NCBI GenBank assembly: GCA_937142855.1
Contig: CAKZQZ010000039.1
Location: 1 to 35,458 of the forward strand
Source: an uncultured Alphaproteobacteria bacterium
Lineage (GTDB): Bacteria; Pseudomonadota; Alphaproteobacteria; Puniceispirillales; Marisalimonadaceae
Direction: 5' to 3'
Length of the DNA stretch: 35,458 nucleotides
Positions within the stretch are counted from its first letter, which is position 1, and each line of letters begins with the position of its first letter. The notes beneath the pieces were generated by a model. It was given only the letters and a program-made list of their open reading frames with translations, made no database searches and had not been told where the DNA came from. Shown here in pieces: positions 1 through 35,458 of the stretch. Made by a program: the position numbers and the translations under genes.

Positions 1-410
1 AGATGGTTTTCTAACGCTATTTCCTGTGCACGTAGATGTTTTTTAACAGTAATAGGGTAATATGTTCCACCTTTTACAGTAGAATCGTTACATATTATCA
101 TGACATCTATACCATGAATTTGTCCAACACCAGTTATAATTCCTCCAGAAGGACACGCATTGTCATACATATTATAACCCGCAGTTAAGCCAATTTCTAA
201 AAAGAAACTTCCAGGGTCCAACAGTTTTGAAACTCTCTCTCTGGGTAACATTTTCCCCCGTTTTTTTTGACGATCTTTTAGTTTTTTTCCTCCACCGTCT
301 AGTGCTTGATCAACAGCCTTTAAAATTAATTTAAGATCAAAATCTAGCTTCTTTTTATTCAAAAGGAATTCAGAACTATCTGGTTTTATATTAGATTTTA
401 ATATTGTCAT
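1..410 (-). CDS. mccB: Methylcrotonoyl-CoA carboxylase beta subunit (5' part, cut by window edge)
   Basis: I translated this from the reverse strand; it has no stop within the window, so only the first 136 or so residues are seen. The reading frame holds motifs typical of the carboxyltransferase subunit of biotin-dependent acyl-CoA carboxylases: [16 protein letters not shown], then [12 protein letters not shown], then [15 protein letters not shown]. This arrangement is that of MccB, which carboxylates 3-methylcrotonyl-CoA in leucine degradation. Propionyl- or geranyl-CoA carboxylases are related, but the TVKGGTYYP and LRAQEIA stretch plus the adjacent ivd favour MccB. The ATG at 410 overlaps the stop of ivd as ATGA, so translation is probably coupled. 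The biotin carrier/carboxylase subunit (MccA) would be expected further to the left. Confidence 0.92.
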
Positions 411-1576
411 TGAGCTGTTTCCGTAAATAACTCTCTACCTATTAACATCCTTCTAATTTCTGATGTTCCAGCTCCAATTTCATATAGTTTTGCATCTCTT
501 AGTAATCGTCCTGCATGAAAATCGTTAGTGTAACCATTTCCTCCAAGTATTTGGATTGCATCTAATGCAATTTGTGTAGCCTTTTCTGCCGCGTACAAAA
601 TACATCCTGCTGCATCTTTTCGTGTTGTTTCACCTCGGTCACAAGCTTTTGCAACCTCATAAACATAAGATCTGCATGCGTTCATAGTTGTATACATGTC
701 CGCAATTTTACCTTGCATTAATTGAAATTCACCGATTGATTTTCCAAATTGTTTTCTCTCATGAATATATGGAACAACAATATCCATTGCTGCAGCCATA
801 ATTCCAATGGGTCCTGCAGCAAGAACAACTCTTTCATAATCCAATCCACTCATTAATATAGCTGCCCCTTTTCCTTCTTCTCCTAAAATATTTTCTTCAG
901 GGACTGGACAATTTTTAAAAATAAGTTCACAGGTATTTGATCCCCTCATACCTAATTTATCCAATTTTTTCCCAGTAGAAAAACCAGCCATACTTTTTTC
1001 TATAATAAATGCTGTTATACCCTTTGAACCTGCAGATAAATCTGTCTTAGCATAAACAATTAAAGTATCTGCGTCTGGACCATTTGTAATCCACATTTTT
1101 GAACCGTTGAGCAAATATGTTTTATTGCCTTGTTTTTCTGCATGTAATGTCATTGAAACGACGTCAGACCCAGAGTTTGGTTCACTCATCGCGAGAGCTC
1201 CAATTTTTTCTCCTGCACACAAACTTGGGAGATATTTTTGTTTTTGCTCTTTGCTTCCATTTCTATTAATTTGATTAACACATAAATTAGAAAATGCTCC
1301 GTATGAAAGTCCAATTGAAGCACTAGCCCTACTTATTTCTTCCATTGCGATACAATGAGCAAGATAACTCATTTGGCTCCCTCCGAACTCTTCATCAGCT
1401 GTTATGCCTAAAAGACCAAGATCTCCTAATTTTTTCCACAATTCATTTGGAAATGTATTTTCTTTATCTACTTTATCCGCAAGAGGGGCTATTTCTTTTT
1501 GAGAAAACTTATAGATAGTGTCTTTTAAAGTTTCATTATCCTTTCCAATTGAAAAATTCATAGAATGAAAAAACAT
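407..1576 (-). CDS. ivd: Isovaleryl-CoA dehydrogenase
   Basis: A 389-residue flavin-dependent acyl-CoA dehydrogenase, the usual length. It oxidises isovaleryl-CoA to 3-methylcrotonyl-CoA, the step before MccB in leucine catabolism, passing electrons to ETF. Family signatures seen: [10 protein letters not shown] near residue 130, WITNG near 162, QILGGNGYT near 342. The catalytic base identifies the subfamily: isovaleryl-CoA dehydrogenases carry it in a DYER motif, here E248 in GLDYERVV. The position used by medium- and short-chain enzymes (EGT) is AGT here, A369. ATG at 1576 has GGGAG upstream at a slightly long spacing; a second ATG at 1561 (MNFSIGKD) is an alternative start that also fits the family. 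Forms an operon with mccB (4-base overlap). Confidence 0.93.
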
Positions 1577-1634
1577 ATAAAGAATACTCCCGTTAAGAAT
1601 TTAATATTAGAACATAAGATTTTTTATTAACACA

Positions 1635-2096
1635 TTAACTTTGTTTAGATGTTTTTAATGCTCTTTCCTTTGCCTCAGCACTCTCAATTCCTGAAACATA
1701 TAATAATCCATTCATACGTCGCATTAAATTAGCCTCAAAATCATCTATTATTCCATCTGCAAGAATGACACCCCACATCATCTCAATCACATCAATTCTC
1801 TCTTTATGATCCATTTGATTGAGTATAATTTTGATTTGAGAAAAAATTTCGATCCTCTCTCCATCGTTTTTAAGGGCATTATTAATATTTTCTTCTGCCT
1901 CTGCCTTGCTAAAATTAAATTTATTAATTAACAAATTTTTTATAAAATTAATTTCAATTTCTTCAGTTTCACCGTCTATCTGACATGCTTCTAAAAGCAA
2001 AATTATTATTGCTTGTATGTCTTCGCCATAGTCATCGCTCTCATCGATTTCTTTTGATATAGCCTTTTGAAATGCAGATTTTAAATTTGAAAACAT
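1635..2096 (-). CDS. TerB-family protein, 153 aa
   Basis: A short, acidic, helical protein. It resembles the TerB/DjlA-N-terminal fold: a helical repeat with LLLEACQIDGETEEIE near residues 34-49 and a second matching segment VILADGIIDDFEANLMRR near 110-127. Each carries the D-G-x-x-(D/E)-x-E pattern typical of this fold, which in related proteins can bind metal. The rest is a highly charged linker. No signal peptide or membrane segment is visible. Small stand-alone TerB proteins are common in alphaproteobacteria and their role is unknown; despite the family name there is no reason to infer tellurite resistance. It lies 58 bases upstream of ivd on the same strand and is divergent from glutamate dehydrogenase. 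Family assignment is fairly sure, function is not. Confidence 0.75.
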   Translation of the reverse strand: MFSNLKSAFQKAISKEIDESDDYGEDIQAIIILLLEACQIDGETEEIEINFIKNLLINKFNFSKAEAEENINNALKNDGERIEIFSQIKIILNQMDHKERIDVIEMMWGVILADGIIDDFEANLMRRMNGLLYVSGIESAEAKERALKTSKQS

Positions 2097-2125
2097 ATTC
2101 TTCCTATCAGTTTGTTGAGGATGTT

Positions 2126-2159
2126 TTTAATAATTTATTTTCCAAAATGAATTATTAAA
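2126..2159. repeat. 34-base near-perfect palindrome between terB-like gene and gdhA
   Basis: Two 16-base arms, 2126-2141 and 2144-2159, separated by CC. All 16 positions pair in RNA, 15 Watson-Crick and one G-U (2136 with 2149). It is almost purely A/T. On the plus strand it is followed at once by a T-rich run (2160-2169), which gives it the shape of a rho-independent terminator; yet no plus-strand gene precedes it. It sits about 20 bases upstream of a possible gdhA promoter, so it could instead be an operator or a transcript-insulating hairpin. Confidence 0.7.
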
Positions 2160-2180
2160 TTCTTTTTTTCAAGTTTATAA

Positions 2181-2210
2181 TTATTACTTTAAAGTAGATT
2201 TGAGTATAAT
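2181..2210 (+). promoter_or_regulatory. Possible sigma70-type promoter of gdhA
   Basis: TATAAT at 2205-2210, preceded by TG two bases further upstream than the usual extended -10. A weak -35 (TTATTA, 2181-2186) lies 18 bases upstream. The start of transcription would fall about 45-50 bases before the gdhA ATG at 2267. In DNA this AT-rich such matches arise easily by chance, so this is a suggestion only. Confidence 0.3.
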
Positions 2211-2266
2211 TAACATTTTAAATTTGAATTATGTTATTTTGTTATAATTGGGAGAGGAACAATAAA

Positions 2267-3688
2267 ATGGCAAGTGACGAATTTTTAAAATCAATAGAAG
2301 TTAATTTCCAAAAAGCTACCAAATATTTACAAAAAATAAATGGGGAAGAATTCTTGCCTGATGACTTAGCCAATCAAATTATGATGGCTAATGCAACTTA
2401 TGTAGTGAGGTTTGGTGTAAGGCTAAGGGGAAAGATTTTTACATTTACTGGATATCGCTCTGTTCACTCTGACCACTTTGAGCCGGTTAAAGGAGGAATA
2501 AGATATGATGTCTTAGTTGATCAAAAGGAGGTAGAGGCTTTAGCTGCTTTGATGACCTATAAATGTGCGCTTGTAGAGGTCCCATTTGGAGGGGCTAAAG
2601 GTGGATTAATTATTAATATAAAAGAATGGAAACCTGAAGAGCTAGAAAAAATTACAAGACGTTTTACTCAAGAATTAGCTAAGAGAGACTTAATCCATCC
2701 TTCACAAAATGTTCCTGCGCCTGATGTTGGAACTGGAGAACGTGAAATGGCTTGGATGGCAGATGAATTTAGAAGATTGAACCCAACAGACTTAAACGCT
2801 TGGGCTTGTGTAACAGGAAAACCAGTTAACAAGGGTGGAATTTCTGGACGAACGGAGGCAACAGGAAGGGGGGTGAAATATGCACTGAAAGCTTTTTTTG
2901 AAAATGATGTTGATGTTAAAAAATCAGGTTTACAAAAGGGTTTAAAGGGCAAAAGAATTATCGTTCAGGGTTTAGGTAATGTTGGTTATTACGCCGCCTA
3001 TTTTTTATCAATAGAAGATAATGCGATTATCACTCATGTTATTGAACGAGATGGTGCAATAATAAATGAAGAAGGCATAGATATTAGATCTCTTAAAAGT
3101 TATTTGACCTCCAATGGTACTATAAAGGGATACAAAGGGTTTGTGGAGAGTGGTCCTGAGGTTCTTGAGGAGAAAGCAGATATTTTAATTCCTGCAGCAA
3201 TGGAATTAGTTATTCACAAAGATAATGCTGAGCGTATACAATCATCAGTAATTATTGAAGCTGCTAATGGACCTGTTTCATCTGAAGCTGATGATATACT
3301 TAGGGAAAAGGGTAAAATCATTATACCTGATCTTTATGCAAATGCAGGAGGAGTTACTGTAAGTTATTTTGAATGGATTAAAAACTTAGGTAGAATTAGG
3401 TTAGGAAGACTTCAAAGGCGGGCCCAAGAAAGTCAAATGTCTAATTTAATCCATGGTATAGAGGCTATGACTGGAAAGAATTTTCCCGCTGGATTTAAAT
3501 CAAGATCTGTTCAAGGTTTATCTGAACGTGACCTTGTTTATTCTGGTTTAGAAGACACAATGACAGAAACTTATGAATCTATAAGTGAATTATGGAACTC
3601 TGAATTTGATATTCCAGATTTAAGAACGGCTGCAATGATCATTGCCGTTAAAAGAGTAGTCCAGAGTTATAGTTCTATGGGAATATAA
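2267..3688 (+). CDS. gdhA: Glutamate dehydrogenase (Glu/Leu/Phe/Val dehydrogenase family)
   Basis: A 473-residue enzyme interconverting glutamate with 2-oxoglutarate and ammonium. The frame is open from an ATG at 2231, but I start at 2267 because GGAGAGGA (2251-2258) is spaced 8 bases before it and the extra 12 residues do not look like family sequence. Seen in order: PVKGGIRY (K75), MTYKCALVEVPFGGAKGG (K99, K111, substrate and catalytic lysines), NVPAPDVGTGEREM (D153, catalytic), GRTEATGRG, and the Rossmann motif QGLGNVG at 234-240. Whether it uses NAD or NADP I cannot settle. It is convergent with the ammonium transporter, and glnE follows beyond that, so the neighbourhood is nitrogen assimilation. 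A leucine or branched-chain dehydrogenase is possible but less likely at this length. Confidence 0.92.
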   Translation: MASDEFLKSIEVNFQKATKYLQKINGEEFLPDDLANQIMMANATYVVRFGVRLRGKIFTFTGYRSVHSDHFEPVKGGIRYDVLVDQKEVEALAALMTYKCALVEVPFGGAKGGLIINIKEWKPEELEKITRRFTQELAKRDLIHPSQNVPAPDVGTGEREMAWMADEFRRLNPTDLNAWACVTGKPVNKGGISGRTEATGRGVKYALKAFFENDVDVKKSGLQKGLKGKRIIVQGLGNVGYYAAYFLSIEDNAIITHVIERDGAIINEEGIDIRSLKSYLTSNGTIKGYKGFVESGPEVLEEKADILIPAAMELVIHKDNAERIQSSVIIEAANGPVSSEADDILREKGKIIIPDLYANAGGVTVSYFEWIKNLGRIRLGRLQRRAQESQMSNLIHGIEAMTGKNFPAGFKSRSVQGLSERDLVYSGLEDTMTETYESISELWNSEFDIPDLRTAAMIIAVKRVVQSYSSMGI

Positions 3689-3690
3689 AT

Positions 3691-3720
3691 AAAAAAAGGG
3701 AGGTGCCCCCCCTTTTTTTT
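3691..3720. terminator. Bidirectional rho-independent terminator between gdhA and amt
   Basis: A7 and GGG pair with CCC and T8, extended by GG/CC past a bulged A (3701); the loop is about 4 bases (TGCC). The A run on one side and the T run on the other give a U-tract in either direction, matching its position between two convergent genes (gdhA ends at 3688, amt ends at 3735). Confidence 0.85.
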
Positions 3721-3734
3721 GTAGATAGTTTCGT

Positions 3735-5033
3735 TTATTTTCTGAAGTCTGGATAAGCTTCCATGCCGACTTCACTCATGTCCATACCTTCCATTTCTTC
3801 TTCTGGTGTAACTCTTATACCAATTGTAAACTTAATAATATACCATGCTATAGCTGACACTATGATAGTGAAAGCCCCAATAGCAAATATACCATACAAT
3901 TGAGCACTTAAGGATGCATCTGAGTTAGAAAAAATAACAGCTATTGTGCCCCATATCCCTGCAAACAAGTGAACTGGTATAGCGCCCACAACATCATCGA
4001 TTTTGAATTTGTCAAGCATAGGTATTGTAAGAACAACAATCAGACCACCAACTGCACCAATAAATATCGCAAGCATTGGAGAAGGTGCTAAAGGCTCTGC
4101 CGTAATTGCTACAAGACCACCTAATGCACCGTTTAGTGCCATTGTTAGATCTGTTTTTTTGTAAAATAGCATTGTTAGTACAATTGCAACAACAACACCA
4201 CCAGCAGCAGCAAGATTAGTATTTATATATATGTTTGATATTGCTGTTACGTCTGCAGCTGTTCCCATTGCTAATTGTGATCCGCCATTAAATCCAAACC
4301 AGCCAAACCAAAGCAAAAATGTACCTAAGGTTGCTAAGGGTAAGTTTGAACCTGGCATTGGTGTAACGCTTCCATCATCAGAATATTTTCCTTTTCTTGC
4401 TCCAAGTATAATAGCACCTGTTAACGCTGCCCAACCACCTACACCATGTACAATTGATGATCCTGCAAAGTCTAAGAAACCGGCTTCGCTTAAAAAGCCA
4501 CCACCCCATGACCATGATCCTTGGATTGGATATATGAAGCCACATAGTAGCACTACAAAAACAAAAAAGCTTTTAAGTTTAACTCTTTCGGCAACAGCGC
4601 CACTTACAATGGAGGCCGCAGTAGCACAAAACACCATTTGGAAGAACCAATCAGAGCCTGATGAATAGGTGGAATCGTTTTCACCACCAAAACTCTTTAA
4701 TTCGTCAGATGGACCCCATACGGAGAATGAACCTATCCATCCAGACACATCCATATACATAAGGTTATAACCAACAAATGCAAACATTAAACCAGCTATC
4801 GAATAAAGCCCGATATTTTTAGCACATTGTACAACTGCATTTTTGGCACGGACAAGTCCAGTTTCTAGCATACAAAAACCAGCTGACATTAACATAACTA
4901 GAAATCCATGAACTAGGAAAGAAAATGAATTAAATATATAAGCAGTTTCAGCGTCCGGTGCCGCATAACTTAAACTTGCAAACCCAAATACTGTTAAAGG
5001 TAATAATAATAATACCTTATAAAATTTAGTCAT
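3735..5033 (-). CDS. amt: Ammonium transporter (Amt/MEP/Rh family)
   Basis: A 432-residue inner-membrane channel for ammonium. The first 24 or so residues form a cleavable signal sequence ending SLSYAA, as in other bacterial Amt proteins, followed by about 11 hydrophobic segments. Pore residues are recognisable: D188 in FLDFAGSSIVH, the first twin histidine H196 in that motif, and the second, H355, in GAIPVHLFAGIWGT. The C-terminal tail RVTPEEEMEGMDMSEVGMEAYPDF is the cytoplasmic part that meets PII (GlnK) proteins in studied Amts, but no glnK gene is present here. The ATG at 5033 is preceded by CGGAG at good spacing. It lies 177 bases downstream of glnE on the same strand and has its own upstream region with a palindrome (5128-5144), suggesting independent nitrogen control. 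Confidence 0.95.
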   Translation of the reverse strand: MTKFYKVLLLLPLTVFGFASLSYAAPDAETAYIFNSFSFLVHGFLVMLMSAGFCMLETGLVRAKNAVVQCAKNIGLYSIAGLMFAFVGYNLMYMDVSGWIGSFSVWGPSDELKSFGGENDSTYSSGSDWFFQMVFCATAASIVSGAVAERVKLKSFFVFVVLLCGFIYPIQGSWSWGGGFLSEAGFLDFAGSSIVHGVGGWAALTGAIILGARKGKYSDDGSVTPMPGSNLPLATLGTFLLWFGWFGFNGGSQLAMGTAADVTAISNIYINTNLAAAGGVVVAIVLTMLFYKKTDLTMALNGALGGLVAITAEPLAPSPMLAIFIGAVGGLIVVLTIPMLDKFKIDDVVGAIPVHLFAGIWGTIAVIFSNSDASLSAQLYGIFAIGAFTIIVSAIAWYIIKFTIGIRVTPEEEMEGMDMSEVGMEAYPDFRK

Positions 5034-5127
5034 AATAAACTCCGTTAAAATTTTTATGACTGGACTATGAGCTTAAGAAATTTTAAATCAAAAAGCTGGG
5101 TATCAATTCACAGTGTCTGTAAATAAA

Positions 5128-5144
5128 TGCCTAATTAATAGGCA
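5128..5144. promoter_or_regulatory. Inverted repeat upstream of amt, NtrC-site-like geometry
   Basis: TGCCTA-ATTAA-TAGGCA, perfect 6-base arms over 17 bases, 95 bases upstream of the amt start. Enteric NtrC sites share the outer TGC-N11-GCA spacing, but the inner bases differ from the consensus. I found no convincing sigma54 -24/-12 element between it and amt. It may be an operator for another regulator. Confidence 0.4.
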
Positions 5145-5210
5145 CAAAAATCACACTTTTTATCATATGTTTAATTTTTAATCAAAAATAATATTTTGTA
5201 TTTTGTTTGT

Positions 5211-6722
5211 TTATTGATGGGAACTTGATATTTTTTGAGATTCTACAATTTCATTTAGAAAACTGTATAGTTCTTTCCGGCCTAATTTAACTGTTGCTTT
5301 TAATGTCCCAAGATCTTTTTCATTTGTTTCTTTTATTAGCATATTAACTGCTTTTGAAGGAAGGTGATCTTGTTTTTTTTCTTCAAAACATATATTCATA
5401 ATTTGATCTAAATAAAAATATAAATCTTGCATTCTAGAAATAAACATAAATTTCTTTTCAATTTCATCTTGAGAAATTAAAATAGAATTTTTCTCATTAA
5501 AAAAATTTAAATATTCGATATCTCTTTGTCCACCACCAGCATACTTGGTTTCAAACCATTTTAGCGTTTCTTTTTGAACCAAATCCTTATTTGAGTTATT
5601 ATCAGTTCTCATCAAAGAAATTTCATATGCAACTTTATTTTGATAAATAGGTAAAGATTTTAACTTATTTAGTAGGTTAATGATTTTATGATTAAAAATA
5701 TTTTCGTTAACAACCCTTGTTTTCTTAAGAGCTATCTTTTCCCAGGAGTAAGAACTTTTTTCATGATATTCTTTAAAATTTTCATATGTACAAGCAACTG
5801 GTCCACCTTTTCCTGAAGGTTTCAGCTTTGTATCAACTTCATACATTAAACCTTCTTCTGTTTTAACTGATAGAAATTTAATTATTTGTCTAAATAATTC
5901 TACATAAATTTTTCGACTAGCCTTTTCATCTCCATTCTCATCGTCATATATAAAAACTAAATCTAAATCAGAATTTGCAGTCATGGTAGATGTAGCAAAA
6001 CGACCATATGCAATTATACTATATTTAAGATTTTCAACTTTATATTTTGTCGATATTTGTGCATGAATAATTTTAAGTGAAATATCAAATGTTGCTTGCG
6101 CAAGTAAAGAGAGTTCATTTGAAGCTCTCTTAATATTTATTTCATCATTAATCAAAGCAAATAAAATCTGAAACTTCAGTAAACGATGATTTTTTCTAAG
6201 AGAATTTAATAAGATTTCTTCGTCTTTAACACTAACATTCATCCTATCGAACGAGTTTTTATAGAAGGTAATATTGCCATTTAATCTCATTGCGTATTCT
6301 GGTTGGAGAATATCAAGTAATTTTTCATCCTTTGCTAAAATGTTTGTCAAATAACCAGAAAACAAAAATATTCTTGATAAATTCTCATATATGAAGGTGC
6401 TTTTTGTTAAGGTTTCAATGTAAGAAAAATTGTATAATATTTCGTTAGAAAATCTAAAAAGTTGGTAAATTCCTTCTTTGTGATATTTTGACTTTAGAAT
6501 TATTGGTATTATTCGGTCCCAAAAGAAATAGAAATTATTTGAAATGACCTTAGAAAGTTTATCTTTAAAGTAATCCTTAAAAAAATCTTTTATGTTTGTT
6601 TGACTTAGAGAATCAAATTTTTGAATTTTCTTTATAATTTCATAATCAAATTCACTTGATTCAATTTTGAAGTCTGTTGATAATGGGATATTAATTGGTA
6701 TATGAAGTTTTTTGTGTAACAT
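5211..6722 (-). CDS. glnE: Half-length glutamine synthetase adenylyltransferase (transferase domain only)
   Basis: 503 residues; full GlnE is about 950-1000, with an N-terminal deadenylylating domain and a C-terminal adenylylating domain. This protein matches only the second half. The nucleotidyltransferase core is at 236-260 (AYGRFATSTMTANSDLDLVF, acidic pair D252/D254). It is followed by MYEVDTKLKPSGKGGPVA (D297) and YSWEKIALKKTRVV, as in the C-terminal domain of alphaproteobacterial GlnE. Next comes KYAGGGQRDIEYLNFF near 389, then a helical tail. Residues 1-170 resemble the linker before this domain, not a degenerate first domain. The upstream gap to the divergent pirin gene is only 64 bases, so no N-terminal half is hidden there. 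The glycine motif is drifted (GRFAT rather than GKLGG). It would add AMP to glutamine synthetase; removal would need another protein. Confidence 0.82.
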   Translation of the reverse strand: MLHKKLHIPINIPLSTDFKIESSEFDYEIIKKIQKFDSLSQTNIKDFFKDYFKDKLSKVISNNFYFFWDRIIPIILKSKYHKEGIYQLFRFSNEILYNFSYIETLTKSTFIYENLSRIFLFSGYLTNILAKDEKLLDILQPEYAMRLNGNITFYKNSFDRMNVSVKDEEILLNSLRKNHRLLKFQILFALINDEINIKRASNELSLLAQATFDISLKIIHAQISTKYKVENLKYSIIAYGRFATSTMTANSDLDLVFIYDDENGDEKASRKIYVELFRQIIKFLSVKTEEGLMYEVDTKLKPSGKGGPVACTYENFKEYHEKSSYSWEKIALKKTRVVNENIFNHKIINLLNKLKSLPIYQNKVAYEISLMRTDNNSNKDLVQKETLKWFETKYAGGGQRDIEYLNFFNEKNSILISQDEIEKKFMFISRMQDLYFYLDQIMNICFEEKKQDHLPSKAVNMLIKETNEKDLGTLKATVKLGRKELYSFLNEIVESQKISSSHQ

Positions 6723-6786
6723 TCTCTAACCAAGAATTAATTAATTAACTTTAATTGAACCTAACATATAATATTAAATTATTTCA

Positions 6787-7677
6787 ATGTTCAAAAAAGG
6801 ATTAACAGTGTCTAATTTTAAAGACCAAAACCTTCTAATTGGTAGATCAAGAGATATAGGAGGAATGGAGGTAAGGAGAGTTTTACCCCATTCTACTAGG
6901 CAAATGGTAGGTCCATTTATTTTTTTTGATCAAATGGGACCAAATGAGTTTATTACCGATGGCGGCCTTGATGTAAGGCCACACCCTCATATTGGTCTAG
7001 CTACATTAACTTATTTATTTTCAGGACAAGTATATCATAGAGATTCTTTGGGGTCTTCACTAATGATTAGTCCAGGAGACGTAAATTTAATGATCTCTGG
7101 AAGGGGTATAACACACTCTGAGAGAAAACCGCTTGATATTAAATATCCATATAAACTTTTTGGAATTCAATGTTGGATTGCTTTACCCAAAGATTATGAA
7201 ACAATGAAACCTGAATTTTATAATAATAAAAAGAAGGATATACCAACTATAGTAGATAAAAATATGATTGCTAACGTTATTATGGGATCTGCCTATGGAA
7301 AAAAATCTCCCTTAAAAAATATTTCAAATAGCACATTTATAGAAATTAAAATTAAGTCTAATAGCCTTTTAGAATTACCCAAAAATATTGAAGATATTGC
7401 TATATATTTACTTGCTGGAAAACTGTCTTTTCAAGATAAAATAATCAAAGGTGGTGAGATGTTAATTCTTAATAATAAATTAGATAATAAAATTAATATC
7501 TTAGAAAATTGTCATTGTATTATTCTTGGGGGTGATACCGTAAATGAAAGAAGATATTTATGGTGGAATTTTGTAGCCTCAGATATGGAATTAATAGAAA
7601 TAGCGAAAAAAAAATGGCTAGATAAAAAATTTAAAATGCCAGTTGACGACGTAAATGAATTTATTCCTTTGCCTTAA
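6787..7677 (+). CDS. Pirin-family cupin protein
   Basis: A 296-residue bicupin of the pirin family, usual length. The N-terminal cupin carries the metal ligands: HPHIGLATLT (two His, about residues 60-62), VYHRD near 83, and GITHSER with His and Glu near 105-107. These make an iron- or other metal-binding site likely. The segment GPFIFFDQMGP near 45 is a strong family marker. Some pirins are quercetin dioxygenases, others regulators; the substrate cannot be read here. Start: ATG at 6787 has no ribosome site. A GTG at 6808 (then SNFKDQNLL) follows AAAAAAGGA at good spacing, and a possible TATAAT at 6767-6772 leaves it a normal leader, so the true start may be 6808. First gene of the long plus-strand run. 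Confidence 0.88.
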   Translation: MFKKGLTVSNFKDQNLLIGRSRDIGGMEVRRVLPHSTRQMVGPFIFFDQMGPNEFITDGGLDVRPHPHIGLATLTYLFSGQVYHRDSLGSSLMISPGDVNLMISGRGITHSERKPLDIKYPYKLFGIQCWIALPKDYETMKPEFYNNKKKDIPTIVDKNMIANVIMGSAYGKKSPLKNISNSTFIEIKIKSNSLLELPKNIEDIAIYLLAGKLSFQDKIIKGGEMLILNNKLDNKINILENCHCIILGGDTVNERRYLWWNFVASDMELIEIAKKKWLDKKFKMPVDDVNEFIPLP

Positions 7678-7711
7678 GTTTTGTGTTTAGCTAAATTTAG
7701 AAAGATAATTA

Positions 7712-8356
7712 ATGTATCTACCAGAACATTTTGTTGAAACAGATATTAATGAAATAAAAAGAATAATTAAGGATTTTCCTTTAGCAACCCTGATAACATC
7801 ATCTGCTAATAGACTAGAAGCAAATCATTTACCATTTCTAGTAGATTTTAAAAATAACACTCCACAAAGTCTCTTGGGTCATATAGCTATCGGGAACCCA
7901 ATCTATCAAAATAATAAAGATAATGAAGAAGTTTTAGTCGTGTATAAAGCTGAAGATAGTTACATAAGCCCAAACTGGTATCCAACTAAGAAGGCAAATC
8001 ATAAAGTTGTCCCTACATGGAATTATCAATCATTACACTTCTATGGAAAAATTAAATTTTTAAAAGATATTAAATCACTTCTCAAAATTGTAGGTAAGTT
8101 AACTAAAATCTATGAAATGCAGGTCGAAGAAAGTGATCCTTGGACAATAAAACAAGCTCCAAAAGATTTTATTAAAGAGAAACTATCAAATATAGTTGGG
8201 ATACAAATAGACATCACTAAGATTTTAGCAAAATCAAAGCTAAACCAAAATAGAGATACGATTGATTTTAATTCAGTGAAGACTAAAATGTTAGAAAAAA
8301 ATAAAAAATCACTTCATAACGCGATGTCTCTCAAGTCTAACATAAAATCAAATTAA
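7712..8356 (+). CDS. PaiB-type FMN-binding protein
   Basis: 214 residues, the usual length of the FMN-binding negative transcriptional regulator (PaiB) family, a split-barrel flavin-binding fold. Typical segments seen are MYLPEHF at the start, NHLPFLVD near 49-56, GHIAIGNP near 71, and SPNWYPTKK...VVPTWNYQSLHFYG near 99-125. In Bacillus PaiB affects sporulation and protease genes; in alphaproteobacteria the role is not defined, and the name regulator should not be taken literally. The C-terminus after about 185 is lysine-rich and variable. It begins 34 bases after pirin and ends 12 bases before fructose-bisphosphatase, so it is probably co-transcribed with both. Confidence 0.87.
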   Translation: MYLPEHFVETDINEIKRIIKDFPLATLITSSANRLEANHLPFLVDFKNNTPQSLLGHIAIGNPIYQNNKDNEEVLVVYKAEDSYISPNWYPTKKANHKVVPTWNYQSLHFYGKIKFLKDIKSLLKIVGKLTKIYEMQVEESDPWTIKQAPKDFIKEKLSNIVGIQIDITKILAKSKLNQNRDTIDFNSVKTKMLEKNKKSLHNAMSLKSNIKSN

Positions 8357-8368
8357 GGGCTAAAACAA

Positions 8369-9328
8369 ATGTATTTAAATGACTTCCTTTCAGAGCATTG
8401 TAAAGATGACAATGTTGCCTCAATAATAAAAAATTTATCTGATGCAGCCATAATAATATCTAATCAAATTAAAAATGTAGATAAAAAGGTTAATTCAGAA
8501 GTTAACTTGGGAAATAAAAATGCAGATGGTGATTTACAAAAACCATTAGATATATTCGCTGATGATATTTTGATAAATTGTTTAAAAGGATGTCCAGTTT
8601 CAGGTTATGCCTCGGAAGAACAGGACGGGTTTATTGATTTTAAAAATGATCATAACTTAATTGTTCTTGCAGATCCATTAGATGGTTCAAGTAATATAGA
8701 TGTAAATGTAACTATAGGTACTATTTTTTCAATTATATCTAGAAATAACCTACCTTTGAAAGAAGCTTTTTTGCAAAAAGGTATTCATCAAAATTCATCA
8801 GGTTTTTTTGTTTATGGGCCGCAAACAACTTTATTTTTAACGGTTGGTAAAGGAACCTACTTATTTGCTTTAAATGAGAGCAGTCAAAAATTTTTATTAA
8901 TTAATAAAATAGACATTCCTCAAAAAACCTCTGAGTTTGCTATTAATGCTTCCTATAAAAGGTTCTGGGATCAAGCAACATTAAAGTATGTTAATAATTG
9001 TCAATTGGGTGAAGATGGTGTTAGGAAAAAAAATTTTGGAATGAGGTGGGTTGGCTCTCTGGTTGCGGATGCTAGTAGAATTTTTATTAGAGGTGGTATT
9101 TTCTTATACCCTGCAGATAATAGAGAAAAATATAGAGAAGGAAGACTTCGTTTAACTTATGAAGCTAACCCTATTGCTTACTTGGTTGAACAGGCAAATG
9201 GAATGGCAACAAACGGAACTGAGAAAATTTTAAACTTGGATGTCCAAAAAATTCATCAAAGAACAGCCCTAATATTTGGTTCTAAAGAAGAAGTTGTCGA
9301 ATTCAAAAATTCATTTGATAATCCATAA
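8369..9328 (+). CDS. fbp: Class I fructose-1,6-bisphosphatase
   Basis: 319 residues, in the class I range. It removes the 1-phosphate of fructose 1,6-bisphosphate, the committed step of gluconeogenesis (or of Calvin-cycle regeneration). Metal and substrate residues are present: SEEQ (E83/E84), ADPLDGSSNID (102-111), GMRWVGSLVADASRIF near 224-239, YPADNREKYREGRLRLTYEANP with E265 as a metal ligand. The AMP-site region at the N-terminus is diverged, as in many bacterial members. It lies 12 bases after the PaiB gene and 80 bases before transketolase. The combination with tkt, pgk, gap, rpe and gph recalls cbbF of cbb operons, although RuBisCO and phosphoribulokinase are not in view. Confidence 0.94.
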   Translation: MYLNDFLSEHCKDDNVASIIKNLSDAAIIISNQIKNVDKKVNSEVNLGNKNADGDLQKPLDIFADDILINCLKGCPVSGYASEEQDGFIDFKNDHNLIVLADPLDGSSNIDVNVTIGTIFSIISRNNLPLKEAFLQKGIHQNSSGFFVYGPQTTLFLTVGKGTYLFALNESSQKFLLINKIDIPQKTSEFAINASYKRFWDQATLKYVNNCQLGEDGVRKKNFGMRWVGSLVADASRIFIRGGIFLYPADNREKYREGRLRLTYEANPIAYLVEQANGMATNGTEKILNLDVQKIHQRTALIFGSKEEVVEFKNSFDNP

Positions 9329-9408
9329 ATTTTTTAAAAGTTTTATGTGATTTTCGTAGATTAAATGTTATTGGTATTTGATATCTAATTCATGTCTGGA
9401 GCAAATTG

Positions 9409-11397
9409 ATGAACGGTCAGGTAAGAGCTGGGGATAATCCTTCATTTTTAATGGCAAATGCTATTAGGTTTTTAGCAATGGATGCCGTTCAGGAGGCAAA
9501 TTCAGGTCATCCTGGAATGCCAATGGGAATGGCAGATGTAGCAACCGTACTTTTCAAAGATTTTATAAATATTAATCCAGAAAAACCAGATTGGCCCGAT
9601 AGAGATAGGTTTGTTCTATCAGCTGGCCATGGATCAATGTTGCTTTATGCACTTCATTATCTTTTAGGTTACAAAGATATGCCAATCGAAAATATAAAAA
9701 ATTTTCGACAGTTAAACTTTAATACAGCTGGTCATCCAGAATTTGGTCATGCTAAAGGTATAGAAACTACGACAGGTCCATTAGGTCAAGGTTTAGCAAC
9801 AGCCGTGGGTATGGCACTTAGTGAAAAACTAATGGCTAAAAAATTTGGATCTGATTTAGTTAATCATTATACATATGTGATTGCTGGTGATGGGTGTCTT
9901 CAAGAAGGAATTAGTCATGAAGCAATAGAGTTTTCAGGACATTTGAAGCTATCAAAGCTAATAGTATTGTGGGACGATAATCAAATATCTATTGATGGAT
10001 CAACAAATTTATCAAATTCAGCAAACCAAATTTTAAGATTTAAAGCTGCGGGTTGGCACACACAGAGCACCGATGGTCATAATCATCTAGAGATAGAAGC
10101 AGCAATTAAAAATGCCCAAAAATCTAGGAAACCGTCTTTAATTTCATGCAAAACAAAGATTGGTTTTGGCGCACCTAATTTAGCAGGAACGTCTAAGACA
10201 CATGGAGCTCCATTAGGAGTAGAAGAAATCATTGCGACAAGAAAAGCATTGGGTTGGACAGAAAAACCTTTTGAAATTCCAAAACAAATTCTAACTGATT
10301 GGAGGAAAACTACAGAAAGGGCAAAAACCCTTTCCAATAATTGGGAAAAAAAATTAGAACAAAGTTCTAAGAAAAATAAGTTTGAGTCTTTTGTTGAAGG
10401 AATTTTTCCTAAATCTTATGAAAAGAAAATACATACTTTTATAAGACAAATGAAAACAGAAATGCCTAAACTTGCGACTAGACAAGCCAGTCAAAAAACA
10501 CTCGAGGTTATAAATAAATCGATACCATTTACGTTAGGTGGTTCAGCAGATTTGACTGGTTCTAACTTGACTAAAACAAGTGGAATGAAATCTATTACTT
10601 CAACGAATTTTTCTGGTAATTACATACACTATGGAATTAGAGAGCATGCTATGGGCTCTATAATGAATGGTGTAGCATTACATAAAGGTCTTATTCCTTA
10701 TGGAGGTACATTTCTAGTATTTAGTGATTATATGAGAGCTTCTATTAGACTTTCAGCATTGATGTCACTAAGAGTTATTTATGTGTTAAGTCACGACTCA
10801 ATCGGTTTAGGCGAAGATGGTCCAACACACCAACCGGTTGAACATTTGGCTATTTTAAGGTCAACTCCCAATTTAAATCTTATAAGACCTGCAGACATTG
10901 TTGAAACTGCTGAAGCATGGGATATTGCTCTTAAAACTAATGCCCCCACTGTTCTTGCTTTGTCAAGACAAGGTTTAAAAGCATTCCGTTCAGAAAAATC
11001 GACTGAGAATAAAGTCAGTAAAGGTGGATATATTTTACATGAAAACTCAACAAAAAGAGATTTAACTATTATTGCGACGGGGTCTGAAATAGAGATAGCA
11101 ATGGAGGCCTCAAGTTCGCTTTATAATGATGGAATTAATGCTGCTGTTGTTTCGTTACCATGTTGGGAGTTGTTCGACAAACAAGATGACGATTATAAAT
11201 CTAAGGTGCTAGGGGTATGTCCTCGAATTGCTATAGAGGCTGGAACTGAAATGGGTTGGTCTAAGTATATTGGTGAAAAAGGCATTTTTATTGGAATGAA
11301 TAGTTTTGGTGCCTCAGGCCCTGCTCCAGAATTATATAAACATTTTGGGATTACATCTGAAGCTGTTGTTAATGCAGCTAAAAAACAATTATTATAA
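9409..11397 (+). CDS. tkt: Transketolase
   Basis: A 662-residue thiamine-diphosphate enzyme moving two-carbon units between sugar phosphates (pentose phosphate pathway, or Calvin regeneration). Seen: [15 protein letters not shown] near 73; the ThDP/magnesium motif [13 protein letters not shown] near 162 with the later [10 protein letters not shown]; the pyrimidine domain beginning near 350; and [14 protein letters not shown] near 405 with the catalytic Glu of family REHAM motifs. [18 protein letters not shown] near 465 is the phosphate and substrate-binding region. A TTG at 9406 directly precedes the ATG; I use ATG at 9409 because GGAG (9398-9401) is 7 bases upstream of it. The 80-base gap before it is the largest in this gene run and could hold an internal promoter, though none is clear. 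pgk follows after 25 bases. Confidence 0.95.
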
Positions 11398-11422
11398 ATT
11401 AAAATTAAGAGTTAATTCTAAA

Positions 11423-12622
11423 ATGTCTAAGGCCATAAAAAGTATAGTTAGTCAGGATGTAAGGAATAAAGTTGTTTTAATAAGAGCAGATTTTAACATA
11501 CCTATCCAAGATGGAAAAATTCAGGATATTACGCGTGTTAGTAGATCGCTTCCAACGATTAAATTTTTATTGAATGCAGGTTCGAAGGTTGTAATTTGCA
11601 GTCATCTTGGAAGACCCAATGGGGAGCATGTTGAGGCTTTTTCTTTAAGGCCATTAATTACAGCTCTTTCTGATATTTTAAAAATTAAAGTGCATTTTAC
11701 TATTTCTTGTATTGGCCAAGGTGCCTTAGAAGCCAAAAAAAACCTTAAGCCTGGAGAAATATTACTATTAGAGAACGTTAGATTTCACAAAGGAGAAACT
11801 GAAAATAACATAGAATTCGCAAGAGAGTTATCAGGTCTATGTGATTTTTTTGTTAATGATGCTTTTTCTTGCTCTCATAGGGCTCATGCAAGCCTACACG
11901 CGATTACAAATTTTTTACCATCGTTTTCTGGAATGTTACTTGACGAAGAAATTAAAGCTCTAACATCAGTGCTTAATTCGCCTGCCAAACCAGTGGCAGC
12001 GTTGGTAGGGGGAGCAAAAATTTCAACAAAAATAAACATTATTGAATTTTTGATAACGAAAATGGATTTCTTAGTTATTGGTGGGGCAATGGCTAACACA
12101 TTTATTTTAGCTAAGGGTTATGATGTAGGTAAAAGTATGGTTGAAAGAGATGCAATCAACTTAGCAAAGACAATCTTAGAAAAAAGTAAAAAGTTTGACT
12201 GTAAAATAATACTCCCGGAAGACCTTGTTGTATCCAAACAATTTGAAGAAAATTCTGATCATAAAATTGTTAATACATCAAGTATTCCCTCAGAAATGAT
12301 GGCTTTAGATATTGGACCTAAGTCAATTGAAAATATAAAGTCCATTTTTGAAAATATTAAAACTTTATTATGGAATGGTCCGTTGGGTGCATTTGAGATT
12401 AATCCTTTTGGCACAGGTACTTTCACTTTGGCCAAATTTGCGGCGGATTTAACTATAAAAAATCAATTAATTACTGTTGCAGGTGGAGGAGATACAGCAT
12501 CTGCACTAAATAAATCTGGCGTTGCAGAAGACTTTACTTATATATCTTCTGCAGGTGGAGCTTTTCTTGAATGGCTAGAAGGTATAGAGTTGCCAGCTAT
12601 ATCGGCCTTAGGTAATAATTAG
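11423..12622 (+). CDS. pgk: Phosphoglycerate kinase
   Basis: 399 residues. It interconverts 1,3-bisphosphoglycerate and ADP with 3-phosphoglycerate and ATP. Seen: VVLIRADFNIPI with R21, D23 and N25; SHLGRPNG at 60-67; LLLENVRFHKGE and FVNDAFSCSHRAHAS in the middle; GGAKISTKI; the ADP-side WNGPLGAFE near 320; and the closing GGGDTASAL near 362. The frame is open back to 11306 inside tkt, but I start at ATG 11423: the initial MSKAIKSIVSQD fits the family, and the upstream residues are an out-of-frame reading of transketolase. AAGAG upstream could serve as ribosome site. It is followed by gap 22 bases later. Confidence 0.95.
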   Translation: MSKAIKSIVSQDVRNKVVLIRADFNIPIQDGKIQDITRVSRSLPTIKFLLNAGSKVVICSHLGRPNGEHVEAFSLRPLITALSDILKIKVHFTISCIGQGALEAKKNLKPGEILLLENVRFHKGETENNIEFARELSGLCDFFVNDAFSCSHRAHASLHAITNFLPSFSGMLLDEEIKALTSVLNSPAKPVAALVGGAKISTKINIIEFLITKMDFLVIGGAMANTFILAKGYDVGKSMVERDAINLAKTILEKSKKFDCKIILPEDLVVSKQFEENSDHKIVNTSSIPSEMMALDIGPKSIENIKSIFENIKTLLWNGPLGAFEINPFGTGTFTLAKFAADLTIKNQLITVAGGGDTASALNKSGVAEDFTYISSAGGAFLEWLEGIELPAISALGNN

Positions 12623-12644
12623 ATAAATTTAGAAAGGAATTAAA

Positions 12645-13652
12645 ATGACAGTTCGTGTTGCAATTAATGGTTTTGGTAGAATTGGAAGAAATATTCTAAG
12701 GTCAATTATTGAGTCAAATAGGAAAGATATTGTTGTAGTTGGTATTAACGATTTAGGGCCTGTAGAAACTAATGCTCATTTATTAAGGTACGACACAGTA
12801 CATGGTAGATTTCCATCAATTGTTAAAGTTGATGGAAGTAATATAGATGTTGGAAGTGGTCCTATAAAAGTAACCTCAATACGTGATCCAAAGGATTTGC
12901 CATGGAAGGAGCTTGATGTTGATATTGCTATGGAATGCACAGGTATTTTTACAAGTAGAGAAAAGGCTTCTATGCATCTTGAAGCTGGTGCTAAGAGAGT
13001 TTTAGTTTCTGCTCCAACAAATGGTGCTGACTTAACTGTAGTTTATGGGGTTAACCATCATAAATTAACTAATGAGCACTTGGTTGTTTCTAATGCTTCA
13101 TGCACAACAAACTGTTTAGCTCCAGTTGCAATGGCTTTGAATAATGGAGTTGGTATTAATCAAGGTTTTATGACAACAATACATTCATATACTGGCGATC
13201 AACCTACTTTAGATACTATGCACTCAGATCTCTATAGAGCGAGAGCAGCTGCCGGCAATATGATCCCAACTTCTACAGGAGCAGCCAAAGCTGTTGGCTT
13301 AGTTTTACCAGAGTTGAATGGTAAATTGGATGGGGTGTCAATAAGAGTTCCTACACAGAATGTATCAGTAGTAGATTTTAAATTTAACGCCAATAGATCA
13401 ACCTCAATTGAAGAAATTAATAATATTATTAAAGAGGCAGCACATGGTGATCTTAACAATATACTAGGATTCACAAACGAATCACTTGTCTCAAGTGATT
13501 TTAACCATGATCCTCATTCATCTATTTTCCACATGGATCAAACGAAAGTTATGAATAATACGTTTGTAAGAGTTCTAAGTTGGTATGATAACGAGTGGGG
13601 TTTTTCTAACAGAATGTCAGATACCGCTATAGCAATTAGCAAAACTATTTAG
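12645..13652 (+). CDS. gap: Glyceraldehyde-3-phosphate dehydrogenase, type I
   Basis: 335 residues, normal length. It interconverts glyceraldehyde-3-phosphate with 1,3-bisphosphoglycerate. Seen: the dinucleotide motif INGFGRIGR at 7-15, the catalytic SNASCTTNC with C153, and H180 in TTIHSYTGDQ. D36 in GINDLG at the end of the second strand points to NAD rather than NADP preference, which fits a glycolytic/gluconeogenic enzyme better than a photosynthetic one. The C-terminal WYDNEWGFSNRM is intact. AAAGGA precedes the ATG at good spacing. It sits between pgk and rpe, 22 and 42 bases away, in the same orientation. The order pgk then gap is the reverse of the common alphaproteobacterial gap-pgk order. 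Confidence 0.96.
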   Translation: MTVRVAINGFGRIGRNILRSIIESNRKDIVVVGINDLGPVETNAHLLRYDTVHGRFPSIVKVDGSNIDVGSGPIKVTSIRDPKDLPWKELDVDIAMECTGIFTSREKASMHLEAGAKRVLVSAPTNGADLTVVYGVNHHKLTNEHLVVSNASCTTNCLAPVAMALNNGVGINQGFMTTIHSYTGDQPTLDTMHSDLYRARAAAGNMIPTSTGAAKAVGLVLPELNGKLDGVSIRVPTQNVSVVDFKFNANRSTSIEEINNIIKEAAHGDLNNILGFTNESLVSSDFNHDPHSSIFHMDQTKVMNNTFVRVLSWYDNEWGFSNRMSDTAIAISKTI

Positions 13653-13694
13653 ATTTAATTAAAAAATAATAGGTATTGTGTAGAGTAAAAAATA

Positions 13695-14354
13695 ATGACT
13701 AATGTATTAATAGCACCCTCAATATTATCAGCAAATTTTTCTAATTTAAAAGAGGAAATACAGGCGATCGATAAGGCTGGTGCTGACTGGATACATTTAG
13801 ATGTTATGGATGGTCACTTTGTTCCTAACCTTACGTTTGGCCCTCCAGTTATTCAATCAATAAGACAATTTTCTAAAAAACCATTTGATGCTCATTTAAT
13901 GGTTACTAATCCAGATGATTTTTTAGAAGAGTATGCCTCAGCTGGTGCTGATATGATTACTGTTCATAAAGAGGTTGTTCCTCATTTAGACCGTACTCTT
14001 GCTCGTATTTGTGAATTAGGATGTAAAGCTGGTGTTGCTATTAATCCCGCAACATCCATCTCTGGTCTCGAATTTGTTATAGATAAATTAGATTTAATAC
14101 TTGTCATGAGTGTTAACCCAGGTTTTGGAGGTCAAAAATTTATAAACAGTTCAATAGATAAAATAAAATCAATAAGAAACTTAGTAGGTGACAGAAATAT
14201 CAAAATTCAAGTTGATGGAGGGATTAATGATAAAACGTCCTCCAAAGTTATTGAAGCGGGCGCTGATGTATTAGTTGCAGGGTCTGCCATTTTTAAAGGA
14301 ACGGGATTGGAAAATTATAAAAAAAATATTGATGTTCTTCGAAGTAAATCTTAA
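13695..14354 (+). CDS. rpe: Ribulose-phosphate 3-epimerase
   Basis: 219 residues, a TIM-barrel enzyme interconverting ribulose 5-phosphate and xylulose 5-phosphate. Catalytic and metal residues visible: [10 protein letters not shown] at 6-15, [12 protein letters not shown] with H34 and D36, DAHLMV with H67, SVNPGFGGQ near 139-147, and VDGGI with D174 as the second acid. It supplies the substrate of transketolase encoded upstream. The next gene, gph, begins 3 bases after its stop, so the two are surely co-transcribed; rpe-gph is a common pairing in proteobacteria. Confidence 0.95.
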
Positions 14355-14357
14355 AAA

Positions 14358-15020
14358 ATGAGAATAAAAGATTATAATATAATATTTGATTTAGATGGAA
14401 CATTAGTTCACTCAGTTCCAGATATGCACAATGCCATAAATAAAACCTTAAAAAAATATAATTTAAATTCTATTTCCGAATCAAAACTCCAAACCTTTGT
14501 TGGCGAGGGCATGTTATCTTTATCAAAAAGAGTTGTTGATTATTGTGGAGGCAATCAGCATTTATATGATCTAGTTTATATAGATTACCGACAAAATTAT
14601 TCAGAAAAACCTTTTAAGTATAGTACTTTAATGAGTGGGGTAAAAGAGACACTTGAATTCTTTTATGAAAAAAACGTTCCTATGGGCATTTGTACGAATA
14701 AAAGACAATTTGTTACTGATATGTTAATTGATCAAATGAATTTAAAAAAATACTTTAGCGTTATCGTGGGGGCTAGAGATAACATTCCATTAAAACCACA
14801 ACCAGATATGGTTCAGCTGGCAATGAGACAATTTGATTCCATTAATAAATCTTTTGTAATGGTTGGTGATACAATAAATGATATCGCATCTGCTAAAGCA
14901 GCTCATATTAAATCTGTAGCAATTGCAGGCGGTTATACCGATGTTGATATTCAAACATTGGAAGCAGACTATTCCTTAGAAAATATGAAAGATATTATTT
15001 CTCTTTTTGAAGATGACTAG
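14358..15020 (+). CDS. gph: Phosphoglycolate phosphatase-like HAD hydrolase
   Basis: 220 residues, HAD-superfamily hydrolase with an alpha-helical cap of the Gph/PGP type. The nucleophile motif is IFDLDGTLVHS (D11, D13). Motif II is ICTNKR near 110, the conserved Lys is in PLKPQPD near 146, and motif III/IV is VMVGDTINDIASAKAA near 172. Gph hydrolyses 2-phosphoglycolate, a by-product of oxygenase activity of RuBisCO or of DNA repair. Related HAD enzymes act on other small phosphates, so the substrate is likely but not certain. Position right after rpe supports the Gph call. Its TAG stop lies in a CTAG palindrome that also supplies the stop of the convergent dehydrogenase gene (4-base overlap), so no intrinsic terminator fits between them. 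Confidence 0.85.
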   Translation: MRIKDYNIIFDLDGTLVHSVPDMHNAINKTLKKYNLNSISESKLQTFVGEGMLSLSKRVVDYCGGNQHLYDLVYIDYRQNYSEKPFKYSTLMSGVKETLEFFYEKNVPMGICTNKRQFVTDMLIDQMNLKKYFSVIVGARDNIPLKPQPDMVQLAMRQFDSINKSFVMVGDTINDIASAKAAHIKSVAIAGGYTDVDIQTLEADYSLENMKDIISLFEDD

Positions 15021-15937
15021 ATAGGGTCCCAGCTAAAAACATCTCCACTTCGTTCATTAGGCGTCATTGAGTTTTTAAAAGCAGGGAATGCTCTTTCTGC
15101 AATTCCTTCGGGTGTCCAACCGTTTTCTGAATGAATGGATTTAACGGGTCTGTTTTGGTTGTATATAAAAAGCTCATTTAATCTTGCACTAAATATTTGA
15201 CCAGTTACTTCTTTAGCAGCTTCAGATGCTAAGAATACAGCAAGAGGTGCATTTTTATCAGGTGTCATTTTTTTTAGTCGTTCCACCCTTTCTTTTTCAG
15301 TATCTGTGTTTGAAGGTATAGAATTTGTCATTCTGCTCCACGCAAAAGGAGCAATACAATTTGATCTTACATTGTATCTACTCATATCAAGCGCAATGGA
15401 TTTTGATAACCCGGCAATACCTAATTTTGCAGCAGAGTAATTAGCCTGACCAAAATTACCAATCAACCCAGATGTACTAGTCATGTGTACAAATGAACCT
15501 GAATTTTGCTCACGAAAAAATGGTGCAGCTGCCCTACTTACATAAAAACTACCGTTAAGATGAACATTAATTACATTTTCCCAGTCGGATGGATCCATTT
15601 TGTGGAATATGGTATCTCTTAGTATACCAGCATTATTAACGACAATATCAATCTTACCAAAAGTATCTAAAGCTTTTTTAATAATTAATTGAGCACCATT
15701 CCAGGAAGAAACGCTTTCATTACTTATGACAGCCTTCCCACCCTTTTGAGTAATTAGGCCACTTGTTTCTTGTGCTGGCGACTCTGACCCACCCTCACCA
15801 GTTAACGATACACCAATATCATTAACTACAATTGAAACACCTTCTGCTGCTAACGCCAAAGCGATTTCACGTCCAATACCTCCACCAGCACCAGTTACTA
15901 CAGCTACTTTGCCTTTAAGTCCTAAATTTACACTCAT
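15017..15937 (-). CDS. Short-chain dehydrogenase/reductase (hydroxyacyl-CoA dehydrogenase-like)
   Basis: 306 residues. A classical SDR domain occupies about 1-225: VVTGAGGGIG at 13-22 for cofactor binding, VVNDIG with D40 (acidic residue favouring NAD), NNAG at 101-104, catalytic S154, Y167 and K171 in HMTSTSGLIGNFGQANYSAAK. A tail of about 80 residues includes FIYNQNRPVKSIHSENGWTPEGIAERAFPAF. This long tail and the ETSGLITQKGGKA segment resemble SDRs related to the dehydrogenase part of the peroxisomal multifunctional enzyme 2, which act on 3-hydroxyacyl-CoA. The substrate here is unproven. It stands alone on the minus strand between gph and tRNA-Arg. AAGGAAATT precedes the ATG as ribosome site. 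Confidence 0.85.
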   Translation of the reverse strand: MSVNLGLKGKVAVVTGAGGGIGREIALALAAEGVSIVVNDIGVSLTGEGGSESPAQETSGLITQKGGKAVISNESVSSWNGAQLIIKKALDTFGKIDIVVNNAGILRDTIFHKMDPSDWENVINVHLNGSFYVSRAAAPFFREQNSGSFVHMTSTSGLIGNFGQANYSAAKLGIAGLSKSIALDMSRYNVRSNCIAPFAWSRMTNSIPSNTDTEKERVERLKKMTPDKNAPLAVFLASEAAKEVTGQIFSARLNELFIYNQNRPVKSIHSENGWTPEGIAERAFPAFKNSMTPNERSGDVFSWDPI

Positions 15938-16067
15938 TAGATAATTTCCTTCTAGATTGTAACTTAATTACATTATTAAAATTTTGGGTTGTAGACCATA
16001 ATAATTTTGAAAAAGACTAAATAACTTATTATTGATAATTGATATTTATCTGATATTAAAATAACAG

Positions 16068-16144
16068 GGCCCCGTAGCTCATCTGGATAGAGCGCAAGAT
16101 TCCTAATCTTGAGGTAACAGGTTCGAGTCCTGTCGGGGTCACCA
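16068..16144 (+). tRNA. tRNA-Arg (anticodon CCT)
   Basis: The cloverleaf folds fully. The acceptor GGCCCCG pairs with CGGGGTC (one G-T). The D stem is GCTC/GAGC. The anticodon stem CAAGA/TCTTG carries loop TTCCTAA, so the anticodon is CCT (16102-16104), reading AGG. The variable loop has 5 bases. The T arm is ACAGG-TTCGAGT-CCTGT, the discriminator is A and CCA is encoded (16142-16144). A single-copy gene between two divergently facing coding regions. Confidence 0.96.
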
Positions 16145-16189
16145 AATAAAACATCTATTTGTGAAACTTTTATTAGTAGGTGATTGATA

Positions 16190-16214
16190 TAAACACATAA
16201 TCAACTGGTGTTTA
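16190..16214. repeat. Small inverted repeat in the tRNA-Arg / hydrolase gap
   Basis: TAAACAC (16190-16196) and GTGTTTA (16208-16214) are exact 7-base arms around an 11-base loop. No T-run follows, so it is not a normal terminator for tRNA-Arg. Function unknown; chance is possible. Confidence 0.3.
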
Positions 16215-16315
16215 CTTGCTCACAATTAACTGACAGGTTAGAAACTTAATTGATTTAATTGTATTTAATGGTTTAGCACTTATATCTATATCAACATTCT
16301 ATAATTTTTTTATTA

Positions 16316-16342
16316 TTCTAGAACAATCTAATGTTATTAGAA
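16316..16342. repeat. Imperfect inverted repeat upstream of the hydrolase gene
   Basis: TTCTAGAACA and TGTTATTAGAA form arms that match except for one extra base, across a short spacer, ending 21 bases before the ATG at 16364. It could be an operator or a leader hairpin for the hydrolase-pepF-ABC1 unit. Low confidence in DNA this AT-rich. Confidence 0.3.
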
Positions 16343-16363
16343 AATATCAGAAATAGGTGAGAT

Positions 16364-17248
16364 ATGGATTTTTTTAATGACTTTGATATTACTTTTTTAG
16401 AAACTAACAGAGGGATAATAAGGTATAGAAAAGCAGGGAATGGCCCTCCTCTACTAATGCTTCACGGTAATCCACAAACCCATGCAATGTGGCATAAAGT
16501 AGCTCCAAATTTAATTGAAGATTACACTGTTATTTGTCCTGATATTCCTGGTTATGGAAAATCGTTTAAACCCAAATTATCGGCAAATCATGAAGAATAT
16601 TCGAAAGTAAAAATGGCAAAAGATATTGAAGAGTTTATGAAGTTATTAAATTTCAAATCTTTTTATGTTTTAGCACATGATAGGGGAGCAAGGATTGCTC
16701 ATCGTTTAGCATTAGATTTTCCTGATAAAGTGTTGAAAATGATTTTATTGGATATAATTCCAACAATTGAACATTTTGAAAGAGCAAACATGGATTTTGC
16801 TATGGGATATTATCACTGGTTTTGGCTTGCACAAAGAAATCCAATTCCTGAATCAGTAATTCAAAAAGCTCCGGAAGAGTGGTTTTATGCTCATACTTCA
16901 AGAGAAAAAAAAGACAGAGATTTTTTTGCCCCAAATGCATTAAGAGATTATCTTGAGTGTCTTAAAAATCCTAAAACTGTTGAAGCTATATGTGAAGATT
17001 ATAGAGCAGCAGCTACTATAGATATTAAAGATGACAAGATCAGTAGAAATAATAATGTTAAAGTAAAAAGCCCAGTTATGGTTTTATGGGGAAAGAAAGG
17101 TAAAATTGAGCAATGGTATGACCCAATCTCTATTTGGAAAAAATATTGTTCTACGGAAGTGAAGGGTTTTGGTATTGACACAGGTCACTATCTCGCAGAA
17201 GAAGACCCAGAGGCAATAATAAAATGTGTTAGAAGTTTTTTAATATAA
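16364..17248 (+). CDS. Alpha/beta hydrolase with fluoroacetate dehalogenase-type active site
   Basis: 294 residues, cytoplasmic. The fold signatures are LHGNPQTHAMWHKVAP (oxyanion region, 33-48) and the nucleophile elbow AHDRGAR. Aspartate D106 rather than serine is the nucleophile, as in haloalkane and haloacetate dehalogenases and epoxide hydrolases. In the studied fluoroacetate dehalogenase of Rhodopseudomonas palustris the working residues are Asp110, Arg111, Arg114, Asp134, His155, Trp156, Tyr219 and His280. Here the equivalents are D106, R107, R110, D130, H151, W152, Y213 and H275, with the same spacing up to H151/W152. So both carboxylate-clamping arginines and the halide pocket are kept. 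It likely hydrolyses 2-haloacids such as haloacetates to hydroxyacids; an epoxide or other substrate remains possible. Ribosome site AGGTGAG. pepF follows after 27 bases. Confidence 0.85.
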   Translation: MDFFNDFDITFLETNRGIIRYRKAGNGPPLLMLHGNPQTHAMWHKVAPNLIEDYTVICPDIPGYGKSFKPKLSANHEEYSKVKMAKDIEEFMKLLNFKSFYVLAHDRGARIAHRLALDFPDKVLKMILLDIIPTIEHFERANMDFAMGYYHWFWLAQRNPIPESVIQKAPEEWFYAHTSREKKDRDFFAPNALRDYLECLKNPKTVEAICEDYRAAATIDIKDDKISRNNNVKVKSPVMVLWGKKGKIEQWYDPISIWKKYCSTEVKGFGIDTGHYLAEEDPEAIIKCVRSFLI

Positions 17249-17275
17249 AAGAAATTTAAAGGATTTAAATTTAGA

Positions 17276-19051
17276 ATGACCGAGATAAATTATAACTTAC
17301 CAGTTTGGGACCTTTCAGAAATTTATACTGATATTAAAGATCCTAAAATTAAAACTGACCTAAAAAAAATCAAAAATTCATCCGATGATTTTCTGAGAAA
17401 ATGGAAAGGTAAGATAAAAGACTTAAATCCATCAGACTTTCTTTCATGTATAGAGACTTACCAGGAAATTTGTGAAAACATTCATAAAATAGGCACCCAT
17501 AGTAGTCTTATTTTTGCAACAAACATGGAGGATGCAGAAATTTCAAGATATAATTCATCTGTATCTGATGAATTTACAGAGATACTATCCTCTTTAATAT
17601 TTTTTACATTAGAATTATCCAAAGTAGATGATAAGACAATAAAAAATTGGATGAATGATACAAACTCCAATAAATGGGAACCGTATCTTAGAGTTTTAAG
17701 AAAAAGAAATCCATATCTCTTAGATCCTTTGGTAGAAGAAATACTAATTGAAAAATCTGCAACTGGAAGATCTGCATGGGTAAGGCTCTTTGATGAAACT
17801 TCAGCATCTCTTCGTTTCCCATTTAAAGAAAAGGAATTAAGTGAAGCTGAAATTTTAAATCTTTTATCTGATCCTGACCCTGATAACAGAAAAATAGCAG
17901 GGAAGTCATTATCTTCTGTATTAGAGAAAAACAAACGAATTTTTAGTATGATTCTAAACGTAATTTCTAGAGATAGATTTGTTGAGGATAACAAAAGAGG
18001 TTTTAAAGGCATTGTATCCTCAAGAAACCTGGACAATGATGTTGAAGATGAGGTTGTGGACGCTCTAGTTAAAACAGTTGATGAAGCTATGCCTAAACTT
18101 ACTCATAGATATTATAAATGGAAAGCAAAAGAGTTTGGTCAAAGCAAACTAGACTGGTGGGATAGAAACGCACCGCTACCACAAACATCAGAAAAATCAA
18201 TAGAATGGGATGATGCCAAGAAGATAATTCTTGATTCATTTGCTTCCTTTCATCCTGAAATAAGTAATATTGCAGAATTATTTTTTAAAAACGGTTGGAT
18301 TGACGCAAGTGTACGTCAAGGAAAAGCTTCAGGGGCATTTGCCCATCCATCGGTTCCTTCCCTACATCCATATATTTTAGTTAATTATCAAGGTAAAATC
18401 AGAGATGTAATGACATTAGCTCATGAACTTGGCCATGGGGTTCATCAAATTTTAGCAGCTAAAAATGGGTTATTAATGGCTGAAACGCCATTGACTCTTG
18501 CGGAAACTGCATCTGTTTTTGGTGAAATGCTAGTTTTTAGAAAATTACTAGACGAGAGTCCATTAGAACAAAAAAAGCAACTATTAGCAGGTAAGATAGA
18601 AGATATGTTAAACACAGTTGCAAGACAAATAGGTTTTCACCAATTTGAAGTCAAATTTCATGAAGCGAGAATAAAATCAGAACTAACGCCAAATGAAATT
18701 AGTGATATTTGGATGGAAACCCAGTCTCATGCAGTTGGTCCATCGATAAACCTTAATGGTGATTATAGTGTTTTATGGGGATATATTCCTCACTTTGTTC
18801 ATACCCCATTTTACGTGTATGCATACGCGTTTGGAGATAGTTTGGTTAACGCACTTTGGCACTCATATCAAATGAGCGACAAAGAAAATTTTTCTAAAAA
18901 ATATATTGAAATGTTGTCTGCAGGTGGAACAAAAAGTCATAACGAATTATTAAAACCATTTAACTTAAGTGCTTATGAAAGTACTTTTTGGAACCAAGGT
19001 ATTTCTATGATTACTGGGTTAATGGATGAGTTAGAAGAATTAAAACTTTAA
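17276..19051 (+). CDS. pepF: M3-family oligoendopeptidase (PepF-like)
   Basis: 591 residues, the usual size of oligoendopeptidase F-type enzymes. It is a cytoplasmic zinc metallopeptidase that trims short peptides. The zinc site is LAHELGHGVHQ with H383, E384 and H387, and the third ligand is expected in the ETASVFGEML helix about 25 residues later. C-terminal YIPHFVHTPFYVYAYAFG is the substrate-covering segment typical of the family. The N-terminal half is the all-helical cap with no signal peptide. AAAGGA lies upstream but at a longer than usual spacing from ATG 17276. It follows the dehalogenase-like gene by 27 bases and precedes the ABC1 gene by 26, so the three probably form one transcript. 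Confidence 0.92.
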   Translation: MTEINYNLPVWDLSEIYTDIKDPKIKTDLKKIKNSSDDFLRKWKGKIKDLNPSDFLSCIETYQEICENIHKIGTHSSLIFATNMEDAEISRYNSSVSDEFTEILSSLIFFTLELSKVDDKTIKNWMNDTNSNKWEPYLRVLRKRNPYLLDPLVEEILIEKSATGRSAWVRLFDETSASLRFPFKEKELSEAEILNLLSDPDPDNRKIAGKSLSSVLEKNKRIFSMILNVISRDRFVEDNKRGFKGIVSSRNLDNDVEDEVVDALVKTVDEAMPKLTHRYYKWKAKEFGQSKLDWWDRNAPLPQTSEKSIEWDDAKKIILDSFASFHPEISNIAELFFKNGWIDASVRQGKASGAFAHPSVPSLHPYILVNYQGKIRDVMTLAHELGHGVHQILAAKNGLLMAETPLTLAETASVFGEMLVFRKLLDESPLEQKKQLLAGKIEDMLNTVARQIGFHQFEVKFHEARIKSELTPNEISDIWMETQSHAVGPSINLNGDYSVLWGYIPHFVHTPFYVYAYAFGDSLVNALWHSYQMSDKENFSKKYIEMLSAGGTKSHNELLKPFNLSAYESTFWNQGISMITGLMDELEELKL

Positions 19052-19077
19052 TGATTATCAAGGAAAATTAAATTTAA

Positions 19078-20448
19078 ATGAATGATAAAAATGGAACATA
19101 TGACGAGCTAAGTTCTTCAATGACAGGAGGTAGACTGCGGAGATATGCAAAAGTTACCACTGCCATGGGTGGTTTGGCTGCCAGACTCGCTGGAGAAAAA
19201 TATCTTGGTATTAAGATAGATAGAGAACAGCACGCTTCTGATTTGAGGGCTGCTCTAGGAGGCTTAAAAGGACCTTTGATGAAAGTTGCTCAAATATTAG
19301 CGACTATTCCTGATGCTTTGCCGAAGGAATATGTAAATGAGTTGTCTCATTTACAAGCTGATGCACCTTCAATGGGTTGGCTGTTTGTAAAAAGAAGGAT
19401 GAAAGCTGAATTAGGTGAGGATTGGTTAAGTCATTTTAAAGAATTTGAAAAAAAAGCTTCTGCTGCAGCTTCTTTAGGACAAGTTCATTTTGCAGAGGAC
19501 AATGATGGCCAGAAATTAGCTTGTAAATTACAATATCCTGACATGGGATCAGCTGTTCAAGCAGATTTAAAACAATTAAAACTAATTTTTTCATTATATG
19601 AAAAATATGACTCTGCTATTTCAACTAATGCTATTCATGATGAACTATCAGACAGATTGAAAGAAGAGCTCAGTTATTCTCATGAAATCAAGAATTTGAA
19701 ACTTTACAAATATATGTTGTCTGATTTGAAAGAGGTTACCTTACCAAATCCAATTGAACAATTATCTACAAAAAGATTATTGACTATGACCCGCATTGAT
19801 GGGGTTAAAATAATGAAATTTATTTCAGATAATTCAGATATTCAAATGCGTAATAAAGTTGCGCTTAATATGTTTAAGGCTTGGTATATTCCATTTTATA
19901 AATTTGGTGTTATTCATGGAGACCCTCATTTAGGTAACTACACAATACGACCAGATGGGGGAGTTAATTTAATGGATTTTGGGTGTATTAGAATTTTTAG
20001 GCCTGATTTTGTAACGGGTGTGATTGAACTATATCAAGCTTTAAGAGATGGAAATGAAGAAAAAGCAGTCAACGCTTATAAAAGTTGGGGTTTTGAAAAT
20101 CCATCAAAGGAATTAATTAGTGTTCTAAATATATGGGCAAATTTTATATATCAACCTCTTTTAGAAGATAAAGTTAGGTTGATCAACCCAAGTGAATCTG
20201 GCCAATATGGTAGAGAAACAGCAGAGAAAGTTCATGAAGAATTGAAAAAAATAGGTGGAGTAACTCCCCCTAGAGAATTTGTTTTAATGGATAGAGCAGC
20301 TGTTGGCCTCGGATCAGTTTTTATGCATTTAAAAGCAGAAATTAATTGGTATAGGATTTTTCATGAATTAGTTGGTGATTTTGATGAAAAAAAGTTATCA
20401 AAAAGACAAAATGATGCTCTAAAAATTTCTGGTTTAGTATCTAATTGA
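19078..20448 (+). CDS. ABC1/UbiB atypical kinase-like protein (COQ8-like)
   Basis: 456 residues, ABC1 (UbiB/COQ8) protein-kinase-like family, linked in known members to ubiquinone synthesis. Seen: the N-terminal extension with LKGPLMKVAQILA (family KxGQ motif, here K69-V-A-Q72 with alanine in place of glycine); the alanine-rich nucleotide loop SAAASLGQVH at 128-137; K150 in LACKLQYP; the catalytic HGDPHLGN at 280-287; and metal-binding DFG at 300-302. No clear transmembrane segment at the C-terminus, unlike E. coli UbiB. Ubiquinone function is inferred from the family; another ubiquinone-linked gene (COQ9-like) lies 3.4 kb away. The stop codon TGA abuts directly the stop codon of convergent pntB, with no base between. 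Confidence 0.88.
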   Translation: MNDKNGTYDELSSSMTGGRLRRYAKVTTAMGGLAARLAGEKYLGIKIDREQHASDLRAALGGLKGPLMKVAQILATIPDALPKEYVNELSHLQADAPSMGWLFVKRRMKAELGEDWLSHFKEFEKKASAAASLGQVHFAEDNDGQKLACKLQYPDMGSAVQADLKQLKLIFSLYEKYDSAISTNAIHDELSDRLKEELSYSHEIKNLKLYKYMLSDLKEVTLPNPIEQLSTKRLLTMTRIDGVKIMKFISDNSDIQMRNKVALNMFKAWYIPFYKFGVIHGDPHLGNYTIRPDGGVNLMDFGCIRIFRPDFVTGVIELYQALRDGNEEKAVNAYKSWGFENPSKELISVLNIWANFIYQPLLEDKVRLINPSESGQYGRETAEKVHEELKKIGGVTPPREFVLMDRAAVGLGSVFMHLKAEINWYRIFHELVGDFDEKKLSKRQNDALKISGLVSN

Positions 20449-21831
20449 TTAGCTGATGCTTTGTAAGATAGCATCTATAGATTTTTTTGCATCGCCATAC
20501 ACCATTCTTGAATTATCTTTGAAAAATAAAGGGTTTTCAATTCCAGAATAACCTCTTCCTTGTCCTCTTTTTGATATAAAGACTTGTTTGGCCTTCCATA
20601 CTTCTAATACGGGCATGCCGGCTATAGGACTATTGGGATCTTCTTGGGCAGCAGGATTCACTATATCATTTGCTCCAAGTATCATCACAACATCTGTTTC
20701 AGGAAAATCAGAATTAATCTCATCCATTTCAAGAACAATATCATACGGTACTTTTGCTTCTGCAAGAAGTACATTCATATGGCCAGGAAGACGCCCTGCA
20801 ACGGGATGTATGCCAAATCTTACTTCTTTTTTCTTTGCCCTAAGTCTTGATGTTAACTCTGAAACTGCGCTTTGTGCTTGGGCAACTGCCATCCCATAAC
20901 CTGGAACTATAATGATACTATCAGCTTCATTTAGTGCATTTGCAACTGATTCTATGTCTATTGCTTTCATTTCTCCTTCTATATCCATAGTAGGTCCTGT
21001 CGTGTCACCCCATCCACCTAGAATAACAGAAAGAAAATTTCTATTCATTGCTTTGCACATTATGTATGAAAGTATAGCCCCAGAAGATCCCACCAAAGCT
21101 CCGGTTACAATTAATAAATCATTACCAAGCATAAAGCCTGTAGCTGCAGCAGCCCAGCCAGAATATGAATTTAACATCGAAACAACAACAGGCATATCTG
21201 CACCACCAATAGCAAGAACCAAGTGTGCTCCAATAATAAATGCAATTATAGTCATTATAATTAATGTCCAGTTTCCACTATGAGTTAGAAACATATAACC
21301 AAGAGCAAGACACGCAAATAGCATAATTATATTTAGAGCATGCCTGCCAGGTAAGATTAGAGCTTTACCAGTAATAATTTCAGATAATTTTCCAAAAGCA
21401 ATAATGGAACCTGTAAAAGTTATTGCCCCAATAAAAACTCCTATAAATACTTCAACATTATGTATCATAAGTTGTGCGTTAGACATTTCAGAGTGTGGTA
21501 GTAAAGCTGAATTGATACCTATAAATACAGCAGCCAGCCCAACAAAAGAGTGGAGTGCCGCAACAAGCTGGGGCATTCCTGTCATTTGAACTTTTTTCGC
21601 AACAATCGCTCCAATTATAGAGCCTACAACAATTGCAATTATGAGCCAATTTAGCCATTCTGTAACAAACACACTATTACCAAATATTGTAGCTATAACC
21701 GCTATGATCATTCCTACAATTCCGAACCACACAGCTCTTTTAGCTTTTTCTTGATTGCTTAATCCACCTAAAGCTAGAATAAAAAGGACGCTAGCAGTAA
21801 TATATGATGCAGTTAGTAAACCAGTAGTCAT
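20449..21831 (-). CDS. pntB: NAD(P) transhydrogenase subunit beta
   Basis: 460 residues. The beta subunit of the proton-pumping transhydrogenase, which makes NADPH from NADH using the proton gradient. About nine membrane helices fill residues 1-265. They are followed by the NADP-binding domain III with [12 protein letters not shown] near 309 and [25 protein letters not shown] near 338-362, then [10 protein letters not shown] near 402. The start is 12 bases after the pntA stop, with AAAGGATC as ribosome site, so the two are translated from one message. The gene ends flush against the convergent ABC1 gene. Confidence 0.96.
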
Positions 21832-21843
21832 TTTTTTGATCCT

Positions 21844-23403
21844 TTAGCTTCTTTGAAACATTGCAAGCATTCTTTTCGTTACCATGAAGCCACCCACAAT
21901 ATTGATGGTTGCTATAAAAACAGAAATTAATGCTAAAATACTAACAATATCATTGTCTGTTTTCATTTGTAATAGAGCTCCAATTATAATTATGCTTGAA
22001 ATTGCATTCGTCACGGCCATTAGAGGTGTGTGAAGTGAATGAGATACATTCCAAATTACTTGGTAACCAACAAAACAAGATAAAATAAAAACAATGAAAT
22101 GTTGCATGAAGTCAGATGGAGCGTATAAACCTATAATCCAAGTTAAAAATGCCCCAATAGTCAAAAGTATAATCTGATTTCTTCCTGAAGCTTTTTCAGC
22201 TTCAATTTTTTCTTTATCTAACTCTTCTTGTGTTTTTTGAACTGTTTTTTCAACATGTTTAGCGATAGCGGCAACCTTAGGTTTTGGTGGTGGAAAAGTT
22301 ATTTTACCATTATGCAAAACAGTAGCTCCCCTTATGACATCGTCGTCCATATTAGTAAAAGGAACTCCATTTTTTTCAGGTGTTAAGTCATCAAGCATAT
22401 GACGAATATTAGTAGAATATAAATTTGATGATTGTGTTGCCATCCTACTTGGTAAGTCTGTATAGCCAATAACCTTGACCTTATTTTTTGTTTCAACCAT
22501 TTTGTTAGGAATAGTTACTTCACAATTACCACCTTGTTCAGCTGCAAGATCAACAACAATTGAACCAGGTTTCATTAAATCAACCATTTCTTTAGGCCAA
22601 AGCTTTGGTGCAGGCATACCAGGAATTAGAGCCGTTGTAATAACTATGTCAATTTCTGGGGCTTGTTCTCTGAAAAGTTCCATTTCTTTTTTTATAAATT
22701 CTTTAGAAGCTGGTTTTGCATAGCCACCTTCGCCACTACCATCAGATGTAAAATCTAACATAAGAAACTCTGCGCCCATAGATTCAATCTGTTCAGCTAC
22801 TTCAGGCCTTACGTCAAATGCTCTAACAATAGCACCCATCGACTGAGCAGTTCCAATAGCGGCTAATCCAGCAACTCCAGCCCCGATAACAAGAATTTTA
22901 GCTGGGGGAACTTTTCCAGCAGCAGTAATTTGACCTGTGAAAAATCTACCAAATTGATTTCCAGCTTCTATTACAGCCCTATATCCTGCAATATTAGCCA
23001 TTGATGATAAGGCATCCATTTTTTGAGCTCTACTAATACGAGGAATCATATCCATAGCTTGAACTGTGACTTTCTTTTTGCTCAGAGAATCAAGTAAAGC
23101 CTTATTTTGTCCAGGCCATATAAAACTAATGATATGCTGATTTGGTTGGATTTTTGAAATTTCAGATTTTTCTGGTCCTCGAACCTTTAAGATTATATTA
23201 GAGTCTTTCCAAAGTTGGGAAGCACTTTTAACAATTTGAACACCAGCGTCTTTATAGTCCTTATCAGAAAAATTTGATGTTAATCCAGCACCTGTTTCCA
23301 AAAGACAAGTATAACCCAGTTTTTGAATCTGTTTTGCGCTTTCAGGTGTCATAGCAACTCTTGCTTCGCCTTTGAATATCTCTTTTGGACTCCCAACAAT
23401 CAT
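21844..23403 (-). CDS. pntA: NAD(P) transhydrogenase subunit alpha (fused PntAA-PntAB)
   Basis: 519 residues. The N-terminal NAD-binding domain I (about 1-380) resembles alanine dehydrogenase: [20 protein letters not shown] at the start and [28 protein letters not shown] near 173-200. A charged, glutamate- and lysine-rich linker (about 390-410) leads to a C-terminal membrane part (about 412-515) with four hydrophobic segments. Many alphaproteobacteria split these parts into PntAA and PntAB; here they are one chain, as in E. coli PntA (510 residues). The ATG at 23403 follows ACGGAG. The upstream rpsU terminator suggests pntAB has its own promoter, which I cannot place with confidence. Confidence 0.95.
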
Positions 23404-23460
23404 CTAAAAACTCCGTCAATAACTATATATTCTAATGATAACAAATTAATATATTTATAC

Positions 23461-23490
23461 AAAAAAAAACCGCTAATAATTAAGCGGTTT
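23461..23490 (-). terminator. Rho-independent terminator of rpsU
   Basis: Perfect 8-base stem AAACCGCT (23467-23474) / AGCGGTTT (23483-23490) with an 8-base loop. Read on the minus strand, it is followed by nine T residues (A run 23461-23469). It lies 34 bases after the rpsU stop and separates rpsU from pntA. Confidence 0.9.
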
Positions 23491-23523
23491 GGTAAATACA
23501 TTAAGACAATTCTATACCTATAA

Positions 23524-23727
23524 CTAGTAACCTTCTCTTTCTAATCTTTTTCTCATGAGTTTTCTAACTCTTCTTGTACTTTCCGCCATTTCCCTGGCTC
23601 TTCTTTCAGAAGGTTTTTCATAGGCTCTTCTGTTTTTCATTTCCCTAAACATTCCTTCTCTTTGCATCTTCTTCTTCAAAACTCTAAGAGCTTGATCTAC
23701 ATTGTTGTCACGAACAGACACATACAT
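23524..23727 (-). CDS. rpsU: 30S ribosomal protein S21
   Basis: 67 residues, very basic, the standard S21 length. It binds near the 3' end of 16S rRNA in the small subunit. [25 protein letters not shown] at the start and [23 protein letters not shown] in the middle are diagnostic, and the basic tail [16 protein letters not shown] is complete. The gene is monocistronic: it is divergent from the COQ9-family gene and ends at a strong terminator. The rpsU/COQ9 neighbourhood is common in alphaproteobacteria. The upstream 146-base gap contains a short inverted repeat, TTGCA-N4-TGCAA on the minus strand (23776-23789), of unknown meaning. Confidence 0.96.
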
Positions 23728-23873
23728 ATTTTAAAACCTATAATTATTAGCAAAATAGCGGAATACCATAATACATTGCATGTTTGCAAGTAATTTAATT
23801 ATTTTTAGCATTTAATTGAAATAAGGTATTATATGCATTAATTATACTAGTATCTATTTATAAATGTGGTTCT

Positions 23874-24602
23874 ATGACAAATAATCAATCTGATAAAAAA
23901 GAATTAAAATTTAAGTTAGTTAAAGCCATGTTAACTCATGTTCCTTTTGATGGTTGGGGATGGGATTCTCTTGAACAAGGCGCAGTTGACATAGCTTTTG
24001 AAAAAAAGTTGAATTCGGAAGGTCGTAAAACTATATATCAAAACTTGTTTAAAAATGGACCAATTGACTTTATAGAGACTTTTTCAGAAATGATAGATGA
24101 TCAAATGGAAGAAAGCTATCATTCATTGGTCTCAAAACCAGATAGAATTCCTCAAAAGATAAAAACGCTTATTTTAATTAGGCTGCATTTGTGTCAAAAA
24201 TATAAAGAAGCGGTAAGATCCTCAATCTCATTGACAGCTATCCCTAAAAATTCAAAGAAATCTCTAAAAATTTTGTATAGAACTTGTCATAGAATTTGGA
24301 AAATGGCTGGTGACACATCAACAGATTTTTCATTCTATACTAAAAGAATCTCACTTGCGGCTGTTTACTCATCAACTTTACTTTTTTGGCTAAATGACGT
24401 TTCAAGTAAAGAGGATGAGACTTCAGCGTTTTTAGATAGAAGACTTTATGATATTTCACAAATTTCTAATCTCAAAAAGCCTTTTTCTACACTAAAGAAG
24501 ATTAACAAAAATATTAATAATAAGAAAAATAGTTTAGGTGTTAAATCTTTTTTAGATATTTTTAAAAAAATTAATCAAGTAAGAAAATCAAGTTTCAGTT
24601 AA
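23874..24602 (+). CDS. COQ9-family protein
   Basis: 242 residues with the alphaproteobacterial COQ9 signature: HVPFDGWGWDSLEQGA near 23-38, IDFIETFSEMIDDQM near 62, PDRIPQKIKTLILIRL near 84-99, and the C-terminal GDTSTDFSFYTKRISLAAVYSSTLLFWLNDVS (about 145-176), which is the lipid-binding part in mitochondrial COQ9. In eukaryotes COQ9 binds lipids and helps COQ7 in ubiquinone synthesis; the bacterial role is inferred from homology. The fold is TetR-like. The tail after 205 is lysine-rich. The gene is divergent from rpsU, and metA follows after 19 bases. No strong ribosome site precedes the ATG; an upstream ATG at 23863 runs quickly into a stop. Confidence 0.87.
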   Translation: MTNNQSDKKELKFKLVKAMLTHVPFDGWGWDSLEQGAVDIAFEKKLNSEGRKTIYQNLFKNGPIDFIETFSEMIDDQMEESYHSLVSKPDRIPQKIKTLILIRLHLCQKYKEAVRSSISLTAIPKNSKKSLKILYRTCHRIWKMAGDTSTDFSFYTKRISLAAVYSSTLLFWLNDVSSKEDETSAFLDRRLYDISQISNLKKPFSTLKKINKNINNKKNSLGVKSFLDIFKKINQVRKSSFS

Positions 24603-24621
24603 AATTTATTTAAATCATAAT

Positions 24622-25533
24622 ATGCCAATTAAAATACATGATAACTTACCTGCTAGAAAAGTTCTTCTAAATGAACTTGTTGATGTAATAAACAGCTCAA
24701 ACGCAGAGAAGCAAGATATTAGACCATTAAGATTTTTACTATTAAATCTAATGCCAAAAAAACTTCAAACAGAAGTTCAATTTGCCAGGTTAATCGGAGC
24801 GTCGCCTTTGCAAATTGAATTAACCTTGATGACTACTAATACCTATTCTCCTAAAAATACTAAAAAAGAACATTTAATTGAATTTTATAAAACTCTAGAC
24901 GAGATCAAAGATAATTTTTATGACGTTTTAATAATTACCGGTGCTCCTATTGAAACAATTAATTTTAAGGATGTTCAATACTGGCAAGAGTTGAATACTA
25001 TAATTGAGTGGTCATTAACAAACGTGTTTAGAAGAATAGGCATATGTTGGGGTGCCCAAGCATTACTAAAAGTACTATATAACGTTGAAAAACATACAAT
25101 GGCTGATAAGTTGTTTGGAGTTTTTGACCATAATTTAAACCAAGAAAAAAAATATAGATTACTTCAAGGTTTTATAGATAGATTTCCTATGCCAGTTTCT
25201 CGTTACACTGAGGTTAAAGAGGCTGAAATAAAAAGTACTGGTTTAGAAATTTTAGCCCTTTCCAAAGATTCAGGTGTCGGAATGGTTAGATGCCCTAAGT
25301 CAAAAGATTTATTTATTCTTAATCATCTTGAGTATGATGCTATTACTTTGAAAGAAGAGTTTTTAAGAGATAAATCTGAAAATATTACCATTGATATTCC
25401 ACAAAATTATTTTCCTGACGATGATGTTTTAAGAGACCCCATTAATAGGTGGCGGCCTTATGCCTTTTTATTATTTTCAAATTTTATAAATGAAGTTTAT
25501 CAAGACGTTCCATTCGAATTTTGTAAAAAATAG
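24622..25533 (+). CDS. metA: Homoserine O-acyltransferase MetA (predicted acetyl-CoA specific)
   Basis: 303 residues, MetA (HTS) family, class I glutamine amidotransferase-like fold. It acylates homoserine, opening methionine synthesis. The catalytic set is complete: C142 in ICWGAQA, H235 and E237 in LNHLEYDA. Work on MetA enzymes showed that residue 111 decides the donor, Glu for acetyl-CoA and Gly for succinyl-CoA. Counting from the start ATG, residue 111 here is Glu (TGAPIETINF), so I expect homoserine O-acetyltransferase activity in spite of the usual succinyltransferase label. The gap to the COQ9 gene is only 19 bases, so there is no room for a SAM riboswitch. It ends one base before the stop of convergent purK. 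Confidence 0.93.
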   Translation: MPIKIHDNLPARKVLLNELVDVINSSNAEKQDIRPLRFLLLNLMPKKLQTEVQFARLIGASPLQIELTLMTTNTYSPKNTKKEHLIEFYKTLDEIKDNFYDVLIITGAPIETINFKDVQYWQELNTIIEWSLTNVFRRIGICWGAQALLKVLYNVEKHTMADKLFGVFDHNLNQEKKYRLLQGFIDRFPMPVSRYTEVKEAEIKSTGLEILALSKDSGVGMVRCPKSKDLFILNHLEYDAITLKEEFLRDKSENITIDIPQNYFPDDDVLRDPINRWRPYAFLLFSNFINEVYQDVPFEFCKK

Positions 25534-25534
25534 T

Positions 25535-26623
25535 TTAACTAATTTGTTTATTTAAATGGCCCATTTTCCGTCCTGGCTTAGTTTCGTGCTTACCATATAA
25601 ATATAAAATATAATCTTGGTCTTTAGATGTTTCGCTTATTATATTTTCATATTGACCTATTAGATTTGTCATTTCCCATTTTCCGTTTGATTTTACATCT
25701 TTAACAGGTAAACCACACATTGTTCTGATTAAAATATCAAATTGACTATTATCACAACCATTTAAAGTCCAATGAAATGAGTTGTGGGGTCTTGGTGCTA
25801 TTTCGTTAAAAACTATACTACCGTCTAATAGCTCAAAAAGTTCAACAGCTAAGATGCCATAAAGGCCTAAATTTTCAGATAGTTTTTTTGTCTTTAGCCT
25901 GAGGTCTCTTTCATCATCTATATTTAAAATAGCTGGTGCAATAGTTTTTCGTAAAATTCCATTTTCATGATGATTTTGTGATATTGGGAAAAAACCGTCA
26001 GAATTATCCGTACTTTTAAAATACATGATAGAGATTTCTCTTTTAAATTCCAAAATTTCTTCTAGAACACATTCAACAGAACCAAGGTTTTCCCATATTT
26101 CAAACAAGTTAGAGTGTTTATTAATTCTGACTTGTCCTTTGCCATCATAGCCTAATGAATTTGTTTTTAAAATTCCTCCATTTTCCATTAACTTGGAAGC
26201 ACTAATTAAATCATCTGTATTTTTAATTAAATACCATTTAGGTGTTTTAAATCCTGATTTTTCAGCTATTTCCTTTTCTTTTGATCTGATTTGTGCAGAT
26301 CGGAAAACTTTACTATTAGGAATTACAGAAGTTTTGTTTGCTAAAAGTTCTAGTGTTTTTGAGGGTATGTTTTCAAACTCTGATGTGGCACAAACAACAT
26401 TATTTGAAAATTCAACTAACTTATCAAAATCATCCCATTCACCGTGTGTAAAACTGTTAACCACAGTTTCGGCAGGGTTGTCACCTTTAGGACAATACAA
26501 ATGAGTTTTATATCCAGCTTTTGTAGCAGACATAGCTATCATTTTACCTAGTTGCCCACCTCCAAGAATTCCTAATATATTATTTTTGTTTGGAAGTATT
26601 CTATTTCTAGGTTGATTAATCAT
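25535..26623 (-). CDS. purK: N5-carboxyaminoimidazole ribonucleotide synthase
   Basis: 362 residues, ATP-grasp enzyme that uses ATP and bicarbonate to carboxylate AIR in purine synthesis; its unstable product goes to PurE. Seen: NILGILGGGQLGKM near 15-28, TSEFENIP near 80, the ATP-grasp loop LKTNSLGYDGKGQ near 152-164, and the metal/substrate region VFNEIAPRPHNSFHWTLNGCDNSQFD near 271-296. It overlaps the end of purE by 8 bases, so the pair is translationally linked. A frame-internal later ATG is not needed: the 12 residues before the Gly-rich loop are a normal leader. Confidence 0.95.
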   Translation of the reverse strand: MINQPRNRILPNKNNILGILGGGQLGKMIAMSATKAGYKTHLYCPKGDNPAETVVNSFTHGEWDDFDKLVEFSNNVVCATSEFENIPSKTLELLANKTSVIPNSKVFRSAQIRSKEKEIAEKSGFKTPKWYLIKNTDDLISASKLMENGGILKTNSLGYDGKGQVRINKHSNLFEIWENLGSVECVLEEILEFKREISIMYFKSTDNSDGFFPISQNHHENGILRKTIAPAILNIDDERDLRLKTKKLSENLGLYGILAVELFELLDGSIVFNEIAPRPHNSFHWTLNGCDNSQFDILIRTMCGLPVKDVKSNGKWEMTNLIGQYENIISETSKDQDYILYLYGKHETKPGRKMGHLNKQIS

Positions 26624-27122
26624 TTTCTATATTTGGGGTTATTGGAACTTCGTTAGTTTGTTTTGCTAGCCAGCTTTTTAGAGAAGCATTAACATTAATG
26701 TTATAAACAGAAAGTATTTTAGCAGCATAAATTGCAGCGTTGATTGCACCAGCCTTACCTATTGACATTGTTGCAACAGGAACGCCAGCAGGCATTTGAA
26801 CTATGGAAAGTAGACTATCCATACCTTTTAAAGCAGAACTTTCAATAGGAACACCAATTACGGGTATGTGCGTGTGAGAAGATATCATTCCGGGTAAATG
26901 AGCAGCCCCTCCAGCACCAGCTATAATAACATTAAAACCTTGGCCTTCTGCATTTTTTGCAAAATCAAACATTCTCTCAGGAGTTCTGTGTGCAGATATA
27001 ATTTTAGTGACGACAGGAATTTCTAAATCCCTAAGCGTTTTTTCTGAGAATTTCATTGTTTCCCAATCACTTTGACTACCCATTACTAAGGCAACAGAAG
27101 GAGGGTTATGTTTATCAATCAT
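26616..27122 (-). CDS. purE: N5-carboxyaminoimidazole ribonucleotide mutase, class I PurE
   Basis: 168 residues. It shifts the carboxylate from N5-CAIR to CAIR, directly after PurK. Seen: VALVMGSQSDWETM at 10-23, the catalytic SAHRTPERM near 44-52, GAGGAAHLPGM near 70-80, and MPAGVPVATMSIGKAGAINAA near 110-130. This is the class I (bacterial) type, consistent with a PurK partner. The gene begins 69 bases after trcR with a hairpin in between. Its end overlaps purK by 8 bases. Confidence 0.96.
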   Translation of the reverse strand: MIDKHNPPSVALVMGSQSDWETMKFSEKTLRDLEIPVVTKIISAHRTPERMFDFAKNAEGQGFNVIIAGAGGAAHLPGMISSHTHIPVIGVPIESSALKGMDSLLSIVQMPAGVPVATMSIGKAGAINAAIYAAKILSVYNINVNASLKSWLAKQTNEVPITPNIEND

Positions 27123-27142
27123 AATTTATCTCTTTATAGAAA

Positions 27143-27169
27143 TATATCTTCTCTTTTATGGAAGATATA
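27143..27169 (-). terminator. Hairpin between trcR and purE, weak terminator candidate
   Basis: Exact 9-base arms TATATCTTC (27143-27151) and GAAGATATA (27161-27169) with a 9-base loop. Only a short T-containing stretch follows on the minus strand, so termination would be partial at best. It may instead be a leader structure of purE. Confidence 0.4.
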
Positions 27170-27191
27170 CTAACTAAAAATTTTTAATTTA

Positions 27192-27749
27192 TTAGTCAGT
27201 ATTTATGTTTTCACTATCATTTGTTTCAACAGATCCACCTGATTTAATAATAGCTTCGTCTAAATCTTCTTGGCTACACAAACTTAATAAAACTGGGTGT
27301 TTTGCTGTAATATTAGAAATATTCCAATGGCTTCTGGTTCTTATTTTTTCGATAGTGTCTTTTGTAGTTCCAATTAATTTTGAAATTAGATTATTTTTAA
27401 CTTCTGGATGGTTTTTGACTATCCATGCAATAGCATCTGGCTTATCACCTCTTCTGGCCAGAGGTATATATTTTGGACCTTTGTTTTTTGTTTTAGGTTC
27501 ATATGATAATGACGAAGCTCTTTTTAAAAATAAGGATGGGTCATCACAACATTTATCTATTTCATCTTGGGTTAGTTGTCCATTTTGAATTGGGTCAAAG
27601 CCAATAATTCCTTGACCAACGTCTCCATCTGCAATTGCTTGAACTTCCAAAGCATGAAGATTACAAAATTCGGCGATTTGTTCAAAAGTTAATGTGGTGT
27701 TATCAATTAACCAAACAGCAGTTGCTTTTGGCATTAAAAGTGAAGACAT
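27192..27749 (-). CDS. trcR: DUF1013 protein, TrcR-type cell-cycle regulator
   Basis: 185 residues, a family confined almost wholly to alphaproteobacteria. Recognisable stretches are MPKATAVWLIDNTTLTFEQIAEFC near 6-29, ADGDVGQGIIGFDPIQNGQLTQDEI near 40-64, LARRGDKPDAIAWIVKNHPE near 97-116, and KLIGTTKDTIEKIRTRSHWN near 124-143. The two latter segments look helix-turn-helix-like, in line with a DNA-binding role; members are annotated as the cell cycle transcriptional regulator TrcR. I know of no settled biochemical function. The tail is acidic and Asn-rich. A 7-base-pair hairpin lies immediately before its GGAG ribosome site (27764-27781), which could control translation or mark an operator. 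Confidence 0.85.
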   Translation of the reverse strand: MSSLLMPKATAVWLIDNTTLTFEQIAEFCNLHALEVQAIADGDVGQGIIGFDPIQNGQLTQDEIDKCCDDPSLFLKRASSLSYEPKTKNKGPKYIPLARRGDKPDAIAWIVKNHPEVKNNLISKLIGTTKDTIEKIRTRSHWNISNITAKHPVLLSLCSQEDLDEAIIKSGGSVETNDSENINTD

Positions 27750-27763
27750 TATTTAAACTCCGT

Positions 27764-27781
27764 TTGTCTTTTTAAAGACAA
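27764..27781 (-). promoter_or_regulatory. Palindrome abutting the trcR ribosome binding site
   Basis: TTGTCTTT-TT-AAAGACAA on the plus strand, perfect 8-base arms. On the minus-strand transcript it can fold as a 7-pair stem with a 4-base loop, ending two bases before GGAG of trcR. It could be an operator for autoregulation or a translational control hairpin. Confidence 0.4.
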
Positions 27782-27889
27782 TAAAATTACATACAACAAA
27801 ATTGTTATATCTTGCATCAGTATAATGAATAATTTTCTGAAACTTTTCAATTTTTAAGTTGAATTCTTATTTTTGTCAATCTAAGAACT

Positions 27890-28789
27890 CTATATTTTTT
27901 TTGGTAGAGGTAACATATATTTTGGAAATATAACGCTTACTTTATAGTGCGAGAAATCGCATTTTAAGTTATTATCATTTTCAAATAAATAAAGTTGAGA
28001 TAATTTAATTTTTGCTATCCCATAATGATAATTATCATTTGTGTTTTCAGTAATAGAAACAATTTCTCCTATTTCAATATCATTTAGTAAAATTCGCCTA
28101 TCTTTAGTTTTGTCAAATTTAAGAAGTGATAGGTCAGTATTTTTAAATTTTATAGGAACATATTTCTTTTTAACTAAACCTTTCCATTTAATTCTAGCGT
28201 TGACTTCTTGACCAATGAAACAACCTTTATCAAAACTAATTCCACCTAATAAATCTAAATTTATTTCAGATGGTAGTGTCATATTTGGTTCTATCTCCGA
28301 TGGACCCTCTAAAATACAGTTCTTAAACCTCAAAAAATCATAGAAATCTCTATTATATATTGTTTTAAGTATACTCTTATCTTTACAATAAATTCGTCTT
28401 ATTTCTTTATTAAGAAATCTTTTATCAGTAAATGTATTGCTGGTTTCGATGTTTTCATTAGATACAAAAACCTTGTAGTCTGTACTTTGTATTTCGACTT
28501 CTTTTCTTAGGTTATACATATTAATTTTTTTTATTAGATCATTGATCTGGTTTTTGTCGCACTCGATGTTAATCGTGGGGTAGTTATTATGATCATTAGA
28601 AGCATTAACGCTTATTAACATATCAAAGAGAATTCGTCCTTGAGGTGATAATAAGGCGCATGGAGCTATTACATTTAGCTCTAATTTTTTTAAATCAGTT
28701 GTCAGAATATTATTAAGAAATTCGATACATTCAGGCCCTAAGACTTTAAAAACTATCCTGTTCTCAAGAAAAGTATTAATTTTTTCCAT
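27890..28789 (-). CDS. ygfZ: YgfZ/GcvT-family folate-binding iron-sulfur assembly protein
   Basis: 299 residues. YgfZ (mitochondrial IBA57) is a tetrahydrofolate-binding protein needed for maturation or repair of some iron-sulfur enzymes. The diagnostic motif K-G-C-x-x-G-Q-E is present as DKGCFIGQE, with the key cysteine C190. Flanking features agree: the N-terminal RIVFKVLGPECIEFLNNILTTDL and LLSPQGRILFDMLI are the folate-barrel start. The C-terminal part is diverged and Lys/Asn-rich. The gene starts 2 bases after leuA stops, so it is in an operon with it; isopropylmalate isomerase, the next step of the leucine pathway, is an Fe-S enzyme, which may explain the pairing (inference). Confidence 0.9.
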   Translation of the reverse strand: MEKINTFLENRIVFKVLGPECIEFLNNILTTDLKKLELNVIAPCALLSPQGRILFDMLISVNASNDHNNYPTINIECDKNQINDLIKKINMYNLRKEVEIQSTDYKVFVSNENIETSNTFTDKRFLNKEIRRIYCKDKSILKTIYNRDFYDFLRFKNCILEGPSEIEPNMTLPSEINLDLLGGISFDKGCFIGQEVNARIKWKGLVKKKYVPIKFKNTDLSLLKFDKTKDRRILLNDIEIGEIVSITENTNDNYHYGIAKIKLSQLYLFENDNNLKCDFSHYKVSVIFPKYMLPLPKKI

Positions 28790-28791
28790 TA

Positions 28792-30459
28792 TTAAACATC
28801 AATTTTATTGATTGCACTTATTACAGCTAAAATTGGCGCCACAGTAATACTTGTATCAATTCCACATCCAAAAATGGAATCTTTTCCATCATTAAATTTA
28901 AGTTCTACATATGCTGCAGACTCAGCTTTGGAAGTTGCACTTCTTGTATTTTGACCAAAATCTTCAAGAGTAAATTTTAATTTAAAATTTTCTCGCATAC
29001 CATTCACAAAAGCAGAGATAGGACCATTGCCTTGAGAAGAGAATTGAAAGATTTCACCCTTAAAACTAACTTTAGCATTAATTATCTCTAAGTTTGATTC
29101 TCTGTTGGCACCTTCAACTTTAAAATCAATTAATTCATATGGACCTTTGATTAAAAAGTTTTCTGAAAAAGTTTTCCATATCACATCACTAGTAATTTCG
29201 CGGCCTGTTTGGTCAGCTATTTTTTGTACTTTTGAAGATAACTCTATTTCAGCTTTTTTAGGTAATTTAATGTGATAATCAGTTTCTAAAAGCCAAGCGG
29301 TTCCACCCTTGCCTGATTGGCTATTAACTCTTATTATGGCTTCGTAAGTTCTACCGATATCTGCGGGATCAATTGGTAAATAAGGAACAGCCCATTTGTT
29401 ACTTTTTGTTTTTTCTATATTTTCCATTCCCTTTCTTATGGCATCTTGATGGCTCCCTGAAAATGCCGTGTGAACAAGAGATCCTGCATACGGATGTCTT
29501 TCATGAACTGGAAGTCTATTACAGAACTCAGCTGTTTCAATTAAATCATTAATCTGACTGAAATCAAGATTAGGGTCTATACCTTGGGTTAACATATTTA
29601 GACCTAATGTTACTAAATCTACATTACCTGTTCTTTCTCCGTTTCCAAACAATGTTCCTTCTACTCTATCTGCGCCTGCCATTAATCCTAATTCTGTGGC
29701 AGCTATTGCGGTGCCTCTATCATTATGAGGGTGAAGTGATAGTATTACCCTTTCCCTATTACTAAAATTACTTCCCATCCATTCAATTTGATCTGCGTGA
29801 ACATTGGGAGTAGACATTTCTACTGTTGCAGGTAAATTTATTATAACGGGCTTTTCTTTTTTTGCTTCCCAAACATCTAAAACTGCTTCACACACCTCTA
29901 AGGCATATGGTAATTCAGTCCCAGTAAAACTCTCTGGAGAGTACTGTAATCTTATATTTGAGTTATTAAGTTTATGGAGATTTTCAGCAATTATTTTTGC
30001 CCCATCGGTAGCAATTTTCTTCACTCCTTGCATGGTTTCTTTAAAAACAACTTCTCTTTGTAAAGTGCTAGTCGAATTATAAAGGTGCATAATTGCATTT
30101 TTACAACCTTTAAGGCTTTCAATAGTTTTTAATATCAGAGGTTTTCTTGATTGAGTTAAAACTTGAACGCTCACATCTGAAGGAATATGTCCATCTAAGA
30201 TTAATTCCCTTACAAAATTAAAATCAGTTTCAGAAGCTGATGGGAAGCCGATTTCAATTTCTTTAAAACCCATTTTAACTAATTGTTTAAACATTCGCAT
30301 TTTTCTGATTGAGTCCATTGGTTCAACCAGAGCTTGATTGCCGTCTCTTAAATCAACTGAGCACCAAGTGGGAGCTTTTGTGATAATATTATTTGGCCAT
30401 TGCCTATTATCTATTTTAACTGCTGGATACGGATCATATTTTTTATGGCTGTTATTCAT
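28792..30459 (-). CDS. leuA: 2-isopropylmalate synthase (long LeuA form)
   Basis: 555 residues, the longer LeuA type. It joins acetyl-CoA and 2-oxoisovalerate, the first committed step of leucine synthesis. N-terminal TIM barrel: WCSVDLRDGNQAL (R38, D39 at the active site), PSASETDF near 74, and the metal/acid site HPHNDRGTAIAATELGLMAGADRVEGTLFGNGERTGN. A C-terminal leucine-sensing domain begins near 425 (GPYELIDFKVEGANRESN and FGQNTRSATSKAESAAYVEL), so allosteric feedback inhibition is expected. AAGG before the ATG serves as ribosome site. Upstream lies a 31-codon leader ORF rich in leucine plus a GC-rich hairpin, consistent with attenuation by leucyl-tRNA supply. Confidence 0.95.
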   Translation of the reverse strand: MNNSHKKYDPYPAVKIDNRQWPNNIITKAPTWCSVDLRDGNQALVEPMDSIRKMRMFKQLVKMGFKEIEIGFPSASETDFNFVRELILDGHIPSDVSVQVLTQSRKPLILKTIESLKGCKNAIMHLYNSTSTLQREVVFKETMQGVKKIATDGAKIIAENLHKLNNSNIRLQYSPESFTGTELPYALEVCEAVLDVWEAKKEKPVIINLPATVEMSTPNVHADQIEWMGSNFSNRERVILSLHPHNDRGTAIAATELGLMAGADRVEGTLFGNGERTGNVDLVTLGLNMLTQGIDPNLDFSQINDLIETAEFCNRLPVHERHPYAGSLVHTAFSGSHQDAIRKGMENIEKTKSNKWAVPYLPIDPADIGRTYEAIIRVNSQSGKGGTAWLLETDYHIKLPKKAEIELSSKVQKIADQTGREITSDVIWKTFSENFLIKGPYELIDFKVEGANRESNLEIINAKVSFKGEIFQFSSQGNGPISAFVNGMRENFKLKFTLEDFGQNTRSATSKAESAAYVELKFNDGKDSIFGCGIDTSITVAPILAVISAINKIDV

Positions 30460-30476
30460 AATTCTTTACCTTAATT

Positions 30477-30561
30477 TAAGTTTATTGCTTAATTTAATTA
30501 ATTAATAAATCTATCCCGAACTCCTTAGAGCACGGGTTTCTTAATAAATTTAACAAACTTA
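30477..30561 (-). promoter_or_regulatory. Candidate leucine attenuator structure upstream of leuA
   Basis: Two pairings are possible on the minus-strand transcript. One is a compact hairpin at 30515-30536: CCCG/CGGG, an inner CTC/GAG, and a G-U with one mismatch between them. It is strikingly GC-rich for this gap. The second is a 10-base pairing (one G-U) between the leucine codon run (30552-30561) and a segment just upstream of the leuA ribosome site (30477-30486), enclosing the first hairpin. A ribosome stalled at the leucine codons would block both. No proper T-run follows the hairpin, so control may act on translation rather than termination. Confidence 0.45.
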
Positions 30562-30589
30562 GTGGTTTTGAATTATTTTTATGTATCAT
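30494..30589 (-). CDS. Candidate leucine-rich leader peptide of leuA, 31 codons
   Basis: A short ORF ending 34 bases before the leuA start. Translated, it reads M-I-H-K-N-N-S-K-P, then L-S-L-L-N-L-L (codons 10-16 with CTA, TTG, TTA, TTA, TTA), then R-N-P-C-S-K-E-F-G-I-D-L-L-I-N and TAA. Five leucines in seven codons, placed just before a hairpin and just upstream of a leucine-synthesis gene, is the layout of an attenuation leader. A possible promoter (TTGACT about 40 bases upstream with a poor -10) would leave almost no leader before the ATG. TTA codons are frequent in AT-rich DNA, so chance cannot be excluded. Confidence 0.45.
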   Translation of the reverse strand: MIHKNNSKPLSLLNLLRNPCSKEFGIDLLIN

Positions 30590-30731
30590 GTCAAAACTTT
30601 ATCAATTCTATTAATATTAAGTCAAGTTTTTACAATAATATAAGTTTTTTTAATATTGCCAAATACAATGTTTAAAACTACTTTGCATTGAAATAGATAC
30701 AATATAACTAATTATTCTATACAGGGTTTTA

Positions 30732-32534
30732 ATGAAGGACATTAAACTAATAAGAAATTTTTCAATAATTGCTCATATTGACCATGGCAAATCGACACTT
30801 GCTGACCGACTAATCCAAGAATGTAAAGGGTTAGAGGATAGAGAGATGAAAGAGCAAGTACTTGATAATATGGATATTGAAAGAGAACGTGGTATTACAA
30901 TCAAAGCACAGACAGTAAGGTTGCTATATAAACATACAGATAATCAAACTTATACATTAAATTTAATGGATACTCCTGGTCATGTTGATTTTGCTTATGA
31001 AGTTTCTCGTTCTTTATCTGCATGTGAGGGATCATTACTAGTTATAGATTCATCACAGGGGGTAGAAGCACAAACTTTAGCTAATGTTTATCAAGCAATA
31101 GATGTCAATCATGAAATTGTTACGGTTTTAAACAAAATAGACCTTCCAGCTTCAGAACCAGAACGCATAAGAAAACAGATAGAGGATGTAATTGGTTTGC
31201 CAGGAGAGGAAGCTATAGAGGTTTCGGCAAAAACTGGTCAAGGTATCAAAGAGGTTTTATCAACTTTAGTTGAAAGTCTTGCGCCTCCAACAGGTAATCC
31301 AAACGCTCCGTTGCAGGCATTATTAATAGATAGTTGGTATGATCCTTATCTGGGTGTTTTAACTTTGGTAAGGGTCGTAAATGGTACTTTAAAAAAAGGT
31401 CAAAAAATACGATTTATGTCAACTAAAGTATCACACACTATAGAAAAACTAGGAATATTTACACCTAAAATTCTAAACGTTGATCAATTAGGACCAGGTG
31501 AAATAGGTTTTATTACAGCTTCTGTTAAAACAGTTGCAGATTGTAAGGTAGGTGACACAATAACAGAAGACCGTAATCCAGTTTTGACTATGTTGCCTGG
31601 TTTCAAACCTTCTGTACCGGTTGTTTTTTGTGGCCTTTTCCCAATGGACAATGCACAATTTTCAGATTTACGTGAGGCTTTGAGCAAGCTTTCTCTAAAT
31701 GATGCATCATTTAGCTTTGAAGCTGAAACTTCTGCTGCATTAGGTTTTGGATTTAGGTGTGGTTTTTTAGGGTTGCTGCACATGGAAATTATTAGAGAAA
31801 GATTGTCTAGAGAGTTTGATTTAGACCTTATTTCTACTGCACCATCAGTTGTATATAAGGTTCAAAAGAGTGACGATACAAACCAATTGCTTCACAACCC
31901 TGCAGATTTGCCTGATATTAATCACATCAATTTTATTGAAGAGCCATGGATCAAAGCAACTATTATGGTTCCAGATGAATATGTTGGCTCAGTTTTGACT
32001 TTGTGTACCGAAAGAAGGGGCGAACAAATAGATTTAACATACGCTGGAACAAGAGCTATGATTATTTATAAATTACCTCTAAATGAAGTTGTGTTTGATT
32101 TTTATGACAAATTGAAAAGTATGACATCAGGTTATGCCAGCTTTGATTATCAAATGGATGATTATAAAAAAGGTGATCTTGTAAGGGTATCGATTTTAGT
32201 TAATGGCGATCCTGTAGATGCCTTGGCTATGATAAGCCATCGGGAGCAAGCTGAAACTAGAGGTCGTGCAATATGTACAAGATTAAAGGATTTGATACCT
32301 AGGCAATTGTTTAAGGTGGCTCTGCAAGCAGCAATTGGCGGCAAGGTTATAGCTAGAGAAACTATCTCCGCCATGAGAAAAGACGTTACTGCAAAATGTT
32401 ATGGCGGCGACATAAGCCGTAAAAAGAAGCTTCTAGAAAAACAAAAAGCGGGTAAAAAAAGAATGAGACAATTTGGTAGTGTAGAAATACCCCAAAATGC
32501 TTTTTTTGAGGCTCTTAAAATGGGTGATAATTAA
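30732..32534 (+). CDS. lepA: Elongation factor 4 (LepA)
   Basis: 600 residues, translational GTPase that back-translocates stalled ribosomes and influences initiation and subunit assembly. G-domain motifs are intact: AHIDHGKST at 14-22, [10 protein letters not shown] near 51, DTPGHVDF near 80, NKIDLP near 134. Domains II and V follow, and the LepA-specific C-terminal domain ends with [27 protein letters not shown], which is diagnostic. AGGG lies just before ATG 30732. The gene is divergent from leuA across a 272-base gap and ends 4 bases before the stop of a convergent small gene. Confidence 0.96.
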
Positions 32535-32538
32535 TTTG

Positions 32539-32901
32539 TTACTTTATTGATTGATTGTTAGCTCTTTTCCTTCCCGATTTCTTTATTCCAAATGTTATTA
32601 GAATAAAACTAAAGAAAGCTAAAACTGGAGCTGCAGGTAGCAATAAAATTGAAGATATAAATGGATGCCAAATAAAGCCTGAGCAATTTAATATTTCTAA
32701 AGCAGAGCATGGGTCAACGTATCTACTTATTATGGTTTCTGTTAATTGGAGGCTGCCAGGAGAAAAGTGAAACCATAATTGACCTAATTGAATTACAGTA
32801 GATTTATTGTCAATCTGTGAAATTATGTCAAAATAATTACTAACTAAAGTAAGTATAAAAAAGACTATTCCTAGAAAAATTAAAAGTCTGCCAATTATCA
32901 A
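32539..32901 (-). CDS. Small two-helix membrane protein, function unknown
   Basis: 120 residues. A hydrophobic segment at about 2-24 (IIGRLLIFLGIVFFILTLVSNYF) and another at about 82-108 (SSILLLPAAPVLAFFSFILITFGI) bracket a loop of about 55 residues. The loop includes QLWFHFSPGSLQLTETIISRY and two cysteines in DPCSALEILNC. The tail is basic (KKSGRKRANNQSIK), so the C-terminus is probably cytoplasmic and the loop periplasmic. I recall similar small proteins with a LWF...SPGSL motif in other alphaproteobacteria but no function. The ATG at 32901 lacks a clear ribosome site. It ends 4 bases from lepA, with no space for a terminator. Coding is likely because its downstream neighbour spacing and amphipathic layout are ordered, but evidence is moderate. 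Confidence 0.65.
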   Translation of the reverse strand: MIIGRLLIFLGIVFFILTLVSNYFDIISQIDNKSTVIQLGQLWFHFSPGSLQLTETIISRYVDPCSALEILNCSGFIWHPFISSILLLPAAPVLAFFSFILITFGIKKSGRKRANNQSIK

Positions 32902-33017
32902 TTTTTTTCCTCAATAAACCTTATATTAATGTAAAAGTTATAATTGTAATTTCAATAAAAGAATAGTTTATATTCACTTGCTCCTTCTAAATTGTTAATG
33001 TAGAGTTTTGGTTCTTT

Positions 33018-33107
33018 GGAGGGGTGGCCGAGCGGTTTAAGGCGCACGCCTGGAAAGCGTGTTGGGGTTAACGCCTCTCAAGGGTTCGAATCCCTTCCTC
33101 TCCGCCA
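33018..33107 (+). tRNA. tRNA-Ser (anticodon GGA)
   Basis: Class II tRNA, 90 bases with encoded CCA. Acceptor GGAGGGG pairs with CCTCTCC (one G-T). The anticodon stem is CACGC/GCGTG with loop CTGGAAA, anticodon GGA, reading TCC/TCT. It has the long variable arm typical of serine tRNA. T arm AAGGG-TTCGAAT-CCCTT, discriminator G, CCA at 33105-33107. Confidence 0.97.
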
Positions 33108-33158
33108 ATATATAAATATATAATAAAATCAATAGCTTATGATAATTAAAATATCATT

Positions 33159-33178
33159 TGTACCCAGAATGTACCCAG
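33159..33178 (+). repeat. Two tandem TGTACCCAG repeats downstream of tRNA-Ser
   Basis: TGTACCCAG at 33159-33167 and again at 33170-33178, an 11-base period, 52 bases after the tRNA. The GC content of the repeat stands out from its surroundings. From memory, similar TGTACCC repeats lie beside tyrosine-recombinase (P4-type) integration sites at tRNA genes. No integrase gene is present here, so it may be a scar or an unrelated element. A 6-base inverted repeat (ATGATA/TATCAT, 33139-33157) directly precedes it. Confidence 0.5.
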
Positions 33179-33334
33179 TTTAAATCCATCAAACATATTT
33201 GTTTATTTAGCAGAATATTAATAAGAAGTTAGTTGCAAGATAAAACTACTTAAAAAGTTGTTTAATTAAGTACTTGTGTTATCATGTTAAGTAGATGTTT
33301 TAGGAAGTTTTATTAATTATATCAAAGGTCAATT

Positions 33335-34462
33335 ATGTTTAAATTTTTGCTGTCTTTGGCGATTTACTTTTCATTTATTTTTATTTCTTACGCAGACCAT
33401 GGTCCAAAAAAAATGTGGAAACGTCAAATAGTTCCCTTTTTTGATATGCATCAAACTAAAATGTTAGGCCCTTTTTCAATAAATATTCACAGTTATGGTG
33501 AAAAACAAAATCTTGATACTATAAATTTAAAAAAGGAAAACTTTGATAATATTTTCAAAGACAAACTTAACTTGGCAGCACTGGTCAAAAAAAATAATGG
33601 ACTTGTTTATGCAAGGTTTAATAAAAAAAGAAAGATTGACAGTAATACGATACTGCAGGGCATGTCTATGTCTAAGACAGCTCTTTCCACAGCTATTGGA
33701 ACGTTACTTTGTAATGGTAATATTGACTCACTGAATGATGAGTTAGGTAAGTATTCACCATCACTTGCTAAAACTCCATATGCAAAAATCTCAATTAAAA
33801 ATACCTTACAAATGAATAGTGGGGTTGCTCCAATACAAAATGGTTATAAGTTAAAAAGAAAAATGAACCAAATGGCAATTGGTATACGTAAGCATGAAGG
33901 GAAAGGTGACATGCTTAAGTCTATTTCAATATTAAATGGAAATGCTAGAGAACAAGGTTCAAAGTTTTTCTATTTTACATCTGATTCATTTGCACTTTCT
34001 ATTATGATTTCAGATTTAACAAATAAACCAGCCAGTGAAATTTTTTATGAAAATGCGTTCAAAAAATTTAGTACAAATAAATTTATGCATTGGGTTTCAG
34101 ATAAAAAAGGGATTACAGTTTCTCAGGCTAGATTGACTATGACAGCAATAGATTGGTCTAACTTTGGTCAATTTGTTCATGACGAAATGAAAAATGATAC
34201 TTGTTTAGGTAAATTTTATAAAGAAGGTATAAAAAATTCTATTCAAACACATAGAGAAGGCGTACGTTATGGATATCAGTTTTGGGTTTATAAAGTAAAT
34301 GGTGTTCCTTCTTTAACGATGACTGGCCATGGGGGTTTTTTCAACATCATTAATAGCAAGAAAAACACTATAACTTCTATTTTCTCAGTTGATGAAAAAT
34401 ATAAGTATGGCAATCTTTTTAGCAAAGGTATGATTTCTAAGTTAGCAAGTGAAATAAATTAA
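33335..34462 (+). CDS. Exported serine hydrolase of the beta-lactamase (class C)/esterase family
   Basis: 375 residues. Residues 1-20 form a signal peptide (FKFLLSLAIYFSFIFISYA, cut likely after SYA), so the enzyme is periplasmic or lipid-free exported. Serine hydrolase motifs in order: S-x-x-K as S111-M-S-K114 in QGMSMSKTAL, a Tyr-containing second motif at FYFTSDSFAL (Y212), and the third motif H-G-G at 331-333 in MTGHGGFF. This is the penicillin-binding-protein/class C lactamase fold, which also covers esterases and peptidases; the substrate is not predictable and resistance should not be inferred. An ill-defined lysine-rich insert lies around 170-195. The gene stands alone, 227 bases after tRNA-Ser, and is followed by a hairpin that overlaps its stop codon. 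Confidence 0.85.
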   Translation: MFKFLLSLAIYFSFIFISYADHGPKKMWKRQIVPFFDMHQTKMLGPFSINIHSYGEKQNLDTINLKKENFDNIFKDKLNLAALVKKNNGLVYARFNKKRKIDSNTILQGMSMSKTALSTAIGTLLCNGNIDSLNDELGKYSPSLAKTPYAKISIKNTLQMNSGVAPIQNGYKLKRKMNQMAIGIRKHEGKGDMLKSISILNGNAREQGSKFFYFTSDSFALSIMISDLTNKPASEIFYENAFKKFSTNKFMHWVSDKKGITVSQARLTMTAIDWSNFGQFVHDEMKNDTCLGKFYKEGIKNSIQTHREGVRYGYQFWVYKVNGVPSLTMTGHGGFFNIINSKKNTITSIFSVDEKYKYGNLFSKGMISKLASEIN

Positions 34463-34476
34463 ACTAGGTTTAATTT
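34456..34476 (+). terminator. AT-rich hairpin overlapping the serine hydrolase stop
   Basis: AAATTAAAC-TAG-GTTTAATTT, exact 9-base arms with a 3-base loop; the TAA stop lies inside the left arm. Only a short T-containing tail follows, so it would be a weak terminator; it could instead protect the mRNA 3' end. Confidence 0.4.
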
Positions 34477-34546
34477 AATCCCTTACTCTTCGCTAATTAG
34501 ATAATTATGCTGAGTTATGCTGTGTCAAAGCTTATAGCCATGCTTG

Positions 34547-34564
34547 GTTTTTGTTGACAAAAAC
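34547..34564. promoter_or_regulatory. Perfect palindrome upstream of the aminotransferase gene, GntR/FadR-operator-like
   Basis: GTTTTTGT-TG-ACAAAAAC, 8-base arms and a 2-base centre, 26 bases before the ATG at 34591. Its core TTGT-N2-ACAA fits the TNGTNNACNA pattern known for FadR-type GntR regulators. It also contains a TTGACA, so a bound protein would cover a -35 element. The direct repeat TTATGCTG (34505-34512, 34515-34522) lies 25 bases further upstream. Confidence 0.5.
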
Positions 34565-34590
34565 ACTTTAGGTCTCTTCATTATAAAGCT

Positions 34591-35458
34591 ATGAAAAGAC
34601 AAAACTTAAAATTATCCGACTGGAAATTAAAAGCCGAAAAATCCCTCCCAGCATCAGGGTTCGGTAATTTTGATGAAAATATTATTATTGCAAGAGGCCA
34701 GGGAAGTCATGTATGGGACGAAAATGGTAAAAAATACATAGATTACCTTATAGGTTCAGGCCCAATGTTACTAGGCCATGGCAACCCTGAAGTTCTTGAA
34801 GCAGTTTACGAACAATTACCAAACGGAACTACTTTTTTTGCAAATAATTCTAAGGGTATAGAATTAGCTGAAGCGATTTGTGAGGCTGTAGCGTGTTGTG
34901 AGAAAGTTCGCTTTGTTGCTTCAGGAAGTGAGGCTGACATGTACGCCATGAGACTTGCTAGGGCATTTACTGGTAAAAACAAAATTATTAAGTTCGAAGG
35001 TGGATATCATGGAATGAGCTCTGAAGCTCAAATGAGCTTATCTCCAACTACTGAAGTAAATTTTCCACAATCAGTACCAGATAGCGCTGGAATTCCAAGC
35101 TCAGTAGAAAATGAAGTGTTAATAGCACCTTTTAATGATTTAATTGCTGTTGAAAATATCATGAATGAAAATCAAGATATTGCTGCTGTAATAGTAGAAC
35201 CTTTACAAAGAATAATACCACCAATACCAGGGTTTCTCACTGCTTTAAAAGGATTATGTAAAAAGAAAAATATTTTATTAATTTTTGACGAAATTGTTAC
35301 TGGTTTCAGGTTAGCTTATGGAGGAGCACAAGAACACTACAACGTTGTTCCAGATATTTGTACCTTAGGTAAGATTATTGGTGGTGGTTTTCCATTAGCA
35401 GCTATTGGTGCGAGTGCTGATATTATGAAACATTTTGACAAAGGCCTTGTTAAAATTA
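34591..35458 (+). CDS. Class III (PLP-dependent) aminotransferase, 5' part cut by window edge
   Basis: The frame is open from ATG 34591 to the end of the window, giving 289 residues of an expected 420-450. Motifs are those of the glutamate-1-semialdehyde aminomutase/omega-aminotransferase group. These are GSHVWDENGKKYIDYLIGSGPMLLGH near 38, the phosphate-binding SGSEA at 111-115, FEGGYHG near 138, and IFDEIVTGFR with D233 contacting the PLP ring nitrogen. TLGKIIGGGFPLAA follows with K261 as the PLP-binding lysine. The acceptor and donor cannot be read; hemL-type function is less likely than a catabolic aminotransferase because the segment VEPLQRIIPPIPGF differs from HemL, but I am not certain. 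No ribosome site precedes the ATG; the transcript may be leaderless. A palindrome upstream suggests repressor control. Confidence 0.88.
   Translation, partial: MKRQNLKLSDWKLKAEKSLPASGFGNFDENIIIARGQGSHVWDENGKKYIDYLIGSGPMLLGHGNPEVLEAVYEQLPNGTTFFANNSKGIELAEAICEAVACCEKVRFVASGSEADMYAMRLARAFTGKNKIIKFEGGYHGMSSEAQMSLSPTTEVNFPQSVPDSAGIPSSVENEVLIAPFNDLIAVENIMNENQDIAAVIVEPLQRIIPPIPGFLTALKGLCKKKNILLIFDEIVTGFRLAYGGAQEHYNVVPDICTLGKIIGGGFPLAAIGASADIMKHFDKGLVKI

Follow-up and report, generated by a model that had tools for sequence, protein, structure and literature searches.

In the enteric leu operon attenuator a leucine-rich leader ORF, leuL, lies before leuA with its own ribosome site and is followed by an intrinsic terminator with a T-run. 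In the translational attenuators of erm and cat genes the signal is a drug-stalled ribosome, which, halted within a leader ORF, uncovers a ribosome site that is otherwise hidden, and leaderless polycysteine short ORFs of mycobacteria reportedly act as attenuators that respond to the amino acid they encode. Among published elements, the closest in layout to the one presented here is the actinobacterial LEU element that precedes leuA (Seliverstov et al. 2005, PMC1262725), which has a leucine-run leader ORF and is described as a pseudoknot; no terminator is described for it, LEU leader mutations at odds with classical attenuation are cited, and its codons are given no accepted role. In mode of start, the closest known system is the leaderless trpL of Sinorhizobium meliloti, whose trp attenuator is terminator-based (PMC7298713, PMC10117765).

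In this work we describe an element that precedes leuA in the window, the whole stretch of 35,458 nucleotides that was analysed, from an uncultured alphaproteobacterium whose genus belongs to the SAR116 clade. Members of this clade are abundant in surface oceans, and most are uncultured. The literature searched contained nothing on leader peptides in SAR116, and the element is not described in any title or abstract found in open-access literature. We consider it likely that the element is an attenuator of some kind, and, on the strength of modelling, lean towards reading it as a leucine-dependent translational attenuator of leuA with a leaderless ORF. It shares with the LEU element a leucine-run leader ORF before leuA, a stem of leader codons with the leuA Shine-Dalgarno sequence, which here is predicted, and the lack of a described terminator; the LEU element differs in being described as a pseudoknot and in coming from another phylum, and the likeness noted is one of layout. 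The features shared with S. meliloti trpL are an alphaproteobacterial host, a leader ORF at the 5' end of the transcript (a position that is predicted here), and codons for the amino acid of the pathway, but the S. meliloti system works by a transcription terminator, and none was seen in the window. Enteric leuL shares the leucine-rich leader ORF before leuA and differs by its T-run terminator and its own ribosome site, while the mycobacterial attenuators, which are said to respond to cysteine, belong to another phylum and concern another amino acid, and the erm and cat signal is a drug-stalled ribosome where the signal proposed for SAR116 would be missing charged tRNA. The element unites three traits that are usually found apart, namely a probably leaderless leader ORF, an amino-acid codon sensor, and predicted translational rather than termination control.

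The gene leuA is transcribed divergently from lepA, which lies at 30732, and the intergenic gap of 272 nt holds the leader:

28792 to 30459, minus strand: leuA, 2-isopropylmalate synthase, 555 aa, with TIGR00970 above the cut-off
30494 to 30589, minus strand: leucine-rich leader ORF of 31 codons, MIHKNNSKPLSLLNLLRNPCSKEFGIDLLIN, taken from the ORF list and conserved in relatives
30542 to 30562, minus strand: control codons 10-16, with Leu at 10, 12, 13, 15 and 16, read from the translation
30515 to 30536, minus strand: hairpin P3, directly after the leucine codons, CCCGTGCTCTAAGGAGTTCGGG, with evidence from covariation and a pattern search

An earlier note on this DNA had claimed a 31-codon minus-strand ORF running from 30589 to 30494 with leucine at five of the seven codons 10-16, and a GC-rich hairpin at 30515-30536 right after the leucine codons; both are there exactly as described. 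Among 3000 dinucleotide shuffles of the intergenic strand (272 nt), 14 produced an ATG ORF with at least five leucines in seven codons. In the window P3 consists of 4 bp, a U.U mismatch, 4 bp and a UAAG loop. Between the leader promoter described below and lepA, a plus-strand block (30640-30700) is conserved in relatives, with TTGCCA or TTGCAA and TACTTT or TAATTT boxes, and is probably the lepA promoter.

Of 61 genomes, counting that of the window, 48 yielded a leuA gene. The leader ORF occupies the same place in all 24 genomes of the window's genus with a leuA start there, and with three loci added later (L034, L046 and L048) a leucine-rich ORF and P3 precede leuA in all 27 genomes of the genus in which an intact leuA start was found. 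A covariance model (R1), built on 28 leaders comprising these 27 of the window's genus and one (L049) of the sister genus g12, matches 27 of 40 genomes of the genus with E < 1e-15; among the 13 without a match, 12 have no leuA match and one (G030) has only the C-terminal part of leuA. Across the order the model matched 31 of 136 genomes, all in the window's family. A pattern describing P3 was found at one place in each of 41 of the 136 genomes, again all of the window's family (27/40 in the window's genus, 2/3 in g11, 2/2 in g12 and 10/13 in g13), the near-palindrome matching both strands in three genomes, and the reversed pattern was found in none. The sister genera g11, g12 and g13 have the same layout in other sequences: the g12 leader begins MKIYYNSRPIEVLNLLINPASEESG, a g11 leader contains TILALLICPVSKEPG, and the g13 leaders are of 14 codons, for example MKLYNLSIYNLLIL, stopping just before P3. 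The short ORF and its leucine codons, which the earlier note had proposed to look for in relatives, are kept throughout the genus wherever the leuA start is intact, as well as in these three sister genera. In one g11 locus (L148, genome G066) leuA carries one in-frame TAA and the leader region is without P3, possibly through joint decay of gene and leader or through sequence error.

Comparison of these leaders at the sequence level shows that the ORF, its leucine codons, its reading phase to P3, the promoter spacing treated below and P3 itself are conserved. The distance from the leader ATG to P3 is 53, 50, 47, 44, 41 or 38 nt, and equals 2 mod 3 in 43/43 leaders, a set from which L142 was omitted because its genome is that of L049, L148 because its leuA has an internal stop and its leader lacks P3, and L169, of the second family, because it has no P3. 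Counting back from P3, codon -2 is leucine in 39/39 peptides distinct within their genus, drawn from two families, with leucine at codon -5 in 33/39 and at codon -3 in 26/39. All eight leaders fetched later have the ATG 33-36 nt after TTGAC, the same phase of 2 mod 3, and leucine at codon -2, the leucine position being read by eye; for L225, L227 and L228 the first ATG after TTGAC was used, though a second is present, and in leaders of the second family the ATG near the promoter was picked by eye. The frame of the ORF is open through P3 in 27/28 leaders while the other two frames are stopped in 28/28. The one exception, L019 (1371-1500), has a TGA directly 3' of its leucine codons and represents a natural truncation; it keeps P3, with a G-C replacing the common G-U pair. 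In most leaders of the window's genus Ile and Val codons precede the leucine codons, and therefore the supply of these amino acids, besides that of leucine, may act in most sister leaders; the window's own leader has only leucine there.

These observations bear on the possibility that the conserved object is a metabolite- or protein-binding cis-acting RNA around P3, resembling a riboswitch, with the ORF arising incidentally from the RNA sequence. In favour of this, no part of the element is more conserved than P3, with CTC and GG.G invariant, and the ORF is free of synonymous bias, 26% of single-base codon differences being synonymous in frame compared with 24% and 32% in the other two frames. 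The latter result, which is also a point against the attenuator reading, counts against selection for a conserved peptide as such, and selection looks to act on codons and RNA instead. A riboswitch-like reading nevertheless has to contend with a reading phase kept through six leader lengths, with leucine codons that are likewise kept, and with a leader ATG at a fixed distance from the promoter. No Rfam family accounts for the element either, since with Rfam 15 at gathering score only tRNAs were matched in the window and 16 loci, of which L048 and L049 represent this family. We regard this reading as highly improbable.

Evidence for P3 as an RNA structure comes from its covariation score, which over 17 distinct family sequences is 0.123 against 0.063 in shuffles and was reached by 1/500 of these. 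Its share of paired cells was also reached by 1/500 shuffles, and the four cells changed on both sides (as in the change from G-C to U-A seen at pair 4/19 in g11 and g13) were reached in 4/500; the number of doubly changed pairs, two, was matched in 155/500 and is not unusual. These events are few, and the tool cautions that relatedness of the sequences can by itself lift such values above those of shuffles where no structure exists. The apical part of P3 (30521-30527 in the window) presents an AAGGAG-like, and thereby Shine-Dalgarno-like, stretch in many leaders of the family and in some of the second family.

Upstream of the leader ORF lies a promoter-like site that the earlier note had missed, TTGACT - 18 nt - TAAAGT, with a TG before TAAAGT:

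30620 to 30625, minus strand: -35-like box TTGACT of the leader promoter, from a promoter scan, its weight coming from conservation
30596 to 30601, minus strand: extended -10-like box TG-A-TAAAGT, 6 nt before the leader ATG, from the promoter scan and its spacing

The scan yielded 63 promoter-like sites compared with 69.4 in shuffles, no excess, and the site therefore counts only by its conserved spacing. In 43/43 leaders the TTGAC box starts 33-40 nt upstream of the ATG, and a Shine-Dalgarno-like tetramer precedes the leader ATG in 4/43. Because this spacing puts the start of transcription near the ATG, the leader ORF is probably leaderless; we infer a transcript start at about 30590, at or within a few bases of the ATG. 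Promoter spacing, reading phase and codon placement are by themselves enough to find such leader ORFs. The ilvB gene of the same genome showed no shared leader after its TTGAC site.

Folding of the leader region places two outer helices around P3, through which leader codons are predicted to pair with the approach to leuA:

30570 to 30576, minus strand: 5' arm of helix P1a, ATAATTC, leader codons 5-7, pairing with 30464-30458 in folding
30458 to 30464, minus strand: 3' arm of helix P1a, GAATTAT, including the AU of the leuA start codon, from folding
30564 to 30566, minus strand: 5' arm of helix P1b, ACC, pairing with GGT at 30470-30468 of the leuA Shine-Dalgarno sequence
30468 to 30472, minus strand: leuA Shine-Dalgarno sequence AAGGT, which contains the P1b 3' arm; AAGG is invariant in 28 aligned sequences
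30552 to 30561, minus strand: 5' arm of helix P2, TAAGTTTGTT, leucine codons, pairing with 30486-30477
30477 to 30486, minus strand: 3' arm of helix P2, AATAAACTTA, from folding

The 10-base complementarity that the earlier note had seen corresponds to P2, with ten pairs of which one is G.U; it is present, but taken alone is not significant, arising in 22% of 1000 shuffles when G.U is allowed. What that note had missed is that in the folds leader codons 5-9 form an outer helix with the leuA Shine-Dalgarno sequence and start codon. Among members of the window's genus the leucine run is folded onto the stretch immediately 5' of the Shine-Dalgarno sequence, which is itself paired by other leader codons, whereas in g13 it is predicted to be paired by the leucine codons. 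Pairing that hides both the Shine-Dalgarno sequence and the start codon is predicted in most family leaders folded.

In the window, the 201-nt leader region folds better than 199/200 shuffles (z -3.0). With P3 kept and both arms shuffled, the window's two-arm duplex has a z of -2.57 (p 0.01) and its whole fold a z of -2.10 (p 0.03). This test, the comparison of leader-to-ribosome-site duplexes given next for the genus and g11, and the stall model below were applied to 34 of the 43 leaders, all of the first family; in the first two, L048 is tallied apart from the other 26 of its genus. The two-arm duplex beats the shuffle mean in 34/34, with a mean z of -2.64 in the genus (n=26), -1.46 in g13 and -1.24 in g11, and a z of -0.31 for L048. 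Six of the 34 leaders (L024, L048, L143, L145, L146 and L147), among them both from g11 and two of three from g13, have a whole fold that does not surpass shuffles when P3 is kept. Set against shuffled leaders, the duplex between leader and ribosome site is stronger in g13 (mean p 0.035, n=10) and g11 (0.006, n=2), and weakly stronger in the genus (mean p 0.13, n=26; L048 0.33; window 0.16). Six of the seven P1a pairs are invariant among 28 leaders (27 of the genus, one of g12) and one is A-U/G-U. Taken as a whole together with P3, the structure is formed in 94% of cells in the 28 leaders and 95% in g13 compared with 21-56% when slid by 1-3 columns, as scored on the same sequences from which it was derived. 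Mean base openness gave a weak difference from shuffles in the 28 leaders (percentile 0.31 for the Shine-Dalgarno sequence, 0.27 for the AUG), and in the window openness of the Shine-Dalgarno bases is not below shuffles. The covariation that the earlier note had suggested seeking in both of its helices is thus divided, compensatory changes being found in the GC hairpin while the other helix is kept without covariation above controls, a result that holds for the outer helices in both the 28 leaders and g13; genus-level alignments, their sequences too alike, are uninformative in this respect.

Together these features would allow leuA to be governed in the following manner. Transcription would begin on the leader ATG or only a few bases from it, and the ORF would be translated without its own ribosome site. 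When charged leucyl-tRNA is plentiful, ribosomes would run past the leucine codons and leave, upon which the ribosome-free leader codons could zip onto the stretch before leuA with P3 as a cap, hiding the Shine-Dalgarno sequence and start codon. When leucine is short, a ribosome would stall on the leucine codons directly before P3 and cover the 5' arms of P1 and P2, freeing the leuA ribosome site. The start site, the stalling and the response to leucine are what we infer, and the sequestration and release of the ribosome site are modelled. In the stall model, which assumes a footprint of about 16 nt from the P site and removes RNA up to that edge, a stall at the leucine codons makes the leuA ribosome site cheaper to open, by a mean of 2.9 kcal/mol compared with 0.4 for shuffled leaders; the gain is above the control mean in 32/34 leaders, and on average 11% of shuffles reach the observed cost. 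For the window the cost falls from 5.4 to 2.2 kcal/mol, with a control gain of 1.1 and 7% of 40 shuffles reaching it. The modelled stall gives no release in 5/34 leaders (L005, L006, L009, L146 and L147). With regard to the proposal in the earlier note that a stalled ribosome would break both pairings, the assumed footprint agrees for the outer helices only, and with a ribosome at most of the leucine codons P3 would remain standing.

The same model also accommodates a constitutive form of coupling, in which translation of the leader merely keeps the leuA ribosome site open, the leucine codons are incidental, and there is no response to leucine. Any ribosome on the leader would melt P1 and P2, and the window's modelled opening cost drops at every codon position; yet the leucines fixed at codon -2, and nearly so at -5, are hard to explain without a role for the codons. 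The leader stop lies at least 29 nt upstream of leuA in 50/50 leaders, which is far for re-initiation and speaks against such coupling, which we think improbable. For the same reason, termination-reinitiation at leuA was rejected.

A weightier rival to translational attenuation is transcriptional attenuation, in which the leader ribosome would determine whether RNA polymerase reads on into leuA or halts short of it, either because P3 serves as a weak intrinsic terminator or because Rho acts on leader RNA left untranslated. A leader ORF with control codons followed by a GC hairpin resembles classical amino-acid attenuators, and P3 is retained by the second family, for which the model mostly does not predict that the ribosome site is released. 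The earlier note's statement that no T-run follows the hairpin holds in the window, which fails a loose T-rich rule (at least five T in eight bases, 0-2 bases after P3) and in which P3 is not among the six terminator-like sites found; an intrinsic terminator is not supported there. In relatives the picture is mixed, as 28/50 leaders pass this rule; a run of at least five T, within 20 bases, starts 4-13 bases after P3 in 15/50, and five T start four bases after it in 8/50. These genomes are AT-rich and the T-rich counts stand without a shuffle control, an unbroken T-run at the foot of P3 occurs in 0/50 leaders, and no competing antiterminator was seen in the folds. We therefore consider control by transcription stop unlikely, though to be taken seriously. 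The earlier note's preference for translational control is favoured by modelling of ribosome-site release, with the T-rich relatives keeping the transcriptional form as its rival.

The arrangement extends to a second SAR116 family, in which ten loci (L025, L026, L156, L158, L160, L161, L162, L170, L171 and L231) display the same order of promoter, leader and P3. Their leaders either begin, for example, MWLLIRTLFRLISPALAL, or resemble MMFLLNTLCLRL, and P3 is longer, with energies of -18.7 to -21.4 kcal/mol in the nine folded. Model R1 has no match in the second family, whose element can be related to this one only through its layout and the resemblance of the hairpins. A second-family hairpin pattern was found in 14 of the 136 genomes of the order, comprising 10/12 of the second family and four of family f4, compared with five genomes for the reversed control; the G055 and G051 matches sit on a different contig from leuA, and in G121 and G124 leuA was not located. 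By eye, the element is absent from four upstream regions of family f3 and eight of f4. Extended to the class, the pattern matched 59/385 genomes against 22 for the reversed control, and this search was dropped as its matches were not traced to leuA. In the second-family genus g8 the gap looks C-rich and is perhaps a Rho site.

The stall model gives clear release in 1/9 second-family leaders (L158), suggesting that either another step operates there or the shared core, leucine codons against P3, acts otherwise. More tentatively, and with considerable doubt, we propose that the two SAR116 families share a leucine switch consisting of a leaderless ORF whose leucine codons are fixed against a conserved hairpin at the ribosome entry site, to which one family would have added sequestration of the ribosome site while the other works by another step; the hairpin, and not a classical terminator, would then be the working part of the sensor. 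The family offers a sharp setting in which to test how the stalling of a ribosome against a hairpin can switch the gene that follows.

Beyond the order, leucine-rich leader ORFs, often ending GDRR.. and followed by a GC hairpin, were observed about 110-300 nt before leuA in Rhizobiales and others (L067-L110). Those of these Rhizobiales-type leaders that were run against Rfam gave no match. A TAAGGAGC-like loop, sought as one pattern, occurs in 13/46 upstream regions (L065-L110), and 11 of these 13 have a downstream complement of at least 6 nt (GCTCCT type), which suggests, at the level of sequence, a pseudoknot-like leuA leader.
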